From Alphaproteobacteria bacterium (GTDB lineage Bacteria > Pseudomonadota > Alphaproteobacteria > Micropepsales > Micropepsaceae), in assembly GCA_020852655.1 (NCBI GenBank), contig JADZAI010000103.1, positions 1-64,000 on the forward strand: a DNA stretch of 64,000 nt, read 5' to 3'. The notes beneath the pieces are model-generated. The model worked only from the letters and a program-made list of their open reading frames with translations, was not told where the DNA came from and ran no database searches. Positions within the stretch are counted from its first letter, which is position 1. Every line of letters starts with the position of its first letter. The position numbers were made by a program, and so were the translations under genes. This document shows positions 1 through 64,000 of this stretch, one piece after another.

Positions 1-710
<710 letters not shown>

Positions 711-846
711 GTCGTCATCCTAAAAGACCCACCGGCCCGATTGGCCGCCGGCATCCACGCCACTCTGAACGCGCGACTATGACCGGTCCCGCCTGAACGG
801 CAGGTTACGGCAGGCACGCGCCCGCATTCCCCGGCTCTCCCGGGCG

Positions 847-1941
847 TTAAGATAGGTCCGAACCCACCCCTGCACCAGTCACACCACCGTTTTGTTTCGC
901 CGAAAGACGGGACGGCTCCAGGAAGGAACCATCCGCCGCCAGTTGCACAAATCGGCCCATCGGCAGCCAGGCGGTGCGGCCGACGGGTTTTTGGCCGTTT
1001 TCCGCCGCGAACACGATGAACCCGCGCAGCCCGGGGCCGTCCCGCGCGACCGCCGGCCGGATATGTGTCCCGGCGAGTGTGCGCCCGTGAAACGCGCCCG
1101 GTGCACACAGGGCCGTAGCGACGCGCCCCCGCTCCGCCCGGGTGCCCGGATGATCGCGCCCGCCGAATCGCCGTAGCAGGGCACCCAGCGCCAGATCGCG
1201 CGCCTCGCCCGGCAACCCGGCCAGCGCCGTACGGTCGACCGCGACGCCGCCATCGAGATCGCGCAGGTGATCCTCGAAAAACCTCCGCGCGCAGCATTCT
1301 GCCCGGGCACGCGCAGCCTGTGCCGCGACGATCTCGGCCAGCGGCACGTCGAGCCCCTGCCCGCGCAACCGTGCCCGGTCGAAGCGCCGGTCGGCGTTCG
1401 AGGGATCGACCACGAAGGCCTGGCCCAACCCCTCCAGCCACGCGACCAGCGCCGCCTTCCGGGTTGCCAGCAGCGGCCGCACCAGCCGGATGCCCTCGCC
1501 GATTTCGCTCTGCGACGGCATGCCGGCGAGGCCCATCCGCCCGCTGCCCCGTGCCGCCCGCATGACGACCGTCTCGATCTGGTCGTCCAGCGTGTGCCCG
1601 GTCAGCAGCGAGCGCGCCCCGGCCCGCCCCGCCGCCTCCGTCATCAGCCGATAGCGCGCCGCCCGCGCCGCCTCCTGGATGCCGGCCTTCGGCTTCTCGC
1701 CCTCCCAGCGCAGTATCTCGTGCGGCAGGCCGAGCGCCCGCGCCCATGCGCCGACCTCAGCGGCCTCGCCGGCCGACTCCGGGCGCAATCCGTGATCCAC
1801 GGTGAAGACGAGAGGCTTCAGTCCGGCCGCCAGGCGCATCAGCGCCATCGAGTCCGGGCCGCCGGAAACCGCCAGCGCGAAAGGGCGCGGCGGGTCCAGC
1901 CGTCGCAGCGTTTCGGCGAACGCTGCCTCTAGCTGCCGCAC
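847..1941 (-). CDS. tilS: tRNA(Ile)-lysidine synthase
   Basis: SGGPDSMALM PP-loop motif; located between cpoB and ftsH as in many proteobacteria. Confidence 0.93.
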   Translation of the reverse strand: MRQLEAAFAETLRRLDPPRPFALAVSGGPDSMALMRLAAGLKPLVFTVDHGLRPESAGEAAEVGAWARALGLPHEILRWEGEKPKAGIQEAARAARYRLMTEAAGRAGARSLLTGHTLDDQIETVVMRAARGSGRMGLAGMPSQSEIGEGIRLVRPLLATRKAALVAWLEGLGQAFVVDPSNADRRFDRARLRGQGLDVPLAEIVAAQAARARAECCARRFFEDHLRDLDGGVAVDRTALAGLPGEARDLALGALLRRFGGRDHPGTRAERGRVATALCAPGAFHGRTLAGTHIRPAVARDGPGLRGFIVFAAENGQKPVGRTAWLPMGRFVQLAADGSFLEPSRLSAKQNGGVTGAGVGSDLS

Positions 1942-2831
1942 CCGGCCTTCTTCGCCTCGCGCTCGGCGCGGCCGAGGATGGCGTCGCTCGCCTTGGGATA
2001 TTTCTGCTTGATCGCGCCGAGCGCGGTGCAGCCTTCCTTGGTCTTGCCGATCTGGATCAGCGACAGGCCGAGCTTCAGCATCGCTTCCGGCCCGCGGCCG
2101 CTCTGCGGATATTTCTTCAGCACGTCGGCGAAGGCGAGCGCCGCCGATTCATAGTTCTTCTGCACATAGTGGATATCGGCGATCCAGTACTGCGCCTGCG
2201 CGGCATAATCCGTGTCCGGATGATCGCGCACGACCTGCTTGAACAGCGCCATCGCGCCGTCATAGTCGGCCTTCGTCAGCAGATCCATCGCCTGGTTGTA
2301 GGTGCCCTCGGCATCCGACCCCGACTGGCGCTCCGGCACATCGCCGATCGTGCCCGGCGGCTTCGGTCCGCCTTCGCTGCCCGAACCGCCGCTGCCGGGC
2401 GGCGGGCCGCTGTCGGGACCGCCCGGCGGCGGAGGCGCGGTGCCGTCGCCCGGCGCCGTGCCGTCCGCGGGGGGCGAGCCGTTCGGGTTTCCTTCGAGCT
2501 GGTTCAGGCGGAAATTCGTCTCGGTCTGGAGCTGGTCCAGCTTCTCCTGCACCGTGCGCACGTCGTGGCTGAGCTGCTCGACCTGCCCGGTCAGCGTCCG
2601 CACCGACTGCTCCAGGTCGTTCAGCCGCTGCATCGACGGACCGGCTCCGCCGCCGCCCGCGCCGCTGCCGCCCTGTTCCACCTGGTCCTGGAGGTCGCGC
2701 AGATCCTGCTCGATCCGGCTCAGGCGCGCATCGATATCGTCGTCATAGCGCTGGGCGCTGGCCGGGCCCGACAGGGCGACCGCAGTCAGGGCGAGGCCCG
2801 CGAGGGCGGCACGAAGGGAAGGAATCGGCAT
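1929..2831 (-). CDS. cpoB: Tol-Pal system protein CpoB/YbgF
   Basis: Signal peptide, coiled coil (SRIEQDLRDLQDQVEQ), Pro/Gly linker, C-terminal TPR (YNQAMDLLTKADYDGAMALFKQVVRDHPDTDYAAQAQYWIADIHY). Confidence 0.92.
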   Translation of the reverse strand: MPIPSLRAALAGLALTAVALSGPASAQRYDDDIDARLSRIEQDLRDLQDQVEQGGSGAGGGGAGPSMQRLNDLEQSVRTLTGQVEQLSHDVRTVQEKLDQLQTETNFRLNQLEGNPNGSPPADGTAPGDGTAPPPPGGPDSGPPPGSGGSGSEGGPKPPGTIGDVPERQSGSDAEGTYNQAMDLLTKADYDGAMALFKQVVRDHPDTDYAAQAQYWIADIHYVQKNYESAALAFADVLKKYPQSGRGPEAMLKLGLSLIQIGKTKEGCTALGAIKQKYPKASDAILGRAEREAKKAGCGS

Positions 2832-3085
2832 GGCGTCTCGTAGCGAAGGAGCGAGCGACGGCGCAAGTTCGTGGGAACCTTAGCGCGGAAAATGGGCCGA
2901 ATCTGTGGCCATCTCACGCTGCGGCCTTGGGAGCTTGCGCCGCCGGAACGTACGAAACCCGCATGAAGCTCCGCTGAATGGTCTCCATGCTTGCGCCGAC
3001 CACGCCCGCATCCGCGCAGATCGACACCGCCTCTTGAGCGCCCCGCGCGGCCTTTCTAGTGTCGAGGGAGGTTGAGGGAAACGAC

Positions 3086-4726
3086 ATGACTGCCGCAACG
3101 ACCGTCTACGATCGCGATCTGCCCAAGACGCCGGCGAATTTCCTGCCGCTGACGCCGCTCACCTTCCTCGATCGCGCCGCCGCGACCTTCCCGGCCCGCC
3201 TCGCCGTCGTGCATGGCGACCGCCGCTTCACCTATGCCGAGTTCGACGCCCGCCGCCGGCGCCTCGGCTCCGCGCTGAAGGCGCACGGCATCGCGGCCGG
3301 CGATACGGTGTCGATCCTCTGTCCCAACACCCCGCCGATGCTCGAGGCCCATTACGGCGTGCCGATGACCGGCGGCGTCATCAACGCGATCAACTACCGC
3401 CTCTCGGCCCAGGAGATCGCCTTCATCCTCGACCACGGCGAAGCCAAGATCTTCATCGTCGACAGCGAGTTCGGCGCGCTCGCCAGGGCCGCGCTCGGCC
3501 AATGCAAGGCGAAGCCGCTGGTCATCGGCATCGACGATCCCGAACACGAAGGCGGCGAAGTTATTGGCGAGATCGAGTACGAGGCCTTCATCGCCAAGGG
3601 TGATGCGGCCTATGCCGGCGAGCCCATCGCCGATGAATGGAACGCCATCGCGCTCAACTACACCTCGGGCACCACCGGCAACCCGAAGGGCGTCGTCTTC
3701 CACCACCGCGGCGCCTATCTCGCCGCCATCGGCAATGTCGTCACCGCCGGCATGGCCGCGAACCCGGCCTATCTGTGGACGCTGCCGATGTTTCACTGCA
3801 ACGGCTGGTGCTACACATGGGCGATTTCGACCGTCGCCGGCACCCATGTCTGCCTGCGCAAGACGGAAGCGGCGCGCATCTACGACGCCATCGCGAAACA
3901 CGGCGTCACGCATATGTGCGGCGCGCCGGTCGTCATGAACATGCTCGTCAACGCGACCGAGGCGCAGAAGGCCGCCAAGGGCGACCGCAGCGTTGAGTTC
4001 TACACCGCCGCCGCCCCGCCGCCGGCTGCGGTGCTCCAGAAGATGGAGGCCGCCGGCTTCCGCGTGACCCACATCTACGGCCTCACCGAAACCTACGGCC
4101 CCTCCGTCATCAACGACTGGAACGAGGACTGGGACGCCCTCGACGCCGCCGAGCGCGCCCGGCTGAAGGCGCGCCAGGGTGTCAAATACCAGGTGCTGGA
4201 AGACCTCGCCGTACTCGACCCCGAGACCATGCAGCCCGTGCCGAAGGACGGCGAGGCGATGGGCGAGGTCTTCTTCCGCGGCAACATCGTCATGAAGGGC
4301 TACCTGAAGAACCCCACAGCGACCGAAGCGGCCTTCAAGGACGGCTGGTTTCACTCCGGCGACCTCGGCGTGTGGGACGCCGACGGCTATATCCGCCTCA
4401 AGGACCGCTCCAAGGACATCATCATCTCCGGCGGCGAGAACATCTCCTCGATCGAGGTCGAGGACGTGCTCTACCGTCACCCCGCCGTCTTCGAGGCCGC
4501 CGTCGTCGGCCGTCCGGACGAGCAATGGGGCGAAGTCGCCATCGCCTTCGTCACGCTGAAGCCGGGCGGCGAGGCGAGCGAACAGGAACTCATCGAGTTC
4601 GTCCGCAGCGAGATCGCCAGATACAAGGCGCCGAAGAAGATCGTCTTCGGCGACCTCCCCAAGACCTCCACCGGCAAGGTCCAGAAATTCAAGCTCCGCG
4701 ACCAGGCCCGCCCGATCGGCATCTGA
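3086..4726 (+). CDS. AMP-dependent acyl-CoA synthetase/ligase
   Basis: YTSGTTGNPKGV, GLTETYGP, SGGENISSIEVEDVLYRHPAV, KTSTGKVQKFKLR motifs. Confidence 0.93.
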   Translation: MTAATTVYDRDLPKTPANFLPLTPLTFLDRAAATFPARLAVVHGDRRFTYAEFDARRRRLGSALKAHGIAAGDTVSILCPNTPPMLEAHYGVPMTGGVINAINYRLSAQEIAFILDHGEAKIFIVDSEFGALARAALGQCKAKPLVIGIDDPEHEGGEVIGEIEYEAFIAKGDAAYAGEPIADEWNAIALNYTSGTTGNPKGVVFHHRGAYLAAIGNVVTAGMAANPAYLWTLPMFHCNGWCYTWAISTVAGTHVCLRKTEAARIYDAIAKHGVTHMCGAPVVMNMLVNATEAQKAAKGDRSVEFYTAAAPPPAAVLQKMEAAGFRVTHIYGLTETYGPSVINDWNEDWDALDAAERARLKARQGVKYQVLEDLAVLDPETMQPVPKDGEAMGEVFFRGNIVMKGYLKNPTATEAAFKDGWFHSGDLGVWDADGYIRLKDRSKDIIISGGENISSIEVEDVLYRHPAVFEAAVVGRPDEQWGEVAIAFVTLKPGGEASEQELIEFVRSEIARYKAPKKIVFGDLPKTSTGKVQKFKLRDQARPIGI

Positions 4727-4806
4727 CCCCGGGATTCACGTTTCGTTTCCGTGTCAGGCTTTGTCGCCCTGTTGCGTCAACCTAAATCCGTTCAGGAGGA
4801 CAGGAG

Positions 4807-5106
4807 ATGCCGCACCGCTTCATGTCACGCCACGCGATGGTCCGTGCCCGCCAGCGCGGCATCGGCGAGGAACGGCTCGAAGCCTTCCTAGCGCTCGCCG
4901 ACCTCGATGCGCCGGTGGGCGGCGGCTGCATCGCGCTTCGCATCAGCCGCCGTCTCAAGCGCGACCGCCGCATCCGCGAAGCCTTCGGGCCGATGCTCGA
5001 CCTCATCGCCGACCTCGCCCTCGTCATGGCCGGCGACGGAAGCATCGTCACCGTCATGCACGACCACGGCCAGGCATCCGGCCGGCGCTATCGCCGGACG
5101 CATTAG
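4807..5106 (+). CDS. Small hypothetical protein, possibly DUF4258/RelE-like
   Basis: SRHAMVRARQRGI start and LALVMAGDGSIVTVMHD end; RBS-like aggaggacaggag upstream. Confidence 0.6.
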   Translation: MPHRFMSRHAMVRARQRGIGEERLEAFLALADLDAPVGGGCIALRISRRLKRDRRIREAFGPMLDLIADLALVMAGDGSIVTVMHDHGQASGRRYRRTH

Positions 5107-5108
5107 CG

Positions 5109-5372
5109 TTAGTCGCGCGGAGCTCGGGGGAAGTAATCCGCGTCGCGGTCATACGACAGCCGCCCGTCCCGCCCGCGGAGAACGCCGGTGCGTTGCAGCA
5201 CCCAGCTCAACGCCACCGCCCAGCCGGCGATCGTCCAGCCGAGGAACAAATTGACGGCGAAGATCACCCAGAAGCCCGGAACGCGCAGATACGCCGCGAG
5301 CAGCGTCGGGATGAAATAGATCGCCAGAATGAGCAGCAGCAAGGCGGTCCACATATCGATCCCTCGGAACAA
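5109..5372 (-). CDS. Small membrane protein, superinfection-immunity (Imm)-like family
   Basis: LLLILAIYFIPTLLAAYLRVPGFWVIFAVNLFLGWTIAGWAVALSWVLQ. Confidence 0.65.
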   Translation of the reverse strand: MFRGIDMWTALLLLILAIYFIPTLLAAYLRVPGFWVIFAVNLFLGWTIAGWAVALSWVLQRTGVLRGRDGRLSYDRDADYFPRAPRD

Positions 5373-5414
5373 CGACAGCGGTCAGAACGGCAGGCGCGGC
5401 GTCGAGTTCCACCG

Positions 5415-5879
5415 CTATCGCAGCGAAAACCGCCCGCGCTGCTCCGGCGCCCGGCTCAGGGCGGCGAACACCCCGCCCGCGATCAGGCCGACGACACCCT
5501 GGGCCGCGATGCCGGCAACGGTACGTGCGCCGGGGATGACGAAGAGGCCCATCACCGCCTTCAGCGTCAGCACCAGCGTCACGATCGCGACCGCACCGGC
5601 ACCCGCATACCACCAGAAGCGCAGGCCCGGGGCGATGCGCTTCACGAAAGCCGCCGCGAGGAACGCGATCAGCAATCCGACCGTCACCAGCAGCGGATAG
5701 AGCCCGACATCGAGCGCCAGCCCCTTCATCGTCACCAGATACCAGCCGAGCCGCTGGCCGAACGAGAGCGGTCCGCCATGCGCGGCCGCAAAGCCCGCCT
5801 GGTCGAACCCGGTGAGCACGGCAGCGCCGAGGAAGAAGGCCACGAGCACCGCCACCACAAAGGCCAGGATCACACGCAT
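5415..5879 (-). CDS. Hypothetical multi-pass membrane protein
   Basis: Several hydrophobic segments; start at MRVILAFVVAVLVAFFLG favoured. Confidence 0.6.
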   Translation of the reverse strand: MRVILAFVVAVLVAFFLGAAVLTGFDQAGFAAAHGGPLSFGQRLGWYLVTMKGLALDVGLYPLLVTVGLLIAFLAAAFVKRIAPGLRFWWYAGAGAVAIVTLVLTLKAVMGLFVIPGARTVAGIAAQGVVGLIAGGVFAALSRAPEQRGRFSLR

Positions 5880-5960
5880 CGCTATCCCCTCGCGGGTTGC
5901 CTTTTGCCGCAACCTGTCCGAACGCTACGACCCATGGCAAGGACAATCGGCAGGACTCCC

Positions 5961-7085
5961 ATGAAGAGCACCCTTCTGCTCGCCGCCCTTCTCACCGCGA
6001 CGGCCGCCGCCTCGCCCATTCTCCAGGCGCCGGCGGACGGCGATCCGTCGGCCTACACGATCGAGCCGGTCGCGACCGGCCTCGACAATCCCTGGTCGCT
6101 CGCCTTCCTGCCCGACGGCAGCATGCTGGTTGTCGAGCGCGACGCCGGCCTGCGCGTCATCCGCGGCGGCAAGCTCGACCCCAAGCGCCTCGACGGCCTG
6201 CCCCCTGCCTATGTGCAGAACCAGGGCGGCTATTTCGACGTCGTGCTCGATCCCGCCTACGCCTCGAACGGCCTCATCTACGTCGCCTATGCCGAAGGCA
6301 CCGACGCGGCGAACCACACCGCCGTCGCGCGCGCCCGCTTCGACGGCACCGCGCTGCACGACGTAACGGTTATCTTCCGCAACACGCCGGAGAAGGACAC
6401 CACCGCCCATTACGGCGGCCGTATGGTCTTCCTGCCCGACGGCACGCTGCTCCTCACCACCGGCGACGGCTTCGAGTTCCGCGAGCAGGCACAGGACCTC
6501 GCGAGCGGCCTCGGCAAGATCATCCGCATCGACACCAGCGGCAACGCGCCCGCCGACAATCCCTTCGCCGGCCAGCCGGTCGCCAACGCCAAGGTCTGGA
6601 CCTATGGCCACCGCAACCAGCAGGGCCTGGCGCGCGATTCCATCACCGGCCGCATCTACCAGACCGAGCACGGCGCGCTTTCCGGTGACGAGGTGAACCT
6701 CATCGAAAAGGGCGCGAATTACGGCTGGCCGATCGCGACCTATTCCGTCGACTATTCCGGCTCGGTCATCTCGCCCTTCACCGAGAAGGAAGGCACGACG
6801 CAGCCCATCGCCGTATGGAAGCCGGAACGCTTCGCCCCCTCGGGCCTCACCGTCTATCGCGGCCGCCTCTTCCCGCAGTGGGACGGCGACCTGCTCGCCG
6901 GCTCCCTCGCCGAAATGCGCGTCGACCGCCTCGACCTCGACGACACCGGCAAGGTCGTCGGCTGGCAGCGCCTGTTCGGCGAACTGCAAACCCGCATCCG
7001 CGACGTCCGCACCGGCCCCGACGGCGCGATCTATCTCCTCACCGACGAAGACGACGGCAAGGTGCTGAAGGTCACGCCGCGGTGA
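5961..7085 (+). CDS. PQQ-dependent sugar (aldose/sorbosone-type) dehydrogenase
   Basis: Signal peptide then VATGLDNPWSLAFLPDGSMLVVERDAGLRVI..., GHRNQQGLARD, EHGALSGDEVNLIEKGANYGWP. Confidence 0.9.
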   Translation: MKSTLLLAALLTATAAASPILQAPADGDPSAYTIEPVATGLDNPWSLAFLPDGSMLVVERDAGLRVIRGGKLDPKRLDGLPPAYVQNQGGYFDVVLDPAYASNGLIYVAYAEGTDAANHTAVARARFDGTALHDVTVIFRNTPEKDTTAHYGGRMVFLPDGTLLLTTGDGFEFREQAQDLASGLGKIIRIDTSGNAPADNPFAGQPVANAKVWTYGHRNQQGLARDSITGRIYQTEHGALSGDEVNLIEKGANYGWPIATYSVDYSGSVISPFTEKEGTTQPIAVWKPERFAPSGLTVYRGRLFPQWDGDLLAGSLAEMRVDRLDLDDTGKVVGWQRLFGELQTRIRDVRTGPDGAIYLLTDEDDGKVLKVTPR

Positions 7086-7690
7086 AGTCGTCACCCCAAG
7101 CTCTGCCAGCCCGTCAGGGCAAGCTGGCGCGGTATATCTCGACAGCGTCTCAGCTCTTGCTCGTCTCGTTCGATCCGATCGGGCCGTTCAACGGGATTGA
7201 GCAGGCAGAGGAAATTCCGGCCAAACTCCGACGCGCCGGATTCATTGCCAGGCAGGTCGACTACGTCGAGGACCGGAATCTCCGCGGCACCGTCTACCGC
7301 CTGGTTCCGGTGCCATTCCTCAACGCCGGCTGGCAGCACATCATTGTCGGCTTCGACGTCCGAGAGCCGAACCATGTGTATGTCAGAATCTACTACGATA
7401 CCCTGCTCCGTACCGCGGCTGCTCTCCTTCCTGCGGCATGGCTCCTCGCAAGCCTTTCGTTTGTCTGGAGCTACGCCGTCGGAGCGGCTGTCGGTGTACG
7501 GGTGCTTAGCGATACCTGGTTCGCATGGATCTGGTTCTTCGGCCTCCCGGTGGCCTGCGCCCTTCTCCGCTTCCTTCTGTTGCCGGTCCTTACGCATTGG
7601 CGCTGGCAAGCAATCCAGCGCTGCGTGATGCCGGGAACGCCAAAAACTCAACTCATCGGGCAATTCGAGCGCGCCCTTCGCCGCCGCTGA
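7082..7690 (+). CDS. Hypothetical membrane protein
   Basis: GTG start overlaps upstream stop; two long hydrophobic segments in the C-terminal half. Confidence 0.45.
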   Translation: MKSSPQALPARQGKLARYISTASQLLLVSFDPIGPFNGIEQAEEIPAKLRRAGFIARQVDYVEDRNLRGTVYRLVPVPFLNAGWQHIIVGFDVREPNHVYVRIYYDTLLRTAAALLPAAWLLASLSFVWSYAVGAAVGVRVLSDTWFAWIWFFGLPVACALLRFLLLPVLTHWRWQAIQRCVMPGTPKTQLIGQFERALRRR

Positions 7691-7722
7691 TCCACCGAGC
7701 GGCCAGCTCGCCGGCATCGCGC

Positions 7723-8982
7723 CTACCGAGCATCGATCGGCCTCTGCCGGTCAAGCCACGCCAGCGCGCCCTGCGCCGCGACGACACCGGTCGCGAAGCT
7801 CGCCTGGAGCAGATAGCCGCCCGTCGGGGCCTCCCAGTCCAGCATCTCGCCGGCGACGAACACACCGGGCATGGCGAGAAGCATCAAGCTCTTGTCAACG
7901 ACATCCCGCATGATCCCGCCTGCGCTGGAGATGGCGCGCTGAAGCCCCTGCGTGCCTGACACCTTCAACGCGACGGCCTTGATCGCGCCCGCGAGGCGAT
8001 CCGGTTCGCGCGGAGTCGAAACATCGGTTTCCCGCAGCAATCCTATCTCGACAGGCGACAGATGGAGGGACTTGCGCAGAAGGTTGCTCAACGACTGCTT
8101 CGGCGCGGCCCTCGCCACGCGCTCGGCGAGCCTGGCCACGGTCATGTCCGGCCTGAGGTCGATGACCAGCGCCTGCGGACAACCGTTCGTCAGAGAACGC
8201 GCTGCGGCCGACAGCGCGTAGATCGGCGTTCCCTCAAGCCCGTAACCCGTGATGATGACGTCGCCGCGCGTGACCGATTCAATCCGCAGAAACCCGGGCG
8301 TTTCTCCGACCTGCATGACGCCGACATTCTTCAGCGGCTGCCCCGCAAACCGCTCGCGGAACACGTCGCTCCACGCAATGGTGATCCCCATATTCGCCGG
8401 CTCGAACGGCGCGACAGCGACGCCCCGCCCCCGCAGCATCTCGGTCCACGCGCCGTTCGATCCGAGCTTCGGCCAGCTCGCCCCGCCGAGCGCCAGCACC
8501 GTCACGTCCGGCGCCACGGAAACCCGCCCGCCCGGCGCGTCGAACGCCAGCGCGCCCGCTTCATCCCAGCCGCGCCAGTCGTGCCGCGTGCGGACAACGA
8601 CACCCTGCCCCGCCAGCCGCGCCAGCCACGCCCGCAGCAGCGGCGAGGCCTTCATCGCCTTCGGAAACACCCGCCCGCTGGAGCCGACAAAGGTCGGCTG
8701 ACCCAGCCGCTCCGCCCACGCGATCAGCGCCGCCGGCGGAAACGCCTCCAGCACCGGCCGCAGCCAGTCCGCCGCCGCGCCATAGCGCCCGGCAAACGCC
8801 GCAAAGTCCTCCGAATGCGTCAGGTTCAGCCCGCCGCGCCCGGCGATCAGCAGCTTGCGCGCCACCGACGGCATGCGCTCATACACCGTCACCCGAACGC
8901 CGGCCGCGCTCAGCACCTCGGCGGCCATCAGCCCCGCCGGCCCGCCGCCGATCACGGCGGCAGTGCGCGGCGTACCCGTCAT
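7723..8982 (-). CDS. NAD(P)/FAD-dependent flavoprotein (HI0933/BaiN-like, TIGR03862-type)
   Basis: VIGGGPAGLMAAEVLSAAG, RKLLIAGRGGLNLTHSE, VFVAGEMLDWEAPTGGYLLQASFATG. Confidence 0.9.
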   Translation of the reverse strand: MTGTPRTAAVIGGGPAGLMAAEVLSAAGVRVTVYERMPSVARKLLIAGRGGLNLTHSEDFAAFAGRYGAAADWLRPVLEAFPPAALIAWAERLGQPTFVGSSGRVFPKAMKASPLLRAWLARLAGQGVVVRTRHDWRGWDEAGALAFDAPGGRVSVAPDVTVLALGGASWPKLGSNGAWTEMLRGRGVAVAPFEPANMGITIAWSDVFRERFAGQPLKNVGVMQVGETPGFLRIESVTRGDVIITGYGLEGTPIYALSAAARSLTNGCPQALVIDLRPDMTVARLAERVARAAPKQSLSNLLRKSLHLSPVEIGLLRETDVSTPREPDRLAGAIKAVALKVSGTQGLQRAISSAGGIMRDVVDKSLMLLAMPGVFVAGEMLDWEAPTGGYLLQASFATGVVAAQGALAWLDRQRPIDAR

Positions 8983-9783
8983 TCAGCGCCCTTCGAATTT
9001 CGGCTCGCGCTTTTCCATGAAGGCGAGCATGCCCTCGCGCGCATCGGCCGAACGCAGCAGCGGCAGCAATTGCAGGAAGACATGCTGCACATGGGTGTCG
9101 AAGGTCTCTTCCATCCCCATCCGCATCATGCGCTTCGACGACTGCACCGCCATCGGCGCATTCGCCGCGATCTCCTTCGCCACCGCCCGCGCCCGCTCCG
9201 GCAATTCGTTGTCGCCGACGACCTCCGACACGAGGCCCATCTCCAGGCATTCCTTCGCCTTCAGCGTCCGCCCGGTGAAGATGAGCTGCGCCGCCTTCGA
9301 CCACCCCAGCAGCCGCGGCAGGAACCACGTCCCGCCGCTCTCCGGCACGATGCCGCGCTTGGTGAAGGCCGCCGCCATCTTCGCGCTCTCCGCCATGATG
9401 CGGATGTCGCAGCCGAGCGCCGTATCCATGCCGTAGCCCGCGGCCGAACCGTTCAGCGCACAGATCGTCGGCGTGTCCATGTTGTAGAGCGCCGTCGGCG
9501 GCGTGTGCTTGAGGTTGATCGTCGTCTGCGTCACCGCGCCCGAGGCGATCCCCGTCGCGCCGTCCTTGTGGCGCGTCGCCTCGCCGAGATCGAGCCCCGC
9601 ACAGAAGGCCCGCCCCGTGCCCGTCAGGATGATGCAGCGCACGTCCTTGTCGGCGTCGGCCTTGAGCAGATAGTCGGTCAGCATGTCCAGCATGTCGCCC
9701 GAGATCGTGTTCATCCGCTCGGGCCGGTTCAGCGTGATCGTCGCGATATGCTCATTGACCTCGTAAAGAACTGGGTCGCTCAT
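8983..9783 (-). CDS. Enoyl-CoA hydratase/isomerase family protein
   Basis: ITLNRPERMNTIS, AFCAGLDL, ALNGSAAGYGMDTALGCDIRIMAES, RGIVPESGGTWFLPRLLG. Confidence 0.93.
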   Translation of the reverse strand: MSDPVLYEVNEHIATITLNRPERMNTISGDMLDMLTDYLLKADADKDVRCIILTGTGRAFCAGLDLGEATRHKDGATGIASGAVTQTTINLKHTPPTALYNMDTPTICALNGSAAGYGMDTALGCDIRIMAESAKMAAAFTKRGIVPESGGTWFLPRLLGWSKAAQLIFTGRTLKAKECLEMGLVSEVVGDNELPERARAVAKEIAANAPMAVQSSKRMMRMGMEETFDTHVQHVFLQLLPLLRSADAREGMLAFMEKREPKFEGR

Positions 9784-9828
9784 GGATGTCCCTCCGGTGT
9801 TTCAATGGAGCGACCCTAGCCTAAAGCT

Positions 9829-10020
9829 GTCATCCCGGGCGAGCCCACCGGAGGCGTGCGAGACCTAAGGACCCAGGCAGGGCAATCGCATTTGGCAAAA
9901 CAGAGATGTCATCCCGGCCGAAGCGAAGCGAAGAGCCGGGACCCAGGGGCAACAAACACCGGTGTCTGAGGCCCCTGGGTCCTTAGGTCTCCGCGGCTTC
10001 GCCGGCTCGCCCGGGATGAC
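9829..10020. repeat. Intergenic composite of three related repeat copies (two inverted, one internal)
   Basis: Left arm gtcatcccgggcgagcccaccggaggcgtgcgagacctaaggacccagg; right arm is nearly its reverse complement (cctgggtccttaggtctccgcggcttcgccggctcgcccgggatgac); internal copy gtcatcccggccgaagcg...gccgggacccagggg. Confidence 0.85.
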
Positions 10021-10028
10021 ATAATTGC

Positions 10029-11546
10029 TCAATCCACCGCCGACAGCGGCCGCGCCACTTCTTCCAGCGACTTCCCCTCCGCCGCGACGCCCAGCCACAG
10101 CTCCACCACCGCCGCGAACAGCATCAGCCCGCCGCCGATGAGATAGCCGATCAGGATCTGCCCCCGCTCCCCCGTGTCGATCAGCGCCCCGAACAGCGCC
10201 GGCCCCCCGACGCCACCCACCAGCGTGCCGAAGGCGTAGAACAGCGAGATCGTCACCGCCCGCGTCTCCAGCGGAAACAGCTCGCCGACCGTCAGATAGG
10301 CCGCGCTCGCGCCCGCCGAGGCGAAGAAGAAGATCACCGTCCATGCCACCGTCTGCTGCGTCGCGGAGAGCCACCCTTCGGCGAACGCATACCCCGTCAG
10401 CACCATCAGCGCGCCCGCCACGCCATAGGTCAGCGCGATCATCGTCTTGCGCCCGACCGTATCGAAGGCATGCCCCAGCAGCAGCGGTCCGAGGAAATTT
10501 CCCAGCGCGAACGGCAATATATACCAGCCGATGCGCGCATCCGGCACGCCATAGAAGCGCGACAGGATCAGCGCATAGGTGAAGAAGATCGCGTTGTAGC
10601 AGAAGGCCTGCGTCGCCATCAGCGTGACGCCCAGCGTCGTGCGCGCCGGATACACGCGCAGCAGCATCGCGACGACATCGCGCCAGCGCGCCTTGTGCAG
10701 CCGGCTGAAGCGCCACGCGCCGGGCGGCACCGGCGGCAGATGGCCCCATTGGCGCGCGACATCCGCCTCGATGCGGTCGACGATCGCATGCGCCTCGTCC
10801 GGCCGGCCATGCGTCATCAGCCAGCGCGGGCTCTCCGGGATGAAGCGCCGCACCCAGATGATGACGAGCGCCAGCAGCCCGCCCACCACGAAGGCAAGCC
10901 GCCAGCCCCATTCCGGCGCCATGATCGCCGGATCCAGCACCACCACCGACGCCATCGCCCCGATCGCCGCGCCCACCCAGTAGGAGCCGTTGATCGCAAG
11001 ATCGGTGAAGCCGCGCCGCCGCGCCGGGATCAGTTCCTGGATCGCCGAATTCACCGCGCCGTATTCGCCGCCGATCCCCAGCCCCGTGAGGAAGCGGAAC
11101 GCCAGGAACGACCAGATGTCCCAACTGAACCCGGTCAGGACCGTCCCGGCGAGATAGACGCCGACCGTGATCGTGAAGAGCTTGCGCCGCCCCATCGTAT
11201 CGGTCAGCCGCCCGAAGATCAGCGCGCCCAGCACCGCGCCGGCGATATAGGCGCTTCCCGTCAGTCCGATCTGGCTGTCGGTGAGGCCGAGCGCTTCCTC
11301 GTTCTGGATCGCCGGCGACAGCGATCCCACAAGCGTCACCTCCAGCCCGTCGAGGATCCAGGTGATGCCAAGCGCAAAGACGATCAGCCAGTGAAAGCGC
11401 GACCACGGCAGGCGGTCCAGCCGCGCCGGAATGGCGGTGGCAAACACCGCCCCGTCAGCCCCCGCGCTCTCCGCCGCGTGCCCGCCCATCCGCGCACAAC
11501 GACCCGCCCCGCACCCCGGTTCCCTCCGCCCCGACCGCGCCGCCAT
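10029..11546 (-). CDS. MFS transporter (sugar/metabolite:H+ symporter type); true start probably further inside
   Basis: 12-TM pattern; LDGLEVTLVGSLSPAI, GRLTDTMGRRKLF, GLGIGGEYGAVNSAIQELIPARRRG. Confidence 0.9.
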   Translation of the reverse strand: MAARSGRREPGCGAGRCARMGGHAAESAGADGAVFATAIPARLDRLPWSRFHWLIVFALGITWILDGLEVTLVGSLSPAIQNEEALGLTDSQIGLTGSAYIAGAVLGALIFGRLTDTMGRRKLFTITVGVYLAGTVLTGFSWDIWSFLAFRFLTGLGIGGEYGAVNSAIQELIPARRRGFTDLAINGSYWVGAAIGAMASVVVLDPAIMAPEWGWRLAFVVGGLLALVIIWVRRFIPESPRWLMTHGRPDEAHAIVDRIEADVARQWGHLPPVPPGAWRFSRLHKARWRDVVAMLLRVYPARTTLGVTLMATQAFCYNAIFFTYALILSRFYGVPDARIGWYILPFALGNFLGPLLLGHAFDTVGRKTMIALTYGVAGALMVLTGYAFAEGWLSATQQTVAWTVIFFFASAGASAAYLTVGELFPLETRAVTISLFYAFGTLVGGVGGPALFGALIDTGERGQILIGYLIGGGLMLFAAVVELWLGVAAEGKSLEEVARPLSAVD

Positions 11547-11617
11547 TCCCCCTTGTCTTCGCCCGACGTGTCCACGCCCGCCCGGTTGGGGTCGCGCTGT
11601 AGGCCCAGCCCCTCGTT

Positions 11618-11648
11618 GTCATCGCCGGACTTGTTCCGGCGAGCCATC
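11618..11648. repeat. Short palindromic intergenic repeat relic
   Basis: gtcatcgCCGGAcTTGtTCCGGcgagccatc stem-loop resembling common alphaproteobacterial intergenic palindromes. Confidence 0.4.
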
Positions 11649-11859
11649 GTTCGGTCGCACGAGCCGCCGTAGGAAATGCGCTGCTGCCGCCCTCGCGCCG
11701 CGAATCCAAACTTTTGGTACGTCGGAACGATGGCCCAAGGCGGCGATGGCGCATCCGGCGCACCTCGCGAAACCTCTGGTGTTCGCCCCGCCCTATGCCG
11801 CAACGTGGTGCGCCGGGCGAGCGCCGTTCCCGGCGAGCGCATGTAGGGCCGAACCGCAC

Positions 11860-12267
11860 ATGACCGGCATCCTGACCTTCGACGACACGCTACGCCACGA
11901 TCCGCGCATTGACGCGTGGTTCGATGCCGGCATCGGGCCGCACCGCCTCATGCTGCGCGCATGGTTCGAGCGGATGCGGACCTGCGGCGACGACGTGCGC
12001 GAACTTTTCCACGACGGCTGCCCCGTCGCCTGCGTCGGCGAGGCGCCCTTCGCCTATGTGAACGCCTTCAAGGCGCATGCCGCGGTCGGCTTCTTCCGCG
12101 GCGCCGAGCTGCCCGATCCCGCGCGCCTGCTCGAAGGCAGCGGCAGGCACATGCGCCACACGAAGCTCCGCCCCGGCGAGCCGTTCGACACCGATGCCCT
12201 CACCGCCCTCATCGCGGCCGCCTATGCCGACATCCGCCGGCGCCTCGCCCACCCCACCCTCCGATGA
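11860..12267 (+). CDS. DUF1801-like protein
   Basis: HRLMLRAWFERMRTCGDDVRELFHDGCPVACVGEAPFAYVNAFKAHAAVGFFRGAELPDPARLLEGSG. Confidence 0.7.
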   Translation: MTGILTFDDTLRHDPRIDAWFDAGIGPHRLMLRAWFERMRTCGDDVRELFHDGCPVACVGEAPFAYVNAFKAHAAVGFFRGAELPDPARLLEGSGRHMRHTKLRPGEPFDTDALTALIAAAYADIRRRLAHPTLR

Positions 12268-12707
12268 AGAAAGCGACACCCATGAAGAAGAGCGGATCGA
12301 CGGAGACGACCGGCGAGGTTTCGGCCGCCGCGCAGATCGACGCACGCATCAAGGAACTCGGCGACTGGCGCGGCAGGATGCTCGCCGGCATCCGCGCCCT
12401 GATCCACAAGGCCGACCCCGAGGTCGTCGAGACCTGGAAATGGCGCGGCGTCCCCGTGTGGGAACATGACGGCATCCTCTGCACCGGCGAGACCTACAAG
12501 ACCGTCGTCAAGCTCACCTTCGCCAAGGGCGCCGCGCTGGACGACCCCCACGGCCTCTTCAATTCCAGCCTCGACGGCAACGTCCGCCGCGCCATCGACA
12601 TCCGCGAAGGCGAGGCCATCGACGAGAAGGCCCTCACCGCCCTCATCCGCGCCGCCGTCGCCCTCAACACCGCCAAGCCCGCACGAAAGAAACCCAAAGC
12701 GAGCTGA
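12264..12707 (+). CDS. DUF1801 domain protein
   Basis: ADPEVVETWKWRGVPVWEHDGILCTGETYKTVVKLTFAKGAALDDPHGLFNSSLDGNVRRAID; ATGA overlap with the upstream gene. Confidence 0.75.
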   Translation: MKKATPMKKSGSTETTGEVSAAAQIDARIKELGDWRGRMLAGIRALIHKADPEVVETWKWRGVPVWEHDGILCTGETYKTVVKLTFAKGAALDDPHGLFNSSLDGNVRRAIDIREGEAIDEKALTALIRAAVALNTAKPARKKPKAS

Positions 12708-12773
12708 ACCGATCGGCACGCCAGTTTCTGTCATCCCCGCACCCCACTTTGACGGCCGATGAGGGAGGCCGTG

Positions 12774-13238
12774 ATGTCCGATACGTCCGTTCAGCCCCGC
12801 CGCCGGCGCGGCGCACAGCCCGGCAACAGCAACCGCCTCAAGCACGGTCTCTATTCGCGCTCCGCCAAGGCGCGCCGGATGGCGGCGCAGCGTCTCGTCC
12901 AGATGATGCCGGAGGCGCTGAAGACGCTGCGCGCCTACACCCGCGCCTGGGTCGATTTGAATGCCCGCCCCATGCCCGAGAAAAAGAAGCACGAAATCGA
13001 GCATCGAATGGCGCTCGCCTTCTTCCAATCGGTCGGCGCGCTCAGCGAACGCGCGGCTCTCGCGACCGAAGCCGCATTCGAACCGCACCCGGCGCCGGCC
13101 GCGCCTCCCGCCCAAGCAACCGCGGCCGAAGCTTCGAATGCCGCTCCGGACGCGGCCCATTCGAACCCACCGTGCCAGACAGAAAAAAGGTCAAAAGTGG
13201 AAAACGAATACCCGCCGCCGCTTTCGAATATCGGCTGA
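12774..13238 (+). CDS. Small basic protein with GAQPGNSNxLKHGLYSR motif (phage/IS-associated type)
   Basis: N-terminal RRRRGAQPGNSNRLKHGLYSRSAKARR; Ala/Pro-rich C-terminus. Confidence 0.6.
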   Translation: MSDTSVQPRRRRGAQPGNSNRLKHGLYSRSAKARRMAAQRLVQMMPEALKTLRAYTRAWVDLNARPMPEKKKHEIEHRMALAFFQSVGALSERAALATEAAFEPHPAPAAPPAQATAAEASNAAPDAAHSNPPCQTEKRSKVENEYPPPLSNIG

Positions 13239-13359
13239 AGGCCGCGCCGTCCGCGGCTGACAGCCCCGCCGGCCGGTTGGAACGTACCCGCCGCGCCGCC
13301 GCCCGGCCGTCGTTCCAATCCCGGTGGACGCCGGGCGCGCCCGCGCCTACGAAGCGTCC

Positions 13360-13911
13360 ATGACCATCCTCAAGATCGCCCGCATGGGCCATCCGGTCCT
13401 CACCCAGGTCGCCCGCCCGGTGGCCGATCCGACCGCGCCGGAAATCCGCCGCCTCGCCGAGGACATGATCGAGACCATGATCGACGCCAACGGCGCTGGC
13501 CTCGCCGCCCCCCAGGTCCACATCCCGCTCCGCCTTGTCGTCTTCCAGGCGCCCGGCGACCGCTCCGATCCCGGCCTCGCCGAGGACGAGCGCTTCGACC
13601 ACACCGCCCCCCTCACCATCCTCGCCAACCCGGTCATCGAAGTGCTGTCGGAGGAGCGCGAAGCCGGCTGGGAGGGCTGTCTCTCGGTTCCGGGCCTGCG
13701 CGGCCTCGTCGATCGTTCCGCCCATATCCGCTATTCCGGCATCGACCTCACCGGAAAGCCTGTCACCCGCGTCGCCCGCGGCTTCCATGCCCGCGTCGTC
13801 CAGCACGAATGCGACCACCTCGACGGCGTGCTCTACCCGCAGCGCATGGCCGATCTCACCCAACTCATCTTCGAGAGCGAGGCGCGCCACCACATGCGCC
13901 AGGCAGGCTGA
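13360..13911 (+). CDS. def: Peptide deformylase
   Basis: [35 protein letters not shown] motifs. Confidence 0.95.
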
Positions 13912-13912
13912 C

Positions 13913-14578
13913 ATGGCGACCCGCGAAGAAGCCCGCCTCGCCAAGGCCCGGGCCAGGATCCTCGAAGAGGCGATCGCCAACACCGCCTTCGACGGCTTCA
14001 CCCAGCGCGCCATCGACGACGCCGCGAAGACCCTGAAGATTCCGCCAGACCTCGCCGCCCTCGCCTTCCAGGGCGGCCCGAAGGAATTGCTCCGCACCTG
14101 GAGCGCCAGGCTCGACGACGAAGTCCATGACGCCCTGTCCTCTGCTGATCTGGCCGGCCTGAAGATCCGCGAGCGCGTCACCAAAGGCGTCCGCCTGCGC
14201 ATCGAGAAGATGGCGCCGCAAAAGATCGCCGCGCGCCGCGCCGCCGCCTTCCTGTCGCTGCCGCTGAACGCCCCGCTCGGCATCGAGCTCGGCCTCCGCA
14301 CCGCCGATGCGATCTGGCGCGGCATCGGCGATGCCTCGGCCGACTTCAACTACTACACCAAGCGCGCCCTCCTCTCCGGCGTCTACACCTCGACCCTGTT
14401 CTACTGGTTCGGCGACGACAGCGAGGACAGCGCCGCGACCTGGACCTTCCTCGACCGCCGCATCGAGAACGTCATGTCCATCGAAAAGGCCAAGGCCGGC
14501 CTCCAGGATTTCGCAGCCAGGCTGCCCGATCCCTTCAAGATCCTCGGCAGCCTGCGCTATCCCTCCAGGGGCGGCTGA
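13913..14578 (+). CDS. COQ9 family protein
   Basis: TetR-like N-terminus with ...YTSTLFYWFGDDSEDSAATWTFLDRRIENVMSIEKAK. Confidence 0.85.
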   Translation: MATREEARLAKARARILEEAIANTAFDGFTQRAIDDAAKTLKIPPDLAALAFQGGPKELLRTWSARLDDEVHDALSSADLAGLKIRERVTKGVRLRIEKMAPQKIAARRAAAFLSLPLNAPLGIELGLRTADAIWRGIGDASADFNYYTKRALLSGVYTSTLFYWFGDDSEDSAATWTFLDRRIENVMSIEKAKAGLQDFAARLPDPFKILGSLRYPSRGG

Positions 14579-14580
14579 CC

Positions 14581-15204
14581 ATGTACCGCCCGCCGCATTT
14601 CCAGCCGCAGTCCGAAGGCGATGCGCTGAAAGCGATCGAGGCCTGGCCGCTCGCGACCCTCGTCACCGACGGCCTCGTCGCGACGCATCTCCCGATGCTG
14701 CTGCAAGGCGACGTCCTCACCGGCCACGTCGCCCGCGCCAACCCGCACTGGCAGCAGGCCCCCGATGGCGCGCTCGCGCTCGCGATCTTCCAGGGCCCGT
14801 CTGCCTATGTCTCGCCGGGTTTCCTCGCGACGAAAGCCGAACACGGCCGTGTCGTGCCGACCTACAACTATGTCGCGGTCCATGTGCATGGCCGCATCGC
14901 CTGGATCGACGACGCGGAGGCGAAGCGCGGGATCGTCCGGGAACTGACCGATCGCTTCGAGGCGGCCGAGCGCAAGCCCTGGTCCATCGACGACGCGCCC
15001 GCGGACTATATCGACGCCATGCTGCGCGGCATCGTCGGCGTGCGGCTCCACATCGAGCGCATCGAGAGCCAGTTCAAGCTCAGCCAGAACCGCACGGAGG
15101 ATGACCGTACCGGCGTCGAACTCGGCCTTGACGGCCGCACCGATGCCGGCAGCCGCGCGATCTCAGAACTGATGCGCGCTCAGGGCAGGCCGCCCAGCGG
15201 ATAG
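14581..15204 (+). CDS. FMN-binding negative transcriptional regulator (PaiB family)
   Basis: MYRPPHFQ...LATLVTDGLVATHLPMLL, GHVARANPHWQ, FQGPSAYVSPGFLATK, VPTYNYVAVHVHGR. Confidence 0.9.
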   Translation: MYRPPHFQPQSEGDALKAIEAWPLATLVTDGLVATHLPMLLQGDVLTGHVARANPHWQQAPDGALALAIFQGPSAYVSPGFLATKAEHGRVVPTYNYVAVHVHGRIAWIDDAEAKRGIVRELTDRFEAAERKPWSIDDAPADYIDAMLRGIVGVRLHIERIESQFKLSQNRTEDDRTGVELGLDGRTDAGSRAISELMRAQGRPPSG

Positions 15205-16256
15205 AGCCGGTTCACATGGCCCATCTTGCGCCCGGCCCGCACCTCGGACTTGCCGTAGAGATGGAGGCAGGCATTGGGTTCCGCCGCGATGGCGCGCCAG
15301 TTCAGCACATCGTCGCCGATCAAATTCTCCATCTCGCAATCGGCCCATCGCGCCGCCGGCTTCAGCGGCCAGCCGGCCACCGCGCGCATATGCTGCTCGA
15401 ACTGGCTCGCCGCGCAGGCATCCATCGTCCAGTGCCCGGTATTGTGGACGCGCGGCGCGATCTCGTTGACCAACAGCGCCCCGCCCACCGCCAGGAACAG
15501 CTCAACCCCGATCACCCCGACATAGTCCAGCGCCTCCAGGATCACACCCGCGATCCGGCCCGCTTCCGCACCCACCGCCGTGTTCACCTGCGCCGGCACC
15601 CGGCTGGTCCGCAGGATGCCCTCGCGATGCACATTCGCCGCCGCGTCGAACGCCGCGATGGTCCCATCGAGCCCGCGCGCCGCGACCACCGACAATTCCC
15701 CGGCGAACGGCACCACGCCTTCGAGGATGCAGGGCGCCTTGAGATCGCGCAGCGCCGCCGCCGCCTCGGCCGCATTGCGTGCGCGCACCTGGCCCTTGCC
15801 GTCATAGCCGAGCCGTCGCGTCTTCACGATCGCCTCGCGACCGCCCAGCGCCGCGAACGCAGCCTCCGCGGTCGCGCCCGAATCCGCCGCCGCGTAGGGT
15901 GCCGTGTGGAGGCCCAGCGAACGCAGGAAGTCCTTCTCCGTCAGCCGGTCCTGCGCCACGTCCAGCGCCTTCACGCCCGGCCGCACCGGCTTCAGCCCGT
16001 TCAGCAGCGCCGCCGCCGACGCCGGCACATTCTCGAACTCGTAGGTGACGACATCGACCGCCGCCGCGAACGCCGTCAGCGCCGCCGCATCCTCATACGC
16101 CCCGCGCGTCACATGCGTCGCCGCCTCTGCCGCCGGCAATTCCGCGTCGGGCGCGTAGATATGCACGTGGAAGCCGAGCGCCGTGCCCGCGTGCCCCAGC
16201 ATGCGTCCCAACTGGCCGCCGCCGAGAATGCCGATCGTACTGCCCGGCGCCAGCAT
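15180..16256 (-). CDS. purK: 5-(carboxyamino)imidazole ribonucleotide synthase
   Basis: GILGGGQLGRML, TRRLGYDGKGQ, NEIAPRVHNTGHWTMDACAASQFEQH. Confidence 0.95.
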   Translation of the reverse strand: MLAPGSTIGILGGGQLGRMLGHAGTALGFHVHIYAPDAELPAAEAATHVTRGAYEDAAALTAFAAAVDVVTYEFENVPASAAALLNGLKPVRPGVKALDVAQDRLTEKDFLRSLGLHTAPYAAADSGATAEAAFAALGGREAIVKTRRLGYDGKGQVRARNAAEAAAALRDLKAPCILEGVVPFAGELSVVAARGLDGTIAAFDAAANVHREGILRTSRVPAQVNTAVGAEAGRIAGVILEALDYVGVIGVELFLAVGGALLVNEIAPRVHNTGHWTMDACAASQFEQHMRAVAGWPLKPAARWADCEMENLIGDDVLNWRAIAAEPNACLHLYGKSEVRAGRKMGHVNRLYPLGGLP

Positions 16257-16801
16257 CAGGGCGCAGCAGGCTCGTCGCGCGGCTCGAGCGGCACCGCCGC
16301 CGTCTGCCGCTTCCGGTATTCCTCGATGCGCTTCATCAGCTTCGCATCCGAGAGGCCCAGGATCGACGCTGCCAGGATCGCCGCGTTGATCGCGCCGGGC
16401 TTTCCGACGGCGAGCGTTCCGACCGGAATGCCGGCGGGCATCTGCACGATCGACATCAGGCTGTCGAAGCCCTGAAGTCCGGTCGCCGACATCGGCACCC
16501 CGAGCACCGGCAGCGGCGTCATCGACGCGGTCATGCCCGGCAGATGCGCTGCACCGCCCGCTGCCGCGATAATGACCTTCAGCCCGCGCTCCTGCGCGCT
16601 GTCGGCATAGGCATAGAGACGCTCGGGCGTGCGATGGGCGGAAACGATGCGCGCCTCGAAGGGCACTTGAAGCGTGGCGAGCATATCCGCCGCATTGCGC
16701 ATCACCGCCCAGTCGGACTGGCTGCCCATGATCACGCCGACCAGCGGCGCCGTCGCAATGCCCGTTCGCACGGACTTAGCCTTGCCTGAAGCCGCGGCCA
16801 T
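16256..16801 (-). CDS. purE: 5-(carboxyamino)imidazole ribonucleotide mutase
   Basis: [40 protein letters not shown]. Confidence 0.95.
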
Positions 16802-16945
16802 GAAGCCGGTTCCCCGCTAAAAACGGCGATATACAGGCGCGCCCCGCCGTCGCGCAATATGGCTTTGGTCCTATCGGATCGGCTTAACGGTTTGGTCGCG
16901 AGTTTTGGCCATTTTCGCAGGACAAGAGGATTGGAGTACCGCTTG

Positions 16946-17524
16946 ATGCCGCTTCCGAACAGGGCGAGCCCGGCCAGCATGCTCGGGGGCGTCTCGGCTC
17001 GCACGACGCGCACGCGGCCCTCGATCGGTCACGACCACGCGCCCCCCGTGCGCGATGCGCTCCTGGGACTCCTGCGCGATGTCGACGCCGTGCGCGGCGA
17101 GGCCGCCCAGCTCCGTCGTCCCGCCGCCGACGCTGCGGCGCCTGCACAGAAATCCTGCCTCGGCCGCGATGCCTTCGTGCGGGAGCTGGCCCGCATCGTG
17201 TCGTTCGTCGAGCGCTACGCGGTTCCCGCCAGCGTGATCTATCTCCAGGTCGACAGGCTTTCGGACATAGCCGGCCGTCTTGGCACGGAAACAGCCGAGG
17301 CCGCGCTGGCCAAGGTCTCGGAAACGCTCTGCGGCCAGGTGCGCGACACCGACTTTGTGGGACGGGTGAGCGACGGCGGATTTGGCATCATCCTCGCCAA
17401 GGCGACCCGCGCCGAAGCGATGGCAAAGGCCGAAATGCTGAGCGAACTGGTGAAGGCAAGCCCTATCGTGCGGAACGGCCGCGCCGTGCAGCTATCGGTG
17501 ACCAGCGGCGCGCACGCGCTCTAG
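16946..17524 (+). CDS. Protein with degenerate GGDEF-like domain
   Basis: YLQVDRLSDIAGRLGTETAEAALAKVSETLCGQVRDTDFVGRVSDGGFGIILAKATRAEA; GGDEF signature replaced by SDGGF; ggag RBS before ATG 16946. Confidence 0.75.
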   Translation: MPLPNRASPASMLGGVSARTTRTRPSIGHDHAPPVRDALLGLLRDVDAVRGEAAQLRRPAADAAAPAQKSCLGRDAFVRELARIVSFVERYAVPASVIYLQVDRLSDIAGRLGTETAEAALAKVSETLCGQVRDTDFVGRVSDGGFGIILAKATRAEAMAKAEMLSELVKASPIVRNGRAVQLSVTSGAHAL

Positions 17525-17528
17525 GAAC

Positions 17529-17753
17529 TCAGGCGATAATGTCGGGGATCAGCTCGTTCTCGAGCTGGCGGATCTCGTCCTTCAGGGCCAGCTTCTTCTT
17601 CTTCAGCCGCGCCAACTGAAGCTGGTCGCGGACCATGCCTGCCGACAGCGCCTCGATCGCGCTGTCCAGATCGCGATGCTCAAGGCGCAATTCGCCCAGT
17701 CGCGCGTGGAGCGCCCGCTCCTCTTCCGTCATGTCCGACCCAAGCACATCCAC
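17529..17753 (-). CDS. DUF465 (YdcH-like) small coiled-coil protein
   Basis: RLGELRLEHRDLDSAIEAL...LQLARLKKKKLALKDEIRQLENELIPDIIA. Confidence 0.85.
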   Translation of the reverse strand: MDVLGSDMTEEERALHARLGELRLEHRDLDSAIEALSAGMVRDQLQLARLKKKKLALKDEIRQLENELIPDIIA

Positions 17754-17953
17754 CGCGAACGCCCCGCCTTGCGCTCTCGCACTACCTTATCGCCGCGGCG
17801 CTCGTAAGTCTCGAATGGCAATCGCCATTTTGGGACGCTTTTGGGTGCGGCGCAGCACACGAAAATCCTTCCCGTAAACCCTGTTCCTTCGTGACAGATC
17901 AACGAAAGCGTGGTGTGATTCCGACTCTCGAGGCAGGAGAAGGAGACAGGCCC

Positions 17954-18130
17954 ATGGGGCTTGAGTCGCACATCCAGCAACTCTCGGATAAACACCGCAG
18001 GCTGGAAGAGACGATAGCAGAAGAGTTGGCCCATCCGGGGTTCGACGAACTGAAGGTCGCGGCGATGAAACGGCAGAAGCTGCGAATTAAGGAAGAACTG
18101 GAACGGCTTAGGTACGAAACCACCCACTAG
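17954..18130 (+). CDS. DUF465 (YdcH-like) small coiled-coil protein
   Basis: MGLESHIQQLSDKHRRLEETIAEELAHPGFDELKVAAMKRQKLRIKEELERLR. Confidence 0.85.
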   Translation: MGLESHIQQLSDKHRRLEETIAEELAHPGFDELKVAAMKRQKLRIKEELERLRYETTH

Positions 18131-18148
18131 GCCCGTTCGCTGGATTCG

Positions 18149-18201
18149 AACCCCCGGGCCATCGGCGCCAAGCGCGCTGGTGGCCGCGGGGGTTTTGTTT
18201 T
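18149..18201 (+). terminator. Predicted intrinsic terminator
   Basis: AACCCCCGGGCC-loop-GGCCGCGGGGGTTTTGTTTT stem followed by T-rich run. Confidence 0.7.
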
Positions 18202-18322
18202 GTGCGCAGCCGATCGGGCGTTTGAGGGTTTACACCGCGGGGCCGGTTTGCTATCAGCCCGCCTCCCGGAACGCAGCCAAGCCTCCGGTCCATCCGTTTT
18301 CGACCGCTCGAGAAATCAATCC

Positions 18323-18547
18323 GTGCAGATCATCGTTCGCGACAACAATGTCGACCAGGCCCTGAAGGCGCTCAAGAAGAAGATGCAGCGCGAAGGCCTG
18401 TTCCGCGAGATGAAGCTGCGCAACCACTACGAAAAGCCGAGCGTGAAGCGCGCCCGTGAAAAGGCCGAATCGATCCGCCGCGCCCGCAAGCTGGCCCGCA
18501 AGCGCCTCCAGCGCGAAGGCCTGCTCGCCGCCCCGGCGAAGAAATAG
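18323..18547 (+). CDS. rpsU: 30S ribosomal protein bS21 (GTG start)
   Basis: [61 protein letters not shown]. Confidence 0.97.
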
Positions 18548-18574
18548 GTCGCAGCGCACAGCGCCGATCCTTTA

Positions 18575-18608
18575 AGGGCCGCCCTCGCCGGGCGGCCTTT
18601 TGCTTTTC
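18575..18608 (+). terminator. Intrinsic terminator after rpsU
   Basis: GGGCCGCCCtcgccGGGCGGCCttttgctttt. Confidence 0.85.
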
Positions 18609-18695
18609 TACACCTGTGTGTGCTGGGCCACTGGACACGCGCGGCGACAGGCGTAGGTTCGCCCGCCCTGGAAGCTCAGAACACGACTCAAAGAG

Positions 18696-20621
18696 ATGAC
18701 GGCGCTTGGAAACGGTCGCACTGCGACGCTGTCCGAGCCGGCGGATGATCGTCCGCCGACGCGGGAGCAGGCTGAAACCCCGGACGGCGCGAGCACGGCT
18801 GCGCCGCTTCCGGCGGACGACATAGAGGAACTGGCCGAGGCCGAGTCGGGCGTCCGCCCGCCCTCCTCGCCCTTCGGCTTCATCGCCTTCCTCGTCAGAC
18901 GCCACTACAAGCGCCATGTCGCCGCGCTGATCGCCGTCGCGACCTTCGCGACCATCCTCGAAGCCCTGGGACCTGCCGCCCTCGGCCGCCTCGTCAACGC
19001 CGTCACCACGGCGGTGGGCCGCGGCGGCGCGGCGGCATCCTATGGCGACGTCGCCTTCTGGTTCGCGATGCTGGGCCTGCTGTGGTTCACGCCGTCGCTG
19101 CTGTTCCGCCTGCACGACGCCATCGACCGCACGATGAGCCCGAGGCTGCGCGGACTGGCGCAGAAATACCTCTTCGCCTGGCTGATGGGGCACTCGTCCC
19201 GCTACTTCCAGGAGAACTTCGCCGGCAAGCTCGGGCAGAAGATCAAGCAGGCCGGACAGGCGACCAACGGCCTGCTCTACCTCGTCACGCTCGACATCAC
19301 GCGCATCGTCGTCCTGATAGCGACCGGCACGATCCTGCTGGCCGCCCAGTCGCCCTTCTATGCCGCCGTGCTCGTCGGCTGGACGACCGTCTATCTCTAC
19401 GTCGTCCAGCGCCTCGCGCGGCGCTGCGTCAGGCTTTCCAAGGCGTTCAGCGAAGAGGTCTCGACCTCGACCGGCCGGCTGATCGACGCCATCACCAATG
19501 TCGACCTGGTGCGCGCCTTCGCGAAATCCGCCTTCGAGCGCAAATACCTCTCGCGCTTCCTCGCCGACGAGATGAACGCCTCGAAGCGCCTCCGCCTCTT
19601 CCTGATGTGGATGAAGGTCTTCATGGCGACTGCCATGCTCGGCCTCCAGCTCGCCCTCATCTGGATGGCGGTCACCGACACGATTTCGGGCGCGATCACG
19701 CTCGGTGCCTTCACGATGATCTTCTTCCTCGGCAACATGATCGCGCGCTCGGTGCAGGACCTCTCCTTCCGCATGCTCGACTTCTTCGAGCAGCTTGGCA
19801 CGCTCGACGAAGCGCTCGCGCTGGTCACCCAGCCGCACGAAATCCAGGACGCCGCAGGCGCGGTGCCGATCGTCGTCACACGCGGCGAAATCGCGTTCCG
19901 CGGCGTGACCTTCGCGCATGGCGACGGCCATCCCGTGTTCCAGGGGCTCAACCTCGTCATCCGTCCCGGCGAGAAGGTCGGCCTGGTGGGCAAGTCGGGC
20001 TCGGGCAAGTCGACCCTGATCAAGCTGCTGCGCCGGCAGTTCGAGCCGCAGAACGGCACGATCGAGATCGATGGCCAGGATATTTCGCGCGTGACCTGGG
20101 ATTCGCTGAACCTGGCGATCTCCGAGGTGCAGCAGATGCCGGGCGTGTTCCATCGCCCGATCCGCGAGAATATCCGCTACGCCAACCAGGGCGCCAGCCA
20201 GCAGCTCGTCGAAACCAGCGCCCGCCAGGCCTTCGCGCATGAGTTCATCACGCAGCGCCAGGAGGGCTATGACACCATCGTCGGCGAGCAGGGCCTGAAA
20301 CTATCGGGCGGCGAGCGCCAGCGCGTCGCCATCGCCCGGGCGCTCGTGAAGGACGCCAGGATCCTGGTCATGGACGAGGCCACCTCATCGCTCGACAGCG
20401 AGAGCGAATACCTGATCCAGATGGCGATGTTGCAGCTCATGCAGAACCGCACCGTAATCGCGATCGCCCACCGCCTCTCCACGATCGCCGGCATGGACCG
20501 GATCATTCTTCTGGAAAACGGCCGCATCGTCGAAGACGGCAGCCACGCCGAACTCCTGCTCAAGGGCGGCGCCTATGCCGCCCTGTGGAACCGTCAGGTC
20601 GGCGGCTTCATCGAGGCCTGA
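18696..20621 (+). CDS. ABC transporter, fused permease/ATPase exporter
   Basis: N-terminal TM region; Walker A GLVGKSGSGKSTL; signature LSGGERQRVAIARAL; MDEATSSLDSE. Confidence 0.92.
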   Translation: MTALGNGRTATLSEPADDRPPTREQAETPDGASTAAPLPADDIEELAEAESGVRPPSSPFGFIAFLVRRHYKRHVAALIAVATFATILEALGPAALGRLVNAVTTAVGRGGAAASYGDVAFWFAMLGLLWFTPSLLFRLHDAIDRTMSPRLRGLAQKYLFAWLMGHSSRYFQENFAGKLGQKIKQAGQATNGLLYLVTLDITRIVVLIATGTILLAAQSPFYAAVLVGWTTVYLYVVQRLARRCVRLSKAFSEEVSTSTGRLIDAITNVDLVRAFAKSAFERKYLSRFLADEMNASKRLRLFLMWMKVFMATAMLGLQLALIWMAVTDTISGAITLGAFTMIFFLGNMIARSVQDLSFRMLDFFEQLGTLDEALALVTQPHEIQDAAGAVPIVVTRGEIAFRGVTFAHGDGHPVFQGLNLVIRPGEKVGLVGKSGSGKSTLIKLLRRQFEPQNGTIEIDGQDISRVTWDSLNLAISEVQQMPGVFHRPIRENIRYANQGASQQLVETSARQAFAHEFITQRQEGYDTIVGEQGLKLSGGERQRVAIARALVKDARILVMDEATSSLDSESEYLIQMAMLQLMQNRTVIAIAHRLSTIAGMDRIILLENGRIVEDGSHAELLLKGGAYAALWNRQVGGFIEA

Positions 20622-20628
20622 CGGCCGC

Positions 20629-21102
20629 CTAATGGCGGCCGCTCGCGCTCATGTGCCCGGCGACGATGCGCCAGGTGCCGTCGGTGTCGGGGGCGATGGT
20701 GAGCGTCATGACGCCCTTGAAGGCCTCCGTGTCCGCGCCCTTGTCGTCCTTGACGTAGAAGGTGAACGGCACGACCGCCTCGGCCGCCGAGGTGCCGATC
20801 ATGATCACCTGCATGGAGCTGTCCGTCTCCATGCGCGCGCCCTTCGGCATCTTGCCGTTGGCCTCGACCGCAGCAGCCTTGCTGTCAGCCGCGATGTGCC
20901 CGTTCTCGACCCACACGAAGCTGCCGCCGTCGGAATAGGTCGACGCCAGGCCTTCGAGGTTGCCGGCATTGAAGTTCTCCATAAAGGCGACGACGGCGTC
21001 GTTCGCCATATCGCGCGACGTCACCTGCGGCGGCGGCATGTTGGCGGTCGCCGCCGTCGACAGCAGCACGCACGCGGCAAGCGCGAGTCCAAGACGCTTC
21101 AT
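20629..21102 (-). CDS. Secreted SnoaL/NTF2-like (DUF4440-type) protein
   Basis: Signal peptide MKRLGLALAACVLLSTAATA; AVVAFMENFNAGNLEGLASTYSDGGSFVWVENG. Confidence 0.7.
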   Translation of the reverse strand: MKRLGLALAACVLLSTAATANMPPPQVTSRDMANDAVVAFMENFNAGNLEGLASTYSDGGSFVWVENGHIAADSKAAAVEANGKMPKGARMETDSSMQVIMIGTSAAEAVVPFTFYVKDDKGADTEAFKGVMTLTIAPDTDGTWRIVAGHMSASGRH

Positions 21103-21181
21103 GGAAATCCCCTGGAACTTGTCTGTCCGGGAGGCATGCCAGAACGCTCGGCCGCGTTCCATGCGCACGCTGTCGCAGGGG

Positions 21182-22591
21182 TCAGCCGAGCGCCTTGACG
21201 ATCTCTTCCGTCATCTTCTTGGCGTCCGCGAACAGCATCATCGTGTTGTCGCGGAAGAAAAGCTCGTTTTCGACGCCGGCATAGCCGCTGCCCATGCCGC
21301 GCTTGAGGAACAGCACGGTCTTCGCCTTCTCGACGTCCAGGATCGGCATGCCGTAAATCGGCGATTTCGGGTCGGTCTTGGCAGAGGGGTTCGTGACGTC
21401 GTTGGCGCCGATCACATAGGCGACGTCGGCCTGCGGGAATTGCGAGTTGATGTCCTCAAGCTCGAAGACCTCGTCATAGGGCACGTTGGCCTCGGCGAGC
21501 AGCACGTTCATGTGGCCGGGCATGCGGCCCGCCACGGGGTGGATCGCGTAGGAGACCTTGACGCCTTCCGCCTTCAGCTTGTCTGCCATCTCGCGCAGCG
21601 CGTGCTGGGCCTGCGAAACCGCCATGCCGTAGCCGGGGACGATGATGACCGAGCCGGCATTCTTCATGATGAAGGCGGCGTCGTCGGCCGAACCCTGCTT
21701 GATCGGCCGCGTTTCCGCGGGTCCGGACGGACCGGCCGTCTCGCCGCCGAAACCGCCCAGGATCACCGAGATGAAACTGCGGTTCATCCCCTTGCACATG
21801 ATATAGCTGAGGATGGCGCCCGACGAACCGACGAGGGCGCCGGTGATCAGCAGCGCCTCGTTGTGCAGCGTGAAACCGAGCGCCGCCGCCGCCCACCCCG
21901 AATAGGAGTTCAGCATCGACACGACGACCGGCATGTCCGCGCCGCCGATCGGGATGATCAGCGTGACGCCGATCGCGAAGGAGAGCAGCGCGATGATCCA
22001 GAACAGCCAGCCGGCATGGGCGCCGCCGTCCGAAGAGAAGGCCCAGATCAGCAGGCCGATGGCGGCGGCAATGCCGATATTGATGAGGTGACGATACGGC
22101 AGGATGATCGGCGCGCCCGACATCCGTCCGTCCAGCTTGGCGAAGGCGATGACCGAGCCCGAGAAGGTGATGGCGCCGATCGCAAGGCCGATCGACATCT
22201 CCAGCAGACTCTCGACCCGGATATGGCCCGGCGTCCCGATGCCGAACGCCTCCGGGCTGTAGAGCGCGCCGGCGGCGACGAAAACGGCGGCAAGGCCGAC
22301 AAGGCTGTGAAACGCCGCAACGAGCTGCGGCATCTGCGTCATGGCGATGCGGCGGGCGATGAAGGCGCCGCCGGCGCCGCCGATCGCGATGCCGAGCACG
22401 ATCAGGAACCAGGTGAACCAGCCGGCATGTCCCGTCGCCGCGATCAGCGTCGTGCCGATCGCGATGGCCATGCCGATCATGCCGTAGAAATTGCCGCGCC
22501 GGCTCGACGCGGGGCTCGACAGCCCGCGCAAGGCGAGGATGAAGAGAACGCCCGCAGCGAGATACAGCAGCGCGGCGATACTGGCGTTCAT
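21182..22591 (-). CDS. pntB: NAD(P) transhydrogenase subunit beta
   Basis: GADMPVVVSMLNSYSGWAAAALGFTL, GYGMAVSQAQHALREM, HPVAGRMPGHMNVLLAEANVPYD, VIGANDVTNPSA. Confidence 0.97.
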   Translation of the reverse strand: MNASIAALLYLAAGVLFILALRGLSSPASSRRGNFYGMIGMAIAIGTTLIAATGHAGWFTWFLIVLGIAIGGAGGAFIARRIAMTQMPQLVAAFHSLVGLAAVFVAAGALYSPEAFGIGTPGHIRVESLLEMSIGLAIGAITFSGSVIAFAKLDGRMSGAPIILPYRHLINIGIAAAIGLLIWAFSSDGGAHAGWLFWIIALLSFAIGVTLIIPIGGADMPVVVSMLNSYSGWAAAALGFTLHNEALLITGALVGSSGAILSYIMCKGMNRSFISVILGGFGGETAGPSGPAETRPIKQGSADDAAFIMKNAGSVIIVPGYGMAVSQAQHALREMADKLKAEGVKVSYAIHPVAGRMPGHMNVLLAEANVPYDEVFELEDINSQFPQADVAYVIGANDVTNPSAKTDPKSPIYGMPILDVEKAKTVLFLKRGMGSGYAGVENELFFRDNTMMLFADAKKMTEEIVKALG

Positions 22592-22613
22592 GGAATCCCC
22601 CGAATACCCAGAC

Positions 22614-22895
22614 CTAGCGACCGGACGTGCTCAGGCCCTTCATATCCGACGGCAGGGGCGTACGGCCCGATACCATGAACATGAAGGCTATGACGGCAGC
22701 GGCCGCGGATGCGATGAGGAACATCATCTGCGCCTGGTTCTGGATCCACATCGCGAGCAGGGCGACGGAAACACCGAGGACGATGAAGCCGGCGGCTCGC
22801 ATCATCCGCCCGAGGCTGAGGACCGCCATCAGCAGGCACAAGGCGCCGGCGGCGACGATCACGTAGAACGCAAGTTCCTGAACCGGAATGTTCAT
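22614..22895 (-). CDS. Conserved small membrane protein within the pnt operon
   Basis: Three hydrophobic segments; co-oriented between pntAb and pntB with short gaps. Confidence 0.75.
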   Translation of the reverse strand: MNIPVQELAFYVIVAAGALCLLMAVLSLGRMMRAAGFIVLGVSVALLAMWIQNQAQMMFLIASAAAAVIAFMFMVSGRTPLPSDMKGLSTSGR

Positions 22896-22907
22896 GGCAC
22901 TCCCTCC

Positions 22908-23213
22908 CTAGGCCTTCGGCTTGTCCTTGGCCTTGTACATGCCCAGCATGCGCTGGGTGACCAGGAAGCCGCCGAAGATGTTCACGCTCGCCAGGATGAC
23001 CGCGAGAAAGCCGAAAATCTTAGACACCCACGATACCGCCCCGAGCGCCTGGACCGACAGCGCGATCAGGGCGCCGACGATGATGACGGAGGAGATGGCG
23101 TTGGTGACGGCCATGAGCGGCGTGTGCAGTGCAGGCGTCACGCTCCAGACGACGAAGTAGCCGACGAAGATCGCGAGGACGAAGAGCGAGAAGAACGAGA
23201 CGAAGTGGTCCAT
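22908..23213 (-). CDS. pntAb: NAD(P) transhydrogenase subunit alpha, part 2 (membrane)
   Basis: [28 protein letters not shown]. Confidence 0.93.
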
Positions 23214-23217
23214 GCCG

Positions 23218-24348
23218 TCAGCCCTGTAGATTCGGATGCACGATGGCGCCGTCCCGCGCGACCAGCGCACCTTTCACGATCTCGTCGTCCCATGGCACGC
23301 TGAGCGTCTTGGTCGTCTTGTCGATGAAGAGGCCGGTGAGGTTCAGCAGGTTCCGCGCGTAGAGATTGGACGAATCCTGCGCGATCCGGCTGGGCACGTT
23401 GAGGTGGCCCATGATGGTGACGCCGTCGACCTCGACGACTTCACCCGGCTTCGACAGCGGGCAGTTGCCGCCCTGCTCCACCGCGAGGTCGACGATGATG
23501 GAGCCCGGCTTCATCGCCTTCACCATCTCCTCGGTGATCAGCACCGGCGCCTTGCGGCCCGGGATCAGCGCCGTGCAGATGGCGATATCCTGCTTGCGGA
23601 TGGTGTCGGCGACGAGTGCGGCCTGCTTGGCCTGGTATTCGGCGCTCATGGGCTTGGCGTAGCCCGCGGCGGTTTCGGCTTGTTTGAACTCATCGTCGAT
23701 GACGGCTACGAAGCTGGCGCCGAGCGACTCAACCTGCTCCTTCGACGCCGGACGGACGTCGGTGGCCGACACGATGGCGCCGAGGCGTCGTGCGGTGGCG
23801 ATCGCCTGAAGGCCGGCAACGCCGGCGCCGAAGACGAACACACGCGCCGGGGCAACGGTGCCGGCCGCCGTCATCATCATCGGCATGGCGCGGCTGAACT
23901 GCGAGGCGGCGTCGACGACGGCCTTGTAGCCGGCGAGGTTGGCCTGGCTCGACAGCGCATCCATCGCCTGGGCACGGCTGATGCGCGGGATGAACTCCAT
24001 CGCCAGGAGCGCGCGTCCGTTGGCCGACAGCGGCGCAAGGGCATCCTTGTCGGCATAGGGCGCGAGCAGGCCTATGATGACGGCGCCCGGCTTCGCGTTG
24101 GCGATCTCGGCCGGGTCGGGCCGCTGGACCTTGAAGATGAGGTCCGCATCCGCGACGGCGGCAGCGGCATCGGGCGCAATGACGGCGCCGGCGTCGACAT
24201 AGAGCTGGTCGGGAATGCGCGCACCATCGCCGGCCCCGGTTTCGATCGCGACAGTTCCGCCCAGACCGATGAGCTTCTTCACGGTCTCCGGTGATGCTGC
24301 CACCCGCTTCTCATGCGGGCGACGCTCGCGCAGGACCGCGATCTTCAT
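23218..24348 (-). CDS. pntAa: NAD(P) transhydrogenase subunit alpha, part 1
   Basis: [57 protein letters not shown]. Confidence 0.96.
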
Positions 24349-24575
24349 TCGGCAGAAGCGCCTTCGGCCGGGGGCAGCTTACCGCAGGCATTGAGGTGCG
24401 CCGCAGCGACGTCCGATTTCGAGCAGTCATAGGCCGTGGTGCGGGTAAGCGCGAGGAACACCAGGACCACGACGGTCACGATGCCGCTCCACTTGGTGAT
24501 CGTCCAGAAGCGCGCAAACGTCTTGCGCTGCTCCGAAATGTCCATTGTCCCGTGCACGTACTCGCTGTCGGCCAT
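24345..24575 (-). CDS. aa3-type cytochrome c oxidase subunit IV-like protein
   Basis: GTMDISEQRKTFARFWTITKWSGIVTVVVLVFLAL; adjacent to pntAa. Confidence 0.8.
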   Translation of the reverse strand: MADSEYVHGTMDISEQRKTFARFWTITKWSGIVTVVVLVFLALTRTTAYDCSKSDVAAAHLNACGKLPPAEGASAE

Positions 24576-24722
24576 CGCTCAACCCCCTGCGCCGCAGCAA
24601 TGCGGATCGCGCGGCCCGGAGGTTAGCGCAAACTACCCCGGAAGGGCAAGGTAGAAGCAGTCCCATTCCGGCACCGGCCGGTCCAATTCCGCATCCCGCC
24701 GGAACGCGCTAAGAGACTGGCC

Positions 24723-25727
24723 ATGCGCCGAAATCCCGACAATCCCGCCGGCCGGGTCGAGAGCTTCACCCTCGACAGCGCCATCCTGAAGGACAATCTG
24801 CTCGGCGACCCCAGCCGGCGGCGAATCGACGTCTACCTGCCGCTTGGCCACGGCGGTGAGGGCCTGCCGCTGCTGGTCGACCTCGTCGGCTTCACGGCCG
24901 GGGGGCCAGTGCACACCAACTGGAAGAATTTCGGCGAGAATGTTCCCGAGCGCCTGGACCGGCTGATCGCCACCGGGCTGATGCCGCCGGTCGCCGTCGC
25001 CTTTCCGGACTGCTTCACCAGGCTCGGCGGCAACCAATACATCAACAGCGCCGCCATGGGGCACTATGACGATTTCGTTCGGCTGGAGGTCGTGGCGGAG
25101 GTCGAGCGCCGGTTCGGCTGCGGCGGAGAGGGAAAACGCGGCGTCTTCGGCAAGAGCTCCGGCGGCTACGGGGCCATCGTCCACGCCCTCCTCCACCCGG
25201 ACTTCTGGTCCGCCGCAGCCTGCCACTCCGGCGACATGGGATTCGAGCTCTGCTACCTGCGCGACATGCCGCGCGTGCTGCGCGCCGTGGCGAAGGCCGG
25301 CGGGATCGAGAAGTGGTTCGAGCGCTTCCTCGCGAACCCGAAGCCCTCCGACGACGACATCCATGTCCTCATGGATTTCGCCATGGCCGCGACCTACGAC
25401 CCCGACCCGGCCGCGCCCTATGGCGTGCGCCTGCCGGTCGATCCGCACACCTGCGAGCTGATCGCCGAGCGCTGGGCCAGGTGGATGGAATGGGACCCGC
25501 TGGTCCTCGCCGAGCATCGTGCCGAAGGGCTGAAGCGCCTGAAGATGCTTTATGTAGACTGCGGCGACGTCGACCAGTTCGACCTCGTGTACGGCGCCCG
25601 CCGGTTGCACCGGCTGCTCCAGACGAAAGGCGTGCCGCATGTCTACGAGGAGTTCTCCGACAATCACTCCTCGGTCGACTACCGCATGGACGTGAGCTTG
25701 CCGCTGCTGGCCAAGGCGCTGTCCTGA
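24723..25727 (+). CDS. Esterase / alpha-beta hydrolase (esterase D/enterochelin-esterase-like)
   Basis: RRIDVYLPLGHG, GKSSGGYGAIVHALLHPDFWSAAACHSGDM nucleophile elbow. Confidence 0.8.
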   Translation: MRRNPDNPAGRVESFTLDSAILKDNLLGDPSRRRIDVYLPLGHGGEGLPLLVDLVGFTAGGPVHTNWKNFGENVPERLDRLIATGLMPPVAVAFPDCFTRLGGNQYINSAAMGHYDDFVRLEVVAEVERRFGCGGEGKRGVFGKSSGGYGAIVHALLHPDFWSAAACHSGDMGFELCYLRDMPRVLRAVAKAGGIEKWFERFLANPKPSDDDIHVLMDFAMAATYDPDPAAPYGVRLPVDPHTCELIAERWARWMEWDPLVLAEHRAEGLKRLKMLYVDCGDVDQFDLVYGARRLHRLLQTKGVPHVYEEFSDNHSSVDYRMDVSLPLLAKALS

Positions 25728-26689
25728 ACCCGGCGCACAGGCAGCGAATGGTTCCAGTCCGTCAGAAGCGTCCTCAAGGCCGTGACCACCGCCAGCGGCT
25801 GGTCGAGCATCACATGGTGCTGCGCTTCCGGGATACCGGCCACCGGCACGGGATGCCCTAGGAGCTCCAGCATGTAGGTCGCGATCTCCGGCGGCATCAG
25901 CACCGATTCATCGCCGCGCAGGATGCCGATCCGGCAGGCGATCGAGCGCAGCGCTTCTGCTGAATCGCCTGTCTTGAAGCTCTGCCAGACGCCCGGGTCG
26001 AATTTCCACGTCCAGCCGCCCTCGACCTCGGTCAGGGAGCGGCGGCCGATATAGTCGAGGATGAAGAGATTGGCACAGGGCTGCTCCGGGGCCAGACGGA
26101 AGCGCGACAAGGCGTCCGCCAGCGTCGGATAGACACGGTGTGCGTAGCGGCTGCGGTCAGGCGGCCCCTTGTGGCTACCCGGCGGATTGACCGGCGAGTC
26201 GACGAGGATCACACCGGCCAGCCGCTGGCCGTATTTCGCCCCCGCCACCATCGTGATGAAGCCGCCAAACGAATGGCCCACGATCACAGGGGGTTCGGGA
26301 TGATCCATCATCCCGCATGCGGCCGCGACGTCGATCGGCTCATCGCCGTAAAGGTCCATGGTGTAGACCTCGCGTCGCCCGCTATCGCCCATCCCGGAAA
26401 GGTCGAACGCCGCGACGTTGTAATCGCGCGCCAGATACGGCGCGATGAAGGCCCACCACCAGGCATGCGCGCCGTTGCCGTGCAGCAGCACCACGCCGGG
26501 CTTCGATCGGTCGCCCCAGCGCAGCACGTTCAGCGGACAGCCGTTCGAATGGGCGACCAGGACCTCGGGCTCGTGGGCCAAGGCCCGCGCGAACCAGTCC
26601 GGCGCGGCCGGCGCCTCGCCCTTGAAACGCGTCAGAGGCCCCTGTTTGCCGCCGTCGTCATGGCCGAGATTGATCTTGCTCTCGCTCAT
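25679..26689 (-). CDS. Alpha/beta hydrolase
   Basis: [48 protein letters not shown]. Confidence 0.88.
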
Positions 26690-27165
26690 CGGCGCGGGAT
26701 CGCCTGTGCCCACGGCGCACGCGCCGTGTTCGGCCGCTCGCCGAGACTCTTGAAGACGCCCGAGGCCGTCATGATCGTGCGATCGCCGGTCCAGATACGG
26801 CCGCGGACCGTGAAGAGATCGCCCTCCTGTCCGACAAGTTCGCCGCTGCCTTCCACAAACTCTCCCAGCCTGGCGCCGGAGATGAAGTCGGTGAGGAGAC
26901 GGACCGTCACCCAGAAGCGATGGACCTTCTGCGAGATGACATGGCCGACCGCCATGTCGGCGAAGGACATCAGCATGCCGCCATGGGCATTCTGCATGCC
27001 GTTGGTGTGATGTTCGGAAACGAGGAAGCCCCAGGCATAGGAGCCGTCGGGATTGTTTTTCTCGAAGAGGGGTCCGATCTGGCGCCCGAAGCCTCCCATC
27101 CAGTTCATCTGGACATAGCCGGGCGGAATGGTTGGCTGAAATTCCTGAAGCAGGTCATCGGTCAT
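26686..27165 (-). CDS. PaaI-type hotdog thioesterase
   Basis: [22 protein letters not shown]. Confidence 0.88.
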
Positions 27166-27251
27166 AATGTTGCTTTACGCCGCGGTGCGGAAGCGGGCCA
27201 GAGCGCACAGGCATCGCTCCATCGGAAAGCACTGCCGACTCGGCCCATTCT

Positions 27252-27725
27252 TCAGAACACCACGCCGTGGGCGCCGAGAACCGCCCCTCCGACAGTTGCC
27301 GCGCTCACCGTCAACAGGATGCGGTGGCCCCGCAGGACCAGTCTGAACGTGCCGTCGGGATCACGCTCGGCGCGGCGCCGGAACCAGGCATGCAGGAAAA
27401 GCGGTTCGGCGACGAAGAGGACGAAGGTGAATATCGCCCACACGAGCACCATAGCCGGCAGCCACCAAAAGCTGGGGTCGCCGAAGAGCGCCCACGCGTC
27501 GAGCCGCCACGCCATGTAGAAGCCGCTAAGGCCGGCCAGCGCGACCGAGACGCGGGCCTGCCAGGCGAAGCGCCCCTCGATCGCCTCGAACAGGGCTGCG
27601 CGCCGCGACGGTTCGGCAAGATGCTGAACGGCGGGCAGGATCACCAGGGTGACGAGCGATACGCCGCCGATCCAATGGACGATGGCCAGCACATGGACGG
27701 CGCGGGCCAGCACGAGATCGTCCAT
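27252..27725 (-). CDS. CopD-like membrane protein
   Basis: LARAVHVLAIVHWIGGVSLVTLVILPAV...RGHRILLTVSAATVGGAVLGAHG. Confidence 0.65.
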   Translation of the reverse strand: MDDLVLARAVHVLAIVHWIGGVSLVTLVILPAVQHLAEPSRRAALFEAIEGRFAWQARVSVALAGLSGFYMAWRLDAWALFGDPSFWWLPAMVLVWAIFTFVLFVAEPLFLHAWFRRRAERDPDGTFRLVLRGHRILLTVSAATVGGAVLGAHGVVF

Positions 27726-27733
27726 GTCGCGGC

Positions 27734-28135
27734 TCAGCTCACAAACTGGGCAAAGATGCCCAGCGGATCATGGGCGCGCGCCACGAAGAAGATATAGCCC
27801 ACCACCAGCAGCGCGCCGGCCCAGATCACGATGCGGGTCCGCTCGGAAAACGGCCCCCGGAAAGCAAGTATGCCCATGACGATATAGACGATGAGAAGGA
27901 GTACTTTGACGGTCAGCCACGCATCGGCGAAGGGATATTGCTGCACGATCGTCATCAGCATCAGGGCTGCCGTCAGAAGGACCGTGTCGATCGTATAGCT
28001 GAGAAGCTTCACCGGCGCGGCCATGGGCCAGCGCGCACCGGAAAAAACCCCGATGCCGCGCAGCGCGAACAGCGAGACGCTGGCCAGCACGGCCGCGATG
28101 TGGACCGTGCGAATCTCAGGGTAGAATTCAAACAT
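27734..28135 (-). CDS. SirB2 family membrane protein
   Basis: IRTVHIAAVLASVSLFALRGIGVF...LLSYTIDTVLLTAALMLMTIVQQYPFADAWLTVKVLLLIVYIVMGILAF. Confidence 0.85.
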   Translation of the reverse strand: MFEFYPEIRTVHIAAVLASVSLFALRGIGVFSGARWPMAAPVKLLSYTIDTVLLTAALMLMTIVQQYPFADAWLTVKVLLLIVYIVMGILAFRGPFSERTRIVIWAGALLVVGYIFFVARAHDPLGIFAQFVS

Positions 28136-28152
28136 CTATACGGCGGTGCGCC

Positions 28153-30456
28153 TCACCGGCCATGACGCGCCGCGGCGGCAGGAGCCTCGCCGTCGCCGCG
28201 TTCCCGGACTTCATCCTCGCGACGCGGAAAGAGCCAAAGCCCCGCCACGAAGACGACAAGCGCAAGTGCCCCGATCGAGAAGATCGTGTCGCCGGGGACG
28301 CGGAGCCAGATCAGCAGGTCGACGAAGGGCTGCTGCATGAACTCCGCCGACCGCGCATAGGCGTACCCATGCGCGAGCGAGGCGAAAAGTTGCGCGGTTC
28401 CGAGCGGCAGCAAGGTCAGCAGCGCCATCATCGCCAGGCCGATATTGAGGCACCAGAAGCTCGTCTTCAGGATGCCTTCGTGCCATGCCAGTTCGGGCTT
28501 CATGCCCCGCAGGCAGAACAGCACAAGCCCGATCCCCAGCATGCCGTAGACGCCGAAGAGCGCGGTGTGGCCGTGCAGCGGCGTGAGGTTGAGGCCCTGC
28601 ATGTAATAGAGCGAAAGCGGGGGGTTGATGAGGAAGCCGAAAAGGCCGGCGCCCACGAGATTCCAGAACGCGACCGCGACGAAGAACATCACCGGCCACT
28701 TGTAGCGGCGCATCCACGGCGTTGCCGCGCTGAGTTGATAGTGGTGATAGGCCTCGAAGCCGATATAGGCCAGCGGAACGACCTCCAGCGCCGAGAAGCT
28801 CGCCCCGAGGGCGAGGACCGGTACCGGCGACCCTGCGAAATACAGGTGGTGCAGGGTGCCGAGCACGCCCCCGGCCATGAAGACGATGGTGGCGAAGAGG
28901 ACCGCCACGGTCGCCGACTTCACGGGCAGCAGACCGAGCCGGGTGAAGAGGAAGGCGATGACCGCTGTCGCGAAGACCTCGAAGAAGCCCTCGACCCACA
29001 GATGGACGAGCCACCAGCGCCAGTATTCGACGAGCGAGATGTGCGTCCGCTCGCCCCACATCAGCGCCGCTGCAAAGAAGAGACCGATCGCAACGGTGGA
29101 AAGGAAGAGGAGCCCTACGATCGACCGCATCTCGGAATTGCCGCGCAGGGTAGGCCAAAGCGCGCGGCCGACGAGGAAGAGCCACAGCATGAGGCCGATG
29201 AACAGGAACCACTGCCAGAACCGGCCCATGTCGGCATATTCCCAGCCTTGGTGCCCCCACCAGAAATTCTTGTCCAGGCCCAGCTTCTGCATCACCGCCA
29301 GCCACTGTCCGGCAAAGGAGCCGACGACGATGATGAGGAGGCAGACCCAGAGGACATTGACCCCAAGCCGTTGGAAGCGCGGCTCATAATCCGAGACCGC
29401 CGGGGCGATATAGAGGCCGGTGCCGAGCCAGGCGACCGCGATCCACAGCACCGCGAGTTCCGTGTGCCATGTCCGCGTGATCGAGTACGGCAGCACATTG
29501 GCCATCTCGTAGCCGTAAACGAACTGCCCCTCGACCTGATAATGCGCGGTGATCGCGCCGAGTAGAATCTGCACGACGAAGAGCGCCAGCAGGACCCAGA
29601 AATACTTGGCCGTGGCCAGCATCGAGGGCGTCGCCTTGATGTGGCGCATCGGGTCGAATTCGGGGAGCCGGTGTGTCTCCTCGGTCCGGCCATGGGTCAC
29701 CGCATGGTGCCAGCCCAGAAGGCCGATGCCGGCGAGCAGGAAGGTCACGCTGAACGCCGACCACAGGAACGTGCTCGGCGGAGGCGCGTTGCCGACCAGC
29801 GGCTCGTTCGGCCAGTTGTTGGTGTAGGTGATCTCGCTGTCCGGCCGCTGCGTTACGGTTGCCCACGCCGTCCACCAGAAAAAGGCCGAGAGGGCCTGCC
29901 GGTTGGCGGCGTCCGGCACGGTTCCATTCTTCATGGCATACGCGTCGCGCAGGTCCATGGTCGCCGGATCGTCGCCAAAAAGGCTTTCATAGTGGGCAGC
30001 TACCGCGGCGATCGCGGCAGCGCGGTCCGCATCGAGCGTGATCGTACCGGTTGCGGCATCATAGGTGTTGGTGCGCATGCGGGCGCGCAAACGCCCCTGC
30101 AATGCCGCCTGCTGCTCCGCATTTGCCTTGTCGTAGGACGTGCCGAAGTCGCGCCTGGACCAGGCATCGAGCACGGCCATGGCCTCGCGGTGCAGCCAAT
30201 CGGCGCTCCAGTCCGGTGCCACGTAGCCGCCATGGCCCCAGATCGAGCCGAGTTGCATGCCGCCGATCGACTGCCAGACCTGCCGGCCCTTCTCGATGTC
30301 GGATCGGGTATAGATCGCGCTACCGTCCTCGGCGACGACACGCTCCGGCATCGGCGGCGCGGCCTGGCTGATCTGCGTACCGGCCCACAGGAGTATGCCG
30401 AAGGACACGACGAGGAGAATGCCGAGGAGAATCCAGAGCCGCTTGGTGCTCGTCAT
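28153..30456 (-). CDS. norZ: Quinol-dependent nitric-oxide reductase (qNOR)
   Basis: 767 aa; N-terminal extension IYTRSDIEKGRQVWQSIGGMQLGSIWGHGGYVAPDWSADWLHREA; WRWWLVHLWVEGFFEVFATAVIAFLFTRLGL; LHGHTALFGVYGMLGIGLVLFCLR. Confidence 0.95.
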   Translation of the reverse strand: MTSTKRLWILLGILLVVSFGILLWAGTQISQAAPPMPERVVAEDGSAIYTRSDIEKGRQVWQSIGGMQLGSIWGHGGYVAPDWSADWLHREAMAVLDAWSRRDFGTSYDKANAEQQAALQGRLRARMRTNTYDAATGTITLDADRAAAIAAVAAHYESLFGDDPATMDLRDAYAMKNGTVPDAANRQALSAFFWWTAWATVTQRPDSEITYTNNWPNEPLVGNAPPPSTFLWSAFSVTFLLAGIGLLGWHHAVTHGRTEETHRLPEFDPMRHIKATPSMLATAKYFWVLLALFVVQILLGAITAHYQVEGQFVYGYEMANVLPYSITRTWHTELAVLWIAVAWLGTGLYIAPAVSDYEPRFQRLGVNVLWVCLLIIVVGSFAGQWLAVMQKLGLDKNFWWGHQGWEYADMGRFWQWFLFIGLMLWLFLVGRALWPTLRGNSEMRSIVGLLFLSTVAIGLFFAAALMWGERTHISLVEYWRWWLVHLWVEGFFEVFATAVIAFLFTRLGLLPVKSATVAVLFATIVFMAGGVLGTLHHLYFAGSPVPVLALGASFSALEVVPLAYIGFEAYHHYQLSAATPWMRRYKWPVMFFVAVAFWNLVGAGLFGFLINPPLSLYYMQGLNLTPLHGHTALFGVYGMLGIGLVLFCLRGMKPELAWHEGILKTSFWCLNIGLAMMALLTLLPLGTAQLFASLAHGYAYARSAEFMQQPFVDLLIWLRVPGDTIFSIGALALVVFVAGLWLFPRREDEVRERGDGEAPAAAARHGR

Positions 30457-30627
30457 CTATTCCTCCATAGACCGATGGCCACGGCATCGCTCTGCGAGGT
30501 TGGATTGTGAATCTGAACGCCAAACTCTACGCCGGTTCACCCGCAGTGCAACGTCTTTCCGCAACTCCGGATGGCAGGACTTTGTGTCGCAGCATGGAAC
30601 CCGGCGGGGTCCCTCGCACTCGCCCGA

Positions 30628-31719
30628 TCACGTCAGGAGCCATTCGATCCAGGCGCCGTGATGGTGGACGTCGGCGAGGCGCTCCTCGGTAGTGTCGCCA
30701 CCCTCATAGATGCGCAGGCGAAGCGTATTGGAGTCCGGTGCGTCGGTCTTCGCGACGCGATCGGAGAAGAGCCGATAGATGCGCCGGTCCTGCGAGGCCG
30801 CACGCAGGGTGTCATCGAGTTGCGCCCACATGGGCTCGTTCCACTGATAGGTGACCATCGAATGGACCACGACGGCGGCATGGGCGGCAGAGACGGCGTC
30901 GAGTTCGCCTGATAGAGCCGCCAGCGCATCGCCGGGACGGATCGGCGGGATGTACGCGACGGCGATCGCGAGCGCCTTGCGCATGCGTTCGATGCGGGCG
31001 CGCCGTCCGGGCCACAGCAGCGCAAGGAGCCAGCGGCGATCAGCCTCCGATGTAAGGTCGACGGGGTTCAGCTCAAGCCCGATGCGATGCGCGACCTCCG
31101 GATGCTGCGCCGGCACCGGCGGCGGAACAGCGCCGCGCCATGCGCTGTCGATCGTGAGGCCCGCGTCGCCGCCGCCGCTGTAGACGCCGGCGGCGTTCTC
31201 GTAGCGATAGGCGTAGCGGTCCCAGTTAAGGTTGAGGCCGGCGCTCGGGCCGATCTCGATGATGTGCAGCGGCTTGCCGGCGCGCGCCGCGATCTCGGCG
31301 TAGCCGGCGCGGAGATAGGCGCAGCGGCGGACCTCGTTGGTGTTGGTGACGCGCGTCGCGATGAGCGGGTCGATGGTCGCCCGGTGTGCAGCGACGAAAT
31401 CGCGGAAGATGCCGTAGATGCCGGCATCGATCGCGGCTTCGCTTTCGCCGGGCTTCAGGAGGTGGCTGTAATGGCGGCGCAGCGGATGCTCGACGCCGCC
31501 GAGCAAAGCGAAATGGACGGCGCCGAAAAGCATGTTCGCGGGCGGCTGTCCGATGCGGGCGGGCAGCGTGAGCGCCTGCATCTGCGGGTCCTCGGCGATG
31601 GCCAGCGAGATGTGTTCGTAAAGCGGACAGTCGCCGCCCTTCGCCGCCTCGCCGGCGAAGAAGCGCCAATAGTCGGGCCGCATGCTGAGCTTGTTGCCGG
31701 TGCCGTCGGTCATCTGCAC
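30628..31719 (-). CDS. DUF2332 family protein
   Basis: YEHISLAIAEDPQMQAL, EVRRCAYLRAGYAEIAARAGKPLHIIEIGPSAGLNLNWDRYAYRY. Confidence 0.85.
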   Translation of the reverse strand: MQMTDGTGNKLSMRPDYWRFFAGEAAKGGDCPLYEHISLAIAEDPQMQALTLPARIGQPPANMLFGAVHFALLGGVEHPLRRHYSHLLKPGESEAAIDAGIYGIFRDFVAAHRATIDPLIATRVTNTNEVRRCAYLRAGYAEIAARAGKPLHIIEIGPSAGLNLNWDRYAYRYENAAGVYSGGGDAGLTIDSAWRGAVPPPVPAQHPEVAHRIGLELNPVDLTSEADRRWLLALLWPGRRARIERMRKALAIAVAYIPPIRPGDALAALSGELDAVSAAHAAVVVHSMVTYQWNEPMWAQLDDTLRAASQDRRIYRLFSDRVAKTDAPDSNTLRLRIYEGGDTTEERLADVHHHGAWIEWLLT

Positions 31720-31786
31720 TCTTTCTTGTCCGCACCCCGATGGGGCATGGTCCGCCGATTCTCCGCAATCTTGACTGAAGCGATCA

Positions 31787-32230
31787 ATGAAGAAGCCCGA
31801 GCCTGCACGCCTGGATCTGTCGATCTATCCGCACACCCTCGAGATCACCACGCGCTTCGGCGACATGGACATCAATCACCATCTGAACAACGTCGCCTAT
31901 GCGCGCTTCTTCGAGGAGGCACGCGTGACCTTCAACCGCGGCCTGCTGGTCGGGCCGGACGGGCACCGCCTGCCCGAGCTGAAGGACTTCCGCATCATGG
32001 TGGCGGCGATCCAGATCTCGTATCTGCGCGAGGGCCACTACGGCCCTCCGGTCAAGATCGGCATCGGCATCAGCCGCATCGGCAACAACTCGTTCGAGAT
32101 GGCGGCGGCGGCGTTCCAGGAGGGCGTGTGCATCGCCACGCATGACGCGGTGATCGCCGCGCGGGCCAGCGCGGGCGGGCTGCCCGACCCGCTGAAGGAA
32201 AAATTCAAGGCGTGGATGTTGCGGATGTGA
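31787..32230 (+). CDS. Acyl-CoA thioesterase (4HBT hotdog)
   Basis: TTRFGDMDINHHLNNVAYARFFEEARV. Confidence 0.88.
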   Translation: MKKPEPARLDLSIYPHTLEITTRFGDMDINHHLNNVAYARFFEEARVTFNRGLLVGPDGHRLPELKDFRIMVAAIQISYLREGHYGPPVKIGIGISRIGNNSFEMAAAAFQEGVCIATHDAVIAARASAGGLPDPLKEKFKAWMLRM

Positions 32231-32239
32231 GGGCGCGGC

Positions 32240-33616
32240 TCAGTCGCTGGGCAGCGGAACGCCGGCTTTCTTGAACGTTGCCGCCTGCCGCTTCGCTAGG
32301 GCGGCTTCCGAGAAATCGCCCAGCGCGTCGTTGAACAGCTCGTAGAAATTCAGCTCGGCGCCGAGATGCAGGAAGACGGCGCCGAGGCCGATGGCGGCGC
32401 GATCCATGAAGACGAATTCGCGGGGCGGTTTGACCGGGCCGAGCTTCTTCAAACGCTGGTGGACTTCGAAGGCTTCCTTACGGCCATAGCTCGCGGGGCT
32501 GACGCCGTCGGCGATGGTGCGGACGCGGTCATCGAGCAATGGAGCGTAGATGAAGCGCGCCCAGATGTTCAGCGTGTCGATGAGTTCGTCGGTGAGCTTC
32601 GAGAAGCCCCAGGTTTCGTAGGCGGCGACCTGCCCTGCCCGGTCGCCGGTACGCAGCGCTTGATAGAGCCCGACGACCCCGCCGACGAAGCGAGGCGAGA
32701 AGGTGCGGATGCAGCCATAGTCGAGCAGGTTGATGCCGAGGTCGGCGCGGACGGTGTAGTTGCCAAGATGCGGGTCGCCGTGGATCGCGCCATAGCGCAC
32801 GAAGGGCAACCACCAGGCGGTGAACATCGCGCGCGCGATGGCGTTGCGGCGCTCGAGGCTGTCCTTCTTGAAGGCCAGCAGCGGCTTGCCTTCAAGCCAG
32901 CCCATCGTGAGGAGCCGTTCGGTCGAGAGCGCCGAGACGACGTCGGGCACCGCGATCGCCGTCTGGTCGGCGAGCATCGCCCGGTAGAGCGCGATATGTT
33001 TCGCTTCGAGCGCGTAGTCGAGTTCTTCGCGCAGGCGCGCGCCGATCTCGTCCTTCATCTCGCTCGCATCGATGGCGCGCTCGGCGCGGCGGAAGATCGC
33101 GAAGACGAGGTCGAGCTGGGCGAGGTCGGCGGCGACCGCAGACTGCATGTCCGGGTATTGCAGCTTACAGGCAACAGACTGCCCTTGTTTCGTGACGCCC
33201 TTATGGACCTGGCCGAGCGAAGCGGCTGCGGAAGCCTCCTGATCGAAGGACTTGAACTTGGAAAGCCAGTCAGCGCCGAGCTCGGCGGCCATGCGGCGGC
33301 GCACGAAGGGCCAGCCCATCGGCGGGGCGCGCGACTGGAGTGTCGCGAGCTCTTCGGCGAATTCGGGCGGAAGAAGATCGGGCACGGTGGCAAGGAGCTG
33401 GGCTACCTTCATCACCGGGCCCTTGAGGCCGCCGAGCGCCGCGGTCAGTTCCTTCGCGGACGCGCGCTTGTCCATCTCGCGGCCGAGCATGCGATTGACC
33501 GCGGTCTTCGCCGCGAAGCCGCCGAGATTGGCCGTGGTGCTGGCATAGCGGCGTACCCGGCCGCCGAGCGTGTTGGCGTCCTTGAGCTTCTTCGGCGGGG
33601 GCTCGTCACGCGGCAT
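32240..33616 (-). CDS. ABC1/UbiB family atypical kinase
   Basis: GPVMKVAQLLATVPDLLPPEFAEELATLQSRAPPM, AAASLGQVHKGV, VACKLQYPD, YGAIHGDPHLGNY. Confidence 0.92.
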   Translation of the reverse strand: MPRDEPPPKKLKDANTLGGRVRRYASTTANLGGFAAKTAVNRMLGREMDKRASAKELTAALGGLKGPVMKVAQLLATVPDLLPPEFAEELATLQSRAPPMGWPFVRRRMAAELGADWLSKFKSFDQEASAAASLGQVHKGVTKQGQSVACKLQYPDMQSAVAADLAQLDLVFAIFRRAERAIDASEMKDEIGARLREELDYALEAKHIALYRAMLADQTAIAVPDVVSALSTERLLTMGWLEGKPLLAFKKDSLERRNAIARAMFTAWWLPFVRYGAIHGDPHLGNYTVRADLGINLLDYGCIRTFSPRFVGGVVGLYQALRTGDRAGQVAAYETWGFSKLTDELIDTLNIWARFIYAPLLDDRVRTIADGVSPASYGRKEAFEVHQRLKKLGPVKPPREFVFMDRAAIGLGAVFLHLGAELNFYELFNDALGDFSEAALAKRQAATFKKAGVPLPSD

Positions 33617-33650
33617 GGTGGCCCGGCCGCAACAGGTGCGCCGTCTGTTT

Positions 33651-33782
33651 TCTCGCCCGCTTGCGGGGGAGATGTCGCGCGTGAGCGCGACAGAGAGGGG
33701 AAAGCCGGCGCACGGCATCAGCCCCCTCCGGCTGGCCGCGGCGCGGCCAGCCACCTCCTCCGCGATAAGGCGGGGGAGGAAA
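33651..33782. repeat. Multi-hairpin intergenic palindromic element (RIME-like)
   Basis: Successive palindromes: cccgcttgcggg, gtcgcgcgtgagcgcgac, gctggccgcggcgcggccagc, cctcctccgcgataaggcgggggagg. Confidence 0.65.
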
Positions 33783-33811
33783 CGGTGAGGTGCGGTCGGA
33801 GCGCATGTGCT

Positions 33812-35572
33812 TCAGCTTTTGCCCTCGAGCAACGCGCTGTCGCGTTCCAGGTCGTCGATGAAGCCGGCGATCATGGAGAGGCCGCGGTTCCAGAAGGCGG
33901 GCTCGCTGGCGTCGAGGCCGAAAGGAGCGAGGAGCTCCTTGTGGCGCTTGGTGCCGCCGGCCTCGAGCATGGCGAAATACTTGGTGACGAAGTCGGGATG
34001 CGCCTCGCGGTAGAGCGCATAGAGCGAATTCACCAGGCAATCGCCGAACGCATAGGCGTAGACGTAGAATGGCGTCCGGACGAAATGCGGAATGTAGCAC
34101 CACCAGTTGGCATAGCCGGGCGAGAAGTCGAAGGCCGGCCCCAGGCTTTCGCGCTGCACGGCGAGCCAGATCTCGCCGATCTCTTCCGGCGTCAGTTCAC
34201 CGAGGCGGCGCTTGGCGTGGAAGCGCAGTTCGAACTCGTAGAAGGCGATCTGGCGCACCACCGTGTTCAGCATGTCCTCGACCTTGCCGGCGAGGAGGAT
34301 GGCGCGGTCGCGCGCGGTGGGCGCGGATTCGAGGAGCGAGCGGAAGGTCAGCATCTCGCCGAACACCGAGGCGGTCTCGGCCAGCGTGAGCGGCGTCTGC
34401 GCGAGCAGGAGGCCTTGCCTCGCCGCGAGCGTCTGGTGCACGCCGTGGCCGAGTTCGTGCGCGAGCGTCATCACGTCGCGCGGCTTCCCGAGGTAATTCA
34501 TCAGGATATAGGGATGCACACTCGGAACGGTGCCGTGGCTGAAGGCGCCGCCCGACTTCCCGGGACGGGGCTCAGCATCGATCCAGCTTCGGTCGAAGAA
34601 GCGCTGGGCGATGATCGCCATGTCCGGCGCGAACCGACCGTAGGCGTTGAGCACGGTCGTCCTCGCCTCGTCCCACGAGATCTCGCGGTCCGAGGCCTTC
34701 GGCAGTGGCGCGTTGCGGTCCCAGTCGTTGAGCTTCTCGATGCCCAGCCAGCGGGCCTTCAGCTTGTAGTAGCGATGCGAAAGCTGCGGATAGGCCGAGA
34801 CGACCGAGGTGCGCAGCGCCTCGACGACCTCGGGCTCGACCTGGTTCGAGAGATGGCGGAGCGAGGTAGCTTCGGGATAGTGGCGCCAGCGGTCGTCGAT
34901 CTCCTTGTCCTTCGCCAGCGTGTTCATGATGAAGGCGAAACTGCGGACATTGGTCGCGAAGGTGGCGGAGAGCGAGGCGGCGGCATCGGCGCGCAGCTTC
35001 GCCTCGGGGCTCTGAAGCAGGTTGAGCGCCTGCGGACCAGTCAGCATCTCGTCGCGGACGACGTAGCGGAGGCTCGCGATCGTCTCGTCGAAGAAACGCG
35101 ACCAGGCGGAGGCGGCCGTCAGCTCCTTCTCGTAGAGCAGGCGCTCCATGTCCTCGGCGAGCTGATGCGGACGGAAGGCGCGCACCGTGTCGAGCCAGGG
35201 CTTGTAACGGGCGAGTTCGGGATCCTTAGCCAGCGCCGCTTCGAGGACGTCGTCAGGTATCTGGGCGAGCTCGAGTTCGAAGAACAGCGTCTCGGTGCCG
35301 ATCTCCGACAGCTTCGCCTGCACGTCGCCATAGAACTTGCCGATCTCGGGACTGGCCGAGTCGGCGGAGAAGGAAAGCCCGGCATAGGAGCCGACACGGC
35401 CGGTCAAGTCGCCGAGTTTCTCATACGCGAGGATTGCGTCGCGAATATGCAGGGCGACCTGCCCGCGAAAGCGCTCGGCAAAGCTCCTCGCCTCGGTGCG
35501 GGCGCGCTCCAAATCGGCCGTGGTGTCGGCCGGTGCGTGGTAGAGGTCCGCCAGGGACCAGGTCGCGGCCAT
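33812..35572 (-). CDS. pepF: M3 family oligoendopeptidase F
   Basis: TLAHELGHGVHQTLA (HExxH) and M3 family domain text. Confidence 0.93.
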   Translation of the reverse strand: MAATWSLADLYHAPADTTADLERARTEARSFAERFRGQVALHIRDAILAYEKLGDLTGRVGSYAGLSFSADSASPEIGKFYGDVQAKLSEIGTETLFFELELAQIPDDVLEAALAKDPELARYKPWLDTVRAFRPHQLAEDMERLLYEKELTAASAWSRFFDETIASLRYVVRDEMLTGPQALNLLQSPEAKLRADAAASLSATFATNVRSFAFIMNTLAKDKEIDDRWRHYPEATSLRHLSNQVEPEVVEALRTSVVSAYPQLSHRYYKLKARWLGIEKLNDWDRNAPLPKASDREISWDEARTTVLNAYGRFAPDMAIIAQRFFDRSWIDAEPRPGKSGGAFSHGTVPSVHPYILMNYLGKPRDVMTLAHELGHGVHQTLAARQGLLLAQTPLTLAETASVFGEMLTFRSLLESAPTARDRAILLAGKVEDMLNTVVRQIAFYEFELRFHAKRRLGELTPEEIGEIWLAVQRESLGPAFDFSPGYANWWCYIPHFVRTPFYVYAYAFGDCLVNSLYALYREAHPDFVTKYFAMLEAGGTKRHKELLAPFGLDASEPAFWNRGLSMIAGFIDDLERDSALLEGKS

Positions 35573-35594
35573 GTCGTTACTCCAAAAAGCGTCC

Positions 35595-36476
35595 TTACCG
35601 GACCCAGGTCGCCAGGCGCGGCAGTACGCGATCCATGACAAGACCCGCCAGGATGAGGCAAGCGTCCAACGTCAGCAGATAGTCGACGTCGAGCGTACCC
35701 GACTGGTAGTCGTTGTAGAGCCCGGTCCGGAACAGCTCCGAGCAATGGACCAGTGGGTTCAGAGCAAAATACCAGTGATACGGATCTGGCACGCTGTCCG
35801 GCAGGTAGACGATTCCGGCGGTCAGCCAGCAAATGACGCACAGCAGGTAAATGACCATCACGAAGAACGGCGCGATCCGGACGATCGGCGCGCCGACCGT
35901 GCCGAAGGCGACGCCGGTCAGATAGGCCATCAAGGCCGCCAGCAGGCAGGTCTCGAAGTCCGAAAAGGCGAACTCGCCCCGGTAGATGATGTAGATCGTG
36001 AAGACCATGGTCGTGATCATCACGCAGGTCACCAACTCGGCGAGCGAGCGCGCGATGATGATATCGATCCGCCGGACGATGGAGAAACCCAGGAGACTGG
36101 CGTTGGTCGAGAGCGACACCGCGATGAGGCGTGTCGAATAAAGGAACAGCACGAAGGGCAGCGTGCCGCTCATCACCCATGCGAAGAGGTCGGTGCCATA
36201 GGAAGGCGTGCGGCCGACGAAGGTGTAGACGATCAGCAGGATCGCGAAATGCGAGAACGGCCAAAGGACCGCGATAGAGTAGGATAGATAACTGCCACCG
36301 TAGCGGGTGCGGAAGTCGCGCAGGGTCAGCGCGCCAATCACCCGGGCCTGGACGCGAAAGGCCTCCCAGAAGGAGGCATAGGCATTGGCGCGGCCCACCA
36401 CGGTGCCGTGCGGCACGCCGTCGTCGATGAATTCCGGTCCGGCTGACGCCATGAGTTCCCTGATCCGAACGCCCAT
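35595..36476 (-). CDS. ABC-2 type polysaccharide export permease (Wzm/KpsM-like)
   Basis: ALTLRDFRTRYGGSYLSYSIAVLWPFSHFAILLIVYTFVGRTPSYGTDLFAWVMSGTLPFVLFLYST; 6 TM pattern. Confidence 0.85.
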   Translation of the reverse strand: MGVRIRELMASAGPEFIDDGVPHGTVVGRANAYASFWEAFRVQARVIGALTLRDFRTRYGGSYLSYSIAVLWPFSHFAILLIVYTFVGRTPSYGTDLFAWVMSGTLPFVLFLYSTRLIAVSLSTNASLLGFSIVRRIDIIIARSLAELVTCVMITTMVFTIYIIYRGEFAFSDFETCLLAALMAYLTGVAFGTVGAPIVRIAPFFVMVIYLLCVICWLTAGIVYLPDSVPDPYHWYFALNPLVHCSELFRTGLYNDYQSGTLDVDYLLTLDACLILAGLVMDRVLPRLATWVR

Positions 36477-36636
36477 TCCGGGCGCCGCGAGGGCTACACT
36501 GAATTCGCACCCGCGAAAAGCACCGCAGTAAACCGCGAATTAGGGGTTATCGCCCCATAGTCGTGCCGATTTGGTGCAGTCCGGCGCGCTGACCAGCCAA
36601 AACCGGCGGCGGCGCGAAGGTGGGGTGAGTTGGAGC

Positions 36637-38172
<1,536 letters not shown>

Positions 38173-38271
38173 GGTAGGCCCTTTCACCTTGCGGTGCAGC
38201 ATTGACCTGGACTAGGTTCGCCCCCGAACGGGGAGCGGTCAGGGTTCCTCTGTCTTGGGAACCTTACGGAC

Positions 38272-38847
38272 GTGATTACGCTGACCCCGACGCGGATTCG
38301 CGATGTCCTCATCGTGGAACCCAAGAGGCATGGCGACGCACGCGGTTTCTTCTCTGAGGTGTTCCGGATGGACGCTTTCGAGCAGGCCGGAGTTCACGTC
38401 AAATTCGTTCAGGACAACCATTCCTATTCGCAGGCCGTCGGCGTGCTCCGCGGCCTGCATTTCCAGACCAATCCTTCCGCTCAGGGAAAGCTGGTGCGTG
38501 TGACGCGTGGCGCCGTCATGGACGTGGCGGTGGACCTCCGCCACGGCTCGCCGACCTTCGGCGAACATGTCGCGGTGAAGCTGACCGCCGAGAACTGGCG
38601 CCAGCTCTGGGTCCCCGCAGGCTTCGCGCACGGCTTCGTGACGTTGGAGCCCGATACCGAGTTTCTGTACAAGGTCACCGCCTACTACGACCCGGCGGCG
38701 GACAAGGGCCTCGCCTTTGACGATCCGGCTCTCGGGATCGACTGGGATCTCCCGCACGAGAAGCTGACGCTGTCGGACAAGGATCGGAAACATCCGAAAC
38801 TGGCCGACCTGCCGCCCTATTTCACCTATGAGACGGTTCGCGCATGA
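38272..38847 (+). CDS. rfbC: dTDP-4-dehydrorhamnose 3,5-epimerase (GTG start)
   Basis: [41 protein letters not shown]. Confidence 0.95.
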
Positions 38848-39893
38848 AAGTTCTGGTCACGGGCGGCGCTGGCTTCATCGGTTCGGCCGTCTGCCGACTA
38901 TTCGTGCGGGACTACGGCTATGAGGTCCTCAACGTCGACGCGTTGACCTACGCCGCGTCGCTGACATCGCTCGACGCGATCGCGAACTACCCGGGCTACC
39001 GCTTCCTGAAGGCGGATGTCACCGACATGCAGGCGATCGCCAACGCTTTCGCCGAGTTCAAGCCCGACGCGGTGCTCCACCTTGCCGCTGAGTCCCATGT
39101 AGACCGCTCGATCACCGGCTCGGCCGCCTTCGTGAAGACGAACGTTGTCGGCACCCATGTGATGCTGGAGTGCGCACGCAACTACTGGGACGGTCTGCCC
39201 GCCGACCGGAAGGACGCCTTCCGCTTCTGCCATATTTCGACCGACGAAGTGTTCGGCTCACTCGGCCATGACGGCTTCTTCACCGAGACGACCGCGTACG
39301 ATCCGAGTTCGCCTTACTCCGCCAGCAAGGCGGCATCGGATCATCTCGCCCGCGCCTGGCATCGCACCTACGGCCTTCCGGTGCTCGTGACGAACTGCTC
39401 GAACAATTACGGGCCGCATCACTTCCCCGAGAAGCTGATCCCGTTGATGATCATCAACGCGCTCGAAGGCCGCTCGCTTCCGGTCTATGGCGACGGCTCG
39501 AATGTCCGCGACTGGCTCTATGTCGAGGACCACGCCCACGCCCTCGCGACCGTTCTGGCGCGCGGCACGCCGGGCGAGACCTACAATGTGGGCGGCCGCA
39601 ACGAGCGCACCAATCTGCGTGTCGTGCAGACGATCTGCGACATCCTGGACGAACTCGTGCCGAGCACGGCGCCGCGCAACAAGCTGATCCGCTTCGTGAC
39701 CGACCGGCCCGGCCACGACCATCGCTATGCCATCGACGCGACCAAGCTGGAAGCCGACCTCGGCTGGAAGGCGCGCGACACATTCGAGACCGGGATCAAG
39801 AAGACGGTCAAATGGTATCTCGACAACGAAGCTTGGTGGCGCCCGCTGCGCGACCGCTATGATGGCGGTCGGCTGGGCGTCCTGAAGAGCTGA
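38844..39893 (+). CDS. rfbB: dTDP-glucose 4,6-dehydratase
   Basis: [52 protein letters not shown]. Confidence 0.97.
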
Positions 39894-39901
39894 TTTCCCG
39901 C

Positions 39902-40789
39902 ATGCGGATTCTGGTGGCAGGTGCGAGCGGCCAATTGGCCAAGGCGCTTCTCGACACGGCCGGGGGCCGTCACGACGTGACGGCTCTGGGCCGGCCGACG
40001 CTGGACCTGAAGGATGCGGCGTCGGTCGCCCGCGCCGTCACGGCGACCAATCCCGATGCGATCATCAACGCCGGCGCCTATACCGCCGTCGACAAGGCCG
40101 AAACGGAAGAGCCCGAAGCCACGGCGGTGAATGTCGGCTCTGCGAATCTGGCGCGCGAGGCGGCACGGCGCGACATCCCGTTCCTGCATGTCTCGACCGA
40201 CTATGTCTTCGACGGAAAACTGGATCGCCCCTATCGCGAGAGCGACCCGGTCGGTCCGGTCGGCGCTTACGGGCGCTCGAAACTGGCCGCCGAGGAAGCG
40301 GTCGCTGCGGCCGATCCGCGCGCGCTGACGCTGCGCACTGCGTGGGTCTATTACCACGAGGGCGCGAACTTCGTCCGTACCATGCTGCGGCTCGCCGAGA
40401 CGCGCGACGAGTTGAACGTCGTAGCGGACCAGATCGGCTGCCCTACCTATGCCGCCGACCTCGCCGAGGGGCTGCTGAAGCTCGCCGAGTTGCGCGTCGC
40501 CGACGGCCAGAAGCAGCCCGGCGGCGTCTATCATCTCACCGGCTCGGGCGAGACGAGCTGGCACAATTTCGCGACGGCGATCTTCGCCGGGGCAGCCAAG
40601 CGCGGCTTCAAGGTGCCGGCGAAGGTGAACGCGATTCCCACCTCCGGCTATCCGACACCCGCCGTCCGCCCGGCGAATTCGCGACTCGACTGTTCCCTGA
40701 TCGAAAAGACGTATGGCGTCCGCCTGCCCGTGTGGCCGGACGCATTGGAGCGTTGTCTGAATGCTATCGCATTGCACAAACCCGGCTGA
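39902..40789 (+). CDS. rfbD: dTDP-4-dehydrorhamnose reductase
   Basis: MRILVAGASGQLAKAL, INAGAYTAVDKAE, STDYVFDG, YGRSKLAAEEAV. Confidence 0.95.
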   Translation: MRILVAGASGQLAKALLDTAGGRHDVTALGRPTLDLKDAASVARAVTATNPDAIINAGAYTAVDKAETEEPEATAVNVGSANLAREAARRDIPFLHVSTDYVFDGKLDRPYRESDPVGPVGAYGRSKLAAEEAVAAADPRALTLRTAWVYYHEGANFVRTMLRLAETRDELNVVADQIGCPTYAADLAEGLLKLAELRVADGQKQPGGVYHLTGSGETSWHNFATAIFAGAAKRGFKVPAKVNAIPTSGYPTPAVRPANSRLDCSLIEKTYGVRLPVWPDALERCLNAIALHKPG

Positions 40790-40804
40790 AAAAGAGGACC
40801 TGCG

Positions 40805-41701
40805 GTGAGAGGCATTATCCTGGCCGGCGGCGCGGGCACACGCCTGCGCCCGATGACCCTGGCGGTCAGCAAGCAATTGCTGCCGGTATACGACAAGCCG
40901 CTGGTCTATCACCCGCTGACGACGCTGATGTTCGGCGGCATCCGCGAAATCCTGGTGATTTCCGATCCGCAGTCCCTGCCCACCTACCGCAACCTGCTCG
41001 GCAACGGCTCGCAGTGGGGCATCGAACTGAACTACGCGCCGCAGCCGGAGCCCAAGGGCCTGGCGCAGGCCTTCACGATCGGCGAGAGCTTCATCGGCAA
41101 GGAGAGCGTCGCGCTGGCCCTCGGCGACAACGTCTTCTACGGCTCGCGCTTCACCGCCGAAGTGCAGGAAGCCGCGGCGATCGAGTCCGGCGCGATGGTG
41201 TTCGCCTATGAGGTGGTCGACCCGACCTCGTTCGGCGTGGTCGAATTCGACGAGAACGACAAAGCGATCTCGCTGGAGGAGAAGCCCAAGAAGCCGCGCA
41301 GCAACTGGGCGGTGACCGGCCTCTATTTCTACGACAACGACGTGGTGCGCATCGCCAAGGAAGTGAAGCCTTCGGCACGGGGCGAACTTGAGATCACGTC
41401 GATCAACCAGGCCTATCTCGAAGCCGGCAAGCTACGCGTGCGCCGCCTGTCGCGCGGCACGGCATGGCTCGACACCGGCACCTTCGACGGCCTGCTGGAA
41501 GCGGCCGAATTCGTGCGCACGATCGAACGCCGCCAGGGCTTCAAGATCGCCTGTCCCGAGGAGATCGCCTGGCGCATGGGCTATATCTCGTCGGAAGACG
41601 TGCTCGCGCGTGCGAAGGAATATCGCAACGAGTACGGCACCTATCTTCAGAAGCTGGTCCGCATGCAGGGCGACCGGTCGCTGCTGAAGGCCGTGCCCTA
41701 G
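40805..41701 (+). CDS. rfbA: Glucose-1-phosphate thymidylyltransferase (GTG start)
   Basis: [41 protein letters not shown]. Confidence 0.97.
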
Positions 41702-42999
41702 CCGCGACCGATGCTGGAGTAGGCAAAGCCGTGCGGCCCGACTTCGTCGGGGCGATAGACGTTGCGCAGATCGACCAGCACGTTGCCGCGCATCGCTTTG
41801 TGCAAGCGCAGCAGATCGAGCGCCCGGAACATATCCCACTCGGTGACGATCACGACGGCATCGGCGTCTTGCGCGCAGGCATAGGCGTCGTCCGAAAAGA
41901 TGACGCCCGGCATCATGCGCGCGGCATTCTCCATGCTCTTCGGATCGAAGGCGCGCAGCGTGGCGCCCGCGGATTGTAGCCCCGCAACGATATCGAGCGA
42001 AGGCGCATCGCGCATGTCGTCGGTGTTCGGCTTGAAGGCGAGGCCGAGGAGGCCGATCGTCTTGCCGGAAACCGATCCACCGCAGGCCGCAATCACACGG
42101 GCCGCCATTGATGTCTTGCGGTCCGCATTGGCCTTGACGGTGGCTTCGACGATGCGCAGCGGCACGCCGGCTTCCTGGCCCGTCCGCGTGAGCGCCAGCG
42201 TGTCCTTCGGAAAACAGGAGCCGCCGTAGCCAGGCCCCGCGTTCAGGAACTTGCCGCCGATGCGCTTGTCGAGGCCGACACCGCGCGCGACGTCCTGCAC
42301 ATTGGCGCCGGTCTTCTCGCAGAGATCGGCGATCTCGTTGATGAAGGTGACCTTCACCGCAAGAAAGGCGTTGGCCGCATATTTCGTGAGCTCGGCCGTG
42401 CGGCGCGAGGTGAAGAGGATCGGCGCCTGGTTGAGGAAGAGCGGACGGTAGACCTCGTTCATCGTGCGGCGGGCGCGCTCGTCCTCGACGCCGATGACGA
42501 TGCGGTCCGGCCGCTTGAAGTCCTCGATCGCCGCACCCTCGCGCAGGAATTCGGGATTGGAGGCCACCGAGAAATCGGCGTCGGGACGCGTTTCGCGGAT
42601 GATCCGTTCCACCAGATCGCCCGTGCCGACGGGGACGGTCGATTTCGTCACCACAACGGTGAAGCCGTCTATGGCGCCGGCGATATCGCGCGCCGCCTGT
42701 TCCACGAAAGAAAGGTCCGCATGGCCGTCGCCACGGCGCGAAGGCGTGCCGACGGCGATGAAGACGGCGGCGGCGCCGGCGACATCACGCTTGTCGGTGG
42801 AGAATTTCAGCCGGCCTTCGCGCACGTTCCGCGCGACGATGTCGTCGAGGCCGGGTTCGTAGATGGGGATTTCGCCGCGCCGCAGGGCCTCGATCTTGCC
42901 CGCATCCGATTCGATGCAGGTGACGGTATGGCCGAAATCCGCAAAGCAGGCGCCGGTGACGAGACCCACATAACCGGCGCCGATCATGGCGAGTTGCAT
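41698..42999 (-). CDS. UDP-glucose 6-dehydrogenase
   Basis: [59 protein letters not shown]. Confidence 0.95.
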
Positions 43000-43021
43000 C
43001 GTCGCCTCCTAGGGGCGGGTG

Positions 43022-43264
43022 TCAGCCGGAGCCGACCGCGCTGAGATAGAGGTCGAGCATTTCCTCTTCGGTCGAGCGCTGCGCCGCATCCATCTTCCGG
43101 ATGCGCACGACCTTGCGCAGGATCTTGGTGTCGAAGCCGTTGCCCTTGGCTTCGGCATAGACCTCCTTGATGTCTTCGGCGAGGGCCTGCTTTTCCTCTT
43201 CGAGGCGCTCGATGCGCTCGACGATCGACTTCAACTGGTCCTTTGCGAAGTTGGTCTTCGTCAC
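43022..43264 (-). CDS. gapR: GapR / DUF2312 nucleoid-associated protein
   Basis: [52 protein letters not shown]. Confidence 0.93.
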
Positions 43265-43335
43265 TGACAGCTCCGATGAAATTGCGGCGGACCCTATGCG
43301 CCGCCCTTGTGTCGTTCAAGCGCAGAGGCTGTGGA

Positions 43336-44307
43336 TTATCCGCCCTGCGCGGTGACGGCGCGCCAGTGGTCCAGCGTGTCGGACAACGTCGTCAACCAGG
43401 AAATGCGCGGCTGCCAGCCGGTTGCCGCAGCGAGACGACGCGCATCGCCGCTGGCCCGCGGGATTTCGCTGGGACGGGCACGGGCCGGATCGATCTCGAC
43501 CTCAAAGCGGCGGCGGGCGAGATGGGCGAGATCGTCCACGATGGAGCGTATGGAGCGCGGCTCGCCCGAGGCGACGTTGAAGACGGTCGCGGAAAGCCTG
43601 CGCGCCCAGGCGGCGTCGGCGAGGAGCGCCCAGGCGCGAGCGGTGTCGCGCACGTCGAGGAAATCGCGCTCGGAGTCGAGATTGCCGACGCGCAGGACCG
43701 GCGGCGCCTGCCCTGCCTCGATGCGGGCAACCTGGGCGGCGAAGGCGGAGACGACGAAACGCTCGTCCTGCCCCGGCCCGGCAGAGTTGAAGAGACGGAG
43801 CGCGATCGCCTGCCCGGCGTCACCCACGATGTCGGCGATCGCCTGCTCGGCGGCGAGCTTGGTGCGGCCGTAGACGCCGGCGGGACGAGGCGCGGTCTCT
43901 TCGGTCGTGGGCGCCGAGCCGAGGAGGTTGCGGCCATAGACCTCGGCCGAACTGGCGAGGAGGATGGCAGGGCTTTTGTGGGTCGCGCGAAGTTCCGACG
44001 CGAGGGTGATCGTCGTCTGCACGTTGTCGCGCCAGGCGATCCGGCCGCCCTCCCCCGCCTTCACCGCGACCGACGCAGCACCGGCGAGATGCAGCACGAC
44101 GTCCGGCCGTGCCGCCTGGACCATGCCGGCCGTTTCGCTGCCCTCGGCGAGATCGACGTCATGCAACGCGACACCGGCCGGCAGCGCCGGCGTACCGCGT
44201 ATGGCGGCGCTGAGGTCGCCCGGCGCACTGCCCTGTTCGAGCAGGGCATCGACGATATGTCGGCCGAGAAAGCCGCCGGCACCCGTGATCAGGATACGGC
44301 CGGCCAT
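43336..44307 (-). CDS. NAD-dependent epimerase, probable GDP-6-deoxy-D-mannose reductase
   Basis: ILITGAGGFLGRHIVDALLEQ, LLASSAEVYGRN, VYGRTKLAAEQ; adjacent to gmd. Confidence 0.82.
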   Translation of the reverse strand: MAGRILITGAGGFLGRHIVDALLEQGSAPGDLSAAIRGTPALPAGVALHDVDLAEGSETAGMVQAARPDVVLHLAGAASVAVKAGEGGRIAWRDNVQTTITLASELRATHKSPAILLASSAEVYGRNLLGSAPTTEETAPRPAGVYGRTKLAAEQAIADIVGDAGQAIALRLFNSAGPGQDERFVVSAFAAQVARIEAGQAPPVLRVGNLDSERDFLDVRDTARAWALLADAAWARRLSATVFNVASGEPRSIRSIVDDLAHLARRRFEVEIDPARARPSEIPRASGDARRLAAATGWQPRISWLTTLSDTLDHWRAVTAQGG

Positions 44308-44314
44308 GGCAGCC

Positions 44315-45295
<981 letters not shown>

Positions 45296-45404
45296 CTACC
45301 GTCCTTTGGCTCGCGGCTATGGCGCCCGTCTAGCGGCTCGGGCGGTTGCTGGCAACGCGCGGCGATGCCTTGCCAGTAACCCAATTCCAGCGCATCAAAA
45401 GACC

Positions 45405-46214
45405 ATGAGACGCGATGTGCCGGCCGCCCGGCTGTTTTTGCGCTGCGCCTTCGGCCTCGCCGTCGCGTCCTGCACGGCGGTCGCATGTGCCGAAACGGTC
45501 AGGCTGAGGTACGAGCTCAGCGTGTCCGGCATAGGCGCCGCCGACATGGCCGTTGCCGCCACACTGACCGCAGACGGCTACGCCGTCCGGGCGCAAGGTG
45601 AAACCTACGGCGCGGCCTCGATGTTCGACGATCTGAAGATCGACGCGCAAGTGACGGGCACACTGGCGGGCGGCGAGGTCCGGCCCAGCACGTTCGGCAC
45701 CGACAATATGCTCGATGGGCGCCCACGCCACGCGCGCGTCGGCTGGCTTCCGACAGGCGAGGCGACGACGCTGGATATCGCGCCGACCCTGGCCGACGAG
45801 GAACGCACGCCCATCCCCGATCCGGCGCGGCTGCATGCGCTGGATCCGATCTCGGCGCTGTTCGCCTTCGCCCTCGGCGCGCCGGCGCGGGGGATATGTG
45901 AAGGCAGCGCCGATGTCTTCGATGGCCGGCGGAGCTATTCCCTGGCGCTCGCGCCCGATCCGGAAGGGGTCACCTGGGTCAAGATGACCATAGGCGATGC
46001 CGAAGTCGTCACGCTCCGATGTGCCATCCAGTCGCGGCGTACCGGCGGCGTCTCTCCCAGCTCCTGGTTCTCAAGCTCCGGCGAGACCGAGACAGCGCGC
46101 ATCTGGTTCTGGCGCGATCCCAGGGGCCGCGCCATTCCGGTGCGTGTGGAAGCCGATGCACCGATCGGCTACGGCGTCGGACAACTCGCGGGGCTGCCCG
46201 ACTACGGCGAATAG
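45405..46214 (+). CDS. Secreted/periplasmic DUF3108-like protein
   Basis: Signal peptide; VRLRYELSVSGIGAADMAVAATLTADGYAVRAQGETYG. Confidence 0.75.
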   Translation: MRRDVPAARLFLRCAFGLAVASCTAVACAETVRLRYELSVSGIGAADMAVAATLTADGYAVRAQGETYGAASMFDDLKIDAQVTGTLAGGEVRPSTFGTDNMLDGRPRHARVGWLPTGEATTLDIAPTLADEERTPIPDPARLHALDPISALFAFALGAPARGICEGSADVFDGRRSYSLALAPDPEGVTWVKMTIGDAEVVTLRCAIQSRRTGGVSPSSWFSSSGETETARIWFWRDPRGRAIPVRVEADAPIGYGVGQLAGLPDYGE

Positions 46215-46999
46215 CGGCCGCGAAACAGCCGAGCGAAGACCGTTTCGCGCCAATCCGGCGGTGCATCTGCACGCGGCCGGCGTTCCAGTATCCAGCCGGA
46301 GACGACGAAATCCGCGAGCGGATCGGGTGGGTCGCGCCGGGTCGAGAGATAGGTCCTTCGATAGAAGGCGGCGTCGAAGTCGGGGTGGGTGGACACGGCG
46401 TTCCGGTAGGCCCCGCCGGCATAGTGTGACAGGGGCTCGACCTCAGGCGGGCACAGGTCCGGGTTGGATTGGCGATAATGCGCGAGGCTGAAATAGGGGT
46501 GCGGATCGCGCCCGGCCTGCCATCCAACGTCCAGATAGGCTTCGAGGTCGCTCCTTGTCGGCGCGACTTTGTCCTGGCTGCGAAGGAAGGCAACGTCGAT
46601 GAGCGGATGCGGCGAGCATCCCGCCTGCCATCCCTCGCGCAGATAATCCGTTAGCGGATCAATCCTGATCGCCGCGCGCTGGGCGGCATACCAGGCGGCA
46701 TCGAACAGCGCATGGGGAGAGCGGCCCTCGCGCCAGCCGTCGGTGAGATAGTGCGTCAGCGGCTCGATGCCGGCGCGCGCCACGTCGGGATAAAGGCGAA
46801 GATAGCGTTGGGAGTCGAAGAGCGGCGACGGTGCAAAGCCCGCGCGCCACCCCGTCGCGAGATAGTGGTGCCACGGATTCGCGGTTCTGCCGGCCTGGCG
46901 CCGATACCAGACGGAATCGAAGGCGGCGGGTTGCGGCGGCAGGCGCTTTGCCAAACCAAGCCGGCGCGCGAGTCGCCGTATCAGGCGGAGCGCGCTCAC
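46202..46999 (-). CDS. Protein made almost entirely of FDxxWY...HYLxxGWxxGxxPHPL repeats (glycan-locus associated)
   Basis: Six tandem units of about 36-40 aa; GTG start at 46999 overlapping upstream glycosyltransferase stop. Confidence 0.8.
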   Translation of the reverse strand: MSALRLIRRLARRLGLAKRLPPQPAAFDSVWYRRQAGRTANPWHHYLATGWRAGFAPSPLFDSQRYLRLYPDVARAGIEPLTHYLTDGWREGRSPHALFDAAWYAAQRAAIRIDPLTDYLREGWQAGCSPHPLIDVAFLRSQDKVAPTRSDLEAYLDVGWQAGRDPHPYFSLAHYRQSNPDLCPPEVEPLSHYAGGAYRNAVSTHPDFDAAFYRRTYLSTRRDPPDPLADFVVSGWILERRPRADAPPDWRETVFARLFRGRYSP

Positions 47000-48657
47000 G
47001 GGCGGCGTCCGGGCTGGGCGATAAGCCGCTCGAGGGCGGCGACATAGCGCCCGGCGGCTGCCGAGAGGGAGAAATGGTGCTCCGCCGCCTGGCGCCCGGC
47101 CTCTCCAAGACGCCGCGCGAACGCAGGGTCGGCCGCGATACGGCGCATCGCCCCGGCCGCAAGGTCGATATCGGGATCGGCCCATAGTCGCCCCGGCTCG
47201 GTATGCAGATAGGCGTCGAGGCCAACGGGACTCATCCGGCAGGAAATCCGCAGCGACGTCGCGTCGTCGCAAAAATCCTCCGTGCCGCCATAGGCGGTCA
47301 CGATGGCGGGCACGCCGCGCAGCATGGCTTCGGCAGGACCCAGGCCGAAACCCTCCGAGCGGTGAAGCGACACATAACAGTCCGCCCCGGAAACCAGACG
47401 CATCACCTGTTCGTGCGGCAGCGTCCGCTCGATGAGCCGGATGCGGGCGTCCGCAGCCACCGCTGCGTCGATCCCGCGCCAGGCTGCGGCCTCGCCGCCT
47501 GCATGGTCGTCGGGGCGGTGATGGCCTTTCAACACCAGGACAACGTCTGCGCGTTCGGGAAATGCACGGCGGAAGGCCTGCACGGCGCCCAGCGGATTCT
47601 TGCGTTCGAGGAAGGAATATCCGTCGAATGTCGCGACAAACACCGTGGTCTCAGCCGGGACACCCAGGTCCCGGCGCAAGGCAGCCCGCGTCTCCTCCGT
47701 GCCGTTCGCCGGCGCCGCTTCAACCGCCATGCCGACATAGGGGACCGGTCCGTCGAACCACGGTGCATAGACGCCCTGAACGAAGCGGCTGGCAGCCCAG
47801 ACCTCGTCGACCAGGTCGAGGCCGAGGAAATCGGCGGTCGACGGGCGATCGAGTTCCCAGAAGAAGAGCCCGGCTCGCCGTGCGGCAAAGCGGTCGGCGC
47901 CGAACGCGAAGGCGAGCGGCAGGGTATCGGGGTTGAGATGGAAGATGGTGGCTGGCGCTTCGCCTTCGCTTGGCCTTTCCGAGGCGTAGTCGGGATCAGC
48001 AAGCGCGAGATGGCCGTGCGACGTGTCGGTCGCTTTCACCTTGAGACCGGCCTGACGAAACGTGGCGACCGTGGCGCGCGCGGCGCGTGCGAGGCCCGAT
48101 GCGCGGCTCAAAGGACCGGCAACCTCCACGTCGAAAGCAAACCGCCGGCGAGTTGGAGTAGGCATGCCCGAAGCCTGAGGCGCATCGCGCCCGAGCAGCG
48201 CCAGATAGCGTACCGGCAACAAGGCAGGGATCGTGTTGAGCGTAGGCGCTACGAGATCGCACCACCACGCTGCGAGTGCCGCTTCGTCGGCGGCGCGCAT
48301 GTGAGGCCCGCCTTCCGAGTGCGGACGAAGCGCGAACCATGACACCACGCGTGGCACGGGAAAGGGGATGCCGGGGAAGGTGGCTTCCGATAGCAGCCAC
48401 GCCCTATCCGCCGCCGACAACGGGGCACGCGCCGGCGCCTGGGAGGGCGCGTAGACGCGCAGATACCACTCATACACGGCAGCGCGATCGGCAGCGATCG
48501 CCCGGGCGGCGTCAGGAGAGAGGCGCTCCAGACGATCGAGCCAGGCGAAGGCCACGAAGGACGAACAGCCCGTCTCGCCGGTCACGCCCGCGAGCTTGGC
48601 CAGGTGGACGGAGCGCTCCGCGGCAAGCGCAGGTTCCAGCGCGTGCGCTTCGCTCAC
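46996..48657 (-). CDS. Glycosyltransferase (GT4-like)
   Basis: C-terminal domain FVATFDGYSFLERKNPLGAVQAFRRAFPERADVVLVLKGH, SLHRSEGFGLGPAEAMLRGVPAIVTAYGG. Confidence 0.88.
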   Translation of the reverse strand: MSEAHALEPALAAERSVHLAKLAGVTGETGCSSFVAFAWLDRLERLSPDAARAIAADRAAVYEWYLRVYAPSQAPARAPLSAADRAWLLSEATFPGIPFPVPRVVSWFALRPHSEGGPHMRAADEAALAAWWCDLVAPTLNTIPALLPVRYLALLGRDAPQASGMPTPTRRRFAFDVEVAGPLSRASGLARAARATVATFRQAGLKVKATDTSHGHLALADPDYASERPSEGEAPATIFHLNPDTLPLAFAFGADRFAARRAGLFFWELDRPSTADFLGLDLVDEVWAASRFVQGVYAPWFDGPVPYVGMAVEAAPANGTEETRAALRRDLGVPAETTVFVATFDGYSFLERKNPLGAVQAFRRAFPERADVVLVLKGHHRPDDHAGGEAAAWRGIDAAVAADARIRLIERTLPHEQVMRLVSGADCYVSLHRSEGFGLGPAEAMLRGVPAIVTAYGGTEDFCDDATSLRISCRMSPVGLDAYLHTEPGRLWADPDIDLAAGAMRRIAADPAFARRLGEAGRQAAEHHFSLSAAAGRYVAALERLIAQPGRRP

Positions 48658-48780
48658 GCGCGAAAGGCCGCACGCACCGCGCGCTGCTTATTCGTCCGAC
48701 AGGCGGACATGCCCCGGGGCCACGCTCCTGCTTCACCCATGCTGTCGGATGTGCGGTGCGCCAGGCCCTGTCAAGTGCGG

Positions 48781-49068
48781 TCAGGTCAGCGGGCCGAAGG
48801 GAAAGGGACGGTCGTCGCGTCCGAAGGTGAGATAGCCCGCGACGTGGCCGGCGTAGCGCCCGAGGCCCGCGGCAAACGTCTGGAGCGTATCGGGCCCTTC
48901 CGCATCGAAAATGCGCAGCACGAAGCGCGCCGCGGCAACCAGCAATACGGCCCAGAAGACGAGCCACAGCGCGAGGGCGCAGAAGACCGCGAGCGCCAGG
49001 CGCGTCCAGGGAAAGGGCTGCGAATCCGCATTTTCGGGCAGCGGGCCAGCGGTACGCTCGGCGTTCAT
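48781..49068 (-). CDS. Small membrane protein, DUF4389-like
   Basis: LALAVFCALALWLVFWAVLLVAAARFVLRIFDAEGPDTLQTFAAGLGRYAGHVAGYLTF. Confidence 0.7.
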   Translation of the reverse strand: MNAERTAGPLPENADSQPFPWTRLALAVFCALALWLVFWAVLLVAAARFVLRIFDAEGPDTLQTFAAGLGRYAGHVAGYLTFGRDDRPFPFGPLT

Positions 49069-49116
49069 GGTCGTCTCCGTCAATCCACCTTCAAGGTGGC
49101 CCTGCATTTCGCCGGT

Positions 49117-49806
49117 TCAAGTCCGCCGCGGCCAGGATTGCGCACGGGCGCCGCGCACCATCACAGGCGCCAGGAACAGGCCGGCAAGAAAGCCCCCGAT
49201 ATGCGCCATGGTCGCAATCCCGCCGAGCGGGCTGCCGCCTATCTTTTCCCACAGGAAGAAGGCGAGGTTCAGTCCCAGCCAGAACAGCGCAAACGACGCA
49301 ACCGGACCTCGCGTGATCGGCGCGACGATTTCGCCCTGCGACAATTTGCGGGTGCGGTAACGCAGGGCTGCCGCCAGCAGCCCGCCGACGCCGCCCGATG
49401 CGCCGATCACCGTCGCCGGTTCATTCCAATAGACTGCGACATGCAAGACCCCGCCCGCGATCACGCAGACGGCAAAGAGCAGCCACATCCGCACCGCGCC
49501 GCAATTGCGCATGACCGGTCCGCCCGCCGCGAGCAGGAAGGCGACGTTGAAGGCGACGTGCAGCCAGTCATAGTGCAGAAACCCATGAGTCAGCAGGTTC
49601 GAGAAGGCGAGCGCAACGACATCGGCCTGGTCGAGCAGGAACTTGGTCGGGACCAGGCTGAAAGTCTGGTAGATCCATCCCTTCCAATAGATCGGCACCA
49701 GCGACACCAGCGCATGGATCGCAACGAACGTCCCCGCAAAAGCGGGAACCGGCCACGGCACGAGGAAGAGCGGCTCGGCGCGACGGTTCAGGAAAGGATC
49801 GCTCAA
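49117..49806 (-). CDS. Rhomboid family intramembrane serine protease
   Basis: GASGGVGGLLAAAL (catalytic Ser) and AHIGGFLAGLFLAP (catalytic His). Confidence 0.9.
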   Translation of the reverse strand: MSDPFLNRRAEPLFLVPWPVPAFAGTFVAIHALVSLVPIYWKGWIYQTFSLVPTKFLLDQADVVALAFSNLLTHGFLHYDWLHVAFNVAFLLAAGGPVMRNCGAVRMWLLFAVCVIAGGVLHVAVYWNEPATVIGASGGVGGLLAAALRYRTRKLSQGEIVAPITRGPVASFALFWLGLNLAFFLWEKIGGSPLGGIATMAHIGGFLAGLFLAPVMVRGARAQSWPRRT

Positions 49807-50408
49807 GACTGGCTCGTCAATGCGGCTTCGACGAGCGGCAGACGATCATTGCCGAAATACATGTCGTCGCCGATGAACATGGTGGGCGAGCCGAAGCCGC
49901 CTCGCGCGATCACCTCGTCGGTCGCTTCGCGCAGCCGCGCCTTGTTCGCCGGGTCGTCCAGTGCATCGAGATAGGCCGCGCCGTCGAGGCCGACGCTCTC
50001 GGCGCACCGGCGCAGCACGTCCCGCTGCGAGATATCCTCGTTGCGGCCCCAATAGGCCTCGAAGACTTCTTTTGCGTAGGGAACGAGCTTGCCCCGGTCG
50101 AGCGCGTAGAAAGCGCCGCGCATGGCCGACACCGAATTGACCGGAAAGACCGACGGCGGCCAGGTGATCTTCACGCCGCAGAGCTTCGCCCAGTCCTGCA
50201 TGTCCTTGTTGTAGTATGTGCGCTGGCGCGGATCGGGGTTTGCGCGCTTCTCGTAGAGCTGCTGGTTCACCGCGTTGAAGACGCCGCCGACGAGAATCGG
50301 CCGCCACACGATGGTGGCGCCGGTACGCTCTGCGACCGCCTGCACCCGCGCGAAGGCGAGGTAGGTCCACGGGCTCGAGCAGTCGAAGAAGAACTCCAGC
50401 TTTTTCAT
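49803..50408 (-). CDS. 2-hydroxychromene-2-carboxylate isomerase (DsbA-like)
   Basis: MKKLEFFFDCSSPWTYLAF, GGVFNAVNQQ, RGGFGSPTMFIGDDMYFGNDRLPLVE. Confidence 0.92.
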   Translation of the reverse strand: MKKLEFFFDCSSPWTYLAFARVQAVAERTGATIVWRPILVGGVFNAVNQQLYEKRANPDPRQRTYYNKDMQDWAKLCGVKITWPPSVFPVNSVSAMRGAFYALDRGKLVPYAKEVFEAYWGRNEDISQRDVLRRCAESVGLDGAAYLDALDDPANKARLREATDEVIARGGFGSPTMFIGDDMYFGNDRLPLVEAALTSQS

Positions 50409-50602
50409 CACAGGACCTCGCCAGGCAGCGGGTAAGGTAAACGACAATTCGCCGCCCTGCGCAAATGCGTACGGGAATGGAGCATTGCGGGGCAATTCCG
50501 GCCGCTCGCACCGCGTTGAAGATGCGCCGCCGCGAGAACGTCAACTTCGCATTCACCATCGTGTTCCCCGCGCGCACTCGCTTCGGAGCGCGATAGGACG
50601 AA

Positions 50603-50618
50603 TGGCATATGCGTTGCA
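50603..50618 (+). promoter_or_regulatory. Predicted sigma-54 (RpoN) -24/-12 promoter of hfaA
   Basis: TGGCATATGCGTTGCA: GG-N10-GC spacing, matches TGGCAC-N5-TTGCW with one mismatch (C to T at position 6). Confidence 0.75.
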
Positions 50619-50656
50619 GCCGGGGCCTTGTGAACCCAAGGCCCGAAGGCGACGCC

Positions 50657-51085
50657 ATGACTGCTCGCTCCGCATTGCTATCTTCCGTCGCCGCGATCGC
50701 GGTGCTCTCGCTTTCCGTCGCGACCATCGCTTCCGCGCAGGTCGTGCGCCGTTCGTCCGGCGACGGCGCCGATGTGATGGCGCGTCCTTACGGCACGACG
50801 CCGGGTGAGGAAAACCAGCCCATGGTCGGTTCGACCCGCGACGCCAGCGGCAACCGCGTCATCGTCAACGGCATGTATGTCAACGGCGGTACCTACTCCA
50901 GCCAAGACGGCCTGACCTACGGCGTCGGCCGCCGGAATTCGTCGAGCGGCGTGAACGCCAGCGTCATCGGCAACTCGCTGAACGTCGTCGTTGCCGGCAA
51001 CAACAACGTCGTCGTCGTCAATTCGCACCAGGACAACTCGGGCAATCAGACCGTGGTCCTGAACGGGGGGCTGAACCTTGAATAA
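50657..51085 (+). CDS. hfaA: Holdfast anchor protein HfaA
   Basis: Signal peptide; RRSSGDGADVMARPYGT..., Asn-rich C-terminus SVIGNSLNVVVAGNNNVVVVNSHQDNSGNQTVVLNGGLNLE; immediately upstream of hfaB. Confidence 0.85.
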   Translation: MTARSALLSSVAAIAVLSLSVATIASAQVVRRSSGDGADVMARPYGTTPGEENQPMVGSTRDASGNRVIVNGMYVNGGTYSSQDGLTYGVGRRNSSSGVNASVIGNSLNVVVAGNNNVVVVNSHQDNSGNQTVVLNGGLNLE

Positions 51086-52100
51086 GACCCACACCACGGG
51101 CCGCGCCCGCCGCTTCGCCGCAAAGCCGCTGGCTGCCCTCATGGCCGCTGCCACCATGCTGGGCGCCTGCGTCAGCCCCGTCGCCGGCTCGGACGGCCGC
51201 TATGCGGTGCCCATCGGCACGGCGCCGGTCGTCTCGAACGAAACACCTTACTCCGCCTCGCTGCGCTGCATGGCCGGCCACATGATGTCTCAGCGCCGCC
51301 CGCTGCGGATCGCCGTCGGCCAGATCGCCGACTACACCGGCAAGGAAGAATACGAGGGCGGCCGCCGCGTGACGCAGGGTGCCGCGCTGATGGCGATGTC
51401 GGCCCTCGCGAAGACGGGCGCCGCGCTGGTCGAGCGCTTTGACACCTCGGTCGCCGAGCTCGAGCTCAAATATGCCAACAACCGGTTGATCGGCAACGGC
51501 ACGCCCGACCAGAGCTTCCGCACGATCACGGCCGGCCAGTTTCCCGGTTCGGATTTCTACCTCGTCGGCGGCATCACCGAGCTGAACTACAACATCCGCT
51601 CGGTCGGCGCAGACGCCTTCGGCTCCGATCCCGCCGAGACCGGCGCCAAGGGACAGATGGGCTACAAGGCGTATGTGATGAACGTGGCGATCGACATGCG
51701 CCTGGTGAACACGAACACGCTCGAGGTCGTGGACGTCATCTCCTACCAGAAGCAGATTATCGGCCGCGAGATTTCGGCCGGCGTGTTCGACTTCCTCAAC
51801 GGCACGATCATCGACGTCGGCGTCGGCGAGCGCGCCCTCGAGCCGATCCAGCTCGCGGTGCGTACCGTGATCGAACGCGGCGTACTGGAGATGATCTCGC
51901 GCCAGATCGGCGTCGATCCGGCTTCCTGCGGCGGCAAGGACCCTCTGGCGGCCGAGGGAGAGATGAGGGCCCCGCCGCCGGTGAAGCGCGCGATCGCCGA
52001 CCGCCGTGTCGTCGAAGCGAAGCGCGCCGATCCTTATGCGGGCTATTCGAGCAGCGACCCGAACGCCGACCTGCCGAAGCTGCGCGACTCGGTCGACTGA
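51078..52100 (+). CDS. hfaB: Holdfast anchor lipoprotein HfaB (CsgG family; TTG start)
   Basis: Lipobox MLGAC; RIAVGQIADYTGKEEYEGGRRVTQGAALMAMSALAKTGAALVERFDTSVAELELKYANN; VVDVISYQKQIIGREISAGVFDF. Confidence 0.92.
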   Translation: MNKTHTTGRARRFAAKPLAALMAAATMLGACVSPVAGSDGRYAVPIGTAPVVSNETPYSASLRCMAGHMMSQRRPLRIAVGQIADYTGKEEYEGGRRVTQGAALMAMSALAKTGAALVERFDTSVAELELKYANNRLIGNGTPDQSFRTITAGQFPGSDFYLVGGITELNYNIRSVGADAFGSDPAETGAKGQMGYKAYVMNVAIDMRLVNTNTLEVVDVISYQKQIIGREISAGVFDFLNGTIIDVGVGERALEPIQLAVRTVIERGVLEMISRQIGVDPASCGGKDPLAAEGEMRAPPPVKRAIADRRVVEAKRADPYAGYSSSDPNADLPKLRDSVD

Positions 52101-52125
52101 TCAGAAGCCAACCAGCAGAGATTGA

Positions 52126-52155
52126 AGAAGCGCCTCTGAAGGGCGCTTCTTTTTT
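52126..52155 (+). terminator. Intrinsic terminator after hfaB
   Basis: AGAAGCGCCtctgaaGGGCGCTTCTttttt. Confidence 0.88.
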
Positions 52156-52290
52156 GCGCGCACCGCAGGCCTGTACCGAAATGGAATTCGTTTAGGTTAC
52201 CGCAGGCGTCTGGCACAGGTGTCGTTGCTGGAACCTCAAAAGTAACCATTGCCACCCGCCCAATCCGCAGAGGTGCTTCCGAACACCGCA

Positions 52291-52306
52291 TGGCACGCAG
52301 GTTGCT
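52291..52306 (+). promoter_or_regulatory. Predicted sigma-54 (RpoN) -24/-12 promoter of the 222-aa repeat-protein gene
   Basis: TGGCACGCAGGTTGCT: full match to TGGCAC-N5-TTGCW with GG-N10-GC spacing. Confidence 0.82.
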
Positions 52307-52381
52307 GCCGACGCTACTGCGGGGGAGGACTCCTCGCGAGCGAGTTTATTCCCACCACCACGACGCTACGGGAGCAATTCA

Positions 52382-53050
52382 GTGAACAAGACGAAGACCA
52401 TCCTAGCCGCGACCGTTGCGGCGTTCGCCGTGAGCGGCATGGCCAAGGCCGACTCCGAGTACAATGTCGACGGCTTCACCGTGCTCGCCAACAACTGGCA
52501 GTATAATTGGAGCACCGTTTTCGCCCGCGCGGTATTCTCGGGCTTCAACATCGCCGGGGACTTCAAGGCCTCGACGGTCTCGATCGGCAACAACTGGATC
52601 TCGGAAACGGACGGCTCAACCCGCATCCTGAACCAGCAGACCCAGCTCGCCGATCTCGGTTCGACGACGAAGGGTCCGCTGACCAATGTCGGCGGCAATG
52701 TCGATCTGTCGGCCGCTACGATCTGCAACAACGCGTCGATGACGACCGGCCACTCGGGCAAGGTCTCGATCGACAACGTGCAGAAGTGCAATACGACCGA
52801 TCCGTTCGCCGTTGTCGGCCTGGCCGGCAACAGCATCGGCGGGAACATCGACCTGTCGGCGACGACAATCGCGAACAACGTCTCGGTCGATGCGCAGACG
52901 GCAGGTGCCTGGTTCGGCAACACTCAGGCCAACCCGGCCAACGTCTACGCCGCGGTCGAAGTCGACCTGAACAATGTCGGCGGCGACGTGAACGCGACGG
53001 TTGCCGCGGTCGGCAACAACGCGACCTTCAAGACGAAATTCACGCCGTAA
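52382..53050 (+). CDS. Secreted Asn-rich four-repeat protein, candidate holdfast-anchor/amyloid-like subunit (GTG start)
   Basis: Signal peptide MNKTKTILAATVAAFAVSGMAKA; core repeats NIAGDFKASTVSIGNN, NVGGNVDLSAATICNN, SIGGNIDLSATTIANN, NVGGDVNATVAAVGNN at residues 56, 102, 151, 198. Confidence 0.85.
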   Translation: MNKTKTILAATVAAFAVSGMAKADSEYNVDGFTVLANNWQYNWSTVFARAVFSGFNIAGDFKASTVSIGNNWISETDGSTRILNQQTQLADLGSTTKGPLTNVGGNVDLSAATICNNASMTTGHSGKVSIDNVQKCNTTDPFAVVGLAGNSIGGNIDLSATTIANNVSVDAQTAGAWFGNTQANPANVYAAVEVDLNNVGGDVNATVAAVGNNATFKTKFTP

Positions 53051-53084
53051 CGACCGGACGGGCGGCGAAAGCCGCCTTGCCCAG

Positions 53085-55937
53085 TCAACGCTTCGGGCGC
53101 GCCTTTGCACCAGCAAGGGCGCGCTCGAATGCTTGGAGCCAGCGGTGGCCGAAGACCGCGTCCGGCTCCAGATGGGCGCCCTCCGCCCATTCGTTCCACG
53201 CATTGATGAAGAGCAGCCGCTCTTCGCCGAAGTGCAGCGCCTTGGCCTCGGCGATCTTGGCTTCGCAGTAAGCCTGGAAACGTGCCGGCGTCGCGCCGTC
53301 GAAACTGGTGCCCTTGTCGGGTTGGCGCGGCGTGTTGTCCCACGACACGAAGACACCGGGATAGCGCGGATACGCTGCGCCCGGTCGCGCGATCGCCGCA
53401 CGCACCGTTTCGGCATAGTCGTAGCGATGGCCCTGCCAGGCGCTGCCTACCGAGGGCGTCGGATCGTCGTTCAATACGCCGATGCCGTGCGGGGGAAACT
53501 CTACGGCTGCGTCGAAGCCGATATCGGCCGGCCGCACATTCGCGCGCACCGCCTCCATGCTTTCGACATAGACGAGATGGACGCCGTCATGCCCTGCCGC
53601 TGCAAAGGCTTCGCGTGTAAGGCAGGCGAAGAGCGCCGGATCGGGTACGAGCAGCGGACGGTAGAGCAGGAAGAGCGGCTTGCCGTTGACGCGGATGTAG
53701 CGCGGGTCCTGGGCGAGCTGCGCAGCGTCCTCCGCGACGCCGCGCATATGCGCTTCGGAGTAATCCTGCGCGAGGAGCAGCGCACGCTCGCCGCCGTCCC
53801 AGTGCTTGGTCCAGTTCTCATTCGCCCAGCAAACGCAGAACGGGAAGGCGATATCAGGCCGCTTGAGGAGATTCTCCAGCGGCGCCGAGAGGATCTTCTG
53901 CCCCGAGAAATCGTAGCGATAGACGCAGAAGCCTTCGATTCCGTAGCGCTGCGCAAGGCGATATTGCTCGCCCATCACCTCGGGAATGCGGAGATCATAG
54001 AAACCGAGATCGGCCGGCAGATGCGGCTGGTAGTGGCCCTCGTATTTCGGCTGCGCCTTCGCGACGTTGCGCCATTCCGTGAACCCCTTGCCCCACCAGA
54101 GATCGTTCTCCGGACAGGGGTGGAATTGCGGCAGATAGAACGCGAGCGCCCGCACGGCGCTGAGATCGGCGAGACGGTCCCCCCATTTCTCCAGCAGACG
54201 ATGCTGGTTGCCGTAAGAGGTCTGCACGCGGCGCTGCTCGTCGCCCTGGCGCGTCGAAACGCTGAGATGATGCAGCACGCGCGCCTCGTGGCAGTAGCGG
54301 ACGCGATAGCCGGCGGCGTGGATTCGCAGGCAGAGGTCGACATCCTCGCAATAGGCCGGGACGAAGAGCGGATCGAAGAGCTCGCCCGCCACGGCCTCGC
54401 GCCGCACGAGGAGCGCAGCGCCCGAGCAATAGTCGACGTCGCGGGAGCGGGCGAAGTCCGGTGTCTCGCCGCTGAGATTCAGCCCCACCATCTCTGTGCT
54501 GCCGTCGTCATGGATGACGCAGCCCGCTTCCTGCACCCGGCCATTCGGATAGAGGATCAGCGGCCCGGCGGCGCCGATATCCGGCGCGCTCTCCATCTCC
54601 CGTATCAGCGCGTCGAGCGCGCCTGCGAGGACCTGGGTGTCGCTGTTCAGGAGCAGGACAAGGGCGCCCTTCGCCTGGGTGTAAGCGTCGTTGCTGTTGG
54701 CGAGGAAGCCGAGATTGCGCGCCTGCCGGAGATAGCGAAGGCCGGTCACATTCGCGAAGGCCGCGACGGCCTCGTCCGGCGAGGCGTCGTCGGTCAGCAA
54801 CACCTCGTAGGGCACGGTCGGCGGGTGCTTCATGATCGACCACAGGCACTCGAAGGTCTGGCGCACCGCGTTATAGACGGGCACGACGATCGAGAGGCGC
54901 GGCTCCGCCGAGGTCCCGAGCTTGAGGTCGGCGAAGGACAGCTCCCCATCGAACGCGGCAACCCGCAAATCCGTCTCCACGACGGCACGCACCCTGGCGT
55001 CGCGCGCCGCCGCGATGGCGGACTTCAGGCCGGCATATTCCTCCAGCACGATCTCGGGGCGTTCAGGGAGCGGCTGATAGGACGCCGTCGCCTCGCCAAC
55101 CGCCGTCTGGATGACGTTGATGTGCACCGGCCGGCGCATCGGCCGGCCCTCGCGCCGCCCATAGCGCATATAGTGATAGAGCGGCGGCATGCCGGCCTTG
55201 CGAAGGTCCGGGTACATGTTGATGTACCACTCCGCATCGAAGCGATCGCTCGGCTGGCGCCCGCTCGCATCGCCGTAGCGGATGTAGTGGATCGACGCCG
55301 CGTGCGAGTCATGCGGCACGTCCGGGTAGCGCCGGACGTAAAACACCGGATCGAGATAAGGATTGAGCGAACCGAGTTCGGCGATGCCCTGGCGCAGGAT
55401 CGTGCGCAGCACGCCCGCGGCGTTCTCCGCATCCGACAGCGTCGCGCGGCAATGGTCGAGATCGATATAAGGTGTCGTCGTCACGACATCGCCGTCGATC
55501 ATCATCGGCAGCATCTCGCGCTTGGCCGACGGGTTCAGCAGATCGAAGCGCTCCTGCGCCATGAATTCGAGATCGATCAGCGGATGCGGTGCGCGCGCTT
55601 CATGAAAGCCGGTGAGGAAGAAGTGAAGCTGTGGATCGGCGCCGGACTGCGCGATGTCGGGATAGCGTGCGAGATAGAAAGCGGGATCGAAATAGGGCGA
55701 GAAGCTGGGCCGCGCGTCGATCGGTAGCGACCAGTACCAGTCCTCGAGCTGCGCCGCGGTAATGCCGGCGCGCGTCATATGCAGTTCGGCGAGCGGCGCC
55801 TCGTAGAACGGTGACTCGGTGAAGGCACGAAACGCTTTGCGGCTGCCGGGATCGGACGGGCGCACCGCCTCGAGGCCCAGCATCTTTTTCGCGAGGCGAC
55901 GGATGGAGCGGCCACCGGTATTGGGCGGTGTGCTCAC
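53085..55937 (-). CDS. Large glycosyltransferase: FDxxxY repeats + GT2 domain + WbsX-like (GH99-like) domain
   Basis: FDPAFYLARYPDIAQSG..HFF.TGFHEARAPHPL repeats; LSIVVPVYNAVRQTFECLWSIMKHPPTVPYEVLLTDDASPDEAV; AFYLPQFHPCPENDLWWGKGFTEWRNVAKAQPKYEGHYQPHLPADLGFYDLR. Confidence 0.93.
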   Translation of the reverse strand: MSTPPNTGGRSIRRLAKKMLGLEAVRPSDPGSRKAFRAFTESPFYEAPLAELHMTRAGITAAQLEDWYWSLPIDARPSFSPYFDPAFYLARYPDIAQSGADPQLHFFLTGFHEARAPHPLIDLEFMAQERFDLLNPSAKREMLPMMIDGDVVTTTPYIDLDHCRATLSDAENAAGVLRTILRQGIAELGSLNPYLDPVFYVRRYPDVPHDSHAASIHYIRYGDASGRQPSDRFDAEWYINMYPDLRKAGMPPLYHYMRYGRREGRPMRRPVHINVIQTAVGEATASYQPLPERPEIVLEEYAGLKSAIAAARDARVRAVVETDLRVAAFDGELSFADLKLGTSAEPRLSIVVPVYNAVRQTFECLWSIMKHPPTVPYEVLLTDDASPDEAVAAFANVTGLRYLRQARNLGFLANSNDAYTQAKGALVLLLNSDTQVLAGALDALIREMESAPDIGAAGPLILYPNGRVQEAGCVIHDDGSTEMVGLNLSGETPDFARSRDVDYCSGAALLVRREAVAGELFDPLFVPAYCEDVDLCLRIHAAGYRVRYCHEARVLHHLSVSTRQGDEQRRVQTSYGNQHRLLEKWGDRLADLSAVRALAFYLPQFHPCPENDLWWGKGFTEWRNVAKAQPKYEGHYQPHLPADLGFYDLRIPEVMGEQYRLAQRYGIEGFCVYRYDFSGQKILSAPLENLLKRPDIAFPFCVCWANENWTKHWDGGERALLLAQDYSEAHMRGVAEDAAQLAQDPRYIRVNGKPLFLLYRPLLVPDPALFACLTREAFAAAGHDGVHLVYVESMEAVRANVRPADIGFDAAVEFPPHGIGVLNDDPTPSVGSAWQGHRYDYAETVRAAIARPGAAYPRYPGVFVSWDNTPRQPDKGTSFDGATPARFQAYCEAKIAEAKALHFGEERLLFINAWNEWAEGAHLEPDAVFGHRWLQAFERALAGAKARPKR

Positions 55938-57085
55938 AACGCCGGCTCCGCTTCGCGCATCGGCACCGTCGACCCGATGGCACGCAGGCGTTCGAGGATG
56001 CGCACGCCGACCGCTCGGTCGCCGGACCTGGCCAGCGCCGCCGTTGCAGCCGCACGCGAGAGACGGCGCTGACGCGGCAGGTCATCCCAGAGACCATCGA
56101 TCAGGCGCACGGTATGATCGAGATCGGGATCAGCCCAGCTCTGCCCTTCCCAGGCCGGGTATTCGTCGGCACCGACGGGGATGAGCGTCGCATCGACCAG
56201 CAGCGAATCCGCGTCCGTCATGAAATCGAGATTGCCTGACCAGCGCGTGCCGAGCGCGATGCGGCCCATCGCCATCGCCTCGCCGAGTCCGCGGCCGAAG
56301 CCTTCCGAACGGTGCAGCGACACGAAACAGTCAGCGGCGGCGATGAGGCTCTGCGTCTCGTGGGCCGAGAGCACGGCGTCAAACAGCACGGCTTCCGGCA
56401 GCTCGGCGCGAAGCTGCGTGCGCCAGTGTTCGGCAACCGCCTCGGCGGTCTTCATCTTCAGCACGAGCTGGATGTCGGCATAGGGATGGCGCGCGCGCAG
56501 CCGCTTGAACATCTCGACGACGCCGGCGGGATTCTTGCGGGTCGCAAAAGACGTCGTGTCGAAAAAATGCAGGAAGACGAAAGCGCTTTCGCGGATGCCG
56601 AAATAGCGCCGCGACAGAAGCGGCCGGCGCGGCGTCTCGATCGACTGGCCGACGAAGTGCGATTCGACGCCCGCCGCGGCCAGCGCCGACTGGATGAAGC
56701 GCGACAACGCCCACACCTCGTCGAACTGGCGCAGCGCCGCGACCCAGCGCTCGGGATAGACGGGCAGCTCCCACGCAGGCACGATGACGTTCGTGCCGCC
56801 CTCGAAGGCCTGGCCGCGTTCCGCCAGCGCCTTGCGCACCGGCTCCACTTCGTCGCCGTTGACGTGGAAGACGCGCACGCCGTCGCCGATCTGCGGCGTT
56901 TCGAAATCCGCGCCGAACTGGATGAAGTCCGGGTCCTCCCGCGCGGCGTAGCGGAAGACGTCATAGACCGTCGGATTCAGCATCATCGAGGCAGCCGCGC
57001 GGACCTGCGAGCGCAACTGCTCGCCGACGCCGGTCGTGGAAAAAGGGTGCCCGACGAAGGTCAGCTTGGGCAGCGCCGAACTCAT
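55934..57085 (-). CDS. Glycosyltransferase (GT4-like)
   Basis: LTFVGHPFSTTGVGEQLRSQVRAA; FLHFFDTTSFATRKNPAGVVEMFKRL; SLHRSEGFGRGLGEAMAMGRIALGTRWSGNLDF. Confidence 0.88.
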   Translation of the reverse strand: MSSALPKLTFVGHPFSTTGVGEQLRSQVRAAASMMLNPTVYDVFRYAAREDPDFIQFGADFETPQIGDGVRVFHVNGDEVEPVRKALAERGQAFEGGTNVIVPAWELPVYPERWVAALRQFDEVWALSRFIQSALAAAGVESHFVGQSIETPRRPLLSRRYFGIRESAFVFLHFFDTTSFATRKNPAGVVEMFKRLRARHPYADIQLVLKMKTAEAVAEHWRTQLRAELPEAVLFDAVLSAHETQSLIAAADCFVSLHRSEGFGRGLGEAMAMGRIALGTRWSGNLDFMTDADSLLVDATLIPVGADEYPAWEGQSWADPDLDHTVRLIDGLWDDLPRQRRLSRAAATAALARSGDRAVGVRILERLRAIGSTVPMREAEPAL

Positions 57086-58098
57086 GTGTGCCAACTGGGC
57101 AGCTTCACTTTCGGCGCGCTCGCCGGCTCGACCGACCTGCCATACGCATTCTCGACCGCGACACGGGCGGCGTCGCCCATGAAGCTCTGCCACCAGACCG
57201 GAACGCCGTCGAGGCTGGTGTAATGCGTCACGAGCGAGCGGCGCGTGAGCGCGGTGTTGCGGATTCGCGTGCCCTCGTGCGGCAGATTGCCGTGCCACAA
57301 CAGCACGTCGCCCTTACGCGGCAGAAAGGTCTTGGCGGCGATGCCGCGCGCAGTCATCCGTCCGCGCAGATAGGCGGCGAAATCGTTCGGATGCTTCGTG
57401 CTGCCCGAGTTCTGAAGAATTTCGCCAGGATTCCATTCGAAGAAGCCGGAGGCCTCCGGTTTGTGGCCGCCGGGATAGTAGGCGAGCGGGCCGGCATCCG
57501 GGTGCACGTCTTCCAGCGGAATCCACGACGCCAGCATGAAGGCGAGCCGCCTCTGGGCCCGCACATAGGGATAGTCGATATGCGGCGGCTGCTGGCTGCT
57601 CTTCAGGAAGGTCAGCGTCTGCATTACGACCGCAGGCTGCTGGAAGATGATGCTGATGAACTCCGCGACCTCCGGCACCAGGGCCAGACGCGAGGCAGCC
57701 TTCGAGAGCCAGTGGATTTGGCAGATGCGGAAGAAGGTGTCGTTGAAGTCGGCGCGCGAAAGATCCTGGCTCTCGTCGTCGGCGAAGAATTTCCGGCCCG
57801 TATGGTTGATCTCGACGTGATAGCGCCGCGGCTCTGCCTTCAGCTCCTCCAGATCGTGCAGAAAGGCATCGAGGAGGTCGCGCGGTACGACATTTTCGAA
57901 GACGAGCACGCCCTCTGACCGCCACGTCTCCAGGCGCGTCCGCATGGTGTTGCGGCGGTCCGCGGGAAGATGGGCGATGTAGGGCTCGATGTCCTGCGAC
58001 TCGTCGTCGATCCAGGGCCGGTCCTTCAGCCAGGGCGCACCGATGCCGTCACGCGCGGGGGCGTCGACGGCGGCTGTACGCAACGCAGGCTGACTCAT
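57082..58098 (-). CDS. Phytanoyl-CoA dioxygenase (PhyH)-like Fe(II)/2OG oxygenase
   Basis: PPHIDYPY (HxD), GPLAYYPGGHKP, GDVLLWHGNLPHEGTRIRNTALTRRSLVTHY (distal His and Arg). Confidence 0.87.
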   Translation of the reverse strand: MSQPALRTAAVDAPARDGIGAPWLKDRPWIDDESQDIEPYIAHLPADRRNTMRTRLETWRSEGVLVFENVVPRDLLDAFLHDLEELKAEPRRYHVEINHTGRKFFADDESQDLSRADFNDTFFRICQIHWLSKAASRLALVPEVAEFISIIFQQPAVVMQTLTFLKSSQQPPHIDYPYVRAQRRLAFMLASWIPLEDVHPDAGPLAYYPGGHKPEASGFFEWNPGEILQNSGSTKHPNDFAAYLRGRMTARGIAAKTFLPRKGDVLLWHGNLPHEGTRIRNTALTRRSLVTHYTSLDGVPVWWQSFMGDAARVAVENAYGRSVEPASAPKVKLPSWHT

Positions 58099-58178
58099 GT
58101 GGACGCGTCCCGATCCTCACGCGCCCATCGGGCGGCGGCGGCATTCTACAAGAGAACGCCGCGTGCGCCAGCCGAAGC

Positions 58179-59177
58179 CTAGTTGCCGATGCCGCCGGTC
58201 AGCTCCAGGCCGGTCAGGTCGACCACATCGCCGCCGGGGCCATAGCCTGCTCCGTCGTCATAGCCGCCGGCGATCTCGGCGTCGTAGCCGCCATATTCGC
58301 GGGCGAGTTCACGCTCGGCGGCGCGGCTCATCGGGCGCTTGGCGGCGCAGACGAGTTCGCCCGAGCCGGTACGGATCAGGGCGTCGCCGCTGTCGCAGTC
58401 CTTGTAGGAGGTGCCGTCGCCGGTGCGGACCGAACCCACGATGTCGGCGGCGCCGCTGTCGTAGCTGACGCGGAGCATCTGATCGCCCTCGCAGCGGAAA
58501 ACTTCGCCGGCATAAGCGTCGTCATCGCTGTCGCCCGTGCTCAGGATCGCGAGATGCTCGTTGCCCTTGCCGTCGAGGCAGATGGCGCTGAAGGTCTCGC
58601 TGCGGCGGGCGGTGGTGACGTGGAGCTGTCCGAGTTCCTCGGTGCGCTTCTCCTGGATCACGACGACCGTGGTCGAGCGGCGCGGAACCAGGAAGGTCTC
58701 GGTTCGGCCATAGGGGACGTAGCGGACCTTTTCCTTGTCGTACGGCTTGTGCTCGTGCTTCGGCGGCTTGTGTCCGCCGTGATCGTCCTTGGGCGGCTTG
58801 TGGTCGCCCTTGCCGGCGACCTTGTCCCCCAGCGGACCGTGGCCGAAATCGCGGTCGCCAAGGCGCTCGTGACGCCGGTCGCGGTCGCCGCCGCGTTCGG
58901 CTTGGCGCGCGATCGCCTCCGCCGCCCAGAAGCCGGTGCCGAAGAGGGTCGCGCCGCCGTCATAGGGCTGGCCGTAATAGAAGCCGAAGTCCGACCCGCG
59001 ATCCGGGACCGGCAAAGCCGTGCCGCGCCCATTGCCCCAGAGGCCATGGCCGAAGGCGTTGCCGCGATTCGTATAGGCCTTGTCGAAGCCGCCCATGCTG
59101 TCCTGGGCTGTGGCGGGACCGAATGTCGCGCAGCCCAGCGTGAAGACGGTGGCGGCGAGGAGACGGGAGATACGCAT
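58179..59177 (-). CDS. Secreted hypothetical protein with His/Lys/Pro-rich linker
   Basis: Signal peptide MRISRLLAATVFTLGCATFGPATA; GDHKPPKDDHGGHKPPKHEHKPYDKEK segment; C-terminal globular region. Confidence 0.75.
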   Translation of the reverse strand: MRISRLLAATVFTLGCATFGPATAQDSMGGFDKAYTNRGNAFGHGLWGNGRGTALPVPDRGSDFGFYYGQPYDGGATLFGTGFWAAEAIARQAERGGDRDRRHERLGDRDFGHGPLGDKVAGKGDHKPPKDDHGGHKPPKHEHKPYDKEKVRYVPYGRTETFLVPRRSTTVVVIQEKRTEELGQLHVTTARRSETFSAICLDGKGNEHLAILSTGDSDDDAYAGEVFRCEGDQMLRVSYDSGAADIVGSVRTGDGTSYKDCDSGDALIRTGSGELVCAAKRPMSRAAERELAREYGGYDAEIAGGYDDGAGYGPGGDVVDLTGLELTGGIGN

Positions 59178-59436
59178 CGAATGAATCCCTGCGGACGGGC
59201 GTGCCGTTTTGAGACACTAACCCATCACCCTCCCGGGGCCGTGGAAACCTTTGGCAAAGGTTAACCCCGTCCGGCGGCGCAGCCGTCCCGTCCTGCGAGG
59301 GACTGGGACATGCTAAGTCCTTGATTCGATGGAAGTTACACACAGGAGCGGCCGCGCCGGCCATGGCATGGCTCCTGCTACGTACCGGCCATCGGCAAGC
59401 CGCAGACCGGCGCCGACTGAACAGATGGGGCGCAAA

Positions 59437-60051
59437 ATGCGGGAAGCCGCGGTCAAGTCGATCTACACCTACTGGCGCTCGCTCGCCGCCAATGACAGCG
59501 TGCCGGCCCGTAACGCGATAGACCCCCGGGCCCTCAAGTCCCATCTCGCCGACCTGTTCATCCTGGAGCGGCTCGACCGCGCCGTGTTCGGCTTCCGCCT
59601 GGCAGGCACGCGCGTCTGCGCCCGTTACGGCCGCGAACTTCGCGACCACGACTTTGTCCGCCTGTGGCCGTCGCAGCAGCACGCGCAGGTTCTCTCCAGC
59701 CTCAATCGCTGCCTCCAGAAGCCCGAGCCGCTGGTGCTGCGGGGCAATGCCGCGACGCTCGACGGCCAGGCCGTGCCGTTTCAGGTGCTGTTGCTGCCGC
59801 TTTGCGACGCGAACGGCCAGGTGACGCGCATTCTCGGCGCGATGATCACCGCCGACGACCAGGCGCTCCGCCAGGGCGCGACGCTGATTTCGCAGACGCT
59901 GGAAGGCGTCATCACCCCGTCGCTCGGCGTCACCAGGGAGCCGGCCGCGGCACCGGCCTTCGTCGCCGGCCGGGAGACGCGCGTTTCGTTCCTGCGCATC
60001 GTGGACGGCAGCAAGGCGATTGGCGACAAGCTTGCCGTCAATGCCGCCTAG
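59437..60051 (+). CDS. PAS_5-type PAS domain protein (start uncertain; ORF extends to 59329)
   Basis: IYTYWRSLAANDSVPARNAIDPRALKSHLADLFILERLDRAVFGFRLAGTRVCARYGRELRDHDFVRLW. Confidence 0.78.
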   Translation: MREAAVKSIYTYWRSLAANDSVPARNAIDPRALKSHLADLFILERLDRAVFGFRLAGTRVCARYGRELRDHDFVRLWPSQQHAQVLSSLNRCLQKPEPLVLRGNAATLDGQAVPFQVLLLPLCDANGQVTRILGAMITADDQALRQGATLISQTLEGVITPSLGVTREPAAAPAFVAGRETRVSFLRIVDGSKAIGDKLAVNAA

Positions 60052-60347
60052 CGCGGGTCGGCGGCGCCTTCCGTGGGCCGCTGGTCCGAGGTCACGACAC
60101 CCATGCGGTTGACGCGATCAGCCTCGATCTTGCGGCTGTTCTGCTTCCGGATCTTCTCGTTGTCGTAGAGATGGATCGCCTTCAGATAGCGGTCATAGGC
60201 CATCTTGTCCTCCGCCTGCCCCTCCAGGCAGCGGTCGGGCGAGAAGTGGGCGACTTCGGCGCACCAGCCCCCGAAGTCGAGAGCCTGTGCCGCTGACGCC
60301 GGCATCACCGCCAGCACCGACGCCATCACCAGCACCATGCGTTTCAT
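60048..60347 (-). CDS. Small secreted hypothetical protein
   Basis: Signal peptide MKRMVLVMASVLAVMPASAAQA; 99 aa. Confidence 0.6.
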   Translation of the reverse strand: MKRMVLVMASVLAVMPASAAQALDFGGWCAEVAHFSPDRCLEGQAEDKMAYDRYLKAIHLYDNEKIRKQNSRKIEADRVNRMGVVTSDQRPTEGAADPR

Positions 60348-60350
60348 AGC

Positions 60351-62018
60351 TCAGGCCACCTTTCGCGGCTCGACATCTTCAGCGATCTTCACGTTCTGGG
60401 GCGGCAGCGGCGCCTTGCCGAGGATCATGTCCGCCGCCTTTTCCGCGATCATGATGGTCGGGGCGTTGGTATTGCCGCCCACCAAGGTCGGCATCACCGA
60501 CGCATCGACGACGCGCAGCCCTTCGACTCCGCGCACCTTCAGTTGGGCGTCCACCACAGCCATCGGGTCATTGCCCATCTTCGCCGTACCGACCGGATGG
60601 TAGATGGTCTCGGCGCTGCGCGAAATCCAGGCGTCGACCTCCGCGTCCGTCTGGACATGCGCGCCGGGCGCCAGCTCCGGCCCGCGGAAGGCGTCGAAGC
60701 TTTTCTGTTTGAATATCCCGCGGGCGATCCTGGTGCCTTCACGCAGGGCAACGCGGTCGCTCTCGACCGCCAGGTAATTCGGCTGGATCAGCGCCGGGGC
60801 GAGCGGGTCGGTCGACTTCAGCGCGATGAAGCCTTTGCTCGCCGGACGAAGCTGGCAGACATGGAGCGTGAAACCATGCCGGTCAGGGCGCGATCGCCCG
60901 TGATCGACCATGAGCGCGTTGACGAAGTGGAGCTGAAGGTCGGGCACCTCGAGATCCGGCCGGCTCTTGAGGAAGCCGCCCGCCTCGAGGCCGTTCTGCG
61001 CGCCCGCCCCGGTCTTCGACAGGAGATATTGTAGACCGGTCCGGATCTGCTTCGTCGGGCTCGCAAGCTGCGCGTAGAGCGTGATCGGCTGCGTCGCCTC
61101 ATAGCGAACCATCACGTCGAGATGGTCCTGGAGATTCTGTCCGACGCCCGGCAGGTCGGCGACGACCGGTATGCCGAACTTGCGGAGATAGGTGGCGTCG
61201 CCGATGCCCGAAAGCAGCAGCGTCTGCGGCGAATTGACGGCCCCGCATGAGAGGATCACATCGGCGGCCGCCCGCGCTTCGACCCGCTGCTTGCGCTGGG
61301 CGTATTCGACGCCGACGGCGCGCGTGCCTTCGAACAGGATGCGCGTCGTCAGCGCCTCGGTCTCGACGGTCAGGTTGGGGCGGGCGAGCACCGGCGTCAG
61401 ATAGCCGCGCGCCGCGCTCCAGCGCTGGCCGCCGTGGATGGTGAGCTGATAGGCGCCCATCCCTTCCTGCATGAATCCGTTGAAATCGTCCGTCTGCGGA
61501 TGGCCCGCCTCGACGCCGGCCTGTATCAGGGTGCGGAAGACGGGGTGGCCGGACTTCGCGTTGCTGACGCGCAGCGGACCGTCGGCACCATGGAAATCGT
61601 CCTCGCCGTTCTCGTTCGATTCCGCGCGCTTGAAATAGGGCAGCACGTCCGCGAAGCCCCAGCCGTCAAGGCCGAGCTGTCGCCACTGGTCGTAGTCGCG
61701 GGCATGACCGCGGATGTAGATCATGCCGTTCATCGACGACGAACCGCCCAGCACCCGGCCGCGCGGCCAATAGAGCCGCCGGTTGTTGAGATGCGGCTGG
61801 CCCTCGGTGTCGTAGTACCAGTTGAACTTCGTTCGCTGCGACAATAGCCGGCCTACGCCGGCCGGCATGTGGATCATCATCGACTTGTCGCGCGGCCCGG
61901 CCTCCAGCAGCAGGACCTTCTTTGCCGGGTCCGCCGAAAGCCGGTTGGCGAGGACGCAGCCGGCCGAACCGGCGCCGACGATGATGTAGTCGAAGCTTCT
62001 CGGTCCCGACTCTGCCAT
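60351..62018 (-). CDS. GMC family oxidoreductase (choline dehydrogenase-like)
   Basis: DYIIVGAGSAGCVLANRLSADP, GRVLGGSSSMNGMIYIRGH, YHPVGTAKMG. Confidence 0.95.
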   Translation of the reverse strand: MAESGPRSFDYIIVGAGSAGCVLANRLSADPAKKVLLLEAGPRDKSMMIHMPAGVGRLLSQRTKFNWYYDTEGQPHLNNRRLYWPRGRVLGGSSSMNGMIYIRGHARDYDQWRQLGLDGWGFADVLPYFKRAESNENGEDDFHGADGPLRVSNAKSGHPVFRTLIQAGVEAGHPQTDDFNGFMQEGMGAYQLTIHGGQRWSAARGYLTPVLARPNLTVETEALTTRILFEGTRAVGVEYAQRKQRVEARAAADVILSCGAVNSPQTLLLSGIGDATYLRKFGIPVVADLPGVGQNLQDHLDVMVRYEATQPITLYAQLASPTKQIRTGLQYLLSKTGAGAQNGLEAGGFLKSRPDLEVPDLQLHFVNALMVDHGRSRPDRHGFTLHVCQLRPASKGFIALKSTDPLAPALIQPNYLAVESDRVALREGTRIARGIFKQKSFDAFRGPELAPGAHVQTDAEVDAWISRSAETIYHPVGTAKMGNDPMAVVDAQLKVRGVEGLRVVDASVMPTLVGGNTNAPTIMIAEKAADMILGKAPLPPQNVKIAEDVEPRKVA

Positions 62019-62103
62019 CTCATCCTCGCGCGATCTGGCGTGTTTCGCCCTGCCGACCGGTCATCTTGGCAGTGGCAGGGCTCACTGAACGATGGGCTTC
62101 GCG

Positions 62104-62424
62104 TTACGAGCCCTTCATGCGGGTCTTGGAAAGCGCGGTCTTGATCGCGCCATGCTCGACTTCGTGCGCCCGGATCGCGTCCTGGAGCATGTAGCCGAGA
62201 TCCTTGGCTGCCTGCGGGCTCATCCAGACGATGCTGAAGGCTTCCTGCCTCAAGCTTTGGGCATTGCCGGCCTCGTCGCCAAGGGCCCTCAGTTTCTGGA
62301 GCACAAGGCCGAAATTGTTGCCGTTGGACTGCACCTGGAAGCCGGAGGCAAAGGTCTCGGTCACGTTCATCGGCTTGAGATCCGCATCGTCATCCCAGCC
62401 CGTCTGCTCAACAGCCATGTCCAT
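62104..62424 (-). CDS. Hypothetical protein
   Basis: MDMAVEQTGWDDDADLKPMNVTETFASGFQVQSNGNNFGLVLQKL...; start uncertain. Confidence 0.55.
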   Translation of the reverse strand: MDMAVEQTGWDDDADLKPMNVTETFASGFQVQSNGNNFGLVLQKLRALGDEAGNAQSLRQEAFSIVWMSPQAAKDLGYMLQDAIRAHEVEHGAIKTALSKTRMKGS

Positions 62425-62514
62425 TCCCCGCACCTTGTAGAGATTGATCGAACTCGAAGTCGTCCCGCCTGCTTGAACCACGCCGCAGCGGTTTTCGCCA
62501 GCGCGCCGCGCCGG

Positions 62515-63651
62515 TCAACCCATGAGCTTGCGTGCCTGAAGCTCCGCATTGGCCGCCTGCGACCGGTCTTCCGGCAAAGGCTGCGTCCCGACCCACGCGG
62601 CGAAGCGCTTCAGGCCGTCGTCCAGGCTGATGGCGGGCACATAGCCCAGCAGGTCGCGCAGCCGCCCCACGTCGGCGAAATTGTGCCGGATATCGCCGAG
62701 GCGGAATTCGGACGTGATCTTGAGATCCGGCGCGCGACCGAAGGCCGCGCTGAGTTTCTCGGCGACGTCCTGCACGCTCGTCTTGATGCCCGATCCGACA
62801 TTGATCGCGGCGGCCGTAACGTCGCTGCGCAGCGCCGCGATCACGGCATTGGCCACGTCCTCGACATGGACGAAGTCACGCGACTCCTGCCCGTCCTCGA
62901 ACAGGGGCAAATGGAGCCCGCGGCGGATGCGCGTCGAGAAGATCGAGAGGATGCCGGTGTAGGGGTTCTGGAGCGACTGGCCCTCGCCATAGACATTCTG
63001 GAAGCGCATATTGACGAAGCCGATACCGAGCGATCCGCAGGAGATCGCTATCAACTGCTCCTGGGCGTATTTGGTTGCGGCATAGATCGAGGCGGGGCTG
63101 ATCCGGTCGTCCTCGCGGGTCGGGACAGCCTCCATGTCCGCCCCGCAGGACGGGCACGGAAATTCCCAGCGGTGCGCGCGGAGCTGTTCGGCGGGACGGC
63201 TGCCCGGCCACACGCGAACCTGCGGCGAGCAGGCGCGACAGACATAGGCGCCCTCGCCATAGATCGAGCGACTGGAGGCCAGCACGACCCGGCGCACGCT
63301 GCGCTGGGCCGTGTTCGCCAGGATATCGAGGAGCACCGCGGTGCCCTGGGCATTGACGTCGTTGTATTTGGCGATCTCGTACATCGACTGGCCGGTGCCG
63401 GTCTCGGCGGCCAGGTGGACGACGAACTCCGCCCCGTTCAGCGCATCGGCGAGGTCACGATGCGACGTCACGGAGCCGCGCCGGAACTCGATGCCCGGCT
63501 GGGCGAGCCAGTCGAGGCCGGACGGCACGCCGCCGTGAATCTGCGGCGAGAGAGTGTCGAGAATGCGAACCGCATAGCCCGCCGCCAGCAGGCCGCGCGT
63601 CAGGTGCGAGCCGATGAATCCGGCTCCGCCCGTCACCAGAACGAGAGACAT
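62515..63651 (-). CDS. NAD-dependent epimerase/dehydratase with Cys4 insertion (dTDP-L-rhamnose 4-epimerase-like)
   Basis: [33 protein letters not shown]...WEFPCPSCGADMEAVPTREDDRISPASIYAATKYAQEQL. Confidence 0.85.
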   Translation of the reverse strand: MSLVLVTGGAGFIGSHLTRGLLAAGYAVRILDTLSPQIHGGVPSGLDWLAQPGIEFRRGSVTSHRDLADALNGAEFVVHLAAETGTGQSMYEIAKYNDVNAQGTAVLLDILANTAQRSVRRVVLASSRSIYGEGAYVCRACSPQVRVWPGSRPAEQLRAHRWEFPCPSCGADMEAVPTREDDRISPASIYAATKYAQEQLIAISCGSLGIGFVNMRFQNVYGEGQSLQNPYTGILSIFSTRIRRGLHLPLFEDGQESRDFVHVEDVANAVIAALRSDVTAAAINVGSGIKTSVQDVAEKLSAAFGRAPDLKITSEFRLGDIRHNFADVGRLRDLLGYVPAISLDDGLKRFAAWVGTQPLPEDRSQAANAELQARKLMG

Positions 63652-63654
63652 GCC

Positions 63655-64000
63655 TCAGGCCGCGACGGATTGCGTCAGCGAGCGTTCGTACATGTCGCGC
63701 TCGGCGCGCCAGAGATCGCCGTAGTCGACGTCCTGGCAATTCGGGAACCACGGCCCGCCATTGGTGTAGTGGATGGCGTTGGGCGCCTTTTCGGGCTTGG
63801 GATACTCGCCCTCGAGGAAATTCCAGGTGAGCGGCAATTCGCCGATCAGGTTGTCGTCAGGAACCCAGCCGAAGCGATGCAGATAGGCCGGGCTCTGCGT
63901 GTTCACGACCTCGGGCGTCAGCGCCTTCACCGCCGGGTGTGCCCCGTTGAAGACCATGAAGGACGACCAGTTCTTGCGCGGATAGCTGGTCTGCACCTGG
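63655..64000 (-). CDS. Partial protein, probable glycosyltransferase C-terminus (truncated by window edge)
   Basis: NWSSFMVFNGAHPAVKALTPEVVNTQSPAYLHRFGWVPDDNLIGELPLTWNFLEGEYP; next to epimerase. Confidence 0.6.
   Translation of the reverse strand, partial: QVQTSYPRKNWSSFMVFNGAHPAVKALTPEVVNTQSPAYLHRFGWVPDDNLIGELPLTWNFLEGEYPKPEKAPNAIHYTNGGPWFPNCQDVDYGDLWRAERDMYERSLTQSVAA

Follow-up and report, generated by a model that had tools for sequence, protein, structure and literature searches.

The stretch of DNA analysed here (64,000 nucleotides, referred to below as the window) carries hfaA and hfaB and, behind them on the same strand, an open reading frame of 222 codons for a candidate HfaD-type secreted repeat protein, here called D. 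The features on which the argument draws are the following.

50552..50563, plus strand: upstream box TTCACCATCGTG before the sigma-54-type element of hfaA
50603..50618, plus strand: sigma-54-type element TGGCATATGCGTTGCA before hfaA, a perfect match to the pattern, kept before hfaA in the family
50657..51085, plus strand: hfaA (NF037934, 73.4 bits, cut-off 50)
51078..52100, plus strand: hfaB, CsgG-type outer-membrane channel (NF037935, 375 bits, cut-off 300; PF03783)
52124..52155, plus strand: intrinsic-terminator-like hairpin with T-run directly 3' of hfaB (direct folding, -23 kcal/mol, z -3.0)
52242..52253, plus strand: upstream box GTAACCATTGCC before the D element, common to the hfaA promoter and resembling the CtrA half-site TTAACCAT
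52291..52306, plus strand: sigma-54-type -24/-12 element TGGCACGCAGGTTGCT before the D gene, a perfect match
52382..53050, plus strand: D gene, 222 aa (open reading frame, homologues, HfaD model at ~25 bits)
52382..52450, plus strand: predicted Sec signal peptide of D, residues 1-23 (MNKTKTILAATVAAFAVSGMAKA, followed by an Asp residue), by eye
52547..52594, plus strand: repeat core 1, residues 56-71, NIAGDFKASTVSIGNN
52685..52732, plus strand: repeat core 2, residues 102-117, NVGGNVDLSAATICNN
52832..52879, plus strand: repeat core 3, residues 151-166, SIGGNIDLSATTIANN
52973..53020, plus strand: repeat core 4, residues 198-213, NVGGDVNATVAAVGNN

Both neighbours that an earlier note on this DNA had named, hfaA and hfaB, score above the cut-offs of their curated models. 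The same note had placed D downstream of HfaB. The two genes are indeed adjacent, at a distance of 281 bp, but a terminator-like hairpin stands between them and D apparently has a promoter of its own. The other four genomes of the query genus likewise have a hairpin of this kind behind hfaB; the general terminator scan left that of the window unflagged and direct folding revealed it. Because of this hairpin, D is probably a transcription unit apart from hfaAB, although it is adjacent to them. The locus is flanked by glycan genes encoding a UDP-glucose/GDP-mannose dehydrogenase, a GDP-mannose dehydratase and WbsX, and the glycan gene region also encodes a protein of 332 aa whose start resembles a signal peptide (58179-59177, minus strand) and for which Pfam gave no match. 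On the minus strand, 5' of hfaA, lie two genes, one for a rhomboid protease and one for a DsbA-like protein (49117-49806 and 49803-50408); the DsbA-like gene is found beside hfaA in other genera as well, and a role in anchor maturation is conceivable.

The D gene starts with GTG, a start supported by a GGGAG of ribosome-binding type upstream and by homologues in the same frame. The signal peptide claimed previously was recognised by eye as a signal-peptide-like N-terminus, and in the family alignment it lines up with the ATG-started signal peptides of relatives. The four 16-residue copies described at residues 56, 102, 151 and 198, with a period of 46-49 aa, were recovered in exactly that register: their sum-of-pairs BLOSUM62 score of 253 is the highest among all registers with 44-51 spacing and lies 16.9 SD above shuffles of the mature part (31.3 +/- 13.2, maximum 77, 400 shuffles). 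The full repeat unit spans ~47 aa (..NxQ-x(~18)-NVGGDVxxxxxAIGNN-x(~13)-xNxQ), and with an HMM of this unit, trained on the family, D gives four matches that sum to 115 bits while its reversed sequence gives none. Asparagine accounts for 27 of the 222 residues.

An AlphaFold2 model of D, built with two sequences (pLDDT 78.9, pTM 0.78), predicts a regular all-beta repeat whose recurring pattern is a strand of 11-12 residues, a turn at GG, a second strand of 16 residues and a third, short strand; the nucleated beta-solenoid suggested earlier is a candidate fold. For a relative of 29% identity the prediction is strand-turn-strand four times over, at lower confidence (56.6). The Pfam search of D returned nothing, the PDB sequence search gave a single, irrelevant match, and Foldseek found no solved structure in the PDB matching the D model at E<=0.001.

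HfaD is a surface protein that helps to fix the holdfast, a sugar-based glue, to the cell. The HfaD model NF037936 matches D at ~25 bits (E 1.1e-5), under its cut-off of 100; D is its only match in the genome (24.8 bits), relatives of D are also matched, and the reversed D sequence is not. D may accordingly be called HfaD-like, while formally it falls under the NF037936 cut-off. The profile comparison with HfaD that had been proposed as a check supports this designation: by hhalign the D family aligns with full-length HfaD at probability 94 and score 59.3 over 185 columns, against a maximum of 18.8 in 40 column-shuffled controls and 12.2 for the reversed profile, all hhalign scores given here being single profile-profile comparisons and not database searches. 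A D profile from the query genus alone is too thin for this purpose (probability 12), and the unit HMM finds nothing above noise in full-length HfaD, whereas the whole-family profile does match. The D family and HfaD have two end motifs in common, [IV]LNxQ[ILV][NQ] after the signal peptide, of which the query carries the degenerate version VLANNWQYN, and A[VI]GN[NST]A at the C-terminus.

In the taxonomic family, hfaB is present in 70 of the 96 genomes searched, HfaD above the curated cut-off in none of the 96, and weak HfaD-model matches like that of the query in 29. When the query D was compared with all open reading frames of the hfaB loci, a relative was found behind hfaB in nearly all of them. 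Its start lies 80-89 nt within hfaB in 31 of the 36 family loci where both genes could be placed, one f121 genome, from a different family, has an overlap of 80 nt, and coordinates of two genomes with full-length HfaD give an hfaB/hfaD overlap of 74 nt. Because this overlap is common to the relatives and to genomes with full-length HfaD, this position behind hfaB corresponds to that of hfaD. The overlapping genes are read in different frames, and the overlap is unusually long and conserved (for example L025:6920-7005). Across 385 genomes of the class, seven matches were obtained at E<=1e-5, five of them directly behind hfaB and two in a single genus with no hfaB in the stretch read. A four-unit D-like protein occurs in genomes of another family, f80 (L090, L091; also L110, L111), with no hfaB in the adjoining stretch read; two weak genome matches, L020 and L021 (a TonB-receptor-like protein), were dismissed as chance.

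The query genus lacks the overlap. Gaps of 281 bp (G000) and 296 bp (G002) separate hfaB from D, and G001 and G004 carry them on separate contigs, with D among sugar-nucleotide genes of rml/gmd type. No D gene was found in G003, which is listed as 100% complete and in which hfaB stops 187 bp from a contig end. Distances between D proteins track those between HfaB proteins (Mantel r 0.80, permutation maximum 0.44), as expected for co-inheritance. To judge from the pair G001 and G004, which are 93% identical in HfaB, 81% in HfaA and 40% in D, D diverges fast, much faster than its two neighbours.

The earlier note had left open whether D is a short divergent HfaD or a new subunit. Position, overlap, end motifs, profiles and promoter favour the first option, and the verdict is that D is most probably of a known kind, a short HfaD-type variant, and not a new family. 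In this taxonomic family, the genes of ~220 aa that lie behind hfaB and score under the HfaD cut-off can from now on be called HfaD-like.

The best-surviving rival reading, which we nevertheless regard as unlikely, takes D for a subunit of curli-like amyloid fibres. D would then be the principal fibre protein that HfaB secretes, and the fibres would form independently of the holdfast polysaccharide. Asn/Gln/Ser-rich beta repeats behind a CsgG-type channel and the regular all-beta repeat predicted by AlphaFold2 would suit such a protein, and HfaA multimers have been described as amyloid-like (PMC6707917). The best Foldseek match to the D model is itself a functional amyloid, FapC, but this match is insignificant (E 0.047, TM-score 0.12) and was rejected. 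No curlin or Fap model in Pfam matches D at E<=1, and D is present as a single copy beside hfaA, in the position of HfaD.

The short HfaD-type reading draws further support from the promoter. The sigma-54-type pattern TGGCAYN5TTGCW, with GG-N10-GC spacing, occurs twice in the window (0.06 expected), and these two sites, before hfaA and before D, are the only ones in the whole 3.95-Mb genome. As chance alone would provide a few sites per genome, it is the location of the two sites, and not their number, that is telling. The only two sites of G001 likewise precede hfaA and D, even though separate contigs carry these genes; the same holds for two of the three perfect sites of G002, and G004 has a perfect site before hfaA and one with a single mismatch before D. 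In the family, a perfect site precedes hfaA in 29 of 32 loci and the element is also found before hfaA in two f121 genomes; near hfaA in the two genomes with full-length HfaD there is no site within one mismatch. Presence of the element in two families and its absence from these two genomes suggest that lineages differ in how the anchor is controlled. With rpoN in all but one of the five genomes of the query genus, the query genome included (the exception is 88% complete), pattern, spacing and sigma factor gene together mark the element before D as a putative sigma-54-type promoter, from which we infer actual sigma-54 control of hfaA and D.

Among the nine elements in the query genus, eight have a box TTMACCATCGTS at 37-49 bp on their 5' side, and the ninth (D of G001) has a weak match; the box score of 96 against a shuffled maximum of 76 is optimistic, the consensus having been picked after inspection. 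Counts of GATTC/GAATC upstream are not enriched. A palindrome of the type CTTAAC-N(4-6)-TTAAG, a possible operator, lies immediately 5' of the hfaA element in L027 and L033, and another perfect sigma-54-type element occurs near the end of fliI, just before a fliJ-like gene, in two genomes of the query genus (L115:1501-1516 and G002:C1:1654884). No paper linking sigma-54 to hfaABD was found in a literature search that missed a 1999 study, reportedly on the regulation of hfaA.

The shared promoter element also bears on a second rival, that D is a surface-glycan protein, associated with a capsule or S-layer, which was recruited beside hfaAB and has no role in the holdfast. The setting of D among glycan genes, the relatives in G004 and G001 beside rml/gmd-type genes away from hfaB, and an evolution so much faster than that of HfaA and HfaB would all agree with it. 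D nevertheless overlaps hfaB in the rest of the family, and D and hfaA have the promoter element in common even when they are unlinked, which makes this reading improbable. That D is a degenerate, truncated HfaD without remaining function, as its half length and low sequence conservation might suggest, is very improbable given that most of the family keeps to a length of ~220 aa, that signal peptide, repeats and C-terminus are retained, that the promoter element is conserved and that no frameshift is present.

A link to HfaA emerges from the repeat unit. The D family aligns by hhalign with the HfaA C-terminal core at probability 95 and score 60.6 (shuffled maximum 20.1, reversed 15.6), and the HfaA alignment was checked to contain no D sequence. 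HfaA against full-length HfaD scores 22.8 with a shuffled maximum of 20.2, which is marginal, and the link to HfaA therefore rests on the short D family. Since the D repeat matches the HfaA core, the comparison suggests that D may template HfaA assembly via the common unit.

Taken together, the position and overlap relative to hfaB, the match to the HfaD model, the profile similarity, the end motifs and the common sigma-54-type promoter lead us to propose, with a probability of about 0.8, that D is a short subunit of HfaD type, with four repeats, in the holdfast anchor, acting as follows. Sec would take D across the inner membrane and the CsgG-like HfaB channel across the outer one, and D would be retained on the cell surface. 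There its four stacked beta-arch units could offer a site for the assembly of HfaA, which carries one related unit, and the resulting layer of HfaA and D would retain the holdfast polysaccharide. In the query genus the ancestral hfaB/hfaD overlap is lost, a terminator-like hairpin stands behind hfaB, and D has a putative sigma-54-type promoter to itself; with this copy of the promoter, both transcription units could still be co-expressed.

Work on Caulobacter has placed HfaA and HfaD on the surface, with both dependent on HfaB and with HfaD required for HfaA multimers; the way in which the two keep a polysaccharide attached to the outer membrane has yet to be explained (PMC6707917). A wider proposition, which we put forward tentatively and hold to be possible though doubtful, is that HfaA and HfaD-type proteins share one beta-arch unit (one in HfaA, four in D, more in HfaD), that D nucleates HfaA at the HfaB pore, and that the anchor of this order forms a small sigma-54 regulon. 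If this is true, D lost its coupling to hfaB in the order and acquired a promoter copy for itself, and its fast divergence and glycan-gene setting reflect matching to a particular holdfast sugar. At half the size of HfaD, with four repeats and a unit common to HfaA, D is a small, defined object for structural work, and the common unit makes it possible to test directly whether HfaA is templated by D.

Among known systems, D most resembles Caulobacter HfaD (NF037936): both are secreted, are encoded behind hfaB, begin with an [IV]LNxQ-type and end with an AVGNxA motif, and consist of repeated beta-type units. HfaD is longer, at 416-418 aa (374 model positions) against 222 aa, about half, and forms a longer array than the four units of D; in the query genus, moreover, D forms its own putative transcription unit with a sigma-54-type element. 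HfaA resembles D in its C-terminal core (xVNGQ...TAIGNxLNVV...VIVNSxQ), which matches one D repeat unit, and in its promoter element, but it carries a single unit of this kind and differs in its N-terminal region. The likeness to CsgA/CsgB and FapC, which lies in export by a CsgG-type channel (curli) and in short Asn/Gln-rich beta repeats, is one of analogy only: D lacks a curlin match in Pfam at E<=1, and its repeat measures ~47 residues, whereas that of curlin measures 22-23.
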